Of a stretch of DNA of 64,000 nucleotides, positions 1 through 64,000 are shown one piece after another. The stretch is from assembly GCA_001875425.1 (NCBI GenBank), contig MIYU01000016.1, forward strand, positions 1 to 64,000. The letters are read 5' to 3'. Under the pieces are notes generated by a model, which was not told the DNA's origin, did not search any database, and saw only the letters and a program-made list of their open reading frames with translations. The position numbers were made by a program, and so were the translations under genes. Source of the stretch: Marine Group III euryarchaeote CG-Bathy1 (GTDB lineage Archaea > Thermoplasmatota > Poseidoniia > MGIII > CG-Epi1). How positions within the stretch are numbered: the first letter of the stretch is position 1; the number at the start of each line of letters is the position of its first letter.

Positions 1-37
1 TAGGAGTACGAGGGTTCAAATCCCTCCTCCCGCACCA
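1..37 (+). tRNA. 3' portion of a tRNA (T-arm, acceptor 3' strand and encoded CCA); isotype uncertain, possibly a class II tRNA such as Leu
   Basis: GAGGGTTCAAATCCCTC T-arm followed by CTCCCGC-A-CCA; 5' part lies outside the window. Confidence 0.85.
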
Positions 38-49
38 TGCGAAGAAAAA

Positions 50-793
50 TTATATCAGTTCATAACCAAAGTATGAGATTAGCTTATGATCGATATTATC
101 GTTGATAATTTTCAAATCGTCATTATTGAAATATTCTAAATATTTTTTATTTAGATAATAATCTGTTTTGTTGAATGATTTACCTTCCTGTTTAGGGAGT
201 TTGCCGACCGCTTCTGGATTTCTAGATAAATTAAATTTGGGCATGATGACTTCATCTATCTTTTCCAAATCAAAAAAGATAGCTATTGCACTCAATGTTG
301 AATCTGCATTCTTAAGAATATCTTCATAACGTATCATTGTAGCATTTGGATTATCTTTTAGAAGTTCTGACCAGTTACGATGTCTATCGTTCCACAGAGA
401 AATGTACTCTACTAATTTTTTTCGATTTATCCCCTTAAAAGACAAAATAGATCTAGAAATGAGAGACTCTCTAGCCTCGTATTTCGAATAGCTTACTAGC
501 CAGGAATATGGGTCTTTAACACAGACAACATATTTCATTCGACCTTCTTCGTATGTTTGTTTTATTGAATTAAAAATGTCCGTACTAACGAAATCTGAAG
601 GAGAAACCCCCTCAGGGTTATTGATTGGATCCCAATCCTTACCAGACCAATCGACTGCTTCTGGATGATTGCCGTGTTTCCAACCTAAAACATTAGAGAG
701 GATAGTTACGTTTGAGAAATTATTATGAAATAGTAATTTTACTAAATTAGTACAGCTTCGTGGAATGCCATAGAGTTTGATATATGTCGACAT
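50..793 (-). CDS. Sulfotransferase-like protein
   Basis: N-terminal YGIPRSCTNLVKLLF resembles the PAPS-binding P-loop (G-x-PRSGTN); KDPYSWLVS and MIRYEDI motifs. Confidence 0.7.
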   Translation of the reverse strand: MSTYIKLYGIPRSCTNLVKLLFHNNFSNVTILSNVLGWKHGNHPEAVDWSGKDWDPINNPEGVSPSDFVSTDIFNSIKQTYEEGRMKYVVCVKDPYSWLVSYSKYEARESLISRSILSFKGINRKKLVEYISLWNDRHRNWSELLKDNPNATMIRYEDILKNADSTLSAIAIFFDLEKIDEVIMPKFNLSRNPEAVGKLPKQEGKSFNKTDYYLNKKYLEYFNNDDLKIINDNIDHKLISYFGYELI

Positions 794-846
794 AGCTATT
801 GAATAAGTAAATAGATACTAATTAATAAACTAGTTAGCGAAATGAG

Positions 847-2694
847 TTACTCGTCGCTATTCAAAAGAGAATTATCTATTGAAAAGCCTACAGATTCAAC
901 GACGTCTAGCGTGCCGAAAGGTAAAAGAGATTGAATCTCTTCTTGTGTACAATTAAGGTGCTTTGATAATAATTGTGAGAATGCAGCACTGCTACCGAAA
1001 CCTGGGCGTATAACTGAATAATTTTTACTATGAGTAGCAAGAGAAGAAACTGGACCTATCATTATTTTTTCAGAATCGAGATAGGAAATCTTTCCTATGG
1101 CTAAAAGAACTGGTAAATTTTTGAACCATTTACGTCTCCCCCTTAACGCAAAAGAACCTCTTGCTAAAAATTCACCTGTATTTGGAGTTTTAGAGACCTT
1201 ATCAGCAATTACGCTGTACGCATGCCCTCCACTAACTTTTGATGCCCACGCCTTACTAAAAGAAAGACTGAAGGAACCGCATTCTTCCAATGATTTTTCA
1301 GACATTTCTGAAGTGATATGTTTTACGACCACGCTTGGTGCCCCATGTATGTCTGCATGAGAAAAATAATCATTCTTTTTTAAATATTTTTTAACTATTA
1401 AATCATTAGAACGTGCATCCTTTCCAGCAACCGCTATTTCTCCTTCTGAAGTAATAAACCACCTAAATTTTTCAAACCATTCTTGATTTTTACTTATACT
1501 CGATTTTACCTTAGAGATTTTCTTTTTGGTTTTTGACTGAGTGAGAATTAATTTTTCTGCTTTTGCTGCTTTGGCTTCTAAAGATTTTGCATTTTTAAAA
1601 TATAAAGAAGCGTTGGCTTCTGGGGATTTAGTAGGTATAATTTTGAAGGAAAGGTCATCTATAGAAGTTCGGAATTCGGATCTTGTATTATTATAATCTA
1701 ATATCTCTTTGTTCTCTTTTTCATTGTTAAAATCGTCAATAAGATTTTGAATAAATAAAACGTTATCCGATATTGATTTGGCAATTTTTCTCATTTCTTT
1801 AGATTGTTTTAAGAATTTTTTTAGATATTTTTTTTGAGTGAAAATACGACCATCTTCCCTTGGTTCTTCTGTTTTGACTTCTTTTTTAAGTGATAATAAA
1901 TGTTCTATGGCTTCATTGTAATTTGAAAACTCAGAATTGACTTCTAAATCTTTTAATTCGAAAGGAGTGGCGAAAAATGTATATTTATTATTAGAATATA
2001 TTCTAGCTTTAGATGGATTAGAAAGTATCGATTTTGCATGTGAAATAATTGAAGAGATGTCTTCATCTGATAAATCTGAAATAGCAATATTTGGATTATA
2101 ACTAGAAGAGATGTATTCGGCAATATCTGGACCTAAATTACAATCGGTAACTAAGGCAGATATTAATTTTCTATGTGAAGATTTTAATTTTTCAGTTGAA
2201 GAAGCTGTATCACTATCTAAAAAATTGAATGGATGTTGTGGATATGTATAAATTGCACCTTTATCCAAAAGTCTATCATTTAGTTTTTCCTTACGGAGAA
2301 TAGAAATAATTTCTTTGTCCTTACATAAGATTAGATTTCCTTTTCTGAAAAGCTCAATTATAAGATTGAATTCTTGATTGTTATTTGAAATAATAATAGA
2401 TATCAATCTATCGCAATTAATCTGAGATATTGAATTTACACGGCCACCTTTAATTGTTTTTTTTAGAATATCTATAAAATTACCAGATTTGGATTGAAAG
2501 CCTTTTGAATTAGTTAGATAAATCCATCCATCTAAATTTATTAGTAATCGATGGGTGCCGTGTTCTTTACTACGGATTTTAAGGATAACCTCTTGTTTAG
2601 AATGTCTAGAAATTTGCTCTAATTTAGAATCACAAAGAAATTGCCAACTTTCGATTAGAACATTGATATCTATACTAGAAAGGGCTTTTTTCAT
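847..2694 (-). CDS. rqcH: NFACT-family ribosome quality control protein RqcH (Rqc2/NEMF homologue)
   Basis: N-terminal NFACT-N, coiled coil, C-terminal NFACT-R motif DYFSHADIHGAPSVVVK. Confidence 0.85.
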   Translation of the reverse strand: MKKALSSIDINVLIESWQFLCDSKLEQISRHSKQEVILKIRSKEHGTHRLLINLDGWIYLTNSKGFQSKSGNFIDILKKTIKGGRVNSISQINCDRLISIIISNNNQEFNLIIELFRKGNLILCKDKEIISILRKEKLNDRLLDKGAIYTYPQHPFNFLDSDTASSTEKLKSSHRKLISALVTDCNLGPDIAEYISSSYNPNIAISDLSDEDISSIISHAKSILSNPSKARIYSNNKYTFFATPFELKDLEVNSEFSNYNEAIEHLLSLKKEVKTEEPREDGRIFTQKKYLKKFLKQSKEMRKIAKSISDNVLFIQNLIDDFNNEKENKEILDYNNTRSEFRTSIDDLSFKIIPTKSPEANASLYFKNAKSLEAKAAKAEKLILTQSKTKKKISKVKSSISKNQEWFEKFRWFITSEGEIAVAGKDARSNDLIVKKYLKKNDYFSHADIHGAPSVVVKHITSEMSEKSLEECGSFSLSFSKAWASKVSGGHAYSVIADKVSKTPNTGEFLARGSFALRGRRKWFKNLPVLLAIGKISYLDSEKIMIGPVSSLATHSKNYSVIRPGFGSSAAFSQLLSKHLNCTQEEIQSLLPFGTLDVVESVGFSIDNSLLNSDE

Positions 2695-2708
2695 TTTAAT
2701 CTCAAGTA

Positions 2709-4013
2709 TTATTGGCTTTCGCCGTTTCTAAATCGAAGATGTGTAGATATGAATGAAACAATAGTAATTGAAAAAATTAAATTGTAAAAAGAAGCAATGA
2801 AAGAAGGCGTTGTTTCAGTAGAAGAAACTACAGTGAGGGAATTGGTAGCTACATTGTTGCCTTCATTACTTTCAACTATATTTTGATTACCGCAATCATA
2901 CCCTCCAAGATCGTAGTCGTTTATTCTTGCTGTTACTTCACGAACACCTATAGTGGAAAAGAAGGTAAATGAAACTGTTTTTTCATCACCTGGAGCCAAA
3001 TCTATACAGATTACAGATATAGTGACTCCATCCATCAAAAACCAAACATCTACATTAGAGGTTGTTGCGCCAAAAATATCTAAGCTACCACCATCATTTG
3101 CCACTCTAGCCGATACAGTAATCGATTGACCCACTATACTAGAACTGTGGCTAAATGTAACCTCTCTTACAGTTAAATCTGGACTAGGTATTGTTATTGT
3201 AATTATATTTTCCAAAGATTCGGAACCTCCATTGAGACCTTCAACGTCTAAGGAAAAATCGTGAGAAATAGGGAGTTCGTCATCTGCAGGAATGAAGACA
3301 ACTGTGACTATAGCGTAATTCTGATTGTTTGAACCGGTTCCAGGAATCTGTAATGTTAATGAATCGGAGGTTGTGCCCTCATCTAAAATACCGAATAAAC
3401 CTTGGAAAAAACCAATATCAGAGAATGAAATTTCAAACTCATCATCTTCCCAGCCGGTATTGATGATAGTGATATCCCAAAGTAATGTATCTCCTTGAGC
3501 TACACTACTATCTCCTGTTTGTCCTGTAGAAGATGGTTGTACATCTAAATCGTAATCAAGTACTGGCGTTACTAACAGACTCACCGTATTTGTATCATTG
3601 CCGCTGTTGGCCCCACCTTTATCGTGGCCTTGAACGACAATAGAGATGTTTTCACCTATTGTACAATTAGAACAATCTATAGTTAGATTGGTAGTAGTTG
3701 TAAAATCTGCAGGAACGTCTACATAATCTTCTGATTGATAATCTGGTCCGTCACCGCCAACGAATAAAATTTCCATTTGGACATTTTGGTCAAAATCTTC
3801 ATCGAAATTGGCAAGAGAGAAAACGAAAGTAACAGAATCGCCCAGAAGAACTGATTTACTATGATCATCAACACTGAGTTCAACTAGAGATAAGTCGTCT
3901 TGAGCTGCTATTGCTGTTGGAATTAATAATAAACAAAATAATAAAGATGAAAATAAAGTGAGACGAAACGCAGTAGATGCGGTTGAAGTTGAAAATATCT
4001 GAAGGGATTCCAT
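2709..4013 (-). CDS. Secreted/membrane-anchored CARDB-like domain protein
   Basis: Signal peptide, repeated beta-rich CARDB-like segments (SPDLTVREVTFSHSSSIVGQSITVSARVANDGG), C-terminal TM. Confidence 0.65.
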   Translation of the reverse strand: MESLQIFSTSTASTAFRLTLFSSLLFCLLLIPTAIAAQDDLSLVELSVDDHSKSVLLGDSVTFVFSLANFDEDFDQNVQMEILFVGGDGPDYQSEDYVDVPADFTTTTNLTIDCSNCTIGENISIVVQGHDKGGANSGNDTNTVSLLVTPVLDYDLDVQPSSTGQTGDSSVAQGDTLLWDITIINTGWEDDEFEISFSDIGFFQGLFGILDEGTTSDSLTLQIPGTGSNNQNYAIVTVVFIPADDELPISHDFSLDVEGLNGGSESLENIITITIPSPDLTVREVTFSHSSSIVGQSITVSARVANDGGSLDIFGATTSNVDVWFLMDGVTISVICIDLAPGDEKTVSFTFFSTIGVREVTARINDYDLGGYDCGNQNIVESNEGNNVATNSLTVVSSTETTPSFIASFYNLIFSITIVSFISTHLRFRNGESQ

Positions 4014-4104
4014 ACTTTACGCTCCTTTTTATATTCCCCAATGAGTTAATAAAAGCCTTTGGTAGCATGACATAAGGAAAAAGAAAAATGGAAAGTGAAA
4101 TTAA

Positions 4105-5070
4105 ATGAGTATTGTGGACGATATAGAAAATTTCAGCGATATGTTGGAAAGGTCCTGGAAAGAAAGAGAATATAATTCAATTAAAGCGAGAAATATAATT
4201 ATTTCTGGAATGGGTGGTTCTGGAATTGTAGGATTAATTACCAAGAAGATAATGGAAGAAGATGGAAACAAAATAATTACAACTTGGAATGAATACGGAT
4301 TACCTAATTGGGCAGATAATGACTGTCATTTGATATGTGTGTCATATTCTGGAAATACTGCTGAAACTATTAGTTCGGCCGTTGAAGCTGAAAAAAGAAA
4401 TATCGAATGGGAAGCAATTACAACGGGTGGTGAATTGAATTCTTATGCTTCTGATAAAGAGAAAGAAGTAGTAATAATAGAAAGCGGACATCAGCCGAGA
4501 GCTGCACTTCCATTACTTCTTATTCCTGTACTGAAAAAATTAGATATTATGAATATCGATAAACAGATAGAAGATGCAATAAATGCCTGTAATAATATTC
4601 AAGAATATCATAATAATGGAGCATCTGCTGGAATAGCTAAACGTATGATGAATAAGAATATTCATGTGTACGGTTCTGGTTGTGGTGAAGTTAGTGCATA
4701 TAGATGGAAATGTCAAATAGAAGAGAATGCAAAACAGAAAGTACACTGGAATAGATTACCTGAATTTAATCACAACGAAATTGTAGGATGGGAAAATGCA
4801 GGGGAAAATAATTTTGTAATTTGTCTAAGAGACAACGATGAAGACGAAAATATGTTCAAAAGATGGGAACATACACAGGAATTGATATGGAAAAATACTG
4901 ACGTATTTGTAGCGAAATCTGGAACGATTGGAGAATCAACTACAACTTTGGGTAAAATTTTAGAATTGATACATCTTGGAGACTGGATATCTTTAGAATT
5001 GGCGAAAAATAATAATATTGAACCGGAACCTGTGAAAGTTATTGAAGAATTGAAAAAGAGAATTGGATAA
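4105..5070 (+). CDS. Bifunctional phosphoglucose/phosphomannose isomerase (SIS domain)
   Basis: SIS motifs IISGMGGSGIVG and VSYSGNTAETISS; PGI/PMI C-terminal region EFNHNEIVGW. Confidence 0.85.
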   Translation: MSIVDDIENFSDMLERSWKEREYNSIKARNIIISGMGGSGIVGLITKKIMEEDGNKIITTWNEYGLPNWADNDCHLICVSYSGNTAETISSAVEAEKRNIEWEAITTGGELNSYASDKEKEVVIIESGHQPRAALPLLLIPVLKKLDIMNIDKQIEDAINACNNIQEYHNNGASAGIAKRMMNKNIHVYGSGCGEVSAYRWKCQIEENAKQKVHWNRLPEFNHNEIVGWENAGENNFVICLRDNDEDENMFKRWEHTQELIWKNTDVFVAKSGTIGESTTTLGKILELIHLGDWISLELAKNNNIEPEPVKVIEELKKRIG

Positions 5071-5073
5071 GGT

Positions 5074-5649
5074 ATGGATGAAGAAAGAAATTTAGTAGCA
5101 ATTATTCTGATTATGTGGTATTTATTGCCAGCATATCTTGCAAACACAGTTGCAGCTTTAGTTGGAGGTGGTGCCCCTATCGATGGTGGACGTAACTGGA
5201 GCGATGGAAAAAGAATTTTAGGAGACGGAAAAACTTGGAAAGGATTGATTGGTGGAACTATTGGAGGAGTTATTACTGGAATGATAGTTTTAAAAATTGG
5301 AAATCCTATTAGTGGAGTGGAGAATGATATTCTAAATTTAGAAGGTAATGATTACGTTCATGTTTCAGTCGTATTGTCTTTTGGTGCATTATTTGGAGAT
5401 ATGCTCGCCTCTTTCGTAAAGAGGAGGATGGGTTTCGAAAGAGGTAGTATGGCCTTGGGTTTGGATCAATATGATTTTGTGGTTATTTCTTTAATTATGA
5501 CGTGGCTGGTTTATGGTCAATGGATTGAAGAATTGTTTAGCACTCACATATGGAGAGAACTGATGACGATTTTTATCTTAACGCCTTTACTACATAGAGG
5601 TGTGAACATTATAGGATATAAAATCGGTGTGAAAAATGAACCTTGGTAA
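5074..5649 (+). CDS. carS: CDP-archaeol synthase
   Basis: LPAYLANTVAALVGGG..GKRILGDGKTWKGLIGG signature of the CarS/DUF46 family; multi-TM. Confidence 0.88.
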   Translation: MDEERNLVAIILIMWYLLPAYLANTVAALVGGGAPIDGGRNWSDGKRILGDGKTWKGLIGGTIGGVITGMIVLKIGNPISGVENDILNLEGNDYVHVSVVLSFGALFGDMLASFVKRRMGFERGSMALGLDQYDFVVISLIMTWLVYGQWIEELFSTHIWRELMTIFILTPLLHRGVNIIGYKIGVKNEPW

Positions 5650-5654
5650 AACCA

Positions 5655-5942
5655 TTAAGTTTGCCTAGATTTTTTTAATTCTTTTCCAATTTGATGTAAT
5701 AAATCTGATTTTTTAATATCACAATTTACAAGAAAACGGTTTTCAGATTGAGATGGATTGCTAGGTCTAGATTTTGTTTCTGACGTGAAATTGAATTTTA
5801 AAGATTTGAGGATTTTTTCTATTTCATCAGAAGTAGGACGTTTAACTGATTCAGAAAGTGGTTGTTTACGACCTTTTGAACGAGATAAAGCTGAATTAAA
5901 ATAAGAAGGATAAATAACGAAATTGTCTTTATTTATAGACAT
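5655..5942 (-). CDS. srp19: Signal recognition particle 19 kDa protein
   Basis: IYPSYFNSALSRSKGRKQP typical SRP19 N-terminus; length 95 aa. Confidence 0.8.
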   Translation of the reverse strand: MSINKDNFVIYPSYFNSALSRSKGRKQPLSESVKRPTSDEIEKILKSLKFNFTSETKSRPSNPSQSENRFLVNCDIKKSDLLHQIGKELKKSRQT

Positions 5943-5943
5943 T

Positions 5944-6324
5944 TTAATCGATTAATACTGCATTAATCGAGCCGCTTTGACCTGGGCGAGAAGTTACTCT
6001 TGCTTTGCCAGCTTCGGTCATGATTACAGCACCTTTAGTGATAATATTCTGCCTAACGTAATTCATGTTAGCCGGATTATCGATAACTTCCTGTATATTT
6101 GACTTGAAAGTTTTACCTTTAGCAGAATCGGTGATAGTAGCTTCATCATTAGTTAAAACTCTAAGTTTGGAGCCTCCACCTCTTGTTCTTGCAACTTTAT
6201 TTTGTTCAGAACCTATCTTAGTATTTTGTAATTCGTTCGAAATTTCAAATCTTCTTTTAGCTCTAGAAGATATCAGGCGACCGCCTGTTGATTTGCGTTT
6301 TGATTTGCCTTGCCATATAGCCAT
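5944..6324 (-). CDS. rps8e: 30S ribosomal protein S8e
   Basis: MAIWQGKSKRKSTGGRLISSRAKRRFEI; C-terminal GKARVTSRPGQSGSINAVLID. Confidence 0.92.
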   Translation of the reverse strand: MAIWQGKSKRKSTGGRLISSRAKRRFEISNELQNTKIGSEQNKVARTRGGGSKLRVLTNDEATITDSAKGKTFKSNIQEVIDNPANMNYVRQNIITKGAVIMTEAGKARVTSRPGQSGSINAVLID

Positions 6325-6411
6325 AATTTCTACTCGGAATCGATGGAAAAAGGGCTCCTATTTAATATTTGATGTATAAATAGACGAAAAAATAGAAAAA
6401 AACTAGCTAAT

Positions 6412-6420
6412 CCTTTTATA
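6412..6420 (+). promoter_or_regulatory. Putative TATA box for the PRTase-like gene
   Basis: ccttttata located about 22-30 nt upstream of the ATG at 6442, consistent with a leaderless archaeal promoter. Confidence 0.4.
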
Positions 6421-6441
6421 CCTATTAAACAAAACGAATGT

Positions 6442-7029
6442 ATGAGCATAGATAATTTAGCAAAGAAAGCTAAGGATTTGAAGGCCAAAGGAATGACGGC
6501 ACGAGAGATTTGTCAAGAGATGCATCTATCTAATCCTACTGTAAAATGGCTATTAGCTAAAAAACCGGAAGGAGGAATGCCTGCTGATGTGAAAACTGGT
6601 TGGAGATCTATCGGAGTTTCTGGTGCTAGAATATCATCAATTGCTGAAATAATGACAGATATCATAGTGGAAGAGGCTGAAAATGGTGAATTTGGAATAG
6701 ATATGGTTGCTGGAGTTGTTCTAAATGGAATGACACTTGGAGTTTTCGTATCTGAAATGTTAGATATTGATTTTGGAGTTGTTAAACCTACATTTGATGA
6801 ATCTCAAACTACATTAGCATCTAATTATGCCGGCTTTGAGGGAAAAGATGTGGTTATTGTTGATGATTTGATAAGTACGGGAGGGACCTGTTCGGAAGTT
6901 ATAGATTACATTAGAAAAGAAGGGGGCAATCCTGTTTTGGCTGTAGTTATTATTAATAAATTAGCTGAGAACGAGATCAATGGAGTTCCATTGAGAGCTT
7001 TAGTAAGAGCCCGCCCTATGGGATCGTAA
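6442..7029 (+). CDS. HTH-phosphoribosyltransferase protein (orotate PRTase-like, GfcR-type regulator)
   Basis: N-terminal HTH (MTAREICQEMHLSNPTVKWLL) plus PRPP motif DVVIVDDLISTGGTCSEV. Confidence 0.8.
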   Translation: MSIDNLAKKAKDLKAKGMTAREICQEMHLSNPTVKWLLAKKPEGGMPADVKTGWRSIGVSGARISSIAEIMTDIIVEEAENGEFGIDMVAGVVLNGMTLGVFVSEMLDIDFGVVKPTFDESQTTLASNYAGFEGKDVVIVDDLISTGGTCSEVIDYIRKEGGNPVLAVVIINKLAENEINGVPLRALVRARPMGS

Positions 7030-8567
7030 TGCACTGGGCTGACGTAATAGCTGAAAAACTTCTAGAGAAAGGAAAAGAGCACGTTGTCTCATCGGGGATA
7101 ACTCCGTCTGGACCGATACACGTAGGGAGTATGAGAGAGATACTCACTGCAGATGCGATTGCAAGAGCTATTAGAGATAAAGGTGGAGAAGCTGAGCTGA
7201 TATATGTTGCAGATACGGCAGATCCGTTGAGGAAGGTTTATCCATTTTTAGAGAATTTGGGATATGAAAAATGGGTTGGATACCCTTTAGCAGAGATACC
7301 TGCTCCAAATGATGAAGGAACGTATGCAGATTATTTCTTGAATCCTTTTTTTGAAGCGTTGAATGCGGTTGGTGTAAATCCTCGTGTAGTTGATAATTAT
7401 AAGGCGTACAAAGAGGGAAAATATGTTAATGAATCGAAGAACGCCTGCGATAATATAGAGAAAATTAGGGAGATATTGGAAACTGTTAGTGGAAGACAAT
7501 TACCGAAAAACTGGTTCCCTTGGACATTTGTAAATGATGATGGAAAAATGATAAGTGGTAAAGTTTTGAAATACGAATGGCCTATTGTTGAATTTGAAGA
7601 TGAGAATGGAGATATTTTCACCAATAATATAGAGAAAGGTGAAGGGAAGCTTCCTTGGAGGTTGGATTGGCCTGCAAAATGGAATGTTTTAGGAGTTACT
7701 TTCGAGGCTTTTGGAAAGGATCATGCAACGAAGGGTGGAAGTTACGATTCTGGAGTGAAAATAGTTAGAGATATCTATGGTGGAACTGAACCTGAAAAAA
7801 CAGTCTATGAGTGGATAAATCTGAAAGGAGAGGGCGCTATGCATTCCTCTACTGGATTAGCGATATCGGCGAATGAAATTCTTGAAGTTATTCCTCCGGA
7901 AGTGTTGAGATGGTTGATTATGAAACCTCAACCGAATAGACATATCGATTTTGATCCTGGAATAGGGATACTGAATCTTACAGGTGATTATGAAAGAGTT
8001 GAATTAGATTACAATAAAAATGAAGAGAAAACTGATGTACATCGAGCTTACGAATTGAGTCAGGTCGATACTGAAATTAAAGAGAGTGGAGATTTATTGG
8101 GGCAGGTTAAATCGTACAGGAATCTGTTGACTCTTGTTCAATCGAAAAGTAGTCTAGAGGATATGATAAGTTCACTAAAGAGAATAGGAATATTGGAAGA
8201 ATCGACCGAAGAGATAGAGAGATACTTAGGAAAAAGAGTGGAATACGTTAAAAATTGGTTAGCGAGATATGCACCTGATGAGATTAAGTTTGAAATTAAA
8301 AAAGAGACTCCTGAAAATGAGTTTGATGATGAACAGAAGGCCGTCATCAAAGAGATGGTAGCTGAATTTAATGCAATAGAATGGAATGCAGAAGAGATTC
8401 ATAATTCATTCTATCGAGTTCAAGATAAGAGTGAGATGGAAGCGAAGAAAATATTCGAAATTGTTTATCTAGCATTACTAGGACAGAATTATGGTCCAAA
8501 AATGGGATTCTTCTTAGCTACTAATTTAGAACGAGAATTTGTAGTTGAAAGATTAGAATCTTATTGA
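7029..8567 (+). CDS. lysS: Class I lysyl-tRNA synthetase
   Basis: HVVSSGITPSGPIHVGSMREILTADAI and GEGAMHSSTGLAIS motifs of LysRS-I; 512 aa. Confidence 0.92.
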   Translation: MHWADVIAEKLLEKGKEHVVSSGITPSGPIHVGSMREILTADAIARAIRDKGGEAELIYVADTADPLRKVYPFLENLGYEKWVGYPLAEIPAPNDEGTYADYFLNPFFEALNAVGVNPRVVDNYKAYKEGKYVNESKNACDNIEKIREILETVSGRQLPKNWFPWTFVNDDGKMISGKVLKYEWPIVEFEDENGDIFTNNIEKGEGKLPWRLDWPAKWNVLGVTFEAFGKDHATKGGSYDSGVKIVRDIYGGTEPEKTVYEWINLKGEGAMHSSTGLAISANEILEVIPPEVLRWLIMKPQPNRHIDFDPGIGILNLTGDYERVELDYNKNEEKTDVHRAYELSQVDTEIKESGDLLGQVKSYRNLLTLVQSKSSLEDMISSLKRIGILEESTEEIERYLGKRVEYVKNWLARYAPDEIKFEIKKETPENEFDDEQKAVIKEMVAEFNAIEWNAEEIHNSFYRVQDKSEMEAKKIFEIVYLALLGQNYGPKMGFFLATNLEREFVVERLESY

Positions 8568-8604
8568 TACGAACTTTCTAAATAGAGGAAGGTGTTAGGA
8601 ATTT

Positions 8605-10257
8605 ATGAGTGCAGAAGCTAAAGATGACAATAAGACTCTGATGTTAATGGCCGTTTTACTTGTGGGCCTGATACTCTCATCTGCATATTCAGCAAATAGT
8701 ATTGGCAAGGTAGATAGTGAGTTAACAACACTGGAAGCGAAGGCGAATACGTTAGAAACTAAACTGAATGCAGAAGAGGAAGCGGTTGATGCCTTGCAGG
8801 TGCAGGTGAATGAACTTGGTAATAGTAGTTCAATAGCTGATACTGCAATTATTGGAATCAATAATCATCTGAACAATTTGGATGCAGGTATTGCGAACAA
8901 TCAGGCCGCACTGGATGCGGTGAATGCCGAATTAAGTATTCTGAGAGGAGATATAACAACAGTAGAGGGGATGATAGCTGATGTTTATACGCAATTGGCC
9001 GATATTGAAAATCACCTAGATGCAATTGAAAATAATATAACAATACATACGAGTCAAATTTCTAATATTAAGAATGATACCGAAATTATCTATTATATGC
9101 TAGCAGAACATCAAGAGATGATTGATAGGTTGAATTCCTGTCAACTAATCCCATACGGCAACTGTACCAATGCAGATTTGTCGGGTGCTGATCTTAGTAA
9201 TATGGATTTAAGAGGTATAGATTTATCGGGTTCTGATCTCTATGATGCAAATTTGACAGATGCTACTCTCTATTATGCAGATTTGACGGGTGCTAATCTC
9301 TATTATGCAAATTTGACGGGTGCTGATCTCGGTGGTGCAGATTTGACGGGTGCTTATCTCGAAGAGGCAGATTTGACGGGTGCTTATCTAGGATTTACAA
9401 AATTTTTTAGATCTAATCTCGAGAATACAGATTTTTCTAGGTCTAATCTTGAGGGTGCTGATTTGTCGGAGAATTCGCTTATGTATGCTAATTTTACGGA
9501 TGCGGAAATCAAGTATGTGGATTTTTCTAAATCTAATCTCCAGTATGTCGATTTTTCTGGTGCAGATCTCACTTATGCGAGATTGGTTGGTGTTACTTCA
9601 ACGGGAGCAAATTACACTGATGCTAGCTTAGGACATGCAGATTTGTCGAATGCTCAACTGAATGATACGATTTTTGTTGATGCATATTTGGGACATACCG
9701 ATATGAGTAACAGTTACCTTCAACACTCTGATATGAATGGAGCTAATTTTAGAGCAGTGACCTGTTATAAGAAGTGTGCAGATTTGTCGGGTGCTAGTCT
9801 CCAGTATGCAGATTTGATGGGTGCTGATCTCGAATATACAGATTTGACGGGTGCTTATCTCTATAATGCAAATTTGACGGGTGCTTATCTCAGATTTGCA
9901 GATTTCTCAGGTGCCAATCTTGGTGGTGCAGATTTGTCGGGTGCTGATCTCAAGTATGCAGATTTGTCGGGTGCTAATCCCTATAATGCAGATTTGTCGG
10001 GTGCTGATATCCGGTATGCAGATTTGTCGGGTGCTAATTTCCAGTATGCAGATTTGACGGATGCTCATCTCGTTGATGCAGATTTGACGGATGCTAAGTT
10101 CGGACATGCAGATTTGACGGATGTTTATCTCACTGGTGCAGATTTGAGATTTGCTGATTTTACCGATGCAACGGTTGTTGGAGCTGCCTGGGTAAGTGCT
10201 TACTGGCATCAAACTATCTGGACGGATGGTGTGAGATACGACTCGGATCCGACTTAG
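8605..10257 (+). CDS. Membrane-anchored coiled-coil plus pentapeptide-repeat protein
   Basis: N-terminal TM (LMAVLLVGLILSSAYS), heptad-rich region, then about 350 aa of A(D/N)LxG repeats. Confidence 0.88.
   Translation: MSAEAKDDNKTLMLMAVLLVGLILSSAYSANSIGKVDSELTTLEAKANTLETKLNAEEEAVDALQVQVNELGNSSSIADTAIIGINNHLNNLDAGIANNQAALDAVNAELSILRGDITTVEGMIADVYTQLADIENHLDAIENNITIHTSQISNIKNDTEIIYYMLAEHQEMIDRLNSCQLIPYGNCTNADLSGADLSNMDLRGIDLSGSDLYDANLTDATLYYADLTGANLYYANLTGADLGGADLTGAYLEEADLTGAYLGFTKFFRSNLENTDFSRSNLEGADLSENSLMYANFTDAEIKYVDFSKSNLQYVDFSGADLTYARLVGVTSTGANYTDASLGHADLSNAQLNDTIFVDAYLGHTDMSNSYLQHSDMNGANFRAVTCYKKCADLSGASLQYADLMGADLEYTDLTGAYLYNANLTGAYLRFADFSGANLGGADLSGADLKYADLSGANPYNADLSGADIRYADLSGANFQYADLTDAHLVDADLTDAKFGHADLTDVYLTGADLRFADFTDATVVGAAWVSAYWHQTIWTDGVRYDSDPT
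9169..10185 (+). repeat. Tandem pentapeptide-repeat coding array (predominant 30-nt period)
   Basis: Recurring gcagatttgtcgggtgctgatctcnnntat-type units encoding ADLSGADLxYADL. Confidence 0.85.
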
Positions 10258-10260
10258 TAA

Positions 10261-11289
10261 TTAAGAAGAAAGAATTTCGTTCATGAATTCTACGTAAATT
10301 TGTGACACTCTATCTATGCTCGATCTGCTTACCCATTCACCAGGTGCATGCCAATTTCCACCTTCAGGACCTAGTATGACTGTAGGCATTTTTGTGGCGA
10401 CGAAATTGAAATCTCCAACCGATGTTGTTGTTTCCTGTTCCTTAGTACAATAGCTCAAGAATTTTTTGACTAAATCTGTTTCCGGTGTTGAATACGGTTT
10501 TGGAGAAGGAGTTGGGCGTTCATAATCAGATATTGAAATCGAATCGGATAATGAGAGTAGTGTCTCTTTGATATTATCACTTTCATTGTAGTGATGCCGA
10601 TCCAAAATTAGCTTAGCTTCTTGTGGATGAGTTAAGCCCAATGAATCGGAATGTAAGGAGAGAATTGCTAGCGAACCATCTACCTCCAATTTTTCTAAAT
10701 TCAATATGAGATTGCTCGCTTCTACTAGAGCACTAGTTCCCGGTTCTGTTGCATGACCTCCACGAGCAGTGATAGTAACTTCATACAGAGAACGTCCAGG
10801 AGCTTTGAGAACGGGAGCTTCTGAGCTCGGTTCAGGTATGAAACAGAGGTCCCCTTCAAGTCGATTCAAGGCGTGATTTATACCGCGACACCAACCCTCT
10901 TCATCACAAGTTAAGAGTAGTGTTAGATTGGCACCTAAATCTGAATAATGTTTAAACAATTCAATAGACAACGCAAGACCGGCCTGCATATCTGCAGAAC
11001 CTAGAGCGATGATATTGTCTCCATCTAAAAGAGGTGAATATGGATTATTCCATCCAGGTGCAGGAGGGACTGTGTCCATATGTGCACAAAAAACAATGTG
11101 TGGACCTTTTCCTTCGGAACGGCACCAGATATTTGCTGTAGAATCTGAGACTTTTTCAATCTCTGGCGAATAATCGGATAGATAATTTTCTAGAAAAGCA
11201 ATTTTTTCATTCTCTTCGCCCATGGGAGAAGGGATTCTGAGTAACTCGAGTAATAGACCTTCAATGTTCAAGATGCACCTCTTCAGCAT
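10261..11289 (-). CDS. M20-family metallopeptidase (ArgE/DapE/CPG2-like deacylase)
   Basis: CAHMDTVPP, TCDEEGWCRG and GDFNFVATKMPTVILGPEGG motifs. Confidence 0.82.
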   Translation of the reverse strand: MLKRCILNIEGLLLELLRIPSPMGEENEKIAFLENYLSDYSPEIEKVSDSTANIWCRSEGKGPHIVFCAHMDTVPPAPGWNNPYSPLLDGDNIIALGSADMQAGLALSIELFKHYSDLGANLTLLLTCDEEGWCRGINHALNRLEGDLCFIPEPSSEAPVLKAPGRSLYEVTITARGGHATEPGTSALVEASNLILNLEKLEVDGSLAILSLHSDSLGLTHPQEAKLILDRHHYNESDNIKETLLSLSDSISISDYERPTPSPKPYSTPETDLVKKFLSYCTKEQETTTSVGDFNFVATKMPTVILGPEGGNWHAPGEWVSRSSIDRVSQIYVEFMNEILSS

Positions 11290-11902
11290 TTAATGTAATA
11301 ATATTATTATTTTCTTCAACCATCAATTCACCATTTTCAGTAATATCTATAACAATACCTTCAGACCCATTCCACCTGACATTCTTACCGAGAAGTATCT
11401 CCGCCTTTCTATAACTGATAAAGAAATCGTTTGAATCGAAATTCATTAATTCGCGCTTAAGAATGTTTTCAAATTTATCAGCCAGATCTAAAAGATTGAT
11501 GCTGACACCTATATCATTAAGAGAGATAGATGAAGGGACATCTGGTGAGGTTACAATATTGATACCCACACCCACTATTGCAAAATCATTGTGAGACTCA
11601 CAGAGTATTCCACCTAATTTTTTTCCATCTAAGATCAGGTCGTTAGGCCACTTTAGAGAGACGTTGAATTGATGAAAGGATTCGAGAGATAGTTTGGATG
11701 ATAACCCTGCTATGAGTGGAAGTAATTTGTGTTGAGGAGAACAGATTGAAAAATAAAAACCACCTTTTGGAGAAACCCAGTCATTGCCCCTTCTACCTCT
11801 ACCCTGATGTTGTTCAAAGGCTAGAATTGAATCCCATAGATTTGGATTTTGAAGTCTTAACCTTTCATTAGTTGAAGGAATTTCTTGAAAAATCTGTCTC
11901 AA
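11261..11902 (-). CDS. birA: Biotin--[acetyl-CoA-carboxylase] ligase
   Basis: HQGRGRRGNDWVSPKGGFYFSI and SLKWPNDLILDGKKLGGILCE motifs. Confidence 0.88.
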   Translation of the reverse strand: MRQIFQEIPSTNERLRLQNPNLWDSILAFEQHQGRGRRGNDWVSPKGGFYFSICSPQHKLLPLIAGLSSKLSLESFHQFNVSLKWPNDLILDGKKLGGILCESHNDFAIVGVGINIVTSPDVPSSISLNDIGVSINLLDLADKFENILKRELMNFDSNDFFISYRKAEILLGKNVRWNGSEGIVIDITENGELMVEENNNIITLNAEEVHLEH

Positions 11903-14900
11903 AAAAACTCACCCAAATTAGTTTGAGTTGTTTCATCATTTTCTAGAGTAGTATTTATCGAACTGAGTGCTAATTCGACTCGTTGTTGCGTAAAGTTATC
12001 TACATCCGGATATCTTACTAAAATATCTGAAACCATCTCTCTGTATTTGGAAACTGATGCCCGTGAAACGTTGAGTAAAATTTTACCACCACAATTAGAT
12101 TTGGAACATTTATTAGATAAAGGAGGACGTCTGTATTTTGTATTACATTTATTGCAACGGACTTTCTGTCTGGAAAAGGAACGTAGGTTGCCCACTAAAT
12201 CTCTAAGAAGATGTTTCTTGACTGTGTGTGTTGCTAAATATGAGGCATCGGAAGCTCGTATTTTACTTACTAAATGTAAAGATGCATCCGATTTTTCTTG
12301 CATAGAACCTAATCCTACATACGTAGATGTTTTAGGACCTGAATTTATGTTTGAAGTTTGATGAGTAAAAATGAACGGATACTCTCTGTTTTTCTCTAAA
12401 TAGTTAGAAACAAAGGATAAATCTTTAGCTACCTCTTTCGGAGATATTTCTAACTCGGCATTTTGATAAAATGATAACGGGTATTGAGATTCTAAATCGA
12501 TATTGTGTGCTTCACTATCTATCTCTTTTGGATTTATGCGCGTAGTTAAGACTCGTGGAGTATCCATAGTACCTCCTCTTCTACTTGGTAAGAATTTTTC
12601 TGAATAATTTAGAAGACCGTCTAAAAGTAGCATAAAACAATCTTCATCACCATCGCAATTTCGTCTTTTAGCAGCATGAAAGAATGGATGACTGTATTGT
12701 GCATTTGCATCTGTAAAACCGATTAATCTGCAAAGAACGCCAGCTGAAGTGTGTGGACTTAGACCAATCATAAGCTGACCTATCATATCGCTAGATTTTG
12801 CATTTTGACCTGGAGGGATGTCGTAAAATTTTTCCAACCCATAAATTTTTTCGAGTTCTTCGTCAACGAAACGAGCGACATTCAATAACCATGATGATGA
12901 TTTACGCGAAAAGATTACGTCCTGAATCTGTAAAGTTACTAGTTGATCTGTAGAGACTAAGTCATTGCCTAAATAATCGTGAAGATAACCCAACTCTCTA
13001 GCTTTATCTATAGAGAGACCTATTTCAGAAGGATAGAAATGAGTCATCGGTAAATTCATCATATCATATCTTAATGTTCCATCTTTGTAGACTCTCAAAT
13101 CATATTTAGCACGGAGTATACCTTTCTCTAATAATTCGGGCGTTTTAGTAGCGGAAGTTAACCCTTCAACACATTTAGTTGGTGGAATTTGATACATTTT
13201 GAGATGATCTTTAGACGAATTAACTAATGATTTTAAATTTACAAGACGATGTCCAGCCCTCTCTTTCAAAAGAGTGGGTAAACTACAATGGCGACTTGAA
13301 ACAGTTTCTTCATTGCATTTTGAACATGTTCTTAGTTCTAATTCTAATTTTACTTGCCCGTCTTTTAATTTTTCTATGGAAGTGTTTATGAGACGTTGAG
13401 GGCCTCCACTTTTTCCAATTGGAAAAAGAGAATGCGGTGGCGGACTCATTCTTCTTTCATTCGCCTTTTCAGGCCTACCCATACTAGAACCGAGTCTTGT
13501 AGGGGCACGGTTTTTAATTTTTAAATCTGAAAAATACTCGATTAAACTTAATGTATCTTTTGAATTGTTTGGTTCTTTGGAACTAACTACATCAATGCCG
13601 TTGACATTCAGAGCTAATGAATGTAAAAGCGGTTTAGAGAGAATATCTATATGGATAATCTCTGATTTGACTGTATGAAAAACGCCTAAACATTCCAATG
13701 TTGATTTAGCAGAAATTGGAACTTTTAAAATTTCATTTTCAAAAGAAGAATTTAGTAAAATATCTCTGAGTTCTAATATTTCTGAAATTTCGAAATCGTT
13801 CCAAAAAAATGTATAATCAGGATGTAAAGGTGCACCTGATTTTTGACTTATTGAAAGAGCATCCTCGAAAGAAACTTCATTCGGATTTAAATCTGGTGAA
13901 TTCGCCTCTAAATGCCACCACTCATGACACCATGCCCCCGGTTTGAGATTGTGATTGTTTTCTAAAAACTCGCCTGGAGAAATTAGAATTTCTCCTAAAT
14001 CTATGATTTTATTTATTTGAGGAAGATAATCATCAATAGAATCTGGATCGTCTAAACGTAAAAAAGTTCCATCATGTAAAACGACAGATGGCCCCTCTAT
14101 AGAATCGCACGGAGTTATTGATGCAGCTTTACCTGGAAGTTGTGTTTTTAGTTGAGTTCCAATCGCTGGAAAAGAATCTAATATTTTCATAGATGCTGGA
14201 GAAAGAGCAATCGCTGCCAATCCTGTTAATCGAGTTCTGCCATATCTAAGTCTAAATGAACCTGCTTTGTCTGGAAAGGAAAAAATTGGTCTGCCTACGA
14301 GAACATCTTTTAGATATTTATGTTCTCCTTTGGATTCTTTTTGACTCTCTTTTTTCTTTTTAGCATAAGTAGTTAAAAAATCCCAACCTTGAATCTCTAA
14401 TCTTTCAACGTGCTTTAAAATTTTATTCGCTTTTAGACAGAGACCTTCAGCTATGACCAATGCAGCTCCACCCCTAATTCTGTTTGTTTCAACTCTAGGA
14501 AGGTCACGATGTCCAACAACTTCCAATCTTTCTGTTGGTTCGCCTGTGATACAGATTGGACAAGATTTGATTATCGTTTCAATCTCTTCAGCAGATGGTG
14601 TGTATTGTAGATTTACTGCTCTTTTGTATAATGGTATCTCTTCTTTGTATCTCTCTATTTCAGATATAGTGGGAACGTATGATTTTAGACCTAATTCTAT
14701 TCTAACCACATCAGCTATTAACACAGAAAGTGCTTGTGCAGTGCCCCCTGCTGCACGGATAGGTCCTGCAAAATATATTGCAGCACATTGACTTCCATCT
14801 TCATTGTCTAAAATATTGACTCGTACTAAACCTTCTGTTGGAGCGACTAAAACACCTTCTGTTAAAATAGAAAGAGATGTTCTGATTGCCTGTTCTAATG

Positions 14901-15195
14901 CACTTTTGACATCTGATGTTTCTTTGATTTTTTTAGCTAAAATCTTAGCTATTTCTAAAGCTGAGATTTCCCTACTTCCTTCAATGAGTGAATTACGAAT
15001 TAATTCGGCTACTCCTTTTGGACCTACTTGTGCCTCTACACGTTCTGCTAAATCTCTTGCTTTTTTAATTTCGCTTGTATCTGTAGGATCAAAACCATTC
15101 TCTCTAGCTTTATTTGCAATTGCATAACATTCATCAGCATCTTTGGATAAAGAGGTAAAATATTTTTCAGAGGTAGGTGATGATTCAATTGACAA
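11899..15195 (-). CDS. polC: DNA polymerase D large subunit (DP2)
   Basis: NRRDCDGDED-like motif (KRRNCDGDEDCFMLLLDGLLN), RAAGGTAQALSVLIADVVR, C-terminal zinc fingers CNKCNTKYRRPP..CSKSNCGG; 1098 aa without intein. Confidence 0.95.
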   Translation of the reverse strand: MSIESSPTSEKYFTSLSKDADECYAIANKARENGFDPTDTSEIKKARDLAERVEAQVGPKGVAELIRNSLIEGSREISALEIAKILAKKIKETSDVKSALEQAIRTSLSILTEGVLVAPTEGLVRVNILDNEDGSQCAAIYFAGPIRAAGGTAQALSVLIADVVRIELGLKSYVPTISEIERYKEEIPLYKRAVNLQYTPSAEEIETIIKSCPICITGEPTERLEVVGHRDLPRVETNRIRGGAALVIAEGLCLKANKILKHVERLEIQGWDFLTTYAKKKKESQKESKGEHKYLKDVLVGRPIFSFPDKAGSFRLRYGRTRLTGLAAIALSPASMKILDSFPAIGTQLKTQLPGKAASITPCDSIEGPSVVLHDGTFLRLDDPDSIDDYLPQINKIIDLGEILISPGEFLENNHNLKPGAWCHEWWHLEANSPDLNPNEVSFEDALSISQKSGAPLHPDYTFFWNDFEISEILELRDILLNSSFENEILKVPISAKSTLECLGVFHTVKSEIIHIDILSKPLLHSLALNVNGIDVVSSKEPNNSKDTLSLIEYFSDLKIKNRAPTRLGSSMGRPEKANERRMSPPPHSLFPIGKSGGPQRLINTSIEKLKDGQVKLELELRTCSKCNEETVSSRHCSLPTLLKERAGHRLVNLKSLVNSSKDHLKMYQIPPTKCVEGLTSATKTPELLEKGILRAKYDLRVYKDGTLRYDMMNLPMTHFYPSEIGLSIDKARELGYLHDYLGNDLVSTDQLVTLQIQDVIFSRKSSSWLLNVARFVDEELEKIYGLEKFYDIPPGQNAKSSDMIGQLMIGLSPHTSAGVLCRLIGFTDANAQYSHPFFHAAKRRNCDGDEDCFMLLLDGLLNYSEKFLPSRRGGTMDTPRVLTTRINPKEIDSEAHNIDLESQYPLSFYQNAELEISPKEVAKDLSFVSNYLEKNREYPFIFTHQTSNINSGPKTSTYVGLGSMQEKSDASLHLVSKIRASDASYLATHTVKKHLLRDLVGNLRSFSRQKVRCNKCNTKYRRPPLSNKCSKSNCGGKILLNVSRASVSKYREMVSDILVRYPDVDNFTQQRVELALSSINTTLENDETTQTNLGEFF

Positions 15196-15239
15196 GCACC
15201 ATAGTAAGTAGATAAACCATTTAGAGTCTTCGGGTTAGT

Positions 15240-16727
15240 TTAGCTATATTTGTCTGCCCAGAAAGAACGGTATGCTGAAGCACCACCTTGTATACCGAAA
15301 TAATACACCAAATAAGATAGAAAACACATTGAAGCACCCATAACAAGACCGAAGTTAATGTTTCCTTGAAGAAATGCACCAGAAATAGCCATTAGAATTC
15401 CTGTAATGAAAGCCGATGTACCCATGAGTAAGAATTGCGTTAAAAAATCTGGATTGCCTCTGTTATTTGAATCGAAATCTGCAAAGACACCCGCAGCCCA
15501 CATCCCTAAACCGGTGTTAATCAAAATGGCTAAAATTACCATTTCACCAAAAAAGAGTGTTACCTTTCCTGAAAAATTTGCAAAGTAACAGGTTGAAAGC
15601 CAAATAAAAAGAAGTCCCGGTAGAGACAAAATAGCAATAGAAATTGCTTTACCTTTTAGAACAGAAACGGAATCGATTGGAAGTGATTTTAAAATCCAAA
15701 GTCGTTTTCCTTCAATACCTATAGATGAAGCACCTACAAGGGTGCACTGAAGTAATGCGCCGATGTAAATTCCAAAAGCTAATAGAGTTGGATAGAAAGA
15801 CTCACCTCCTAAATCCTCAGTAGGTTCACCTATAGTGTAAATCCAAAATAGAATGAATAAGCCTATGAATACAGTAGAAATGTAAGCACCGACTGCATCC
15901 TTTTCTCTTAGAGAATTAACTATTTCTTTACGTACTAGTGCTGATGTTTTTCTATTTAAAAAATAATTAAGCCAACCTAATCTGAAAATATGAGGTGTTG
16001 GTTTAGAAACTCTAGTTGAAATCTGCTGTGATAAAATGCTATCAATATACAATTTATCAGAAAGAAATAAAAGTATGGAAACTGTAGAACTTGAAAGTAA
16101 AAAAAGATTAAAGGAAGAAGAAGGTTGTGTGTGTGCCTGATCTAAAAATAGAATAGTTGAAGACAGTGGTAAAATTGCTACAAACAAATATAAAGATTTA
16201 CGGAAAAAGGGAGTTATAGAGCTGTAAATTCCAAGTAAAAAACCGAAGACAGGTGCGAAAATAGTTGAAAGAATTATTAAATTAATGAAATTAGAAGGAA
16301 AGAATAATGATTCGCTCGTGAAAGTTGTTACCGTGAATATAGTTATTGCAGATAAAAAAATAAGAGAAAAATTTGAAACTAATAAAGAAATTAAGAATCC
16401 TAGAATTATTTTTCTAGGTGAAATAGGTTGAGATAAATAGGTATCAATAAAAGAAGAACGAATTGCTTTTCTGTAAGTTTGACCTGCATTTCTTATTACG
16501 AGTATAGTAAAAGATATTGCAATAATTGAACCGTAACCATCAGACGTGCCGCCGAACATTTCTGGTTGCCTTTCTATAAAATTAATAAGTTTTATTGAAT
16601 AAAAAACAACAGTTGGAAGTATTATTAAGAAAAGAATACGTGAAAAGGGGCGCTGAATTGTCTGTTTACAGAAACCCCTCCAAGAAGATAAGATATCTGC
16701 CTTAGCTATTGCATAAACACTTCTCAT
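15240..16727 (-). CDS. Multi-TM ABC-2-type permease-like protein
   Basis: Roughly 12 hydrophobic segments, central GKRLWILKSLPIDSVSVLKGKA motif typical of ABC-2 permeases. Confidence 0.6.
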   Translation of the reverse strand: MRSVYAIAKADILSSWRGFCKQTIQRPFSRILFLIILPTVVFYSIKLINFIERQPEMFGGTSDGYGSIIAISFTILVIRNAGQTYRKAIRSSFIDTYLSQPISPRKIILGFLISLLVSNFSLIFLSAITIFTVTTFTSESLFFPSNFINLIILSTIFAPVFGFLLGIYSSITPFFRKSLYLFVAILPLSSTILFLDQAHTQPSSSFNLFLLSSSTVSILLFLSDKLYIDSILSQQISTRVSKPTPHIFRLGWLNYFLNRKTSALVRKEIVNSLREKDAVGAYISTVFIGLFILFWIYTIGEPTEDLGGESFYPTLLAFGIYIGALLQCTLVGASSIGIEGKRLWILKSLPIDSVSVLKGKAISIAILSLPGLLFIWLSTCYFANFSGKVTLFFGEMVILAILINTGLGMWAAGVFADFDSNNRGNPDFLTQFLLMGTSAFITGILMAISGAFLQGNINFGLVMGASMCFLSYLVYYFGIQGGASAYRSFWADKYS

Positions 16728-16939
16728 CTACCGAGCATCTCCAACTTTCTATCTTTTTTTGACGCTTTTTTGAATTCTTTATAATGAATCTTGCAAAGTT
16801 TTGCTTTACGACTACTTGAAGATAGAGTTACAGATGAGAGTGTATTTTTAATTTTTGAAGACGATATTGATCTCTTTACGTCTAAAGAACAACCGACTAC
16901 GTCGCAAGACGCTGTATTATTTTCTTTATTTGGAGACAT
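16724..16939 (-). CDS. Small basic putative zinc-binding protein
   Basis: 71 aa with CDVVGC ... CKIHYKEFKKASKKDRKLEMLGR; 4-nt overlap with the downstream permease ORF. Confidence 0.6.
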   Translation of the reverse strand: MSPNKENNTASCDVVGCSLDVKRSISSSKIKNTLSSVTLSSSSRKAKLCKIHYKEFKKASKKDRKLEMLGR

Positions 16940-16941
16940 GG

Positions 16942-18108
16942 TTATTGTAAAGTTATATCCGGCATTAAAGGGCGTGTGGCGAGTGATTTCAAAACAAAAT
17001 TACTACCTTCACCTACTCTGCATACAAAAAGATCCCTATGATGACGAGTTAGACCGAATTCGTCTAAACTTGCAACGCCACCGCAAACTTCCATTGCCAA
17101 TGTGAGTAAATCTGAAGCTTTTCTTGAGCAATCGATTTTTATCTTTGCAGCAGATTCTTTAGTAAGCGTTCCGGAATCATATTGATTTGTTAATGTAATA
17201 AGCCAATTCAAACCTTGTTCTAATACGATGTCCATATCAAGAATAACATCTTGAACTCGTTGAAAACGTCCAATAGGGCCGTCAAATTGCTCCCTTTCTT
17301 GAGCGTATGAACGACATTTATCTAATGCGAAAGCTAACGACGCAAGAGACATTGAAGCAATGAAAAGTCGGCCGCCATTTAGCGTTTGGACCATTATCTT
17401 AAAACCGTTATTAAGCTCTCCTAAAATATCATCATCTGTAACTTTTACCCCATCAAAAGCTATAGAACCTGTAGAAGATTGTTTCCATAAATCTTTACCG
17501 GCCATTTCTTGATAATTAACACCTGGTGCATCCATTGGAACGATAAAACAAGTAGTACCATCATCAGTCATTGCGTGTACAACTACATGGCTGGCCCATT
17601 TTGCATTAGTAGACCAACATTTTTCTCCTTTTATTTGCCATCCCCCTTCAACTTTTGATGCGCGAACTTGAGGATTAGCAGCATCACTACCTCTACCCGG
17701 TTCAGAAAGTCCGAAAACGAACATGCGTTTTCCTGTAGCTAAATCTGGAAGATGTAATTGTTTTTGTTCATCTGAACCGAAGAGTTGAATCGGTTTAGCT
17801 CCCAAAGATGAAGCAGCACCCGGAGTTATTGCTAATGACTGAGCATGATAACCTAATGACAATCCCATCAATATTAAATCGAGTTGAGAACCACCTTGAC
17901 CGCCGTAATCTTCAGAAATAGTAGTACCAAAAAGACCCATATCACCCATAAGATCTATAGCAGAATCTGGAATTAATTGATGATTTCGCTCCCAATCTAA
18001 CCAATTCGGCATTATATTTTCTTCAGCGAAATCAGAGACCGATTGATAAAAAAGAAGTTTGTCGTCATCGACCAGTTTTTCCAAATAAGAATCCATCATA
18101 CGTTTCAT
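16942..18108 (-). CDS. Acyl-CoA dehydrogenase
   Basis: FGLSEPGRGSDAANPQVRASKVEGGWQIKGEKCWSTNA and C-terminal GEGSNFVLKSLATRPL. Confidence 0.88.
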   Translation of the reverse strand: MKRMMDSYLEKLVDDDKLLFYQSVSDFAEENIMPNWLDWERNHQLIPDSAIDLMGDMGLFGTTISEDYGGQGGSQLDLILMGLSLGYHAQSLAITPGAASSLGAKPIQLFGSDEQKQLHLPDLATGKRMFVFGLSEPGRGSDAANPQVRASKVEGGWQIKGEKCWSTNAKWASHVVVHAMTDDGTTCFIVPMDAPGVNYQEMAGKDLWKQSSTGSIAFDGVKVTDDDILGELNNGFKIMVQTLNGGRLFIASMSLASLAFALDKCRSYAQEREQFDGPIGRFQRVQDVILDMDIVLEQGLNWLITLTNQYDSGTLTKESAAKIKIDCSRKASDLLTLAMEVCGGVASLDEFGLTRHHRDLFVCRVGEGSNFVLKSLATRPLMPDITLQ

Positions 18109-18142
18109 AACAATATAACATTAGTAAGAACGGATAAAATAA

Positions 18143-19609
18143 CTAACGTGACCTGCCCATTGCCCCTCTTGGAGGTTCTACAACGTAATCTACTTGCATT
18201 TCTGGAGGCCAATCACGTGGAGTATCATCAACCCCTTGTAGAATGATATAGGCGATTATAGTGAAGACAAATAATGCACCAACTGCAGCAGGACGTCCCC
18301 AATTCAATTCATTAACAATAACACCCCAGACTAGAGGGCCCATTATAGCTGCAAAACGCCCAACCATACTATACAGACCATAGAATTGGCCTACGAATTT
18401 AGGTGGAGTCAAAAGAAGCATGTATGGCCTATCAGCAACCCAAAGACCGCTGACTGAAATACCTGCTAAAAATGCTCCTGACCAGATTATGACGTCTGCA
18501 TACGGTACGTCAAAAAGAGCTAGTGCGATAACTACTGTGAAATCAATAAACCACAGATAAAGAACCAAATTTAAGGTCCGTTTTGGTCCAAAAATATCGA
18601 CTATATAGCCCCATAAAAATCCACTTGCAATAGAAGATAATACCCCTACCAATAGAAAGTATTGTATATTTTTGTACCATACAGTAGTATCTGTAGAGAA
18701 ACCGAATTCATTAGTAACATAAATTGACATGAAAATAATTAGAGTGTTTATTGCATCTGTGTAAAAAATTCTCCCTATCAGAAATCTTCCCAAACCTGGA
18801 AACTTTTTTACATTTTCAATAGTATGAATAACTTCTCGAAATGCATCGGAAAGCATACTTTTTTCGAGTTTCGAAGGAGTGTGTGATTCCTTAACAAAAA
18901 GAAAACATGGTACTGCAAATAAGAAAAATAAGAAAGCAGAAAATTGGAACATGCCCGTATATCCTATATGATCCAATAACAAGATACCAGAACCTATTCC
19001 AAAAAGAGAACCGAAATAACCTAAACCGACGCCGAGACCGCCTACTCTTCCACGATTAGATTCAGTAGATATTGAAGGAAGAAGAGAATCGTAAAATATT
19101 AAACCAGCTTGATAGAAATAATTAGCGACAATAAAGAACAGCATAGCGAGATAAATTTTAGTTGAAGTATCAGAGGTGTTGAATAAATTTTGTATTAAGT
19201 TTTCTAAAAAAGTTGGAGATTGGCCTATTAGGGCAGTAAAAGTAACGCAGATTACTGTAGCAACTACGAGAAATGGCATACGTCTTTTAGCTTGATCTGA
19301 AAGAGCTCCCAAAAACGGTGCACTCATGAAAATTAAAGCCATTGAGATAGCATTTGCATAGGCGTAATGTTTGTCTAAACCACCGAGTTCGTTAACTATC
19401 CAGATACCGAGATATAATGATACGACATTCATTGAAAATACAGTATTACCTAGATCGTACGAACACCAAGATAGAATACGGGGCCAAGAAGTTTTAGCAG
19501 TTATTTTATCTCTTTTTTTTAATTCTGAACGCATAGAGGAAACTTTGTCCTTTGTTTCTGATATTTTAGTTGTTACCTTTTGACGTATGCGACTTAAGCG
19601 TTTTTTCAA
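18143..19609 (-). CDS. MFS transporter, UMF1 (Atg22-like) family
   Basis: SWCSYDLGNTVFSMNVVSLYLGIW, 12-TM pattern, RPYMLLLTPPKFVGQFYGLYSMVGRFAAIMGPLVWG. Confidence 0.82.
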   Translation of the reverse strand: MKKRLSRIRQKVTTKISETKDKVSSMRSELKKRDKITAKTSWPRILSWCSYDLGNTVFSMNVVSLYLGIWIVNELGGLDKHYAYANAISMALIFMSAPFLGALSDQAKRRMPFLVVATVICVTFTALIGQSPTFLENLIQNLFNTSDTSTKIYLAMLFFIVANYFYQAGLIFYDSLLPSISTESNRGRVGGLGVGLGYFGSLFGIGSGILLLDHIGYTGMFQFSAFLFFLFAVPCFLFVKESHTPSKLEKSMLSDAFREVIHTIENVKKFPGLGRFLIGRIFYTDAINTLIIFMSIYVTNEFGFSTDTTVWYKNIQYFLLVGVLSSIASGFLWGYIVDIFGPKRTLNLVLYLWFIDFTVVIALALFDVPYADVIIWSGAFLAGISVSGLWVADRPYMLLLTPPKFVGQFYGLYSMVGRFAAIMGPLVWGVIVNELNWGRPAAVGALFVFTIIAYIILQGVDDTPRDWPPEMQVDYVVEPPRGAMGRSR

Positions 19610-21390
19610 GAAGAAGACTCCGATGCAGATTTACTCTTTTTTTCTTCCTCAATAGCAACTCTTCTACCCTCATCCACATCAACTGTAAGGAATAAAAGTG
19701 CTCCTAAAATGACTAGAATTGCGAGACTCATAACTCCAACACGTGCATCGTATTTGAACGCTAACCACCCATAGATTAGTGGACCGAATATCGTTGAAAC
19801 CCTTATACTTAATCCGAAAAAACCGAAGAATTCGAAACTTCTAGAATCGGGAGTCATGGACGCGAAAATACTACGTGCAAGTGCCTGAGAGCCTCCCATA
19901 ACTAATCCTAAAATTGCACCAACTAAAAGAAATTGCAAATCAGCACTTAGACCTAAAGGGCCCCAAACGTTACTACGCATCCAGATAGGAACTGCATCTA
20001 ATTCTTCATCCCCTAACTGACTAGGGTGTTCTGGACCTATTACAAAATTACCATCAAGCGTGGTGTTGAGATCGTAATAAAGAGAGAATCTTTGACCATC
20101 ACCAGTTACTATTTGTTCTATTAAAAAAGCGAGTTCGTCGGCCTGCATCACCCTTTTGTTTTCATCGTCTGGATCCCAATCACCCACTAAGTCTTCCCAA
20201 GCTAAATCAGCCTTACCATTGCCTAGATCAGGTACGGCTTCGACCAAGAACGTTTCTGTAGGAGTGTCGTAAATTAGTTGATAATCGAAATCTTTCTTTT
20301 CAGAGGGTTCTTCTATCGCGAAACCGGTAGCCAATATAATCACTACAACCCAGACAACCAAGGAATACATGAGAGCCTGTTTCGAGCTGGTGAATTCTGC
20401 TATCCATTTGAAAACGGTAGCACCTAATGCACCGACAAATTGAATGATAAGAATAGTAGCGATAAGTGTAGTGCTAGTAACACCTAAAGTGATAACCGCA
20501 TATACTCCGGCTTGTGCTAAAACTGTCTGAATTCCATCATTGAATAACAGAAATGCAATGAGATAAGTAAAAAGAATTTTGAAACTACTAATCTCTCCAA
20601 ATGTTTGTTTAAGTTCACTAAACGCTAATTGAGTTGATTTAACTACGCCTAAACTTGGAAGTGGGTTCTCCACGTGCGGCTCTGGGATTGTTGCAAAGGT
20701 GTATAGTGACCAGCCATACCACCAAAGCCCTACAGAAGCGAGTGCTAGACGAGTGACTAAATCGTCATAATCAAAGATTATCAGAACTATGAGATGAAAT
20801 AGTAAGAGTAGGCCGCCTCCGATGTAGCCATAGGCGTAACCTCTACTGCTTACGTCATCATAATATTCTTCTTTGACTATATGAGGCAATAATGAATTGT
20901 AAAATACTGTTGAACCTGCAAAACCGACATTGGCGATAAAGAAACAACCTAACAGCCACGCCCAATCATGGCCTGTGTATGCTGAAAACAGTAGTAAAAA
21001 CGTGAAAAGGGCACCTGCCGAAGCATAAGTCCTAAGCAACCACATTTTCAAGGGTGCACGATCAGCTATAACGCCAAGCACAGGACTCGTGACTGCAACG
21101 ATGAAAGCAGATAGACCTATTGTCCATGCCCATAATGTTTCGGCACCTAAAGTTGAGCCGAGAAAACCGGGACCACCGGTGTGATATTCGCTTGTAAATA
21201 TTGCAGCAAAATAGATTGGCAAAATAGCTACGGTGATGGATGTTGAAAAGGCAGAATTAGCCCAATCATAAACACACCAACCGCGAACCGCTCTCTGATC
21301 ATCTTCACTTAAATCTCCTAAATCCCCCATGAAACGACCAACGGAACGGAATAATCTCTGTTTTATTGACATGTAGAAATCCTTAATCAT
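19606..21390 (-). CDS. MFS transporter, UMF1 (Atg22-like) family, with large acidic insertion
   Basis: GWCVYDWANSAFSTSITVAILPIYFAAIF and ARSIFASMTPDSRSFEFFGFFGLSIRVSTIFGPLIYG. Confidence 0.85.
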   Translation of the reverse strand: MIKDFYMSIKQRLFRSVGRFMGDLGDLSEDDQRAVRGWCVYDWANSAFSTSITVAILPIYFAAIFTSEYHTGGPGFLGSTLGAETLWAWTIGLSAFIVAVTSPVLGVIADRAPLKMWLLRTYASAGALFTFLLLFSAYTGHDWAWLLGCFFIANVGFAGSTVFYNSLLPHIVKEEYYDDVSSRGYAYGYIGGGLLLLFHLIVLIIFDYDDLVTRLALASVGLWWYGWSLYTFATIPEPHVENPLPSLGVVKSTQLAFSELKQTFGEISSFKILFTYLIAFLLFNDGIQTVLAQAGVYAVITLGVTSTTLIATILIIQFVGALGATVFKWIAEFTSSKQALMYSLVVWVVVIILATGFAIEEPSEKKDFDYQLIYDTPTETFLVEAVPDLGNGKADLAWEDLVGDWDPDDENKRVMQADELAFLIEQIVTGDGQRFSLYYDLNTTLDGNFVIGPEHPSQLGDEELDAVPIWMRSNVWGPLGLSADLQFLLVGAILGLVMGGSQALARSIFASMTPDSRSFEFFGFFGLSIRVSTIFGPLIYGWLAFKYDARVGVMSLAILVILGALLFLTVDVDEGRRVAIEEEKKSKSASESSS

Positions 21391-21419
21391 AATTAAAGAG
21401 GCGATTTTAAGTCGAACGC

Positions 21420-22016
21420 CTATCTTGATTTATTGTAGATTGAAGCTTTTTCAAGAAAATTAGTAAATATTTCTATACCGTATTCTGAATGTTCGACCTC
21501 TGGATGAAATTGAACACCCGCATATGGTAATGATTCGTGTTCCATCACCTGTATTGAGCAATCTTTTGATGAAGCAAGAACTTCAAAGGAATCGGGAAGT
21601 TTCGTAACTTCATCATTATGAGATTCCCAAACTTTGAATTCTGATGGCAGACTTGAAAGAAGCCAACCATTCTTTTTGACTGATAATGACACTTCACCGA
21701 ATTCGGGTATTGTGGCTGGTCCGGCCTCTCCACCAAAATGAGCAGCCATGTATTGATGACCTACACATATTCCTAAAATTGGCCAGATTTCGGAATTGAG
21801 ATATTCAGAAGTTAAACCTAATGAATCTGCTTCTGTACCTATTCTAGGTGCACCTCCAGAAAGAACAAGAGCTTCAAATTTTTCTAAATCATTCAAAGGA
21901 GATGTATTGGGAACAATCTCAGCTTTACAGCCGAGATACGTTAGGACTCGCCATTCTTTATGAGTCCATTGACCGCCATTATCAACAACTGCAACATTCA
22001 TAGAAGGATGAGTCAC
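21420..22016 (-). CDS. guaAA: GMP synthase subunit A (glutamine amidotransferase)
   Basis: ILGICVGHQYMAAHFGGE nucleophile motif; GVQFHPEVEHSEYGIEIFTNFL. Confidence 0.88.
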   Translation of the reverse strand: MTHPSMNVAVVDNGGQWTHKEWRVLTYLGCKAEIVPNTSPLNDLEKFEALVLSGGAPRIGTEADSLGLTSEYLNSEIWPILGICVGHQYMAAHFGGEAGPATIPEFGEVSLSVKKNGWLLSSLPSEFKVWESHNDEVTKLPDSFEVLASSKDCSIQVMEHESLPYAGVQFHPEVEHSEYGIEIFTNFLEKASIYNKSR

Positions 22017-22060
22017 GAAACCTTATTAGGAGAGTCGTTAAAATATGCTTTGAGAAATAA

Positions 22061-22177
22061 ATGAAAGAAACCACTTGTCAAAATTGTAAAATTGAAATTG
22101 AAATTGAAAGCGCATTCTTAGTACCTGGTAGTGATTGGTACTTATGTGAAAAATGCTGGGACGATACGTGGAAATAA
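22061..22177 (+). CDS. 38-aa putative zinc-ribbon microprotein (not in supplied ORF track)
   Basis: ATG..TAA encodes MKETTCQNCKIEIEIESAFLVPGSDWYLCEKCWDDTWK with two CxxC knuckles. Confidence 0.6.
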   Translation: MKETTCQNCKIEIEIESAFLVPGSDWYLCEKCWDDTWK

Positions 22178-22178
22178 A

Positions 22179-23021
22179 CTAATCTTCAACCTGTTGTGCA
22201 AGATAACTTCTAGACAATAATATCTGTCCAGCAGCCCAGAAAGAGAAGAATAATAATACTGAAATAGCTCGGCCATAAATAGTGTTGAATTCGATTGATT
22301 CAGCGAATTTTAATGGTAAAAGATATGCCATTACTTCGTGGAAATAATATGCAGCTGTTGTCATTCCAACCGCTATGAATAAAGTTGCCACCAAGACCAT
22401 TACAAACCAATTAACTACGGAATTGGAACCTTCTGGTATAATTTTAGATAACCTGCTGTAACGTTCATGGCCATAACCCAATTCAATAAATAGAAGAAAT
22501 GATGAGATGAAACATAAAATTTCCACAATCATAGAAGTGTCATTACCTTGGGAACCTAAAGGAATTACAACTACTAGGAAAGCAGAAAGAGCGAGAAGTT
22601 CTAAATTACTGTTGATAACGGAAGGTATGCCTAATATCAATGGCAGTCCTAAAAATATCCAAAGAGCGAATTGGTGTAGAGTTTCGGGCTCGATAGGTAT
22701 ACGATCATTTCCAGACTCGTAAGAAAGAATTATCAACAGGGATAACAGAATAAAGAGAACTAAATTGAAAGTTTTTTGAGAATGATATTGAGCAATTGAG
22801 AATACAGTCCCCATAACAATACCTAAAAATATGGAAAAAATTATAGTGAAATCATAAAAAGTAAACACATCAGAATAACCTACACTTTCAGTAACTACAT
22901 TGAAACCATCAACGAATAATGATTCCTCTGGATTATTAATAACATAAGAAAAATGAAGACAAATTACTAGAGAAATAATGGAAAATAATTGCATCAATTT
23001 TAAAGGATCTTTAACGCTCAT
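22179..23021 (-). CDS. Multi-TM membrane protein (last gene of MoxR operon)
   Basis: About 8 hydrophobic segments; start overlaps the DUF58 stop. Confidence 0.6.
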   Translation of the reverse strand: MSVKDPLKLMQLFSIISLVICLHFSYVINNPEESLFVDGFNVVTESVGYSDVFTFYDFTIIFSIFLGIVMGTVFSIAQYHSQKTFNLVLFILLSLLIILSYESGNDRIPIEPETLHQFALWIFLGLPLILGIPSVINSNLELLALSAFLVVVIPLGSQGNDTSMIVEILCFISSFLLFIELGYGHERYSRLSKIIPEGSNSVVNWFVMVLVATLFIAVGMTTAAYYFHEVMAYLLPLKFAESIEFNTIYGRAISVLLFFSFWAAGQILLSRSYLAQQVED

Positions 23022-24529
23022 GCGACCTCCTTGAGTATTGTACTAATTGGAGTATCAGGTTCCCAGCGAATTGCTCTTGCACCTAAAGCTCTGACATCTG
23101 CCAATGCATTATCTATATTTACATTCGTAGAATAGTACGTTATAGGAGATATTTGGTTTCTCTCTCTATCATAATGTAATGTATCTGGTGCAAGGACTGT
23201 TAATTTGTAACCTCGAGCCATAATTTCTCTGAGAGCGTAGCTTGCAGTAATGTCTCGTTCTAATGTTGAAATTAATATAACGGGAGAACGTGGTGTAAAA
23301 TTTCTAACATCACCTAAAACGCTAGCGACACCTCTGTTACCATTTGGTTTAATTCTAGCAAAAGCAGTTAACATATGATAAAGATGCTTTTGACCACTGT
23401 CTACTGGAATTGAAATATGATAACCCCCATAGAAAACCACACCTACACGATTTCTTGTTTGTAGTAAAAAACGAGCAATAGTTGCAGCAACTCTGCATGC
23501 ATAATTCAAAGAATTGTGTATAACAGTACCTGAACCAGAAAGCGCGCGAGTATCTACTAAAAGTAAAACATCTGAAATATCTTCCCTTTCATATTGGTTA
23601 ACCATTAGCTTTCTAGTTCTTCCGAATACTCTCCAATTAATCTTCTTAAAATCATCACCTGGAACGTAATCTCTTATGGAATAAAACCCTCCAGAATCTC
23701 CTAAACGTCTTATGGGGATAGCTCCCTGATAAAGCTTAGGAAATTCACTTAGAATTCCTAAATCTTCTATATCATAAAGCTCTGGAAAAACAACTAAAGG
23801 AGATTCCGCTTGAATATCTGTTTCGTAATAAAAGAAAAATGAAGGATTGTAAAGTCTTAAGCGTGGACTGCCTACACGATATTGACCCCTTACTGGGCAA
23901 TTTAAAGTATATTTATGGATCTTTGTCTGATTCTTTTTAAGTTGAATTATTGTATGGTTTCTTTTTGGTGGTGGTAAAAGTTTTTTCTCTATCAGAGCCA
24001 TTGATTGAACAGAATCTAAACCTGAAAGTATGCCTTCGACGTCTTTTTTAAAATCGGAATTCCAAGGAACTGTCAACTCAATATCAAAGGGGGAAGGATT
24101 TGATATTTCTAACCTATGAGAAACGTTAGTAAGAGTTACTTCTGGTATTTTTGAAATAGAATGATCGCATTCTGCTTTTATTTCTTCTAAGGTAGTTTCT
24201 AAAGATTCTGGGATTAGCCGGTATCTGAGAAACATATACCGCTCTAAATCTAGCTCTTTAGGTAAATTATCAAACAACTCTAAAAATCCTATTGAACGGC
24301 CTTTATTCTCTATAGATAAATTAATATCAACATTGGAGCCCTCAAAAACATTTTCCATTTTTCTTGTAACTTTGACTTTGATTGGACTTGTGTTAACTAG
24401 AGTGTGTACTGAAACAAAACCTAAAATTGCAATTCCTAAAAGAAACAATTGTATGTTATTTATGAATGGAGAGAATAATACTAAAATAGCTCCAAAACCA
24501 ACATACAATACGGCCTTGCTGGTCCACAT
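23018..24529 (-). CDS. DUF58 domain protein (vWA-like)
   Basis: N-terminal TM pair, YVPGDDFKKINWRVFGRTRKLMVNQYEREDISDVLLLVDT typical DUF58 signature. Confidence 0.9.
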   Translation of the reverse strand: MWTSKAVLYVGFGAILVLFSPFINNIQLFLLGIAILGFVSVHTLVNTSPIKVKVTRKMENVFEGSNVDINLSIENKGRSIGFLELFDNLPKELDLERYMFLRYRLIPESLETTLEEIKAECDHSISKIPEVTLTNVSHRLEISNPSPFDIELTVPWNSDFKKDVEGILSGLDSVQSMALIEKKLLPPPKRNHTIIQLKKNQTKIHKYTLNCPVRGQYRVGSPRLRLYNPSFFFYYETDIQAESPLVVFPELYDIEDLGILSEFPKLYQGAIPIRRLGDSGGFYSIRDYVPGDDFKKINWRVFGRTRKLMVNQYEREDISDVLLLVDTRALSGSGTVIHNSLNYACRVAATIARFLLQTRNRVGVVFYGGYHISIPVDSGQKHLYHMLTAFARIKPNGNRGVASVLGDVRNFTPRSPVILISTLERDITASYALREIMARGYKLTVLAPDTLHYDRERNQISPITYYSTNVNIDNALADVRALGARAIRWEPDTPISTILKEVA

Positions 24530-24531
24530 TA

Positions 24532-25599
24532 TTAATCAGGTGTGACGGCGGGAACTGCAATAGTATTTTTTATTTCTTCGAGAACTAGATCAGATTGAGT
24601 TCCTCGGAATTTTGCTTCTGGCTTTAGAATTATCCTATGAGATAGGACTGGAATAACCGATCTCTTTACATCATCGGGAATTACATAATCTCGTCCACTT
24701 AGAAGTGCCAAGGCTCTAGATAATTTAAGTAAACCTAGACTGCCTCTTGGACTAGAGCCGACAAGTACTCTTGGATCTTCTCTAGTTTGCTGAACAATCT
24801 CAACCATATATCTTAAAATTCTAGAATCGACTTCTACTTCTTCTATAGACTCATGCATGCCGATAACGTTATCGGGAGATGCACGGGCAGAAACATCAAA
24901 ACTATCTTTTCTTCTATTAGCCCTATCACCTATTATTGTTGTTTCAATATCTTCATCTGGATATCCGACACTTAGCTTAACTAAAAATCGATCCATTTGA
25001 GCCTCTGGTAGTGGATAAGTACCTTCATACTCTATTGGGTTCTGAGTAGCTAAAACAATGAATGGTTTATCTAAATGATGAGTTTTTCCTTCTATTGTGA
25101 TTTGTTCTTCCTCCATTGCTTCCAAAAGGGCAGCTTGAGTTTTTGGAGGAGCACGATTTATTTCGTCAGCTAATAAAATATTACAGAAAAGTGGACCTTT
25201 GCGGAAGATAAATTTATTTTTTTCTGGATCGAAAAAATAAGAACCAGTTATATCAGCAGGAAGTAAATCTGGAGTGAATTGAATTCTTTTGAACTCACAA
25301 CCTAATGTTTGAGCGAAGGTTTTGGCCATTAAAGTTTTAGCTAAACCGGGATAATCTTCAAAGAGAATATTTCCATTAGCCAATATTGCGGCAGATACCA
25401 TTTCTATAGTATCTTCCTTGCCTAAAACTACCTGACCTACTTCGTCCTGTATAGTAGCGGCGAGCTGGGCGGTAGCTTTGATTCTTTTATTGAAAGAACC
25501 TATACTACTTGCACTGCTAGATTTTACAATCTTTTTCTTTCCGACTAATTTTCCTTTCGTTGGCTTTTCTTCGATTACATCTTCTTCAAAACTTGTCAT
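24532..25599 (-). CDS. MoxR-family AAA+ ATPase
   Basis: NILFEDYPGLAKTLMAKTFAQTLG Walker A, LLADEINRAPPKTQAALLEAMEE, ATQNPIEYEGTYPLPEAQMDRF. Confidence 0.95.
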   Translation of the reverse strand: MTSFEEDVIEEKPTKGKLVGKKKIVKSSSASSIGSFNKRIKATAQLAATIQDEVGQVVLGKEDTIEMVSAAILANGNILFEDYPGLAKTLMAKTFAQTLGCEFKRIQFTPDLLPADITGSYFFDPEKNKFIFRKGPLFCNILLADEINRAPPKTQAALLEAMEEEQITIEGKTHHLDKPFIVLATQNPIEYEGTYPLPEAQMDRFLVKLSVGYPDEDIETTIIGDRANRRKDSFDVSARASPDNVIGMHESIEEVEVDSRILRYMVEIVQQTREDPRVLVGSSPRGSLGLLKLSRALALLSGRDYVIPDDVKRSVIPVLSHRIILKPEAKFRGTQSDLVLEEIKNTIAVPAVTPD

Positions 25600-26906
25600 A
25601 GTGATAACTCCTGTATATTCTTTGCTATTTTTCTGTACCTCGTTTTTGGTATTTGATCCGGTTTTATTAATAACTTTATGAGCTCCAAATCAAGTACTAT
25701 TTTATAACGCTTGACGACGTTTTCAATTGTCCTTAAACGAGAGTGAAAATCTAAACTATCGAACTCATATACATTATATTTTAAACGTAATCTCTCAAGT
25801 AAAACATCTTGTAAATCTTGAACTTTAAGGGGCCTGTATCGTCCTAGATTGACTTCTGGATCCATGAAATAAGGATGACGCCAACGAGTTGGTTTTGGTT
25901 GACGAACTGAAAGTACTAAAGTAAAAATTAATACTGAAATTAAAACGTTAAAACGTATTATTTGAAGTATTTGTGTATCGCCTGAAAGAAGGAAATAAAA
26001 GCCCAGTGCAGTTTTGTAAAGACTACTACCCAAACCATCTTGAGAATGTCTAGATTCATCAAATAAAATTGTTCCATTCTGTGGAATTAAGGTATTTATC
26101 AAATCCATAGCAAACGCAGAATTATTTACTTCATTAGACAACATACCATCAACAAGGAAACTACTATCAGAAATGAATACGACCGTGCCTCTTGTCTTAG
26201 AAGATGTATCTAAAATTTCACATGAAATACCGACTGGGAAACCTGTATCAGGAGCTGATGTATCCCCTCCACTAACATAACCATCTTCATCCAAATCTAA
26301 CCAAGAATTAGCACTAGTAGATGCAAAAACACTGGTTCTGAATAAACCGAAATCGCTACCCCAAAAATTCTTTTTTAGTGGTTCTGTTGGTTTTGCAATT
26401 TCTAATGTTGATGGTTCGTTTAATAAGATTTGATATTCTCTCTGCTGAACGAAGGCATCGATTTCAATCAATGAAACGTTGTCTCTATAATTTTCATCCC
26501 AGACTTTAAGATTTGTAAATTCAATCGGAAATAAATCTGCTACTGAATTAGAATAGTCAAAATCTCCTAAAACTAATGCATTTCCACCTCTAAGAAAATA
26601 ATCAGCTATAATATCCAATTCTATATCTGAATAAGGGCTTTCTGCACCAGCTATAATTAATAGACTTTCAGAAGGCGTATCGATATCTTCTAAAATAGCA
26701 GGATTAGAAAGAATTGCAGAAACGTTGTATTCAGTATTTATTCCTAATTGAGTTCTAAAATCAGAGATATCATTCCAATCTTCACCGTAAGCAGAAAGTT
26801 GGGGGCCTCGTTCTATTTCCTCTTGGAATATAGGAAAAATAAATAAACTGAAAATAGATAAAGAAGCGATTAGTAAAATTAGACCTGTACGATCGGAGAT
26901 AGACAT
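25596..26906 (-). CDS. DUF4350-like membrane protein
   Basis: N-terminal TM, GATase-like fold segment LLIIAGAESPYSDIELDIIADYFLRGGNALVLGDF, second TM, cytoplasmic tail; position in MoxR operon. Confidence 0.65.
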   Translation of the reverse strand: MSISDRTGLILLIASLSIFSLFIFPIFQEEIERGPQLSAYGEDWNDISDFRTQLGINTEYNVSAILSNPAILEDIDTPSESLLIIAGAESPYSDIELDIIADYFLRGGNALVLGDFDYSNSVADLFPIEFTNLKVWDENYRDNVSLIEIDAFVQQREYQILLNEPSTLEIAKPTEPLKKNFWGSDFGLFRTSVFASTSANSWLDLDEDGYVSGGDTSAPDTGFPVGISCEILDTSSKTRGTVVFISDSSFLVDGMLSNEVNNSAFAMDLINTLIPQNGTILFDESRHSQDGLGSSLYKTALGFYFLLSGDTQILQIIRFNVLISVLIFTLVLSVRQPKPTRWRHPYFMDPEVNLGRYRPLKVQDLQDVLLERLRLKYNVYEFDSLDFHSRLRTIENVVKRYKIVLDLELIKLLIKPDQIPKTRYRKIAKNIQELSL

Positions 26907-26915
26907 CTTTGGGGA

Positions 26916-29900
26916 TTACCCACCAGAAGTCTCGATTAAAGACTCTATGCTCTCCAGAACTGTTCTTAATGAATTTACTGCCGTGTCTCTATCCATAGAT
27001 TTAGGAATTGATTCAGAATAATCTGCAACTTCATATAATCTTGTAAGAAGTGTGAGAGAATCTTGATCTATAGGTATTGCTTGATGAAGTGCTTTTTCAA
27101 ATTCTCTAACCGTTTCGAATGACCTTCTTAGATAGCCATGAGACTGTAAAACTTTACACATCTTTTTGTATGAATTGAGAATTATTTGTCTATAGTCGCT
27201 GTCATCGACTAAAGAATCTGCAGTTGAAGCTATTATGTCCTTTAATTCTCTTAGATGTCTATTCTTGTACCAATTATAACCGTAAGCTGAACCTATAACT
27301 CCTAAAATAGCAACTAAAACTGCAACGTAAGGGAATATGTTGATAGGAATGTCTGGAGCTCTGTAAACTATTGATGAACTTGTAGAAGATTCTAAAAGAT
27401 ATTCTCCTCCGTTGTAATAAACTGAAATATTCATTGGTATAGTCTGATTACCTGAGAAAGAGGCATCGAATTTTGCCATACCAGTTTCATCAGTAGTTAT
27501 TAGAACTTTAGAAGGAGCTTCCATATTAATATTGTATAATTCAACTATTAAACTTCCATTACTTACAGGACTTCCATCCTCCATGAAAAGCATAACAGTT
27601 CCTGTAAAATCCTGATCAGGTTCTAAAGCTATAGGAGTTGAAATTTCCAATAATGTAATTGAATTCAGAATAATAGTTCCATCAGAAATGTTTCCGAAAT
27701 AAATATCAGTTGAAGTAACATTAATGAAAAGATAGCTTGGACCTATGCCGTGTGAAGAAGGTATGTAGAATGGCAATGAGAAAGACCCATTCGCATCTGT
27801 CTGACCAAAAGTTGATGTTAAATTATTCAAAGTGATGTGAACTGTTATATTATCAACGGGACGGCCTAGTTGATCAAGGACTGTTCCTTCTATGTAATTA
27901 GTACTGTTCAATGTAGCTTCGGTAGTATCTAAAGATATGACAGTATCGTGAATTACTCTGAATTCATCTGAATCAGAAGAAGCGAAATATACTGGAGAAC
28001 CTGCAAAGGAAACATTAAGGATGTAAACACCTGCTTCGACCTCTAATGGAGTTAGATAATTATACTGGAAGAAACCTGAAGAACTGCTTGTGATATTAAT
28101 TATACCATCTGGTAAAAATATTGAAAGTTCTGTTTCGAAACCCGTACCTAAATCATCAGTTATGTAACCTTGAATGTGTAAATTATTACCTGCTATAACG
28201 AAATCAGAAACTTCCAAAGAAATGAATGTTGCAGCATAGATTGTTACTTGTTGAAGTGCTTCTGAAGGTTCATAAAATTCAGAACCTGTATAAGTCCACT
28301 GAGCATCAGAAATGCCCAACATTGTTGAATTGTGCCATGGAGTTTCACCAGATAAATTTAACGTTATTGAGGCCAAGCCATCTGCATCTGTTATTAATGA
28401 ATAATCTACTTCGAAGATTCTAACAGTCAATTCCTGACCTGTAATAGGCATGCCTCTATCATCAATCAATATAGCTGAAACTTCGAAAGAATAAGATCTG
28501 GTAGCATCAATTGGTTGTGTAAAAATAGACGTTGAAGAAATAATTTTTGCACTAGTAGAAAGATTGGATTGGAGATAATAATCTGTTCCAAAGAATTCAA
28601 CACTCATCGTATAATTGCCCAATTCTGAAGGGTTTGATAGATTGTAAGTAAAGAAACCGAATTGTTCAGTAGTAATATTTGCTAAAAGAGCCCCGTCTAA
28701 GAATATAGAAATGGATTGATTGTGTAGACCGCTACCTGAAGAATCTCGTAAATAGCCAGATACTGTAGAATTCTCTTCTCTATAACCTCCATTCCAATCC
28801 AGGTCGAACTGTGTTGCGCGTTGTACACGAACAGAAACAGTGTCCGTATCTGCTTCTAAGTAAGCAGATTCTGGAACTGTAGTAGCATTAAATGGAACAT
28901 CTCCTTTAGCTTCATCTATCGGAACTTGATATGCACCACTAAAGACACCATCTATTGCTTGAACAGAAATACGTAGACTGTCATTAAGATAAAAATCAAC
29001 TAATATTGTAATATTTTCTCCTAAATCATTAGTTACATTTCCGGCAAAATACATCACGTCTCCAGAAGTCACTACAGATGTGAAATCGGTAAATGTAATT
29101 TCAGTATAACCCCATACATACACTGTGGAAGTGGTTTCAGCATCATTATAATATTGGATACCATAGAAATTTGCAGTTATTTCAATAGGACCTAGATTTT
29201 GATTTTCATTATCCTCTATTGGATCGTAAGCATAAGAAAAATGACCTGTTTCATTAAATGTATTTATTGTAAATTTAGGAACAGAACTGCCGCCCCAGAA
29301 AACGTAAACTTCGGCCAATTCTTCCGGAACGGAATTTCCTACATCATCCAATAAAGTTCCATTGAACCATAATATATCGCCCCTGTATGCACTATACTCT
29401 TCTATAGTTATTACTACGTCAGCGAATATGCGATAATTGGTTTCTACCTGAACTGGACTTTCATAAAATCTAAAATCTGCGTTTGTACTATTATAAATTG
29501 CCAGAATCTTGACTTCTCCCAGTTGAGCACTATCGGGAATTATGAAATCATAAAAGAAAGTTCCATCAGGATTGGTAGTTACATTTCCAATTGAGAATGA
29601 AACTCCTGTTTGACTCCACTCTAATTCAATAGGTAAACCAGATATAGGATATATTGATGAGTCGTTAACTCTAGCAGAACCGGAAATTGTAATTGTATCG
29701 CCCCTCTTAGAATCGAATCCTTCATCTATATCGAGAGTTACTTTGCGATGAAGTTCAACAAACATGTCTTCGTGTGCAGATTCATTGTAGCCAACAGTAT
29801 CGTACTGAATTCGAACAGTATGGTTACCAACATCTTCTTCTTGTAACCAAACCATTTCAGGAGTATAATAGAAAGAGAATGTTCCATTTTCATCTGTGTC

Positions 29901-32900
29901 GAAATTGAGTTTTGGTAAAAAATTAGATCCGGGATCCCAGAATAATCCCAAAGAACTTGGGAAAGCTGAGCCGTTATCAGCAGTTATAGTACCATTCACC
30001 CAGAAACCGTGTTCTGAAAAGAATGATTGAGTATCATTATCTAAAATTAGTATTGGTTGTTGTTTTACAACGACTTGCTTCTCAGCAGTAGAACCTACAT
30101 ACCAGTATGTTTCATCGAATGCAACTGACCAGTTGTTAACGCCGAGTGTTTCATTCAAATCTAGGAAATGTTCATAAGAAAAGAAACCGTTAGAATCTGT
30201 AATGAGCGTTCCAAGTTCGGAACCGGACCAGTAAATTGTAACTGAATAGTCGGCTAACCCTTCACTTAAATGATTAACGAGAGTACCATTTAGATAAGCG
30301 GTTTGGCCTCGTAGAATTATGCCAATTATATCTAATGAGAGTGTAGAAGTGCCTCTAACACGAATATCGAGAGGTACTACTTCTTCAGGATATAGTTCTC
30401 CATCTTCATCATCATTTGGTTGGAATTTAACAGATATAGTGTAATTTCCAACTTCAATATTAGGAGTAGTTACATTGAAAGTGAAATTAGATTCAGTAGG
30501 AGTGAAAGAACCCCATTCTTCATCGTTGAATGAAATGACTATGCTACCATTGTTTACTGCTGCTTCTGAAATATTACCAGTGACTGTAAATTCTTCACCT
30601 ACTATAGTTACTAATGGATTTATTTCAGCTTCTAAATCTACGGTTTCTTCTTTAACTCTAATCTCATCAGATACGTAACTGCTACGTAAATTTGCAGAAC
30701 CTGGGAAATAAACGATAAGATTCCAAGTACCAGTTCTATTGCCGCAATATTCACTCTCTCCAACTACACAACCACCCCACGTATGGTCATCCCAGACGTA
30801 GTTACCCATTTCATCAGTGGTGGCATTGCCCATGTAGCAGTATTCAGTTCCACCCCACCATGACTGATAACACTCTGTATTACTGCCCTGCTGACTCTGA
30901 GTCATGTAAAAAGATATAGATTGATTTGATAATTCCAACCCACCTATGTCATTCAAACCACCAGTAATAACTAAAGTATCTCCATTAGCTATTGAAGATG
31001 GTATATCTGCAAATACTGCAGTGTCTGAATCTACAATAGTTAGATGGTGCTCTGTAATATTTTCATGGTGTTTGTAACCTGCACTATAAGATGCAGCATA
31101 CACTTTTGCAGTTCCAACTCTGATACCTCCAGGAACAATAATCTCTGCCGAAAATGCACCAGCAGCATCTGAAGTAGTACTACCTGCATCGACAAAATCA
31201 TAAGCGTCATCAAAATCTCTCATACCTAATCCGATTTGCACATCTGCTAGTGGAGTGCCATTCATGGTTTCAACATATCCAGTAACGACTAAATTTGTAC
31301 CATTATCATCCCCATCATCGTATCCGAGCTTATCTACTGAATCTGGAAGAGATGGAGATATCCCCTCAAGAACTACATTAATCTCATCGCCACACATGAA
31401 AGCGATTGCTTCTGGATCATCACGGCCGAAACGGAAAGTATCTTCACAATCATCATCATCTGGTCTTGGAAAATCAGTACTACCTCCTGTACCACCTAGA
31501 TTGTTAATTTTCCAATCATTTACATTGTATGAATCACTAGTGCTTGGAATATAAACCTCAACAAAGGCGTGGCCTTCATTTGAAACATATCTAGTCGGCA
31601 ACTCTAAAGCATTAGCAGTTACGAAAAATGCGAAGGACCGATGTCTACAAGCACCTATGCCATTTACACATATGGTTTGATAAATGTCCCAAGGATCTTC
31701 AGGATCAGGGACGTCGCCATCCCCTTCTGTGAAGGCTGAAAAATAATTAGTTAAATTATCTGCTATTAAATTTAGATTGGTCTCTTTTTCTCCACCTTCA
31801 GGCCATAAATTATACAGAGAAGGATTGACTATTTCATTAGTGGTGTTATTCCTATATTGTAAAAATTCTTGTACTTTGACATCCAACTCTGAATGTGGGA
31901 AAGGTTTTGGAAAGTTTTCAGAAGAATCTTGTGGTATGTCGTCGACTGTTAAATCAGCTGGAACGTTGCTGAAATCATAACCGAGTTGCTTATATTCGAA
32001 GTAAGAACCATCTGTACCTATCCAATATTTCAATTCAATATCATCTTCTGCAAACATGTTTGTAGGTTGAATGTAATAATTCTCAGTGCCATCTACAAAG
32101 AAATCCAATTCGACATTTGAATCTACAACTTCATAAGCTATTATTTCAGATTGAGGAGAGGGTGAAGGTATTGCAGTATATTCATCTGGAGCTACAGTTA
32201 TATTATTCCATATCCAACAATCAAAAACGTAAGTGTGATCCCAATTATTTGTAACGGGAATTTCTGTCGGTTCTTCATCATTTGCCCAACCGTAGCTATA
32301 CATTCCATAATTGTCTGGGTTGACCGAATCTTTAACAGACCATCTTTTCTCTTGTCCAAGAGCCGGTTCACAGTACTCATACATAGGAGGATTACCGTCA
32401 GTACCGCCTGTATCTGGTGGATTTTCTCCATCTCCATCACCAGGATCTACTGGAGGAGGATCATTGTCGTCATTGTTTCCATCATCATCACTATCTGCAT
32501 CACAAGGATTTGTATTTAATTGATATTCTTCAAGACCGGTTAGATTATCACCATCTAAATCTTGGCTTGCATCGGAGGGATCTAAAGGACTCATACAACC
32601 ATCGAAACCTAATACGTTCGTACTGTAACTTACCTCCCAATCATCAGGGATATCGTCGTCGTCTGTATCAGAATTACGAGGGTGTGTGCTGTTTAGAAAT
32701 TCCTGCCAATTCTGTAAATTGTCAAAATCGCTGTCTTCAGTACCATCACTAGAATCTAATGGGTTGAAATCATAACAAACTTCCCAACCATCCCAAGTAC
32801 CATCATCATCCGTATCAGGATCTAGAGGATTAGTGTTTGCATTGAATTCATCTAGATTAGTAAATGGCTCTACATTGCCATCCCCATCACAATCCCAGCC

Positions 32901-32999
32901 ATCAGAATCGTCGTCTGAATCTGGTTCAAAATCAGCCACTACGAAAGGATTGAATAATAATACTAAAAAAATTGCCCAGATGCGAGATTTTCCTCTCAA
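26916..32999 (-). CDS. Giant secreted/membrane transglutaminase-like protein with TSP3 repeats, Ig-like/CarboxypepD-reg-like repeats, C-terminal TM and DUF4129-like tail
   Basis: Signal peptide; DxDxDGxxD TSP3 repeats; transglutaminase core GACRHRSFAFFVTANALELPTRYVSNEGHAFVEVYIP..NDWKINNLGG; repeated beta-sandwich segments; TM VAVLVAILGVIGSAYGYNWY; DUF4129-like C-terminus. Confidence 0.88.
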   Translation of the reverse strand: MRGKSRIWAIFLVLLFNPFVVADFEPDSDDDSDGWDCDGDGNVEPFTNLDEFNANTNPLDPDTDDDGTWDGWEVCYDFNPLDSSDGTEDSDFDNLQNWQEFLNSTHPRNSDTDDDDIPDDWEVSYSTNVLGFDGCMSPLDPSDASQDLDGDNLTGLEEYQLNTNPCDADSDDDGNNDDNDPPPVDPGDGDGENPPDTGGTDGNPPMYEYCEPALGQEKRWSVKDSVNPDNYGMYSYGWANDEEPTEIPVTNNWDHTYVFDCWIWNNITVAPDEYTAIPSPSPQSEIIAYEVVDSNVELDFFVDGTENYYIQPTNMFAEDDIELKYWIGTDGSYFEYKQLGYDFSNVPADLTVDDIPQDSSENFPKPFPHSELDVKVQEFLQYRNNTTNEIVNPSLYNLWPEGGEKETNLNLIADNLTNYFSAFTEGDGDVPDPEDPWDIYQTICVNGIGACRHRSFAFFVTANALELPTRYVSNEGHAFVEVYIPSTSDSYNVNDWKINNLGGTGGSTDFPRPDDDDCEDTFRFGRDDPEAIAFMCGDEINVVLEGISPSLPDSVDKLGYDDGDDNGTNLVVTGYVETMNGTPLADVQIGLGMRDFDDAYDFVDAGSTTSDAAGAFSAEIIVPGGIRVGTAKVYAASYSAGYKHHENITEHHLTIVDSDTAVFADIPSSIANGDTLVITGGLNDIGGLELSNQSISFYMTQSQQGSNTECYQSWWGGTEYCYMGNATTDEMGNYVWDDHTWGGCVVGESEYCGNRTGTWNLIVYFPGSANLRSSYVSDEIRVKEETVDLEAEINPLVTIVGEEFTVTGNISEAAVNNGSIVISFNDEEWGSFTPTESNFTFNVTTPNIEVGNYTISVKFQPNDDEDGELYPEEVVPLDIRVRGTSTLSLDIIGIILRGQTAYLNGTLVNHLSEGLADYSVTIYWSGSELGTLITDSNGFFSYEHFLDLNETLGVNNWSVAFDETYWYVGSTAEKQVVVKQQPILILDNDTQSFFSEHGFWVNGTITADNGSAFPSSLGLFWDPGSNFLPKLNFDTDENGTFSFYYTPEMVWLQEEDVGNHTVRIQYDTVGYNESAHEDMFVELHRKVTLDIDEGFDSKRGDTITISGSARVNDSSIYPISGLPIELEWSQTGVSFSIGNVTTNPDGTFFYDFIIPDSAQLGEVKILAIYNSTNADFRFYESPVQVETNYRIFADVVITIEEYSAYRGDILWFNGTLLDDVGNSVPEELAEVYVFWGGSSVPKFTINTFNETGHFSYAYDPIEDNENQNLGPIEITANFYGIQYYNDAETTSTVYVWGYTEITFTDFTSVVTSGDVMYFAGNVTNDLGENITILVDFYLNDSLRISVQAIDGVFSGAYQVPIDEAKGDVPFNATTVPESAYLEADTDTVSVRVQRATQFDLDWNGGYREENSTVSGYLRDSSGSGLHNQSISIFLDGALLANITTEQFGFFTYNLSNPSELGNYTMSVEFFGTDYYLQSNLSTSAKIISSTSIFTQPIDATRSYSFEVSAILIDDRGMPITGQELTVRIFEVDYSLITDADGLASITLNLSGETPWHNSTMLGISDAQWTYTGSEFYEPSEALQQVTIYAATFISLEVSDFVIAGNNLHIQGYITDDLGTGFETELSIFLPDGIINITSSSSGFFQYNYLTPLEVEAGVYILNVSFAGSPVYFASSDSDEFRVIHDTVISLDTTEATLNSTNYIEGTVLDQLGRPVDNITVHITLNNLTSTFGQTDANGSFSLPFYIPSSHGIGPSYLFINVTSTDIYFGNISDGTIILNSITLLEISTPIALEPDQDFTGTVMLFMEDGSPVSNGSLIVELYNINMEAPSKVLITTDETGMAKFDASFSGNQTIPMNISVYYNGGEYLLESSTSSSIVYRAPDIPINIFPYVAVLVAILGVIGSAYGYNWYKNRHLRELKDIIASTADSLVDDSDYRQIILNSYKKMCKVLQSHGYLRRSFETVREFEKALHQAIPIDQDSLTLLTRLYEVADYSESIPKSMDRDTAVNSLRTVLESIESLIETSGG

Positions 33000-33132
33000 A
33001 AAATACCTCCAAAACTAAATCTAGATTGTTTAATAGAACTCATATGTATAGAGTACAGAAATATACTGTTATAAATGTTCTTCAAAAAAAATCTTGGATT
33101 GAATGTCTTTAAACTCATAAATATTATACTCC

Positions 33133-36100
33133 TTATTCAGGCCAATCAGTACCCCAATAAGCCTCCCATCCATCACCTAAGCCATCTTCATCTGAATCAA
33201 TTAAATAAGGATTGAAACAGCATTGTTCCCCTACTTCGCCCGCATAATTATATTCATCTGAGTTAGTATAATCGTGCCAAGTTCCATTGATAGTGATTCC
33301 GTCACCGTCATAATTTAGAGAACCGTCAGAAGGATCGAGTGGATCGAAACCTTCAGTTTCTCCATTTTCTATACGCCAGTTCTCCCAAAACACTTCCCAA
33401 CCGTCGGGACAGCCGTCGCCGTCAGTATCTGGATTAGATGGGTTTGTATTATTCAGATACTCTTCTAAATTTGTATATTTCTCTTCTGTACTTATCTCTC
33501 CATTACCTTGGCCTTCTCTTTCTCCATCTGAATCATAACCGTCATTGTCTGCATCCCAAGCAGCATCCCTACTGTCTAGAGGACTTATGCATCTTTCTTT
33601 ATTCTTTTGATATTCTGGATTAGTTTCATTTCTATCAACACAAACTTCCCAAATCAAAGATGCTTGATGGCCGTAAAAAGACTCCCAACCGTCTAAAATT
33701 CCGTCGCCGTCAGTGTCTGGATTTCTTGGATCTGTACTATTTAGATATTCATTATAATTAGTAAATCTCTCTGTGCCTTGTATGAAGCCATTACGATCAA
33801 AATCGTGACCATCGTTATCGTAATCTTCATCTGCATCTTCAGGATCTCGTGGATCTATATCGTAATCGACTTCCCATTTGTCATCTATACCGTCGCCGTC
33901 CGTATCGTAATTACTTGGGTCTGTTATATGACCAAAAGTTCCATTTACTTCGTCGAAATCGAATAGACCATCACCATCTGTGTCTCCGATTAAAGGATTG
34001 GACCAGCTAAAATTATCTATTCCGTGTAGTGCATCTTCAAATGATTCTTCGTAACCTTCGAATAGAGAATTATTAAATTCGAAAATATTCATTAATTCGT
34101 CTGCATCCTCATCATAGTAAGCATCTGCTGAATCTAGAGGATCTAAAAGGAAATAAACTTCCCAACCATCATGCATACCGTCTTCATCTGTATCTTTAAT
34201 AATTGGATTTGTGCCATTTAAATATTCTTGAAGATTGGTAAATAATTCCGATGAATCTATAGAACCGTTTCCATCTAAATCAAAACCGTCATTATCAGAA
34301 TCGATGTGTGCATCACTAGCATTTAGAGGATCTAGACCGTAAAGCCATTCCCAACCATCCGGCATTCCATCACCATCTGTATCGTGATAAGTTGGATCAG
34401 TTAATGCAACTGATAATTCCAAATAATCACTTAAACCATCCTGATCAGTATCGTTAAGGGTAGGGATAGTTAGAAGGATTCCATCTACTTCAGTATAATT
34501 TGAACCAAAAGCAGTATTGTTATGTTCTAAACGATTTAGAAGTTCATCTCCATCTGTATCTATCCAAGCATCGCTAGCATTCCTAGGGTCAAGTCCCCAC
34601 CAATATTCCCAACCATCGAGCATTGTGTCATTATCAGTATCAGATAGCCAGGGGTCTGTATCTGCTATAAATTCTTGAACGTTGATATGTACATGATCTA
34701 TCTCTAAATGAGTGTAATTTACGTAAAACCCATCAACATCAGAATCGTGCTCTGCATCGAAAGGATTCAATGGATTTAGAACACAGCCTTCGCATTTGTA
34801 TGTGCTTGAATTGTAGTAAACTTCCCAACCATCAAACATAATGTCATCATCTGTATCTCTATCAAATGGTTTAGTTCCATTTCGAAATTCTTCTAGATTT
34901 ATGAAACGCTCATCGACATAGATTATTCCATTATGATTGAAATCCCAACCATCATTATCAGGATCTAAAAAGGAATCATACACATTAGAAGGGTCTAGAT
35001 TGAAATTGTGTTCCCAGCCATCTAAGATGTTATCTCCGACTTCGGCATGCCAAGTATGTTCGAATGTAAAATAAACGTCAGATTGGGGCGTTGTGTCGGA
35101 AAACTGATCTATGCCACTATATCTTAAAGAATCAAAACCCCATGCGTGAAAATCTAAATTATCGATAACTAGAACATATGTTTCAGTATCGGGATACGTG
35201 AAACTGATTTCTGTTTGAATTACGCTTTCCCAAGAATTGGTATAATTAAAATTCAAATCATTTACATAGAAATAATTATACTCATCTGCCGTCATGATGT
35301 AAACGTCAACTGGATAACCTTCAGACATATTGCCATCTTCATCGATAGTGAAAACCGTTAAGGATACATCAATAGAGGTCCAATCTTCAGAGAGGATTGT
35401 TAATGGAGATGCCCAGTACTTTCCTTCATTCAGATATTTTTCACCTATGCATGATTCTTCAGACGTCAGAATAACTAAATTTCCAGAAGAGTCTGCACAA
35501 TAACCATCACTATCGGGAGACCATGGATTTGTACCGCTTTGATATTCTTCTAAATTAGTAAAATATTCGTTTTGGTCTAAAACCCCATCGTTGTCACTGT
35601 CAAAACCATCACCGACATGCCAAGAACCGCTCACTGATTCACAAATGCTTTCGTTTTCTGCAGAAATGAAATGATTTTGATTATTGATACAATACTCATC
35701 ACCATCTAAATTTGCATCTGTAGGATCTAATGGATTTAAATTATAATAAACTTCCCAACCATCTGGCATTCCGTCACCATCTGTGTCATTAGAGGTTGGA
35801 TCTGTTAAATGATCCCTTAACTCTACAATATCACTAAGACCATCTGCATCAGTATCATTTAAATCAGGCCTAGTTGTGAAAAGGCCGTCTGCATCGGTCC
35901 AATCTGAAGGATATAATGAATTATTAAATTCCCTCCCATTACGAAGAGAATCTGATTCTAAATCATTGTCAAAATCGTTGTAAAGAGGATCTAAACCATA
36001 AATCACCTCCCAACCATCTTGCATTGTATCATTTTCTGTATCCATCACTAAAGGATTGGTGTCATTGTGATATTCCATTCTATTATTGTAAAATTCGATA

Positions 36101-36760
36101 TAATCTAAATCGCCATTATTATCCACATCCCAACCATCTTGATCGGTGTCATTTAGAGCATCTGGATAATACATAGGATTTAGATTGTAATAAACTTCCC
36201 ATCCATCTGGCATTTGATCATCGTCAGAATCTGGTGATAGAGGGTTAGTACCATTTAGATACTCCTCCAAATTGGTGAAACTTTCATTTTCGGAAATATT
36301 CCCATCCCTATCAAAATCGTGACCGTCGTTATCGAAATCTATATCGGCATCATAAGGTGAAAGGGGGTTTAGACCGTAATACCATTCCCAACCATCCGGC
36401 ATACCGTCCTCATCTGTATCATTGCTATTTGGATCTGTAGAATTACCATAAAGTTCTGAAATTTCCCACTCCATTAAATTGGTGAACATTTCATCTTCAT
36501 CGATAACGCCATTATTGTTAAAATCATAACCATCTCCTTCAAAAAACCATTCGCCGCCAGAAGCGACACATTGTGATTCTGTAACATCATAATAAGTTTC
36601 ATAATCAACGATATTTCCTTCACCGTCATATCGTGGAACTAGACAATATGGATTTTCGAAATCTAATAATGCATCAGTTGCATCCATCCAATTGAGACCG
36701 TTTTGAATTTCCCACCAATCAGGCATACCATCATTATCGTAATCGAGAGTTGGAAGGTTA
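33133..36760 (-). repeat. TSP3-type repeat array (coding)
   Basis: Recurring DxDxDGxxDGWExxxxLNPLxxxDA units and their nucleotide equivalents (ttcccaaccatcnggcat-ccgtc-ccatctgtatc). Confidence 0.85.
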
Positions 36761-36978
36761 TCATCTGTATTCGTAGTCTCTGGATCTAGATGCTGCGAAG
36801 ATTGAAATGAATAGAAAGGAGAATAGGGGACTGCAGCTAAAATTATTATGGCAATTGCCAAGGCGAGATATTTTCCACCGCCTCCTTTCTTTTCAGGCAT
36901 AAAAGATGATGATGGCAAAGCCTTCATAAAGATTCGTGGAAAAAAAATTTTGATAAATGACTCTAATTTAGAGGACAA
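33133..36978 (-). CDS. Giant thrombospondin type 3 / calcium-binding repeat surface protein
   Basis: N-terminal TM anchor (KYLALAIAIIILAAV); many copies of DTDGDGMPDGWEVYYNLNPLDPTDA-like repeats; true start may be a downstream Met. Confidence 0.9.
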   Translation of the reverse strand: MSSKLESFIKIFFPRIFMKALPSSSFMPEKKGGGGKYLALAIAIIILAAVPYSPFYSFQSSQHLDPETTNTDDNLPTLDYDNDGMPDWWEIQNGLNWMDATDALLDFENPYCLVPRYDGEGNIVDYETYYDVTESQCVASGGEWFFEGDGYDFNNNGVIDEDEMFTNLMEWEISELYGNSTDPNSNDTDEDGMPDGWEWYYGLNPLSPYDADIDFDNDGHDFDRDGNISENESFTNLEEYLNGTNPLSPDSDDDQMPDGWEVYYNLNPMYYPDALNDTDQDGWDVDNNGDLDYIEFYNNRMEYHNDTNPLVMDTENDTMQDGWEVIYGLDPLYNDFDNDLESDSLRNGREFNNSLYPSDWTDADGLFTTRPDLNDTDADGLSDIVELRDHLTDPTSNDTDGDGMPDGWEVYYNLNPLDPTDANLDGDEYCINNQNHFISAENESICESVSGSWHVGDGFDSDNDGVLDQNEYFTNLEEYQSGTNPWSPDSDGYCADSSGNLVILTSEESCIGEKYLNEGKYWASPLTILSEDWTSIDVSLTVFTIDEDGNMSEGYPVDVYIMTADEYNYFYVNDLNFNYTNSWESVIQTEISFTYPDTETYVLVIDNLDFHAWGFDSLRYSGIDQFSDTTPQSDVYFTFEHTWHAEVGDNILDGWEHNFNLDPSNVYDSFLDPDNDGWDFNHNGIIYVDERFINLEEFRNGTKPFDRDTDDDIMFDGWEVYYNSSTYKCEGCVLNPLNPFDAEHDSDVDGFYVNYTHLEIDHVHINVQEFIADTDPWLSDTDNDTMLDGWEYWWGLDPRNASDAWIDTDGDELLNRLEHNNTAFGSNYTEVDGILLTIPTLNDTDQDGLSDYLELSVALTDPTYHDTDGDGMPDGWEWLYGLDPLNASDAHIDSDNDGFDLDGNGSIDSSELFTNLQEYLNGTNPIIKDTDEDGMHDGWEVYFLLDPLDSADAYYDEDADELMNIFEFNNSLFEGYEESFEDALHGIDNFSWSNPLIGDTDGDGLFDFDEVNGTFGHITDPSNYDTDGDGIDDKWEVDYDIDPRDPEDADEDYDNDGHDFDRNGFIQGTERFTNYNEYLNSTDPRNPDTDGDGILDGWESFYGHQASLIWEVCVDRNETNPEYQKNKERCISPLDSRDAAWDADNDGYDSDGEREGQGNGEISTEEKYTNLEEYLNNTNPSNPDTDGDGCPDGWEVFWENWRIENGETEGFDPLDPSDGSLNYDGDGITINGTWHDYTNSDEYNYAGEVGEQCCFNPYLIDSDEDGLGDGWEAYWGTDWPE

Positions 36979-38081
36979 AGGCCTCTTGAAAGAGTAGTTA
37001 AACTTTCTGAGCCGTTTTTAGTAATCAAGACGTCATCTTCTATACGGATTCCACCTAAATCTGGTAAATATATTCCCGGTTCTATAGTAAAAACCATACC
37101 TTCTTTCATGATAGTTTCATCTCCTTTATTGATATAAGGGGGTTCGTGAACTTCGACGCCCAAACCGTGACCAGTTCTGTGTATAAAGAAATCTCCAAAA
37201 CCTGAATCAGTTATTACTTTTCTAACTTTTCTATCTATATCTTCAGCTTTTACTCCAGGTTTGGCAAAATCCCTACCTATTTTATTAGCCGCTCTAACAG
37301 TATTGAAAGCTTCCATTAACTTTTCATTAACTTCTTTACCTGGAACGTGAAAAACCCGAGTTATATCTGAAAAGAAAGCTTGACTAGAAGCCCCCCAATC
37401 GATTAACAGCACCTCACCTGGTTCAAGAATTTTATTAGTTGGAAAAGCGTGTGGATCTGCAGCACTAGGGCCTGAAGAAACTATTGGGAAGAAAGGTAAC
37501 TCATGACCCGACCCTTCTCTCATTAATTGAATAGTTAATTCAGAAGCGATTTCTTCCTCTGTAATGCCTGCTGAAACATTCGAAAGTGTTTTTTCTAATG
37601 CAGTTTCAGCAATTTTAACAGCGTGACGGATACAATCTATTTCTGTTTTAGTTTTTTGAACTCTTAAAGATGACAATAAACCATCTACATCGGTAACGGA
37701 TTTTGAAATATTAGTAGATTCTAATAAATCCAATTCTAAGAATCTAATTCTGCGGCGTTCTACACCGATGGCGCAGTTTTTGTGTATGCGCGATATGATT
37801 GAGAAAATTTCTTTAGGATCTTTAAAATCATCGTAAGTAAAAATTTCGAAGCCCTGTAGTTTATTGGCCCTATTTTCTTCAAGTTGTGGAATAATCATCA
37901 AAGGATTATTAGTTAAAGATATAAGCAATACAATTGGACGTTCCATTAAATGGAATTCTAAACCTGTCAAATATTGCATATTCGGTCCTGGAATAACTGC
38001 TAAAAGATCTAGATTTTTCGCTTTCATTTCTACTCTGATTTTATCAAGCCAGGGAATTTCCATACAAAACACCCTGTTCAT
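36963..38081 (-). CDS. Xaa-Pro aminopeptidase (M24 family)
   Basis: DWGASSQAFFSDITRVFHV, HRTGHGLGVEVHEPPYI, FTIEPGIYLPDLGGIRIEDDV; ORF extends to 38252 but an internal Met (MNRVFCMEIPWLDK) is the likelier start. Confidence 0.9.
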   Translation of the reverse strand: MNRVFCMEIPWLDKIRVEMKAKNLDLLAVIPGPNMQYLTGLEFHLMERPIVLLISLTNNPLMIIPQLEENRANKLQGFEIFTYDDFKDPKEIFSIISRIHKNCAIGVERRRIRFLELDLLESTNISKSVTDVDGLLSSLRVQKTKTEIDCIRHAVKIAETALEKTLSNVSAGITEEEIASELTIQLMREGSGHELPFFPIVSSGPSAADPHAFPTNKILEPGEVLLIDWGASSQAFFSDITRVFHVPGKEVNEKLMEAFNTVRAANKIGRDFAKPGVKAEDIDRKVRKVITDSGFGDFFIHRTGHGLGVEVHEPPYINKGDETIMKEGMVFTIEPGIYLPDLGGIRIEDDVLITKNGSESLTTLSRGLCPLN

Positions 38082-38108
38082 TTTATTAATAAGGCTTAAT
38101 GCCCTCAT

Positions 38109-38876
38109 GTGAAAGATTCGACATATGATGAAATAATAGATGAAATTCGAAAAACACCTGGTTACGGCGTTCACGACAATGTTGAAAAAGTTTCTGAGGT
38201 AGTTGGAATCCCTTATGAGACAATAAGAGCAATTAGATCTCAATATTTGCAAAGAAAATCAATACGAAATTATTACAAAGTCAAAGATAGGGCCAATATG
38301 CATTTACGCAACTGGAAAAAAGGAATAACTATATCCGACTTAGCCTTGAAATTGGATTTTCCTCCAGCTCTTTTGGCCAACTTTTTATTGATGCATATGG
38401 GTTACTCGAAAAAAAGAACGAAGGAAATATTGAAAGATACTGCAAGAATCGAAAAACCGAGACTGAGAAAGGAATTGAAAGAAGTTATGGAAAGAGATGA
38501 ATTATACACTCCTATTTCCCACAATAAACAAGCAGCCGAAGGTGGACGAAGAGAAGATATTATAGCAAAATGGCTTGATGAAGGAAATAAAGAATATTTC
38601 ACTGAGAATGAACTAAAAGATGGAACTGTTGAGGGGAAAACTCCTGATTTTTTACTTCTTGAACCTCTAATATGGCATGGCGACAAATATAATTGGATTG
38701 AATCTAAAGCTAGTTTTGGAGAACATTATGTGCACAGAAAAAATCATAAGGGACAAATCTCACAATATGTAGAATTATACGGTGAGGGATTGCTTGTTTA
38801 TTGGTATGGATATTTAGATAGTTTGAAAAAGAAAAGATATGAAATAGTTGATCGAAGGGAATTAGGTCTTGAATAA
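38109..38876 (+). CDS. Archaeal homologue of CDIN1/C15orf41 (predicted PD-(D/E)xK nuclease)
   Basis: KTPDFLLLEPLIWHGDKYNWIESKASFGE...GLLVYWYGYLD matches the TPDF-WIESKASFGD-GLVIYWYGF pattern of human CDIN1; N-terminal helical HTH-like region. Confidence 0.8.
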   Translation: MKDSTYDEIIDEIRKTPGYGVHDNVEKVSEVVGIPYETIRAIRSQYLQRKSIRNYYKVKDRANMHLRNWKKGITISDLALKLDFPPALLANFLLMHMGYSKKRTKEILKDTARIEKPRLRKELKEVMERDELYTPISHNKQAAEGGRREDIIAKWLDEGNKEYFTENELKDGTVEGKTPDFLLLEPLIWHGDKYNWIESKASFGEHYVHRKNHKGQISQYVELYGEGLLVYWYGYLDSLKKKRYEIVDRRELGLE

Positions 38877-39270
38877 TATGGAATTTCTAGAAAAGAAATT
38901 AGAAATGGATTTTGAAAGTGCAGTAAAATACGTTGAAAAACGAGTTATTGAAGGAGGATTCAACGTTATGCTTGTAAAATCTATAGATGAAATTATAGAA
39001 ACAAAAATGGGATTGAATAATTATCCCAAATATAGTATGATATTAGCATGTTCTCCTGAGTTTGCTAAAATGGCTCTTGATGTATCGAAACTTAATGGTC
39101 TTCTTTTTCCATGTAGCTTTGTAGTCTATGAAAATGAAGGAGAGATTGTAGTTGGACACATATCGATAATGAAAATTTCTGCAGTAATAGGCCTTACAGA
39201 AACGGAAGAAATGAATGAAGTAATAGAAAAAACTGGAGAAGCAGTAGATTTAATCTGGAAAACAATCTAA
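38869..39270 (+). CDS. DUF302-like domain protein
   Basis: GFNVMLVKSIDEIIETKMGLNNYPKYSMILACSPEFAKMAL...LFPCSFVVYENEGEIVVGHI. Confidence 0.7.
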   Translation: MNNMEFLEKKLEMDFESAVKYVEKRVIEGGFNVMLVKSIDEIIETKMGLNNYPKYSMILACSPEFAKMALDVSKLNGLLFPCSFVVYENEGEIVVGHISIMKISAVIGLTETEEMNEVIEKTGEAVDLIWKTI

Positions 39271-40355
39271 TACCTAGGTACGTTGGAATCGACTTTCAAA
39301 GACCAAGAATCTATTCCCCCAATTAAAGTACTTGAAGATTTACCTTGTGATTTTAACCACTCACTTGCAGAATGAGAACGAATCCCAATATGGCAATAAA
39401 TAACCATATTACCATCATTGGGGATTTTATCAATTGAACTGGCTATTTCTCTCATTGGAATATGTATATCATTTGCATCTATTCTTGAGATATTGCGTTC
39501 ACTATTTTCTCGAACATCTATTAATAAAGGTGGATTTGAAGATTTTAATAAAATATCGAGCTCTTCTGGAGATAAATATGGAGAGATAGAAATGTCTTGT
39601 TTTTGGACCTCTGAAACAGAATCTTTACAAAAATTACAATTAGAATCTTGAGATATGATAATCTCTTTTGTTGTTCCTTTGTGACCATCAAAAAATAATA
39701 ATTGACTTGTTTCTGGGCCGTTACCAGATAAGAACATAATAGTTTTCAAAGCTTCTAAAGAACCTATAACTCCTGGAACTGCCCCTATTACGCCAGTAAG
39801 AGAGCAATCTTCGATGGAATCTGGTGAAGGTGGATTAGGATACAAACAGCCATAACAAGAGCTATTTGGATGGAAAAATGCCACTTGACCGCTGAATCTT
39901 CTAAGTGAACCATGAACCCATGGTTTTTTCATCGATGAGCAAAATTTATTGATTAGATATCTAGACTCTATATTATCAGTGCCATCTACTACAATATCCA
40001 CGTTAGCAATCAAATCTTTTGCATTTGATTCAGATAAATATTCATTCAAAAAATTAATAGTAATATCTGAATTGATTTTAGAAAGCACATCAGCAGATAT
40101 TTCGGCCTTAAACTTACCTATATCTGACTCTCTGAAAAGTGGTTGTCGATGTATATTACTGAATTCGATTTTATCACCATCAACGAGTAAAATATCACCT
40201 ACGCCTGCAGACACTAAATATTGTGAAGATGGACAACCTAGACCCCCCAGGCCCACAACTAAAACTTTGGATTTTTTTAATTTAGACTGACCTTTTCTAC
40301 CTAATTCGGGAAGTTTAATCTGACGCGAATATCTTTGATCTGAATTTGAAGTCAC
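39267..40355 (-). CDS. ThiF/MoeB-type E1-like adenylyltransferase fused to rhodanese domain
   Basis: LVVGLGGLGCPSSQYLVSAGVGDILLVDGDKIEFSNIHRQ; Cx2C zinc ligands; C-terminal rhodanese VIYCHIGIRSHSASEWL. Confidence 0.88.
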   Translation of the reverse strand: MTSNSDQRYSRQIKLPELGRKGQSKLKKSKVLVVGLGGLGCPSSQYLVSAGVGDILLVDGDKIEFSNIHRQPLFRESDIGKFKAEISADVLSKINSDITINFLNEYLSESNAKDLIANVDIVVDGTDNIESRYLINKFCSSMKKPWVHGSLRRFSGQVAFFHPNSSCYGCLYPNPPSPDSIEDCSLTGVIGAVPGVIGSLEALKTIMFLSGNGPETSQLLFFDGHKGTTKEIIISQDSNCNFCKDSVSEVQKQDISISPYLSPEELDILLKSSNPPLLIDVRENSERNISRIDANDIHIPMREIASSIDKIPNDGNMVIYCHIGIRSHSASEWLKSQGKSSSTLIGGIDSWSLKVDSNVPRY

Positions 40356-40394
40356 AGGAAGCGAGAGATTAGAGAATTAACAGATTGGGGTATG

Positions 40395-43079
40395 TTAATT
40401 CCAAAAGCGTCTAGTTCTAGCGAAGGTTATTTCAGCATCCATAATGTGTCTAACTAAATCCCCTTCATTTCTTGAGGGGCGGCGTAGAATACGTCCTGCA
40501 GTCTCAGGCCCAACCCCACGACCGGCCATAACTAATGCTGCCTTTAGACCATACGTATTAGTTAAACTTGAAGATTTGAGTAATTTCTTATTAGAAACTC
40601 CTCTTTCCAATTCCATCGGATGAAAAGTTCCTATCATTTTACTTTTACATTTAGGACATTTTAAGTCTGTAATTCTTATTGAACTTACAGTACGTTTTCG
40701 CTCATTTTTACAATTAAGACAGACTAAAGAGAGCGTACTTCTTTTGAGTCTCCCCTTGACTGCTTCTATTATTTCAGAACTTGGTTTTGGTGGTTTGAGA
40801 TAATCCTTGTATGGATCTAAACCTGCGGAACCGTAAATAGTTGGATTTGATTTTTGAAGAATAATCTTACCTGATGTTAAATCATCTATGAAAGATTCCA
40901 AAAGATTTTCATCTAAATGATTGAATAACAGACGTTCTACAGCTTCTGTAAAGAGGGAACTGTCGCGATACGCTTCTAACATTCGAATAAAACCGAAATG
41001 ACCTAATTCTGTTTCAGGGGAAATTGCCCCCATTTTTCGAGCTGCGAAGAGTAATTGGGGTTTGATAAGATTACTACGTATTATCAATAATTTCAATAAT
41101 TGCGAAACCCCTGGTTTTAATTCTTTAATTTGATTTTCTACATAAGAAAGACCGTATCCCCTAGGTAAATCTAATAGAACCCTATAAGGATCTGATTGAA
41201 AACCTACAGAATCACCACACCTAGATGTCAGTAATGATGAAAGAAGTAACCCTATAGTACGATTAAGTCTTGTACCTCCTGGATAATGTAAAATTATCAA
41301 ATGATCATGTTTTTCTAATGTGGCACGAGATGGTGATGGAATAACGCCTGAATCTTCTATCTCTTGTCTATATTTATCGAGAGATTTTCGAGCATCTTTT
41401 GAAAGTGGTAAGTTTTTCCAATTATGATCAGATAATCTGGAACTAGCCTCCTGAGCGATAGAATAAGGAACTGGGATATCTTCCCCTATCCAACGCGGCA
41501 ATTCGCCTATAGATTTTGAGGGGGCTACGGAAACATCTTCATCCGTATCCAAAATTACCCAAGGTGAGCCTCTGAAAATTATTTTATCTCCTGCCTTTAA
41601 ATCGATAGTGAAGCGTTCATCCAAACGTCCTATTGTTTTTTGTGTAGAAACATCCTTAACAGACTTAGTTATTTCATCTGGAATTAAAGATAAATTTCCA
41701 TGAAAATAGATTCGTGATCTGGGCCCTTGTGAAATGAGATCATCTTGCAAACGTATCTGTTTTACTTCCACTAGAAAATCTAAAAGTGCATTAAAATCGT
41801 CTGTGCTAAAATCTCTAAATGGATACGCACGAATTATAGCATTGTAAACGTCTATCTTAGATAATTGTTTATCACATACTGCCCAAGAAATTATTTGATT
41901 TGCAAGAGCTGAGATTGGATTTTTTCTAATGCGTGAAGGTTCGAGTTTACCTTCGAGTGTTCTCTTGGCTATAACGGAAGATTCTAAAATTTCATCAGGA
42001 GTAGTAGAGACTAAACGACCTTTAGCAATTTTTCCTATCTTATGACCTGAACGTCCGAGCCTCTGACTCATCCTAGATGGGTCTTTAGGAGAATTATATT
42101 GCAAAACAATTGCAGTATCACCAACATCAATGCCTAATTCTAAAGATGAGGTACAGATTAAAGTTTTGACTATTCCATCTTTATACGATTCTTCAGCTTC
42201 GACTCTAACTTGTTTACTTAAAGAACCGTGATGAACTTGAAGTGGGTAATTTTCATCCCACATTTTCCATCGGACACCTAATGCTTCTGCAGTATCTCGC
42301 GTATTGACAAAAAGTAGAGTTGGTCCTTCTTTCGCTAAACTAGAACAATATCTAAGACTCGCAATTCTTTGAGGCTCCCAATACAATTCACTGACTAATT
42401 GATTGTCTATTTCTTCTGGTTCTGGAGAAACTACTCTAAGATCCATTTTTCTAGGAATATTAGGAGAAAGAATTTCTACATCTCTATCACCTCCTAAAAA
42501 ATTAGCAATAGATTTTGGAGTTCCTACTGTAGCACTCAACCCTACCCGTTGAAAACCGTCACTGAGAATTGCTAGTCTTTCTAAAGCAATTGAAAGTTGT
42601 GAACCTCGTTCACTTGAAGCTAATTCATGAATTTCATCAATAATCACCGCATTAACTGCTGAAAGATGAGTACGAAGATTTTTTCCTGAAAGCATAACTT
42701 GAAGAGTTTCTGGAGTAGTCACTAAAACAGTTGGAGGATTTTTTGATTGTCTATTTCTTTCTTTTTGAGATGTGTCTCCATGTCTGACTGCGACATCGAT
42801 ATTCAATTCATTACCGAGATCACTAAGTCTACGTAACATATCTCGATTCAAAGCACGAAGTGGTGTGATGTATAACAGAGATATCGGAGTTGGGTTAGAT
42901 GTAATAATTTTATTTAGAAACGGTATAGCTGCAGCTTCTGTTTTACCTACACCCGTCGGTGCTATTAGTAAAACGTTTTTTCCTGAAGAAATGCTAGGCC
43001 AAGCCACTTCTTGTGCTGGTGTTGGTTTATCTAAACCTCTCTTAGCTAGAGCTTTGGCTAAAGACGGTTCTAATTTCAT
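40395..43079 (-). CDS. lhr: Lhr-family DEAD/DEAH helicase
   Basis: APTGVGKTEAAAIPFLNKI, IIDEIHELASSERGSQL, GLSATVGT, QRLGRSGHKIG; winged-helix/Lhr domain; zinc knuckles CLNC...CPKC. Confidence 0.9.
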   Translation of the reverse strand: MKLEPSLAKALAKRGLDKPTPAQEVAWPSISSGKNVLLIAPTGVGKTEAAAIPFLNKIITSNPTPISLLYITPLRALNRDMLRRLSDLGNELNIDVAVRHGDTSQKERNRQSKNPPTVLVTTPETLQVMLSGKNLRTHLSAVNAVIIDEIHELASSERGSQLSIALERLAILSDGFQRVGLSATVGTPKSIANFLGGDRDVEILSPNIPRKMDLRVVSPEPEEIDNQLVSELYWEPQRIASLRYCSSLAKEGPTLLFVNTRDTAEALGVRWKMWDENYPLQVHHGSLSKQVRVEAEESYKDGIVKTLICTSSLELGIDVGDTAIVLQYNSPKDPSRMSQRLGRSGHKIGKIAKGRLVSTTPDEILESSVIAKRTLEGKLEPSRIRKNPISALANQIISWAVCDKQLSKIDVYNAIIRAYPFRDFSTDDFNALLDFLVEVKQIRLQDDLISQGPRSRIYFHGNLSLIPDEITKSVKDVSTQKTIGRLDERFTIDLKAGDKIIFRGSPWVILDTDEDVSVAPSKSIGELPRWIGEDIPVPYSIAQEASSRLSDHNWKNLPLSKDARKSLDKYRQEIEDSGVIPSPSRATLEKHDHLIILHYPGGTRLNRTIGLLLSSLLTSRCGDSVGFQSDPYRVLLDLPRGYGLSYVENQIKELKPGVSQLLKLLIIRSNLIKPQLLFAARKMGAISPETELGHFGFIRMLEAYRDSSLFTEAVERLLFNHLDENLLESFIDDLTSGKIILQKSNPTIYGSAGLDPYKDYLKPPKPSSEIIEAVKGRLKRSTLSLVCLNCKNERKRTVSSIRITDLKCPKCKSKMIGTFHPMELERGVSNKKLLKSSSLTNTYGLKAALVMAGRGVGPETAGRILRRPSRNEGDLVRHIMDAEITFARTRRFWN

Positions 43080-43831
43080 AATTTTAAATCTGTTAGATAT
43101 TTCAATTCACCAAAATCTAAACCCTCTAAAGATTCGATTCTGGCTTTTTCCAAATCGACTAGGCCGTTTTTAATTAAAGGGCCTAAACCAGATAAAGGTG
43201 CTTTATTGATTGCTCGACCTGCCAATTCTGCGAATGCAGGGAGGATGATTAATGTGTTGGGAATATTGTCATAACGCTTATGTGAAATCATTGGAGCTCG
43301 AACCCAGCATGGTTCTTTCTGTAATTTACCAACGCGATCTCTGAATGTTAGAACTGGATGATTATGGCCCATTATCAAAACATTACATTCCATTAAATCT
43401 TTAGATGGCCAAGCATGGCCGTGATGCATTCCAACACCACCTAAAATGAATCCTTCAGAGGGATAAAAAGTAACATGAGATGGGGCTAAATCTTGAAGAC
43501 CTCCATCGTGATTTCCAGGTACAATTGAAACGTTTACGAGGTTACAAACTTCTGAAAAGAAAATATCTAAATCCTTTCTCTCTTGGAAGCTTGAAAATGG
43601 AACTTTATGTTTTACATCACCTAACAATACCAAATTTTTAGCACCTGTATCATGAATAATTTTGAGCATTCGTTCGGTTCTTTTTTGACTTCTATTAGGA
43701 ACCCAAATTCCTGAGCGTAACATTTCAGATTCTATACCGAAATGTAAATCGCTAGCGATGAGAGCTTTCTCTGCTGGATAATGAAGAACCGGTTCGCTAA
43801 CAATAGGGATTAAATCAACCTCAGATGGCAT
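43076..43831 (-). CDS. Calcineurin-like metallophosphoesterase (Lhr/ligase-associated type)
   Basis: IASDLHFG, LLGDVKHK, PGNHDGG, MHHGHAWP and MGHNHP motifs; 4-nt overlap with lhr. Confidence 0.88.
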   Translation of the reverse strand: MPSEVDLIPIVSEPVLHYPAEKALIASDLHFGIESEMLRSGIWVPNRSQKRTERMLKIIHDTGAKNLVLLGDVKHKVPFSSFQERKDLDIFFSEVCNLVNVSIVPGNHDGGLQDLAPSHVTFYPSEGFILGGVGMHHGHAWPSKDLMECNVLIMGHNHPVLTFRDRVGKLQKEPCWVRAPMISHKRYDNIPNTLIILPAFAELAGRAINKAPLSGLGPLIKNGLVDLEKARIESLEGLDFGELKYLTDLKL

Positions 43832-44765
43832 TCCAATCTAACCCTCCTGTTACAAATGCCATAATTAAGAAACCTAAGATTGCACCTCCGTTGAGAAGAG
43901 GTAAACCTGCTTGTGGTTTGCCTTTCAAAACAAAAGACATTAGAATGATAAACCCGATGAGAGAGCCACATAATGCACCTAAACCGACCGACCAACCCAT
44001 ACTGACTTTAGAAGAAACAACTAATGTGCCTGGAATTATTATATCTCCCAATCCCATAAACATTGCTTCACGTTTCTTTTTACCTTCTAACTGTTTATGA
44101 AGATTTTTATGTTCTAGAAATGAATATGTTTTTGATTTTGGCATTACTAATAAAAGTGGGATACGTAAATCTAAAACAGAGTCGGCAAGATCTACCATAT
44201 GGCCTGAACGATACACAGCCCAAGCATCATATATTGCAAGACAGGTTAGTAATATGATAGCAGGCCACCAACCAAAAGAAATACCGAATATTGCAGCAAC
44301 ACCTGCAGATAAAAGAACTCCAGAAATATTTACAATATACCATTCAGGGTAGTAGAGTAAAATAGCTGTTAAAGAAAAAGCAACAATGGATGCAGCTGCA
44401 TATCCAACATTATTTTCATATCCAAAATAAAAGAATATAGGATAGAATACATAGACAAATGTAGTTGCTATTGCTAAAAGAAATATTGAATGTAATATTT
44501 TGACTAGCTTCTTGCGACTTAACCACAAAACCATAGCCGTGAATGCAAATATTAGAATTAGATATATGAATGAATTAAGGGGGTCTTCCGGATTATCAAA
44601 AGCTTGTACTTCTGCTTCGGTAAAAGAAGGTGCGATTAGCATAGCGACTAATTGAGAAAAGATAAAACAGAACAAGAGACCTGCGACTGCGAACTCGCTA
44701 CCGCGTAACTCATTGGATAGATTCTCGTCAGATTGTGTAGATGAATCTTTACTTTCTTCTTCCAT
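43821..44765 (-). CDS. Presenilin/signal-peptide-peptidase family intramembrane aspartyl protease
   Basis: YDAWAVYRSGHM and MGLGDIIIPG catalytic motifs within a multi-TM protein; C-terminal GLPLLNGGAILGF at the PAL position. Confidence 0.82.
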   Translation of the reverse strand: MEEESKDSSTQSDENLSNELRGSEFAVAGLLFCFIFSQLVAMLIAPSFTEAEVQAFDNPEDPLNSFIYLILIFAFTAMVLWLSRKKLVKILHSIFLLAIATTFVYVFYPIFFYFGYENNVGYAAASIVAFSLTAILLYYPEWYIVNISGVLLSAGVAAIFGISFGWWPAIILLTCLAIYDAWAVYRSGHMVDLADSVLDLRIPLLLVMPKSKTYSFLEHKNLHKQLEGKKKREAMFMGLGDIIIPGTLVVSSKVSMGWSVGLGALCGSLIGFIILMSFVLKGKPQAGLPLLNGGAILGFLIMAFVTGGLDWNAI

Positions 44766-44805
44766 GTAAATGATTAATTGAAGAGGGATAAAGTAACTTG
44801 GTCAA

Positions 44806-44813
44806 CTTTATAA
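44806..44813 (+). promoter_or_regulatory. Putative TATA box for tRNA-Gly
   Basis: ctttataa about 27-33 nt upstream of tRNA start. Confidence 0.4.
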
Positions 44814-44838
44814 TCATCTTACTAGGTGTATTCTATCT

Positions 44839-44914
44839 GCGGGCGTGGTGTAGCCTGGTATCACTCAAGCTTGCCAAGTTTGTGACCCGGGTTCAAATCC
44901 CGGCGCCCGCACCA
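44839..44914 (+). tRNA. tRNA-Gly (anticodon GCC), CCA encoded
   Basis: GCGGGCG...CGCCCGC acceptor pairing, anticodon stem CAAGC-TTGCCAA-GTTTG, T-arm CGGGTTCAAATCCCG. Confidence 0.95.
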
Positions 44915-44941
44915 ATAATTCACATGTCAAAGATTTAAACT

Positions 44942-45451
44942 GTGAACTGTTGGGTGAGTGTGGCTGTAACATCTAATATGTTCAAATCAATGATGAAACG
45001 CTTTTCTTCTGGCGTTACAATTGTTACCTATTCAGATAATGGAAAAATGAGTGGGATAACTGTAGCTAGTTTTTGTTCAGTTTCAATGGAACCTCCTCTT
45101 GTACTTATTTGTATTGATAATTCAGCATACAGTTTGAAAGGTTTACAAAATGCTGGTAGATTTGGAATTAATATCTGCAATACTGATCAAAAAGAGATGG
45201 TCTATGCTTTCGCCAGTTCTGAGATTGATAAGAATAAAATGATTAAAGAAGAAAAACATACAGTTACGAAAATGGGCGTTCCTTTGCTAGACTCTTGCCT
45301 TGTACGAATGGAATGTAAAATTGTATCACAACATGTAGAAGGCGACCATACAATTTTTGTAGCGAGAGTGGAAGATGGAAAAGTTAATCGAGAAAATGAA
45401 GGTCTGGTTTACTATAAAAGTAAAATAGGAAAATTCACTGAAAATGAATAA
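44942..45451 (+). CDS. Flavin reductase-like FMN-binding protein
   Basis: MMKRFSSGVTIVTYSDNGKMSGITVASFCSVSMEPPLVLICI typical of the flavin_reduct domain; start may be internal. Confidence 0.85.
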   Translation: MNCWVSVAVTSNMFKSMMKRFSSGVTIVTYSDNGKMSGITVASFCSVSMEPPLVLICIDNSAYSLKGLQNAGRFGINICNTDQKEMVYAFASSEIDKNKMIKEEKHTVTKMGVPLLDSCLVRMECKIVSQHVEGDHTIFVARVEDGKVNRENEGLVYYKSKIGKFTENE

Positions 45452-45463
45452 ATAAATAAAAAA

Positions 45464-45535
45464 GACATATATAGACATATGTCAAAAAGCTTAATAACCC
45501 TTATTTTTAATTATAAAATGTGAAAGACATATGCC
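45464..45535. promoter_or_regulatory. Repeated GACATAT operator-like boxes upstream of RHH gene
   Basis: GACATAT at 45464, 45474 (within perfect palindrome GACATATGTC 45474-45483) and 45526 (overlapping the start codon). Confidence 0.5.
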
Positions 45536-45761
45536 ATCAGCGAAACAGGCAAATTTGACCATTGATAGGAAATTTGCAGAAAAATGGGATAAATTTACAG
45601 ACTATTGTAAAAAAAATGCAATCAATAGAAATGCTTTGATAAGAAAAATGATTGAGGAATGGATGAATACATTAGAAAGAAAAAAAGAAAACGTTTACGT
45701 GGAATCTAAAGAAAAATATAAACCTACTAATTTAGATCAACCGAGAAACTGGTATCCTTGA
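45531..45761 (+). CDS. Small ribbon-helix-helix-type DNA-binding protein
   Basis: 76 aa; KQANLTIDRKFAEKWDKFTDYCKKNAINRNALIRKMIEEWM matches RHH strand-helix-helix pattern. Confidence 0.65.
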   Translation: MPSAKQANLTIDRKFAEKWDKFTDYCKKNAINRNALIRKMIEEWMNTLERKKENVYVESKEKYKPTNLDQPRNWYP

Positions 45762-46242
45762 TTGAATTTATTATTAATTTATCGAAGCTCGGAATCCCCC
45801 TTATAGCAATTTGAGTTCTAAAGAAAAATCTATTGAGCCATATTTCTTTTATTTCTACTTCGCCTTCTTCGAATTGTAATCTACCTATAGAAGTCCAAAA
45901 ACCGAAAGAGGGTGCAAAAACACAATTATCTTCGAAAAGATTGATATTCTCTGAATTTAGAGATTTTTTTATAGAATTTAAAACATGGATACCATTTTTT
46001 TTAGACAGAACTGCCCTCCCATTACGAAAATAGTAACCTTGAAACAAGAGATATAGACTGTAAAGACCTATCAAAAGAAAAAGAAATTGAATAATGAAAT
46101 AAAATGAAGAAAGGGATTGGGAATTGAAATTTAATGAATTTAATTTAATAAAAAGTACACATAATAACCAAACGAAAGCAATTGAAAGTGAAGCCACTAC
46201 CCATTCTCTACCTTCACTATGGGTGATTGATTGATTATTCAT
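45727..46242 (-). CDS. Two-TM membrane protein of unknown function
   Basis: Hydrophobic segments VASLSIAFVWLLCVLFI and SFYFIIQFLFLLIGLYSLYLLF; overlaps polB by 1 nt. Confidence 0.6.
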   Translation of the reverse strand: MNNQSITHSEGREWVVASLSIAFVWLLCVLFIKLNSLNFNSQSLSSFYFIIQFLFLLIGLYSLYLLFQGYYFRNGRAVLSKKNGIHVLNSIKKSLNSENINLFEDNCVFAPSFGFWTSIGRLQFEEGEVEIKEIWLNRFFFRTQIAIRGIPSFDKLIINSIKDTSFSVDLN

Positions 46243-48611
46243 CAGAAAAGAGTAGATTGTTTTGGCCCTCTTTTGCCAGATAGAAGTGCCATCTCATCAT
46301 AATCCCAAACATCAGTTAGTCTAGCTAATGTTTTAGCCACTCTTTTTGCATAATAATTAAAATCTGGTTTAGGATGTTCCTCGTCTGCAAAAAAGGGTTC
46401 TACCTCTTGTGTTTTAGAGGCAGTATTTGTAACTACATATGCGATTTTCATTCCTGGTGTGAATGTTGTGCCAGTGTGTTCCTCCCATTTTTTTTTAGCT
46501 TTCAAATGTGCTTGTCCGTCAGGATTTTTGTAAACGCGATCACTAACAGATTTGGAAATTACTAAATCTGGAACTTCCACCTGTTTCGATTTAATTTTAG
46601 AAACTTCATCTAATGCTACATTTATTGCTCCTTTTTCATCACCCTCTAAAATTTTTGAAAAGACTGCTTTGAGTGCATTGACTTGAGCTGGAAATGCATC
46701 TGTTCTACGGGTTTCATAGCCTCTTACTAATACAGATTCATCCGGCCAAACAACTTTTCCAACATAACGTTTTTTGACTCCGTGAGTAAAAAATGGATTT
46801 AATATTTTTTCAAATTCTAATTGGCGAGCACCTTCTGAATATCTATCGGCAATCGATGTACCAAAGTCCACTGTTTCGCTTAAAGTATTATGAGGTGAAG
46901 AAAAGAAAACTGAATCGGTGTCACCATAGATCACATCCAAACCTTCTTTCTCTAAATCCTCTATCATATCTTGAACATATTTTCTTGCGTATGCCGTTAT
47001 TGAAGCACCGATAGCCAAATCTGTAAAGCGATAAAAATAAGAAGCAAAAACGCCGTAAACCGAATTCATGAGAATTTTTATTGCATCTTGGACTCGTCTG
47101 AAATGTTCTTTCTCTTCGTCCGTGTTTGAATTTTTCATTGATGTCTTTGCTTGATCTCGATCAGACATCAATCCTTTGAGGAGTTCAGGAAGGAGGCCTT
47201 TTTTTTGCTCTGCTGATAAAAACGTAACACCATGTGGGGTTTCTATTTCTCCTTCATCACTAAGAGTAGTAAAACAGAGATTCCTATCTATAATAATACT
47301 AGGATACATTGATTTAAAATCGAGAACACAGACCCAATTGTGAATACCTGGATTTTTAACTGAATGAACATACCCTCCTGCGATATGTCTATCGCCTCTT
47401 TTTTCTCTTCTAGTCATAGGTACACCTATAGATTTAGAATCTGCAAATCTAATCATTAATGAATCGATTAGAGTAGAAGTCATACCATTCAATACCTCAT
47501 CTAATGGAAGTTTAGCAACGTAACCTAAATGCTGATATTTTGGAATGACCATGATTTTTTCCATAATATCTAATGCTAAACGAGCATCTTCTAAACAATA
47601 TTCAATAACCTTATCTGGATTTTTTTGCCATTCATTATCCATATCTTTTGGATTAACATCCTGTTTTTCCCGACCTAGGAGTTCTTTAGAAACTGCATTT
47701 AGTGTTTCTTGACGTGGTCTGATTTCTCGTTTAACATTCCACCAAGCATCAGCTATAATTCTTCCAAAAATTCTCCACCTACGTTGAGATAATTGTCTAA
47801 TTTCAGAACCATCCCGTCCTAGTTTTAAAGTAATTTTATTATGTTTAGCTCTTTCTTCTAATAAAGGTAAATCGTAACCATCTATATTGTACCCTGTAAT
47901 CAAATCTGGATCGGAATCAGAAATGGCCTTAACAAAATCTTTTATGATTTGATCTTCTTCACCGGATAATTTTCCTTCTTTGACTGTACGACCATCTTCT
48001 CTAACTTCATAACAAATACAATATATTTCACGAGTTTCTATTGAATTTTCTATATCAAAACTTAGAATTTTGAGAGAAGGTGCAAAGGTATCTGAATCAG
48101 CGACTGTGTCTGTATCAACGATTGGACAAGACCAACCATCTATAGATTTAGGTTCACCTTCTATTGAAATTGAACCTCCAATGTCGTGATCATAAAGATA
48201 TCTATGATGAAATGGAATGTCTGCAGCCAAAACCTCACAATCCATATCCCTTATCCAATCTCTAACTCTTGGTACTTTTCCAGGATGGTGTAATTCGACC
48301 TTAAGACAGTTACACTCTTTTCCTTTCACTGATAAAATTTTAGAATCTACTGAATTTACTTCAGGATGCTTTGATATTTTCGATATAATTTCATCAGATG
48401 GGCTAACAACAAAAAAATAAGGCAGTAATGGTTTTGTTTTGACTGCGTAGCTTTCCCCAGATAAAGAACGGCCGAATAAATAGACGGAAGTTTTCTGTTT
48501 GCCATCTATAAATTCATTTCTAGACCCTGCAGCAACTAAATTCAAGTCTAATTTCACAATAAGGTAATAATGAGTGGCTTTAGTAGTTAGTGTAGTGTAA
48601 AGACACCCCAT
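46242..48611 (-). CDS. polB: Family B DNA polymerase
   Basis: Exo motif LSFDIEN, pol motifs DFKSMYPSIIIDRNLC, KILMNSVYGVFAS, VIYGDTDSVF; start likely internal (VKLDLNLVAAG). Confidence 0.95.
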   Translation of the reverse strand: MGCLYTTLTTKATHYYLIVKLDLNLVAAGSRNEFIDGKQKTSVYLFGRSLSGESYAVKTKPLLPYFFVVSPSDEIISKISKHPEVNSVDSKILSVKGKECNCLKVELHHPGKVPRVRDWIRDMDCEVLAADIPFHHRYLYDHDIGGSISIEGEPKSIDGWSCPIVDTDTVADSDTFAPSLKILSFDIENSIETREIYCICYEVREDGRTVKEGKLSGEEDQIIKDFVKAISDSDPDLITGYNIDGYDLPLLEERAKHNKITLKLGRDGSEIRQLSQRRWRIFGRIIADAWWNVKREIRPRQETLNAVSKELLGREKQDVNPKDMDNEWQKNPDKVIEYCLEDARLALDIMEKIMVIPKYQHLGYVAKLPLDEVLNGMTSTLIDSLMIRFADSKSIGVPMTRREKRGDRHIAGGYVHSVKNPGIHNWVCVLDFKSMYPSIIIDRNLCFTTLSDEGEIETPHGVTFLSAEQKKGLLPELLKGLMSDRDQAKTSMKNSNTDEEKEHFRRVQDAIKILMNSVYGVFASYFYRFTDLAIGASITAYARKYVQDMIEDLEKEGLDVIYGDTDSVFFSSPHNTLSETVDFGTSIADRYSEGARQLEFEKILNPFFTHGVKKRYVGKVVWPDESVLVRGYETRRTDAFPAQVNALKAVFSKILEGDEKGAINVALDEVSKIKSKQVEVPDLVISKSVSDRVYKNPDGQAHLKAKKKWEEHTGTTFTPGMKIAYVVTNTASKTQEVEPFFADEEHPKPDFNYYAKRVAKTLARLTDVWDYDEMALLSGKRGPKQSTLF

Positions 48612-48646
48612 GTTTATTTTATAGAGAAGTTATCTCAGGGTAGAGA

Positions 48647-49930
48647 ATGAGTAGCAATATTTATGATGCAATACACGGAGTTATTGAATTAACTCCGATA
48701 ATGGAAGAACTTATAGAAATACCAGAATTTCAAAGATTACGAGGAATAAAGCAATTAGGTATAACCAATTTGGTTTTTCCTGGAGCCAATCATACTAGAT
48801 TTGAACACTCATTAGGGGTGGGGCATTTAGCTAGAAAAATATGTAATAATTTAAAATTGGAAGAAGATGAAGAAAATCTAATTGTGGCTGCTGCACTTTT
48901 ACATGACATTGGACACGGCCCCTATTCACATACACTAGAAAAAATACTAATTGAAAAGAAAGGATATGGCCATACAGAAATATCGAAGCAAATGATAACT
49001 GGAGATATCAAACAAGAGAATGGAATGTTGCGGGATTTTCAAACGATATCAGATATATTAGAAAAATATAATCTCGAATCTGAAAAGGTTGCAGAATTAG
49101 TCACTGGAGATAGTGAAAGAGATGAATTTGTACTGTTTTTTAAGGAAAAACAGAGTTTTTACAACGGACCTGCGTATAGAACCCAAATTGTACATTCTGC
49201 TATAGATGCAGATAGAATGGATTACTTACTGAGAGATTCTTACTACACAGGGGTGGCTCTTGGAACTATAGACGTAGCAAGAATAATGCAATCTTTTAGA
49301 ATACATAATAATGATTTAGTAATACATAAAAATTGTATTCCTGCACTTGAAGGAATGTTGGTTGCTAGAAATTTGATGTATTCAGCAGTTTACAACCATA
49401 AAACGGCACGAATTGGCCAACTGATGATAGAACGTGCTGTTGAAACGATGGAAAATTTTGAAATTGAAGAGATACAAAAATTGACTGATGATGAATTTGA
49501 TCAACTCCTGATAAGTATGGGTGGCTTTCAAAAAGAGATTCTAAATCGAATAAAATATAGAAAATTGTACAAAACTGCGATTAAAATCAAATCTGAAGAA
49601 ATAGATGATGAGAATAAAGAAGTCTTTTTAGAAATGTGTGAAAAGGAAGGGCGTAAAAATATGGAAAGTAAGATTGCGAGAATGGTTGGCATTGAACCGA
49701 GAGAAGTTATTATTGATATTCCCAAACCAGAAATAATAAAAAATAAGAAAAATAGTAGATTTAGTAAAATTCCAATATTTGATGAAGGAAAGGTGCGCTC
49801 AATAAGAAATTATTCTGAAATTGTTAGAACTTTAGAAGTAAAGGAAAAGATTCCATGGGCCATAGCAATAATCTGTCCAGAAAAATTTAGAGGGAAAATA
49901 GCTGCTAAAGCTGACGATATTCTATTTTGA
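48647..49930 (+). CDS. HD-domain phosphohydrolase (dNTPase-like)
   Basis: HTRFEHSLGVGHLARKI...ALLHDIGHGPYSHTLE...HSAIDADRMDYLLRDSYYTGV. Confidence 0.9.
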   Translation: MSSNIYDAIHGVIELTPIMEELIEIPEFQRLRGIKQLGITNLVFPGANHTRFEHSLGVGHLARKICNNLKLEEDEENLIVAAALLHDIGHGPYSHTLEKILIEKKGYGHTEISKQMITGDIKQENGMLRDFQTISDILEKYNLESEKVAELVTGDSERDEFVLFFKEKQSFYNGPAYRTQIVHSAIDADRMDYLLRDSYYTGVALGTIDVARIMQSFRIHNNDLVIHKNCIPALEGMLVARNLMYSAVYNHKTARIGQLMIERAVETMENFEIEEIQKLTDDEFDQLLISMGGFQKEILNRIKYRKLYKTAIKIKSEEIDDENKEVFLEMCEKEGRKNMESKIARMVGIEPREVIIDIPKPEIIKNKKNSRFSKIPIFDEGKVRSIRNYSEIVRTLEVKEKIPWAIAIICPEKFRGKIAAKADDILF

Positions 49931-50040
49931 TAATGATAAAACGATTAAGAAGTTAAAAATACATTTCTCCTCATAAAGTTAATAAAGAAAAATGAGCAAA
50001 ACACTTAAATCCGAAGACTTTCGTGAAGTCAAACAGAACG

Positions 50041-51144
50041 ATGGCTAATGCAACCAAAAATTTAGTGTTTGTTTCTATAATAATAATGTCTTGTTTGTCG
50101 ACATTTGGAGTTGGCAAAGCTGATGTAGAAGTTGAGACGTATACAACTAATGAATCCGGAGAAATCGTAGTTTCTCTAAAAACGAATTACATTGCTGGAG
50201 AAGATATAGTCGTAAGTATAACATTAACAGAAGATACAAAGGATAATGAAAATTTATCTAGAATAAGAGTATTGGGGGAATTTCCAACCATAACTACGAA
50301 TAAGAAACTGGGAGGAGTTATACCTGCTTCTGGGAGTTTAGAACCTGGACAAGCAGGGCCGTATAACTGGACAATTAGCTCGACATTTATCTCATCCACG
50401 CTTGGAAGAGATTTAGAAGGTGAAGATTATAGTGGTGACGGATCGCCGAATTATATTGGAATTATAGATTTCATTATTGAAGTTGATGAAAAAGTTGGAA
50501 ATAATTATAATGTAATAGCTGCGAGTTCTAACTCGATAACTATAGTTACTCCAGAAGATGAAAGTGGCGGACTAGATATCCTAAAAAATATACCACTAGA
50601 AGCTTTGATAGGATTTGTAGCATTTTTAGGAATTGTTGCGACTGGAACTTATTTGATGACTAGAGAAACGGATGAAGGCGTCCTAGATGATGCACCTTCG
50701 AATCTCGATTCTGGATTAGGACTTGGAGGGCTTGGTAGTAGTTTGTTTGACGGCGATAAGGATGAGGACGAAGAAGAAGAGGAAGAGGAAGACAAGCCTA
50801 AAAGAAAGAAAAAGGCCGGTAGTTCAAAGAAAAAAGTCACTAGGAAAAAAGCAAAACCTCCTGCATTGAAGAATAAAGAACCACCGAAACCAAAAGATAA
50901 ACCGAAATATTGTCCTGAATGTAATGGTGTTGCACAATATTGGTCTAAAGAAATTTATGAACATGATTATGAAACTGAATATTACTGTGAAAAATGTGAG
51001 TCGTATATAGAACCGATATTAGAACAAAATTTCAAAAAAGAGAGTAGAACTAGAAGAAGAAGTAACAGAAGAGGAAAAACTGATAGAAAGTCTGACAAAG
51101 AGAGAAAGAGAACTCGTGATCGTAGACCGGAATCACTAGTCTGA
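50041..51144 (+). CDS. Membrane protein with secreted N-domain, acidic/lysine-rich linker and C-terminal zinc ribbon
   Basis: Signal peptide, TM IGFVAFLGIVATGTYLM, DEDEEEEEEEDKPKRKKKAGSSKKK, CPECNGVAQYW..YYCEKCES; ORF extends to GTG at 50023. Confidence 0.7.
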   Translation: MANATKNLVFVSIIIMSCLSTFGVGKADVEVETYTTNESGEIVVSLKTNYIAGEDIVVSITLTEDTKDNENLSRIRVLGEFPTITTNKKLGGVIPASGSLEPGQAGPYNWTISSTFISSTLGRDLEGEDYSGDGSPNYIGIIDFIIEVDEKVGNNYNVIAASSNSITIVTPEDESGGLDILKNIPLEALIGFVAFLGIVATGTYLMTRETDEGVLDDAPSNLDSGLGLGGLGSSLFDGDKDEDEEEEEEEDKPKRKKKAGSSKKKVTRKKAKPPALKNKEPPKPKDKPKYCPECNGVAQYWSKEIYEHDYETEYYCEKCESYIEPILEQNFKKESRTRRRSNRRGKTDRKSDKERKRTRDRRPESLV

Positions 51145-52599
51145 TTATTTTATTTTAACATCTACGATGTGACATCTTGGCTCATTGCTATTAAAAATTT
51201 TAGAGCAAAGATTAGATGATAAAGGAATTAAATCAACAAAGAGATTGGTAACTTCGCGGCGTGCTTTTTCCAATAATACACCTTTACTCCAATCAGTTAT
51301 AGCTATTGATTTGATACTGTTACCTTTATTGTCAGATAACTGTACGTGAGAATATCTAAGATATGTTTTTTTATCTTCAGAATCTAATGAAAAGGAGGTA
51401 CCATTGAAATGAGAAACTTTAACCTTAACACGACTAACTTCATCGATAAAATTGTTGATATCACTTAAAGAACGAGATGGTGGGTTACTAGGAGATTCTA
51501 AAGGTAAGTTTGTAAAATCTTCCAATAATGCATCAATATTATTCATGGATTTATTAGCGATTTTTAAGGTTGATGTAAGTATTCTTTTCCATCTAGTATC
51601 CTTGGATTTTTCCGTTTCTCCGCGTACAAAATAATAAGATAAAGGATGAGAAATTTGATCGCAAAGTGCATTTCCACCGGGACATATACCTGTATTCTTC
51701 AAAGTTTTACAACTTGGAGCACTGTACTTTGTTTCTGAAGAAGTTCCAGTAATGTGTTCAACTTGATATCGAGTTACTGATTCGCGAAAATCTGGAGCTG
51801 TAGCGAAGATATCCATGATTTTTTCATGATCTTGACCTAAAGAAGATAAAAAAGTAGTCAGGAAAAATCTACCATGCTGAGAAACGTTAAAACCAGATTG
51901 TAAGGCAGCCATGTGTTGCTGAAAACATGGAGGGGCTTTCTCTTCCAAATTGAATTTTCCAAAATCTAAAGACATGGATGCTTTTCTTTCGTCTGCTTTT
52001 GATTGCAAAGAACTCAATGTATCCTTAAATAAATCTGAAATTTCCTTAGTTGGTGTAGGTAAATCGTATAAATCTAATCGTATTACTTCCATTAGAAGCC
52101 TTATCACTGTTTTTTTAGATATACCTATAACACGACCATCTTTTATGCCGCGATTAGAAAGTTTCCATTTTTTTCCACGTAAATTTGATGCTGAGGTAAT
52201 ATAATCAATAAAGGGCATTGAAAATGTATCTTTCTGTAACTTGACATCAAGATTCAACCCGTTACAAACTTCTAAAAGATTTTGATTTGAGTCATTTTCG
52301 AGGAAATTGCATGCAGCTTCTGCCTCAGCGTGTGCAACATATCTTATTAGATTAGTATTGTCAGAAGCGGAAAGAATTAAACGTGAATAAAAGAAACTTA
52401 ATACGTGGTCTTCGACATCTCGAACAGTAATAGGCGTGTCTGTGAAAGACTGTTTATTTGAAAGAGATGAAGATAAACGAAATTCCCCCAATTCTCTAAC
52501 CTCGTGATAAATATTATCGTGAATAAGCGTTGACAAATCTATATCTTCTACTATTTTTTTAGCCTCTGGTAAAAATGGGTACTTTCGATAGATTTGCAC
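51145..52599 (-). CDS. priL: DNA primase large subunit PriL
   Basis: YRKYPFLPEAKKI N-terminus and Fe-S region SCKTLKNTGICPGGNALCDQISHPLSYY. Confidence 0.9.
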   Translation of the reverse strand: MQIYRKYPFLPEAKKIVEDIDLSTLIHDNIYHEVRELGEFRLSSSLSNKQSFTDTPITVRDVEDHVLSFFYSRLILSASDNTNLIRYVAHAEAEAACNFLENDSNQNLLEVCNGLNLDVKLQKDTFSMPFIDYITSASNLRGKKWKLSNRGIKDGRVIGISKKTVIRLLMEVIRLDLYDLPTPTKEISDLFKDTLSSLQSKADERKASMSLDFGKFNLEEKAPPCFQQHMAALQSGFNVSQHGRFFLTTFLSSLGQDHEKIMDIFATAPDFRESVTRYQVEHITGTSSETKYSAPSCKTLKNTGICPGGNALCDQISHPLSYYFVRGETEKSKDTRWKRILTSTLKIANKSMNNIDALLEDFTNLPLESPSNPPSRSLSDINNFIDEVSRVKVKVSHFNGTSFSLDSEDKKTYLRYSHVQLSDNKGNSIKSIAITDWSKGVLLEKARREVTNLFVDLIPLSSNLCSKIFNSNEPRCHIVDVKIK

Positions 52600-52613
52600 A
52601 AAAACAGTAACCA

Positions 52614-53651
52614 GTGCGGTTTTATAATATCGAGCGAAGTCAATGTTCTGTGGGAAAAACGATAGTTAAGATTGAAGAAGTTGACAAAACTTACTACATA
52701 ACTGGTTTTAGTGGGAAAATTTTAGGAGAAATAAAAGCTTTGGAGAAATTAAGTTTAGAGATTAAAAAAGGAGAAATTTTTGGTTTTTTAGGTAGAAATG
52801 GAGCAGGGAAAACGACTACGATAAAATGCCTAATGGGAATACTCTCACCTGATTCTGGAAAAATTGAAATTGATGGTGTATCGATACATGATTTTCCTAT
52901 AGATGTAAAACAAAAAATAGGTTATATCCCTGAAAAAATAGGATTGTATGAAAAACTGACACCAGAAGAAATAGTAGAATATTTAGGTAAATTTTATCAA
53001 ATAAACGAAAATAAGCTTAAAGAAAAAGCAAAGGAATTATTTGAAATATTTGGTCTTGAAAAGCATCTTGAAAAAAAAATAGAATATTTGTCAATGGGTT
53101 TGAAAAAGCGTGTAGCGTTAGTTTGTGCACTGATAAATGATCCTGAATTATTGGTTCTTGATGAACCGATGTCAGGCCTAGATCCGGAATCAACTGCAGC
53201 CTTAAGAGAATCTTTGTTAAGACTTAATAAAAAGGGCTTAACTATTTTTCTAAGTAGTCATTTATTAGCTGAAGTACAGAAGATATGTTCCAGAATTGGA
53301 ATAATAAATGAAGGAAAACTTACTACCCTAGATTCTGTATCGGAATTACAAAAAAAAGTTAATGAAATCGGAATGCATTTACATTTAAAAGTTAAGAAAG
53401 TAGATCGTTTTGGTAATGTATCTGGGGTGCTAAACTACATAGATAAAATTGAGGAAATGAAATATGTGAAAAATGTAAAAGCTTTTCCTGATGGAGATTT
53501 AGTTAGATTGGAAATTGATGTTGAAAAGGATATAAGTCCTCAAATAACAGAAAAATTGGTTGAAAATAAGATTCAAGTTTATTCGATAACGCCTAAAGAA
53601 GCAACACTAGAAGATATTTTTCTATTAGAAACGGAGCCTAATAATGATTAA
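52614..53651 (+). CDS. ABC transporter ATP-binding protein
   Basis: GRNGAGKTTTIKCLMG Walker A, LSMGLKKRVALVCALINDPELLVLDEPMSGLDP; actual start likely internal. Confidence 0.93.
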   Translation: MRFYNIERSQCSVGKTIVKIEEVDKTYYITGFSGKILGEIKALEKLSLEIKKGEIFGFLGRNGAGKTTTIKCLMGILSPDSGKIEIDGVSIHDFPIDVKQKIGYIPEKIGLYEKLTPEEIVEYLGKFYQINENKLKEKAKELFEIFGLEKHLEKKIEYLSMGLKKRVALVCALINDPELLVLDEPMSGLDPESTAALRESLLRLNKKGLTIFLSSHLLAEVQKICSRIGIINEGKLTTLDSVSELQKKVNEIGMHLHLKVKKVDRFGNVSGVLNYIDKIEEMKYVKNVKAFPDGDLVRLEIDVEKDISPQITEKLVENKIQVYSITPKEATLEDIFLLETEPNND

Positions 53652-55092
53652 TATAAAGAATAAGTGGAAACCATTCGCTATAGCTCTGTTAGTAATTATT
53701 GTAATTGTAGGGATGCAACAAATATATTGGATGGGTAAGATAGATATAGATTCGAAAGAAATGTGGAATAATAGAGAGATAAACCACAATGTAGAAGAAT
53801 CCGAAGAGTCGTGGTCTGTTAATTATAATTATAAAAATAATACAGAAACGAATTTGAAAGGATCTATAGATACGCCGCCTTGTTTTGAAGTTTATACAAA
53901 TGAAACTATAGAAATTGGTGTCTTTTCTGAGATGGATGGAATTGTTTACACTGAAACACTTTATGGAAAAACAAAACTAGTGATTGATGGATTGCCGATA
54001 ACAGTGAATGGTGACTTGTGTAATGAATTTAAACAAGGTGAAATTGTATACATATCTGTAAAATTAAATGAATCTGTAATAATTACAGAAGACAATATAA
54101 CAGTATATCAACAGAGTTGGGAAGCTGAAAGAAATGATGTAAAACTAACATCCCATATTGATAGATGGTTTTACTTAGCTGAATTACTTATATTCGTAAT
54201 TGGAATATATTTAACAATCGAGAAATACCCTCATAGAAATAAAGTTTGGAAAGATACTTGGAATATAGCAAGATTTGAATTTAATAGTGAAATAAAAACC
54301 AATAGAACAATGATTTTGATTATATTTTTTACGTTATTCATAACAGGTATGGGGTGGTTATTAGGTGATTTACAAAAAGAAGGAAGTCCCATACTAGGTA
54401 GTGTACAAACGCCTGAAGATGCTATTACGAGATTGAGTTGGTTTACATTTTTTGTTGTTTCATTAGCGGCTATTGCAGTTTCTAGTGATAATATTTATAA
54501 GGAGAAACAGAGCAATACAATATCCTTACTTCTATCCAGACCAGTAAGTAAAGAGAGTATTATTTTAGGAAAGGGGATTGGTCTTACTGGTGCAATCGGT
54601 GCTCCCGCTTTCATAGCTATGTTTATTGGATTAATATTAATGATTAAAGGAGGAGAAACTCCTAGAATTTTAGCAATAGGTGGATACATGATTTTAGGAA
54701 TTATGATGATATTAACTATTGTATTCTTACAACTATGTTTTTCAATTATAGCGAGAAGTGGCGCTGAATCTGTGGTGTATGGGTTGGGTGTCTGGCTTCT
54801 ATTAACTTTGGTTTGGTCTCTAATAATACTTGCAGCAGCATTTGTACTTGGAATTGATGTAACTACCGAGAATTTTGAACATAACGAAGAATATCAATCA
54901 GTAGTAGCTAAAATGGGATTGTTTAACCCCGGTATCGTATATCAATTTGGAGTAGGATTGGCTGGTGAAAGGACACTTTCTGTTGATCTAGAAGGAGTTA
55001 CAGGTTGGATGGTTATATGGGCGATAATATTTTGGCCTATGTTTTATTGGAGGTTGGCTGTGTGGCTCTTCAAGGAGGAACGATATTTATGA
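53644..55092 (+). CDS. ABC-2-type transporter permease with N-terminal ectodomain
   Basis: N-terminal TM, ~150-aa polar domain, then ABC-2 region KEKQSNTISLLLSRPVSKESIILGKGIG. Confidence 0.85.
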   Translation: MINIKNKWKPFAIALLVIIVIVGMQQIYWMGKIDIDSKEMWNNREINHNVEESEESWSVNYNYKNNTETNLKGSIDTPPCFEVYTNETIEIGVFSEMDGIVYTETLYGKTKLVIDGLPITVNGDLCNEFKQGEIVYISVKLNESVIITEDNITVYQQSWEAERNDVKLTSHIDRWFYLAELLIFVIGIYLTIEKYPHRNKVWKDTWNIARFEFNSEIKTNRTMILIIFFTLFITGMGWLLGDLQKEGSPILGSVQTPEDAITRLSWFTFFVVSLAAIAVSSDNIYKEKQSNTISLLLSRPVSKESIILGKGIGLTGAIGAPAFIAMFIGLILMIKGGETPRILAIGGYMILGIMMILTIVFLQLCFSIIARSGAESVVYGLGVWLLLTLVWSLIILAAAFVLGIDVTTENFEHNEEYQSVVAKMGLFNPGIVYQFGVGLAGERTLSVDLEGVTGWMVIWAIIFWPMFYWRLAVWLFKEERYL

Positions 55093-56096
55093 AAAGACGA
55101 GACGAAAATGCCGTTACTCATATAATTGAATTTACTTTAGCATTAACAGTATTCCTTCTAATGTTACAAGCATTTACGACAACAATGGATTACAGATTAG
55201 GAATTGACTTGGATAAACATTCCAATAGAATTTCTGAAAGTAAAGTAGCATTGAATCAACTTGTCAGTTCAACCGGAAATGTGAATAATGAAACGGAATG
55301 GAATGAATTTGAATACGGTATTGGTGATACTCAAATTAGGCATGACTTTGAAGTAGGAATACTTAATGAGAATGGAAATATTGATGTGAAGAAATGTCTT
55401 GCACTAGCGAAATTACCACGACTTTTTCTATCTGAAAAATTAGGTGTTACTGAAAATTTAGAAATAACGATTACATCATTAGTGGATGGAGAAGAAATCA
55501 TTCGATGGGGTAGTGATTCAAATGAAGCTTATGCGAGTGCGACTAGCTATAAATTCGTAATATTAGAAGAAGAAGAAAATACATTTCCAGGAAGAATTGA
55601 AGTAACTGTTTTCAAAGGTCCGATAGGGAAAGATGAAATTGTTATTACGGAAATAATGTATGCTCCAGAAAATGATTATGACAATTATGAATGGATTGAA
55701 ATATACAACCCAACCAATTATGCTTTAGAATTAAATGAATTCAAAATAAGCGATCGTAATGAAAGTGATTATTTGAAAAGAGATGCAGACGATATTATCA
55801 CCATTCCAGCTGGTGCTGTAGGGATAATAGTAGTTAATGAGACATTTTTCAGAGAAAATATATTAGTTTCTGTTGATGATAATGCATATATTTTTGAAGT
55901 CGAAGATTCAGCAATAGGAAATGGTTTAGATATAGAGGATGAAATTACAGTGAAATATGGTACAAATGAACGGAAAGTGTCATATAATTATGAAACCGAC
56001 GGGGCTTTTAGAAATGGAAATAGTTTGAATATTAGCTGTATTGAATGCGATGAATTTGTAGAGGGTGAAATAACTCCGGGAACTTACGAATCCTAA
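55089..56096 (+). CDS. Pilin-like N-terminus fused to lamin-tail domain (LTD)
   Basis: MKRRDENAVTHIIEFTLALTVFLLMLQAF pilin-like helix; IVITEIMYAPENDYDNYEWIEIYNPTNYALELNEFKISD LTD motif; 4-nt overlap (ATGA) with permease stop. Confidence 0.75.
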   Translation: MKRRDENAVTHIIEFTLALTVFLLMLQAFTTTMDYRLGIDLDKHSNRISESKVALNQLVSSTGNVNNETEWNEFEYGIGDTQIRHDFEVGILNENGNIDVKKCLALAKLPRLFLSEKLGVTENLEITITSLVDGEEIIRWGSDSNEAYASATSYKFVILEEEENTFPGRIEVTVFKGPIGKDEIVITEIMYAPENDYDNYEWIEIYNPTNYALELNEFKISDRNESDYLKRDADDIITIPAGAVGIIVVNETFFRENILVSVDDNAYIFEVEDSAIGNGLDIEDEITVKYGTNERKVSYNYETDGAFRNGNSLNISCIECDEFVEGEITPGTYES

Positions 56097-56099
56097 CTA

Positions 56100-57290
56100 T
56101 TATTCGAAGGCAGCTATACCGGTAATCCAGCGGCCTAAAATTAGATTGTGAATATCATGAGTTCCTTCATATGTTTTTACAGATTCTAAATTAGCCATGT
56201 GGCGCATGATAGGGTATTCATTCAAAATTCCATTTGCCCCATGAAGATCCCTAGCTACTCTAGCGATATCTAAGGCAATTTCTACATTATTCATTTTAGC
56301 AAGAGAAACCTGTTCAGGAATCATAGTGTGGTCATCTTTCATGCGACCAAGTTGTAATGCTAAAAGTTGCCCCTTAGTTATTTCATTTAACATCCATGCC
56401 AATTTATTCTGAACTAATTGAAAAGAAGCTATTGGTTTGTCGAATTGTATACGGCTTAAAGAATAATCTTTAGAAGAAATGAAGCAACCCATTGCAGCAC
56501 CTAACGAACCCCAAGCAATACCATATCTTGCTTGTGTTAAACAGCCGAGTGGGCCTTTTAGACCTGTAACATTAGGAAGAATGCGATTCTTTGGTATTTT
56601 ACAATCTTGAAAAACTAATTCAGATGTTATGGAGGCCCTTAAGCTATGTTTTCCTTTCATTTCTGGAGCTGAAAAACCTGCATCCCCTTTCTCAACTACG
56701 AACCCTCTTATTTTTCCATCTAATTTTGCCCAAACTATTGCTAAATCAGCGATAGTTCCATTAGTAATCCACATCTTTGCCCCATTTAGAATAAAATAAT
56801 CATCAGACTCTACAGCTGTGGTTTTCATACCGCCTGGATCTGAACCAGAATCTGGTTCTGTTAAACCAAAACAACCAATAAGTTCACCTTTTGCCATTTT
56901 AGGTATGTATTTTTTCTTTTGATCTTCATCTCCATAAGCCAGAATAGGATACATACAAAGCGAACCTTGAACTGAAACAAAACTACGGATAGCTGAATCA
57001 CCTCTTTCTAATTCTTGACAGATGAGACCATAAGCGATATTACTCATGCCTGCACAGCCATACTCAGTATCGTGGTTACAACCAAAAAGACCCATTTTTC
57101 CTATTTCAGATATAAGCTCCATAGGGAAAGTGCCTTCCATATAATGTTCATCAATTATGGGGAGAACTTTGTCATCCACCCATTCCCTTACCAAATCCCT
57201 TACCATAATCTCCTCTTCGGTAAGGTGGCTTTCTATGTTGTAAAAATCAATTCCTTTGTAAGATGACATAGCTAAACCTTTGTGTTCCAT
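56100..57290 (-). CDS. Acyl-CoA dehydrogenase, glutaryl-CoA dehydrogenase-like
   Basis: CFGLTEPDSGSDPGGMKTTAV, YGIAWGSLGAAMGCF, YEGTHDIHNLILGRWITG. Confidence 0.88.
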   Translation of the reverse strand: MEHKGLAMSSYKGIDFYNIESHLTEEEIMVRDLVREWVDDKVLPIIDEHYMEGTFPMELISEIGKMGLFGCNHDTEYGCAGMSNIAYGLICQELERGDSAIRSFVSVQGSLCMYPILAYGDEDQKKKYIPKMAKGELIGCFGLTEPDSGSDPGGMKTTAVESDDYFILNGAKMWITNGTIADLAIVWAKLDGKIRGFVVEKGDAGFSAPEMKGKHSLRASITSELVFQDCKIPKNRILPNVTGLKGPLGCLTQARYGIAWGSLGAAMGCFISSKDYSLSRIQFDKPIASFQLVQNKLAWMLNEITKGQLLALQLGRMKDDHTMIPEQVSLAKMNNVEIALDIARVARDLHGANGILNEYPIMRHMANLESVKTYEGTHDIHNLILGRWITGIAAFE

Positions 57291-57329
57291 CTAGGAGGGG
57301 ATTATATATTGCTGTCTCATACGAATATA

Positions 57330-58307
57330 ATGGATGAAATCTGGGTAGAGAAGTATCGGCCTCAAAAATTGGCTGAAGTAGTTGGACAGAAAACTACAAC
57401 TTCCCGACTTAGTAATTATGTGAAAGAAAAATCGATGCCTCATTTGATGTTTTCTGGACCTGCAGGGACTGGAAAAACGTCATCTGCAATAGCTTTGGCA
57501 AAAGAAATGTTTAAAGAAAATTGGAAATATAATGTGCATGAATTGAATGCATCAGATGAACGAGGAATAGATGTTGTTAGAGGTAAAATAAAGGAATTTG
57601 CTAGGACGGCCCCTTTAGGGGAAGAAGGATTCAAAATTATATTTCTAGATGAAGCAGATGCATTAACGAGTGCTGCACAAGCAGCTTTGAGAAGAACAAT
57701 GGAGAAATATTCTAGAACCTGTAGATTTATTTTATCCTGTAATTACTCTTCAAAAATAATAGACCCTATTCAATCTAGATGTGCAGTTTTTAGATTTAGA
57801 CCCGTGAAAGAAGAGGAAATGAAAAAATATTTGAAATACGTTTCTGGAAAACAAAATCTTAAAATCACCGATGACGGGCTGGATGCAGTAGTATACCTTG
57901 CGCAGGGCGATATGAGAAGAGGAATCAACAATTTACAAATGGCCGCAGCATCGGGAATTGAAAGTATAGATTCCGATGTAGTATACCAAGCCGTCGCTGC
58001 AGCTAGACCCGATGAAATAAGAGGTGCACTAGAATACGCAATCGCAGGAAAATTTTCTAAAGCGAGAGAGTGTTTGGATAAATTACAGATAACTTATGGA
58101 TTAGCAGGAGAGGACATTGTACGACAAATGCATAGAACTATTAGAGAGATGGATATAACTGACGATACTAAAATTGGCCTGATAAGTGCCCTTGCAGAAA
58201 CAGACTTTAGGATTGGAGAGGGTGCTAATGCGTGGATCCAAATAGAGGCAGCAATTGCACAATTTGTGAATGCTGGTAAAAATTTAAACAGGGAATTAGA
58301 AAAATAG
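57330..58307 (+). CDS. rfcS: Replication factor C small subunit
   Basis: IWVEKYRPQKLAEVVGQ, FSGPAGTGKTSSAIALAKE, FLDEADALTSAAQAALRRTME; Met at 57330 is likely start. Confidence 0.95.
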   Translation: MDEIWVEKYRPQKLAEVVGQKTTTSRLSNYVKEKSMPHLMFSGPAGTGKTSSAIALAKEMFKENWKYNVHELNASDERGIDVVRGKIKEFARTAPLGEEGFKIIFLDEADALTSAAQAALRRTMEKYSRTCRFILSCNYSSKIIDPIQSRCAVFRFRPVKEEEMKKYLKYVSGKQNLKITDDGLDAVVYLAQGDMRRGINNLQMAAASGIESIDSDVVYQAVAAARPDEIRGALEYAIAGKFSKARECLDKLQITYGLAGEDIVRQMHRTIREMDITDDTKIGLISALAETDFRIGEGANAWIQIEAAIAQFVNAGKNLNRELEK

Positions 58308-58318
58308 TAGGAATAAAT

Positions 58319-59602
58319 ATGAAGCGAGATTTTCTTGTTTTAGAAGATTTTGAATTAGAAGGTAAAAAAATACTTGTTAGAGTTGATATTAATTCATCTA
58401 TAAATCCTGAAAATGGAGAAATATTAGACGATACCAGAATAAGAAGGCATGCAGAAAAAACTATAAAATATTTAGCTGATAAAAAGGCTAAAATTGTCAT
58501 AATTGCACATCAATCTAGACCTGGAAATTTAGATTTTGTACCTTTAGAAAAGCATGCAGAAAAAATGAGTGAGATAATTAATAAAAGGGTTAAATTTATA
58601 CCCGATATTTGTAATGCTAAGGCAAAAAAGGCTATAAGAGATTTGAAAAAAAATGAAATTTTAATGTTAGATAATTTAAGATTTCATGATGACGAAATAA
58701 ATGTACGAGAATATAATGGGAGAAATTTTGAGCCCCAAGAAAAAACTGAAATGGTTAAATCGTTAGCTCCGGAATTTGATTTGTTTGTAAATGATGCTTT
58801 TGCAACTGCACATCGGTGTCAACCATCCATAGTTGGTTTTTCCAGCGAAATACCAACGATTGCAGGAAAAGTGATGGAAAATGAAATAGAACAATTGAAT
58901 AAAGCGCTAAAGGGAAAGGGAAATCCTAGCTTATTGATATTAGGTGGCAGTAAAGCAGAAGATTCTGTTAAAATTGCTACAAACTTTCTAGAGAGAGGAA
59001 TTGATAAAGTTTTGACGGGAGGGTTGGTTGCCAATATTTTCCTAACTGCATCTGGAATTGATATCGGTAATAGTAGTAAAGATTACATAAAAAATAAAAT
59101 TAAAAATCATAAAGAAATAATATCAAAAGCAAAAGAATTGATTGAAAAGTACCCTAAAAATATAGAAATGCCAAACGATATTGCGTTGAATTGCGGAGGA
59201 TTTAGAAAGGGGATTTTATGCGAAGAATTTGATTCTAAAGCGTTTGTTGAAAATCTTTCTGATAGATGTCCAGTTAATGATATAGGTGTAGAAACCGTAG
59301 TTAGATACATAACAGAAATAAATAAAGCAAAGAAAATAATTGCAAATGGCCCAATGGGTGTCTTTGAAGAAAAAGAATTCTCTGGCGGAACTATGGAAGT
59401 TTTCTCTGCTATTGCAAAATCTGAAGCATACACTGTAGTTGGGGGTGGAGAGACTGCGGCTGCTTTCAATATGTATGGATTAAAGAATGATATCGATCAT
59501 ATTTCAACTGGTGGTGGGGCTTGTATAAGCTATTTAGCAGGAAAATTTATGCCTGCAATTGAAGCTATGAAAAGAAATAAAGAGAAATTTTCAAAAAAAT
59601 AG
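58319..59602 (+). CDS. pgk: Phosphoglycerate kinase
   Basis: KILVRVDINSSINPENGEILDDTRI, LILGGSKAEDSVKIA, NGPMGVFEEKEFSGGT, GGGETAAAFNMYG. Confidence 0.95.
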   Translation: MKRDFLVLEDFELEGKKILVRVDINSSINPENGEILDDTRIRRHAEKTIKYLADKKAKIVIIAHQSRPGNLDFVPLEKHAEKMSEIINKRVKFIPDICNAKAKKAIRDLKKNEILMLDNLRFHDDEINVREYNGRNFEPQEKTEMVKSLAPEFDLFVNDAFATAHRCQPSIVGFSSEIPTIAGKVMENEIEQLNKALKGKGNPSLLILGGSKAEDSVKIATNFLERGIDKVLTGGLVANIFLTASGIDIGNSSKDYIKNKIKNHKEIISKAKELIEKYPKNIEMPNDIALNCGGFRKGILCEEFDSKAFVENLSDRCPVNDIGVETVVRYITEINKAKKIIANGPMGVFEEKEFSGGTMEVFSAIAKSEAYTVVGGGETAAAFNMYGLKNDIDHISTGGGACISYLAGKFMPAIEAMKRNKEKFSKK

Positions 59603-59646
59603 TTATAAGAAAAGTTTAAACACAAGTACTCAAAATAGTGAACTAA

Positions 59647-59723
59647 GCCACCGTAGCTTAGACCGGCAGAGCGGCTGATTTGTAATCAGCAGGTCGGGGG
59701 TTCAAATCCCTCCGGTGGCTCCA
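59647..59723 (+). tRNA. tRNA-Thr (anticodon TGT), CCA encoded
   Basis: GCCACCG...CGGTGGC acceptor, GCTGA-TTTGTAA-TCAGC anticodon arm, T-arm GGGGGTTCAAATCCCTC. Confidence 0.95.
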
Positions 59724-59730
59724 CTTTAAA

Positions 59731-60102
59731 TTATCTAGACCAGATGTCGTCAGGAATGTCTTCGTAGACTGAATCATTAGATGAATCATCCGAATCATCG
59801 TCAGATTTTACACTGCGTGTAAAAATTTCAGAGATCTTGATAGTCCAATAATGAATCCTCCACTCACGGCCATCGTAAAGCGTTGTTTCTTCTCTAGCCG
59901 TTTCCATTAATCCTGAATCTTCAAGCATATAGAAAGTATCTCTATCTTCTGGTTGTAAAACGTTATCAATGATTCTATCACTAAAACCAAAAAAATTCAT
60001 GATGTGTCTAGACAAAGCATCTGATTCTTCAAAACTCATGTGAGAATATTCTTGACTATTAGAGATGGCTGAAGATAGATGAGATATAGTGAGTACTTCC
60101 AT
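59731..60102 (-). CDS. Conserved archaeal protein (DUF6015-like)
   Basis: MEVLTISHLSSAISNSQEYSHMSFEESDALSRHIMNFFGFSDRIIDNVLQPEDRDTFYMLEDSGL. Confidence 0.6.
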   Translation of the reverse strand: MEVLTISHLSSAISNSQEYSHMSFEESDALSRHIMNFFGFSDRIIDNVLQPEDRDTFYMLEDSGLMETAREETTLYDGREWRIHYWTIKISEIFTRSVKSDDDSDDSSNDSVYEDIPDDIWSR

Positions 60103-60196
60103 TGATTAAACTCCGTAAAAATAAAGAAACATGCTCCGAAACTTGAATAGACACTATGTATAATAATCTTTTGATGGTTTAGAAAAAGAAAAAAAC

Positions 60197-60958
60197 CTAC
60201 TTAGACTTGCTTTTCTTAGTTGGAGTTTTCTTTTTACTTTTAGGTTTTTTAGGTTTTTTAGGTTTCTTTTTATCATCAGAAACCGTATCTTTTTCTATAT
60301 ATTCTTCTACAAATTTAACATCTTTAATTTTCGCATACTTTCGAAGAGAAGAAACTACACGATATTTAGCTTGAAACCAAACTGCATCGAATTTACATCT
60401 CTCTGGCAAGGTTATAGTTGCTGAATTCTTTTCGACAGATACATTCACATCCTCATCGACAGGATAATTCAATTTGAAAAGAGAAGAGATTTTTTCTTCT
60501 TTCTTAGAGATTTTAGAAGATACGTTATATTTGAATGTCAATTCTTTTCCGGCTAAATAATGATTGTAATCTATTCTAGCTCTTGAACCGAATATAGCAA
60601 CTAATTGCCCGTGTTTTCCTTCCAATTCAATTTCTGCACCTTGATATAATTGAGCATCTGGATTCAATCTTCTTATTTTGCTTAATGATTCAGTCTGTAT
60701 AAGTTTAGTATCGCGCTCTCCGTAACCATCTACTGGAGCAATCACTACTTCTCTTTTTTCACCTACTTTAGCTTTTTTCAAATCGTTTTCTAAACCTGGA
60801 ACTAATCTTCCCTCTCCCACTACAACTAGTAATGGTGTGTAGTTTTTTCTTTCATCGTGCATATCGTTTTTCTTTGCTAAAGATTCATCAGTAGTATCGA
60901 ATAAGTTGCCTTCGGTCCAACCTTCATATTCAAAACTTATCAAGTCGCCTTCTTTCAT
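60197..60958 (-). CDS. FKBP-type peptidyl-prolyl isomerase (SlyD-like) with lysine-rich tail
   Basis: MKEGDLISFEYEGWTEGNLFDTT, VPGLENDLKKAKVGEKREVVIAPVDGYGERD, IF domain, KKPKKPKKPKSKKKTPTKKSKSK tail. Confidence 0.9.
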   Translation of the reverse strand: MKEGDLISFEYEGWTEGNLFDTTDESLAKKNDMHDERKNYTPLLVVVGEGRLVPGLENDLKKAKVGEKREVVIAPVDGYGERDTKLIQTESLSKIRRLNPDAQLYQGAEIELEGKHGQLVAIFGSRARIDYNHYLAGKELTFKYNVSSKISKKEEKISSLFKLNYPVDEDVNVSVEKNSATITLPERCKFDAVWFQAKYRVVSSLRKYAKIKDVKFVEEYIEKDTVSDDKKKPKKPKKPKSKKKTPTKKSKSK

Positions 60959-61061
60959 TGGTAGCTTGGATTGTCGGATAGAGTATTAACAAGTTATCGC
61001 TGAAAATGAAGCAAATTTGACCATAACGTTGGCTTTTAAGACAGGGGACAATACGTTACGT

Positions 61062-62114
61062 ATGAGCAAAAGACGCTCACGCGGTATGATTCTGCCTAGA
61101 ATAGTTATTTCTGGACCTGGATCTATCGAAGATATACCTATTGTAATATCTGAACTTTCTCTTCCTGAAAATGGACTCATAATATGTGATGAGATTACAT
61201 ATGATATAGCTGGAAAACGGGTTAAAGATTATATTGAAGAATCTGAACGAAAAGTAGAAGTTGTCAAGATTAAAGGAGCTAGAATTGAAGAATTGGAAAA
61301 GGTAGAACGTAATATTGAAAAATATGGATTTTTAGTTGGAATAGGAGGGGGACGTCCGATAGATATTGCAAAAAAAGCAGGATATAATGCCAACTTGCCG
61401 TTTTTGAGTGTCCCAACATCTGCTTCGCATGATGGTCTTGCCTCTGAAAGATCATCAATAAGAAATAAGGGAGCTAAAGTATCAATGCAAGCTAAACCCC
61501 CTCTTGCAGTCATAGCAGATACTGAAATAATATCGAAAGCTCCGAAAAGATTGTTACGAGCAGGATGTGGAGACATTCTAAGCAATAGAACGGCAGTACT
61601 TGATTGGAAAATAGGAAAGGAGCAAGGAGAAAAATATAGTGAATATGCAGCTGCATTATCAGATATGACGGCAGAACTTGTAGAAAAAGAAGCAAAATTA
61701 ATTTCATCTGGAGAAGAAGAAGGAGTTAGGCTTATCGTAAAAGCATTGATATCTTCTGGAGTGGCTATGTCCATAGCGGGGACTTCTAGACCTGCCAGTG
61801 GAGGAGAACACAAATTCTCTCATTGGCTTGATGCGAATTATGATAGACCTGCACTTCATGGAGAACAATGTGGCATAGGTTCTATTGTTACTATGTATTT
61901 ACATAACGGAAATTGGAAGAAAATTAAAGAAACTCTTAGAATAATAGGAGCACCTACGACCGCAAAGGAGATTGGTCTATCAGATGAGATAGCATTGAAG
62001 GCATTCAAGAATGCACGTACAATAAGGCCTGAAAGAGTAACTATATTGGATTTAGAGTCTGATGAAAGAATAGAAAAAGCTGCTCTTGAAACAGGCGTTA
62101 TAGAATTAGAGTAA
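61062..62114 (+). CDS. egsA: sn-glycerol-1-phosphate dehydrogenase
   Basis: VGIGGGRPIDIAKKAGYNANLPFLSVPTSASHDGLASERSS and GGEHKFSHWLD..HGEQCGIGSI. Confidence 0.92.
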   Translation: MSKRRSRGMILPRIVISGPGSIEDIPIVISELSLPENGLIICDEITYDIAGKRVKDYIEESERKVEVVKIKGARIEELEKVERNIEKYGFLVGIGGGRPIDIAKKAGYNANLPFLSVPTSASHDGLASERSSIRNKGAKVSMQAKPPLAVIADTEIISKAPKRLLRAGCGDILSNRTAVLDWKIGKEQGEKYSEYAAALSDMTAELVEKEAKLISSGEEEGVRLIVKALISSGVAMSIAGTSRPASGGEHKFSHWLDANYDRPALHGEQCGIGSIVTMYLHNGNWKKIKETLRIIGAPTTAKEIGLSDEIALKAFKNARTIRPERVTILDLESDERIEKAALETGVIELE

Positions 62115-62186
62115 ACCAAAACACTTATGAGCACGATATTAATTAGTGAATAGTCTTATTGTAAAGTAAGATATGGAGTTGATAAA

Positions 62187-62879
62187 ATGAAAGAAGAATT
62201 TGTTAAAGAATTAGACGATGCTATTGCAAAACACGCCCTATTAGATCATCCGTTCTATCAGATGTGGAATAAAGGAGAATTACCTATGGATGCATTAAAA
62301 GAATACTCAAAACAGTACTATTCACATGTACGTGTTTTTCCAAGATATTTAGGCGCATGTTATGCACAGTGTGATGACATAGAAGTTAGACAATTGCTCT
62401 TAGAAAATATGTGTGAAGAAGATATGGGAGAAAAAAATCATCCTGAACTATGGTTGAGATTTGTAGAAGGACTAGGTGTTTCACGAGACGAGGCAAAAAA
62501 TTCAACACCGCTTTCGAAAACTGTTGAATCAGTTGAAACTATGAAAGAACTGACGAATAGTGAAAATTACCTCGAAGGAGTTGCAGCCCTATATGCCTAT
62601 GAATCGCAAGTACCTGAAGTTGCTGAAACGAAGAGAAGGGGTTTGGCTAAATTTTACAATTTAGATGATGCTCGAGCAGTAGAATTTTTCACAGTTCATG
62701 AAGAAGCAGATTTAATACATCGTAAAGTTGAACAAGACATATTAGTTGAAGGGTGTAAAGATGAAGAGAGTCGTAAGCAGATTATCGACGCAGCAGAATC
62801 GGCAGCAAAGGCCCTCTATGGATTTTTAGATGGTGTTTATGATGCTTACATAGATCCGTCTAAATGTTGTAATAATTAG
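62187..62879 (+). CDS. CADD-family (TENA/PqqC-like) protein, putative pABA synthase
   Basis: HPFYQMWNKGELPMDALKEYSKQYYSHV; metal-ligand pattern E78/H85, E139, H171/D175/H178; YESQVPEVAETK. Confidence 0.85.
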   Translation: MKEEFVKELDDAIAKHALLDHPFYQMWNKGELPMDALKEYSKQYYSHVRVFPRYLGACYAQCDDIEVRQLLLENMCEEDMGEKNHPELWLRFVEGLGVSRDEAKNSTPLSKTVESVETMKELTNSENYLEGVAALYAYESQVPEVAETKRRGLAKFYNLDDARAVEFFTVHEEADLIHRKVEQDILVEGCKDEESRKQIIDAAESAAKALYGFLDGVYDAYIDPSKCCNN

Positions 62880-62887
62880 ATTAAAGA

Positions 62888-63079
62888 TCAGTGAGTGTGC
62901 ATATCACTACCGCAGCACATTGGTGATTTGATTTTTCCACAACCATCTGGACATTTTGAGACATCGACCGATGTACCGTCATCTTTTGTAAGTGTTGAGT
63001 GAACTAACTCTTTACCACATGAACCACATGTTAAACCATGGACAGACATGTCGCAATTATGACAAACGTATTTTACCAT
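62888..63079 (-). CDS. Small zinc-ribbon protein
   Basis: 63 aa with CHNC, CGSC, CPDGC and MCCGSDMHTH Cys/His motifs. Confidence 0.7.
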   Translation of the reverse strand: MVKYVCHNCDMSVHGLTCGSCGKELVHSTLTKDDGTSVDVSKCPDGCGKIKSPMCCGSDMHTH

Positions 63080-63131
63080 AAAATTACAAAATAATATCTC
63101 GTTTATATAAATTCAGGTTTTGAATAGAAGA

Positions 63132-64000
63132 CTATTTTTCGGAAGCTTCTGCTTCCGGTTCTTCTGCTTCCGGTTCTTCTGCTTCCGGTTCTTCTGCTTC
63201 CGGTTCAGAAGGCACATCAGATAGTCTTTCAATCAATTCTGCTTTTTTACCCGAAATAGGCAAACCCCTTTCCTTTAGAAGATCCTTTAACTCAGAAACT
63301 TTCATAGATGAATAATCTAATTCTTCTTTAGTTTCTTCTTTTGGCGATTGAGTTTCTGTTGCCTCTTCTTTATTATCCAATAATTTTTCAAGTTCTTCTT
63401 CGTTTGGAGGATTCTCCATCAATTGTGAAGGGTTTAGAACTTCAATTTTATTAACTTCGAAACGCCTTATAGGATGAATAGATTTAACTGATTTTGCAAT
63501 TTCTTTAGATAAATCTCCTGAAAAGATTCTTTTGAGTGAAACATCTAGAGTAGTAGAAGAAATGGTGTCTGTTATAATTTTTTGAGCGTTTAGATTCATA
63601 TCACGCATAGTCGATCTCTGTAGTTTTTTATCAATAATCATTATAGGCTTGATTCTGAGAGAAATTCCATCTTTAGTTTCTATAATGAAGTTTGAACTTA
63701 ACTTACATTGTTGACGTCTAGTTAATGAACGTAGATAATCTGTAGTAAGATGGTGACCGATATAATTTGTAAATGCATTTAGCCCTCTGACTTCAGTTAT
63801 TCTAAATTTGAGCATGAAATGCTTTTGAGAATAGCCTCCAGATAACATATGTAAAGGTGCTTGAGTAGTTCTACCTGGGACTGTATCTGGGATATCTGAA
63901 GGAGTTTGGCCTATGATGGCATAATTGAACATTCTCGGTGCATGTAATGAATACCAAGATTTAGATTTCCATCTATCTTTTGCTTTTCTGGACGAACTTG
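63132..64000 (-). CDS. rps3ae: 30S ribosomal protein S3Ae with C-terminal SAP domain (N-terminus beyond window)
   Basis: Open frame continues upstream of the listed Met to the window edge (SSRKAKDRWKSKSWYSLHAPRMFNYAIIG); S3Ae core; SAP motif SSMKVSELKDLLKERGLPISGKKAELIERLSD. Confidence 0.88.
   Translation of the reverse strand, partial: SSSRKAKDRWKSKSWYSLHAPRMFNYAIIGQTPSDIPDTVPGRTTQAPLHMLSGGYSQKHFMLKFRITEVRGLNAFTNYIGHHLTTDYLRSLTRRQQCKLSSNFIIETKDGISLRIKPIMIIDKKLQRSTMRDMNLNAQKIITDTISSTTLDVSLKRIFSGDLSKEIAKSVKSIHPIRRFEVNKIEVLNPSQLMENPPNEEELEKLLDNKEEATETQSPKEETKEELDYSSMKVSELKDLLKERGLPISGKKAELIERLSDVPSEPEAEEPEAEEPEAEEPEAEASEK
63147..63206. repeat. Four perfect 15-bp tandem repeats (ttctgcttccggttc)
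   Basis: Direct reading; encodes (EPEAE)n in the S3Ae tail. Confidence 0.95.

What the first reader, a model, noticed from the sequence alone, without database searches (positions are those of the whole stretch)
62187..62879. Archaeal CADD-family protein with all catalytic residues of the self-sacrificing pABA synthase
The sequence shows Y24 (HPFYQ), E78-x6-H85, Y138-E139, K149 and H171-x3-D175-x2-H178. From memory of Chlamydia trachomatis CADD/CT610, its di-metal ligands and key residues are Y27, E81, H88, Y141, E142, K152, H174, D178 and H181. The archaeal residues match these at a constant -3 offset. CADD makes p-aminobenzoate from its own tyrosine, with a lysine as proposed amino donor. 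This predicts a chorismate-independent pABA route in a free-living archaeon, feeding folate or a related pterin cofactor.
Basis: partly seen in the sequence, partly recalled or inferred. Interest (0 to 1): 0.66.

Follow-up and report, generated by a model that had tools for sequence, protein, structure and literature searches.

The report
Archaeal self-sacrificing pABA synthase (CADD family)
A marine archaeon carries a single-use enzyme, known so far from a few bacteria, that cuts up its own tyrosine and lysine to make the folate building block p-aminobenzoate; its close relatives lack the usual route to that compound and carry either this enzyme or, at the same place in the genome, a membrane transporter.

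Summary
Confirmed. Window 62187-62879 (+) encodes a 230-aa CADD-family protein: TIGR04305 268 bits (cut-off 200), 1rcw/CT610 E=2.7e-53, NePabS E=1.5e-45, AlphaFold model within 1.5 Å of 1rcw. All six metal ligands and both sacrificial residues (Y24, K149) sit at the constant -3 offset. Other heme-oxygenase-like paralogues in related archaea keep the metal ligands but lack Tyr and Lys, so these residues are diagnostic. The genome is a Marine Group III (MGIII) archaeon. None of 21 MGIII genomes has any chorismate-binding (PabB/TrpE) protein, 13 have dihydropteroate synthase, and none has an above-threshold β-RFAP synthase: folate made without chorismate-derived pABA. Marine Group II relatives use a canonical fused PabAB next to PabC. 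New here: only 3 of 21 MGIII genomes have CADD. In every genome where the locus is resolved, the egsA-rpS3Ae interval holds either CADD or one orthologous sodium/solute symporter, never both, and the state changed at least twice within one genus. I infer make-or-import of pABA, with the symporter as candidate importer (unproven). Caveat: the DHPS fragment in this window's own bin lies on a contig that looks like contamination. Enzyme: new member of a known kind. No biochemistry was done.

The parts
62187..62879 (+). CADD-family self-sacrificing pABA synthase, 230 aa
   Evidence: TIGR04305 268 bits; 1rcw E 2.7e-53, 9pj4 E 1.5e-45; model TM 0.89/0.95, rmsd 1.5 to 1rcw
62256..62258 (+). codon of Y24, sacrificial tyrosine (CADD Y27, NePabS Y25)
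   Evidence: Y in 101 of 101 aligned CADD-type proteins
62631..62633 (+). codon of K149, sacrificial lysine (CADD K152, NePabS K159)
   Evidence: K in 100 of 101; absent from other paralogues
62418..62441 (+). metal ligands E78 and H85
62598..62603 (+). Y138 (metal-adjacent tyrosine, CADD Y141) and metal ligand E139
   Evidence: role from PMC11965152
62685..62687 (+). F167 (CADD Y170, NePabS F177), metal-selectivity position
   Evidence: role from PMC11965152
62697..62720 (+). metal ligands H171, D175, H178
61089..62114 (+). egsA, sn-glycerol-1-phosphate dehydrogenase, co-directional upstream neighbour; one border of the exchange slot
   Evidence: conserved next to CADD in G000, G015, G031; name from my own reading of the sequence
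63132..63932 (-). ribosomal protein S3Ae with C-terminal SAP-like domain; other border of the exchange slot
   Evidence: conserved in 12 MGIII loci; name from my own reading
62888..63079 (-). 63-aa zinc-ribbon-like protein between CADD and S3Ae, not found in the other MGIII loci

Best explanation
The gene encodes a heme-oxygenase-fold dimetal oxygenase that makes p-aminobenzoate once per molecule. By analogy with the two characterised enzymes, O2 reacts with the metal pair held by E78, H85, E139, H171, D175 and H178; a radical passes through aromatic residues (Y138 and others) to Y24; the side chain of Y24 is cut off at C-alpha/C-beta, leaving glycine; O2 supplies the carboxylate oxygens; and K149 gives its amino group. 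The product feeds dihydropteroate synthase and folate in an archaeal family that has no chorismate-to-pABA enzyme. Shown here: sequence, residues, fold, absence of PabB across the family, presence of DHPS in close relatives. Inferred: activity, the radical path, metal choice (probably Fe/Fe or Mn/Fe, because Y138/F167 matches the cambialistic F148Y variant of NePabS), and the destination of the pABA in this particular species.
For: TIGR04305 268 bits against cut-off 200. 1rcw, 8va9 and 9pj4 are the top solved relatives. All ligands plus Y24 and K149 conserved. Paralogues that keep the ligands lack both Y and K. AlphaFold pLDDT 93, 1.5 A to 1rcw. PF00425 in 0/21 MGIII genomes, including three at least 90% complete, but in 109/125 sampled Marine Group II genomes and all 14 controls. 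DHPS in 13/21, including G015 and G031, which both carry CADD. No above-cut-off beta-RFAP synthase. CADD lies next to a DHPS gene in some bacterial relatives (L095, L164). NePabS complements a pabABC mutant, and Y25 and K159 are the consumed residues (PMC11965152).
Against: No activity was measured. The only DHPS hit in the window's own bin (C13:3-146, cut by the contig edge) sits on a contig 92-98% identical to genome G003, while window genes are about 60% identical to that genus, so it is probably contamination; DHPS is thus not shown for this species. The bin is only 79% complete. HPPK, DHFR, chorismate synthase and folate-dependent enzymes were not searched. CADD is not next to folate genes here. 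18 of 21 family genomes have no detected CADD.
Confidence: 0.85

Rival explanations
1. It is a CADD-fold oxygenase with all residues kept but mainly another job (a different substrate or a regulatory role), pABA being minor.
For: No activity data; low in vitro turnover of the characterised enzymes and a second role of the Chlamydia protein are reported (PMC11965152); CADD is found in only 3 of 21 MGIII genomes.
Against: Tyr and Lys are spent in the reaction and have no other known reason to be invariant; paralogues with other jobs lost them. The family needs a pABA source.
Confidence: 0.1
2. The gene is a foreign or binning artefact and not a working part of this archaeon.
For: The bin has 5% contamination and at least one contig from another genus. 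Nearest homologues are bacterial.
Against: It sits inside a 91.8-kb contig between archaeal egsA and S3Ae, in the same order as in two independently binned MGIII genomes. Its G+C (36.7%) matches its neighbours, and the gene is intact.
Confidence: 0.02
3. The CADD/symporter exchange between egsA and S3Ae is a variable slot with no functional link; the symporter carries something unrelated such as an amino acid, pantothenate or another acid.
For: The symporter's best curated match is panF, below cut-off. The wider anti-correlation with PF00425 is clustered by clade and could reflect general auxotrophy. Marine Group II homologues are only about 38% identical and sit elsewhere.
Against: Exactly one of the two genes is present in every resolved slot, and the state changed at least twice within genus g2 against linked and unlinked markers. 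All SSS-bearing MGIII genomes lack PabB and CADD, and most keep DHPS, so they need a pABA source.
Confidence: 0.55

Closest known systems
CADD / CT610 of Chlamydia trachomatis (PDB 1rcw, 8va9)
   Same: Fold (1.5 A, 38-39% identity), six ligands, Tyr27/Lys152 equivalents, Tyr141 equivalent
   Different: Phe at the Tyr170 position; not in a folate gene cluster; archaeal, planktonic host (lifestyle inferred from its relatives)
NePabS / NE1434 of Nitrosomonas europaea (PDB 9pj4)
   Same: Ligands, Tyr25/Lys159 equivalents, Phe177 equivalent; not clustered with folate genes
   Different: Tyr138 in place of Phe148; lacks the extra loop of about 9-10 residues after query residue 59
CADD-type proteins of other Thermoplasmatota (families f6 and f39) and of Dehalococcoidia, Marinimicrobia, Myxococcales, cyanobacteria
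   Same: Y24/K149/Y138/F167 pattern
   Different: The f6 archaeal proteins form a separate clade; MGIII proteins fall among bacterial ones with weak support
Canonical PabAB + PabC of Marine Group II archaea (L193, L199-L201)
   Same: Supplies the same product
   Different: Unrelated enzymes using chorismate; present in 109/125 sampled relatives and absent from MGIII

Membership tests
CADD family / self-sacrificing pABA synthase (TIGR04305) | Score over the curated NCBIfam cut-off | tested here: met
   268 bits, cut-off 200, residues 5-219
CADD family / self-sacrificing pABA synthase (TIGR04305) | Six dimetal ligands (3 His, 3 carboxylates) | tested here: met
   E78, H85, E139, H171, D175, H178
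CADD family / self-sacrificing pABA synthase (TIGR04305) | Sacrificial tyrosine | tested here: met
   Y24 aligns with CADD Y27 and NePabS Y25 without gaps
CADD family / self-sacrificing pABA synthase (TIGR04305) | Sacrificial lysine | tested here: met
   K149 aligns with K152 and K159
CADD family / self-sacrificing pABA synthase (TIGR04305) | Heme-oxygenase-like fold closest to 1rcw | tested here: met
   Foldseek rank 1, E 8.9e-16, rmsd 1.5
CADD family / self-sacrificing pABA synthase (TIGR04305) | Genome needs pABA but lacks PabA/PabB/PabC | tested here: inconclusive
   PabB absent in 21/21 family genomes; PabA and PabC not searched across genomes; DHPS in 13/21, but own-bin DHPS fragment is on a suspect contig
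CADD family / self-sacrificing pABA synthase (TIGR04305) | Makes pABA from its own Tyr and Lys with metal, O2 and reductant | not testable with these tools
   Needs expression and mass spectrometry
PqqC (TIGR02111) | Score over cut-off | tested here: not met
   55 bits, cut-off 240
TenA thiaminase II (TIGR04306) | Score over cut-off | tested here: not met
   28 bits, cut-off 130
BesC (NF042919) | Score over cut-off | tested here: not met
   38 bits, cut-off 500
PanF sodium/pantothenate symporter (for the alternative gene in the slot) | Score over cut-off | tested here: not met
   159 and 137 bits, cut-off 328

The most novel reading that the evidence does not exclude
The MGIII ancestor carried both genes between egsA and S3Ae, and its descendants each kept one: CADD to make pABA with O2, or the sodium/solute symporter to import it. 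The symporter would then be a dedicated pABA importer, and the locus a natural make-or-import switch for a folate precursor in ocean archaea.
Probability: 0.35. Interest if true: 0.75.

Novelty: new member of a known kind. Interest (0 to 1): 0.55.

Why it matters
The source of pABA is an acknowledged gap: many genomes with all other folate genes lack pab genes and are marked 'pABA source?' (PMC6593275). Here one archaeal family without any chorismate-using pABA enzyme splits into lineages with a pABA-making suicide enzyme and lineages with a symporter at the same locus. This gives direct, cheap tests of both the archaeal enzyme and a candidate pABA importer. The archaeal enzyme also carries the Tyr/Phe metal-site pair found in 96 of 101 aligned relatives, whereas the two characterised enzymes have the rare Tyr/Tyr and Phe/Phe pairs.

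Tried and rejected
Methanopterin as destination: no above-cut-off beta-RFAP synthase in the family; weak hits cover only part of the profile at 18-32 bits. Viral origin: no relative in viral contigs with the single-sequence query. The window's glutaminase-like ORF at 21420-22016 as PabA: it matches only the amidotransferase part at 30% over 114 aa and reads like a separate GMP-synthase glutaminase subunit. Symporter replacing PabAB at its own locus in Marine Group II: not so, it lies elsewhere. DHPS, PabAB, egsA or S3Ae beside symporter homologues in other Thermoplasmatota: none in the fetched stretches. Literature searches for CADD in archaea and for a pABA transporter of this symporter family found nothing relevant; two primary CADD papers are not held.

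Full report
OBSERVATION. The ORF at 62187-62879 (+) is real, intact and 230 aa long. It scores 268 bits to the NCBI model for the CADD family (cut-off 200) and falls far below the cut-offs of PqqC, BesC and TenA. The best solved relatives are CT610/CADD (1rcw, E 2.7e-53; 8va9) and the Nitrosomonas 4-aminobenzoate synthase (9pj4, E 1.5e-45). An AlphaFold model from an alignment of 24 proteins has mean pLDDT 93 and superposes on 1rcw at 1.5 A, TM 0.89/0.95.

WHAT DISTINGUISHES IT. Other proteins of the same fold in related archaea keep the six metal ligands in nearly all cases but have Phe, Ile or Val at position 24 and Leu, Ile or Tyr at 149, whereas the CADD-type proteins have Tyr and Lys. Across 101 aligned CADD-type proteins, Y24 is invariant and K149 is kept in 100; the exception, L042, has also lost H85 and D175. 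In NePabS the corresponding Y25 and K159 are the residues consumed, shown by mutagenesis and peptide mass spectrometry, and the gene rescues an E. coli pabABC mutant (PMC11965152). The lysine is therefore an established donor in the characterised enzymes, not only a proposed one.

METAL CHOICE. In PMC11965152 the residues at CADD 141 and 170 set the metal preference: Tyr/Tyr in Chlamydia (Mn/Fe), Phe/Phe in NePabS (Fe/Fe), and the F148Y variant of NePabS was active with either. The archaeal protein has Y138/F167, the same combination as that variant, and so do 96 of 101 aligned relatives (the sample leans to near relatives of the query). I predict a cambialistic enzyme; this is inference.

HOST AND PATHWAY. 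The genome belongs to Marine Group III: the contig of the same-family genome G015 that holds its CADD has the length (17,899) and content of JAKURS010000013.1, titled Candidatus Poseidoniia archaeon, MGIII-9. In all 21 genomes of the family there is no chorismate-binding protein at all (neither PabB nor TrpE), while all 14 control genomes ring. Marine Group II genomes of the same class have it in 109 of 125 sampled, as a protein of about 755 aa that reads as fused PabB-PabA (PIKGT motif; top model TIGR01824, below its strict cut-off) next to a class-IV aminotransferase, which I take as PabC. DHPS is found in 13 of 21 MGIII genomes, including both other CADD carriers, and in 358 of 390 genomes of the phylum. 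Beta-RFAP synthase gives no match over its cut-off. The pathway therefore looks like folate with pABA that does not come from chorismate.

CAVEAT ON THE OWN BIN. The single DHPS hit of the window's genome is a fragment at the edge of contig C13. The genes on C13 are 92-98% identical to G003 of another genus, whereas window-contig genes are only about 50-65% identical to that genus. With 5% estimated contamination the likeliest reading is a foreign contig. DHPS for the window's own species is therefore expected from relatives, not shown.

EXCHANGE WITH A SYMPORTER. CADD is found in only 3 of 21 family genomes: G000 (this window, genus g1), G015 and G031 (genus g2). In all three the order is FKBP-egsA-CADD-S3Ae. 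In G001, G023 and G029 (g2) and in G005, G007, G017, G019, G021 and G038 (g3) the same interval holds a sodium/solute symporter gene; G037 has it beside egsA on a contig that ends there. Orthologues of this symporter are found in 13 MGIII genomes and in none of the three CADD genomes. Linked and unlinked marker trees both place G031 with G001 and G015 with G023 and G029, so the state changed at least twice inside g2. CADD and symporter divergences are close to those of the flanking genes. CADD follows egsA on its strand, the symporter follows S3Ae on the opposite strand, and the slot is 869-1120 bp with CADD and about 1671 bp with the symporter. The simplest history I see is an ancestor with both genes and repeated loss of one or the other; recombination between populations would give the same picture.

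READING OF THE EXCHANGE. Because both kinds of genome lack PabB and commonly keep DHPS, I propose that the symporter imports pABA or a near precursor. Supporting at a distance: in 390 genomes of the phylum none of the 41 with a strong symporter homologue has a chorismate-binding protein, against 214 with one (Fisher at genus level p about 5e-6), and all seven symporter-bearing Marine Group II genomes lack PabAB. These counts are clustered by clade, the outer homologues are only 37-48% identical, and the loss of aromatic pathways may go with many transporters, so this is a lead and not a proof. No pABA transporter of this family turned up in the paper library.

ORIGIN. MGIII CADD proteins fall among bacterial ones (Dehalococcoidia, Marinimicrobia, Planctomycetota and others), with weak support, and apart from a second archaeal clade in family f6 of the same phylum. 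Acquisition from marine bacteria followed by vertical descent within MGIII fits. In two bacterial relatives (L095, L164) CADD lies beside a DHPS gene, which supports the folate role.

VERDICT. The enzyme is a new archaeal member of a known kind. The less expected part is its repeated exchange with a symporter at one locus, which gives a concrete, testable candidate for a pABA importer.

Noticed in passing
L055 11142-12584; L068 8415-9872 (slot egsA-S3Ae in MGIII genomes without CADD): Sodium/solute symporter (panF-like, below cut-off) occupies the interval that holds CADD in the window; never both in one genome.
   Followed up: yes
G000 contig C13 (L059), not in the window: Contig is 92-98% identical to genome G003 of another genus; the bin of this window is probably chimeric.
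   Followed up: partly
L193, L199, L200, L201 (Marine Group II): Fused PabB-PabA of about 755 aa next to a PabC-like aminotransferase; present in 109/125 sampled MGII genomes, not detected in genera g9 and g13 of family f3.
   Followed up: partly
L042 (G260, family f6): CADD homologue that lost H85, K149 and D175 (C, M, G); looks like a catalytically dead member.
   Followed up: no
L043-L054 (families f6, f27 and others): Further heme-oxygenase-like paralogues in Thermoplasmatota with metal ligands but no sacrificial Tyr/Lys; functions unknown.
   Followed up: no
101 aligned CADD-type proteins: 96 have Tyr/Phe at the metal-selectivity pair; the two characterised enzymes have the rare Tyr/Tyr and Phe/Phe pairs.
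   Followed up: partly
window 63132-63400: Ribosomal protein S3Ae ends in a SAP-like domain followed by tandem EAEEP repeats; the SAP-like domain recurs in other MGIII genomes.
   Followed up: no
window 62888-63079 (-): 63-aa zinc-ribbon-like ORF wedged between CADD and S3Ae, not found in the other MGIII loci examined.
   Followed up: no
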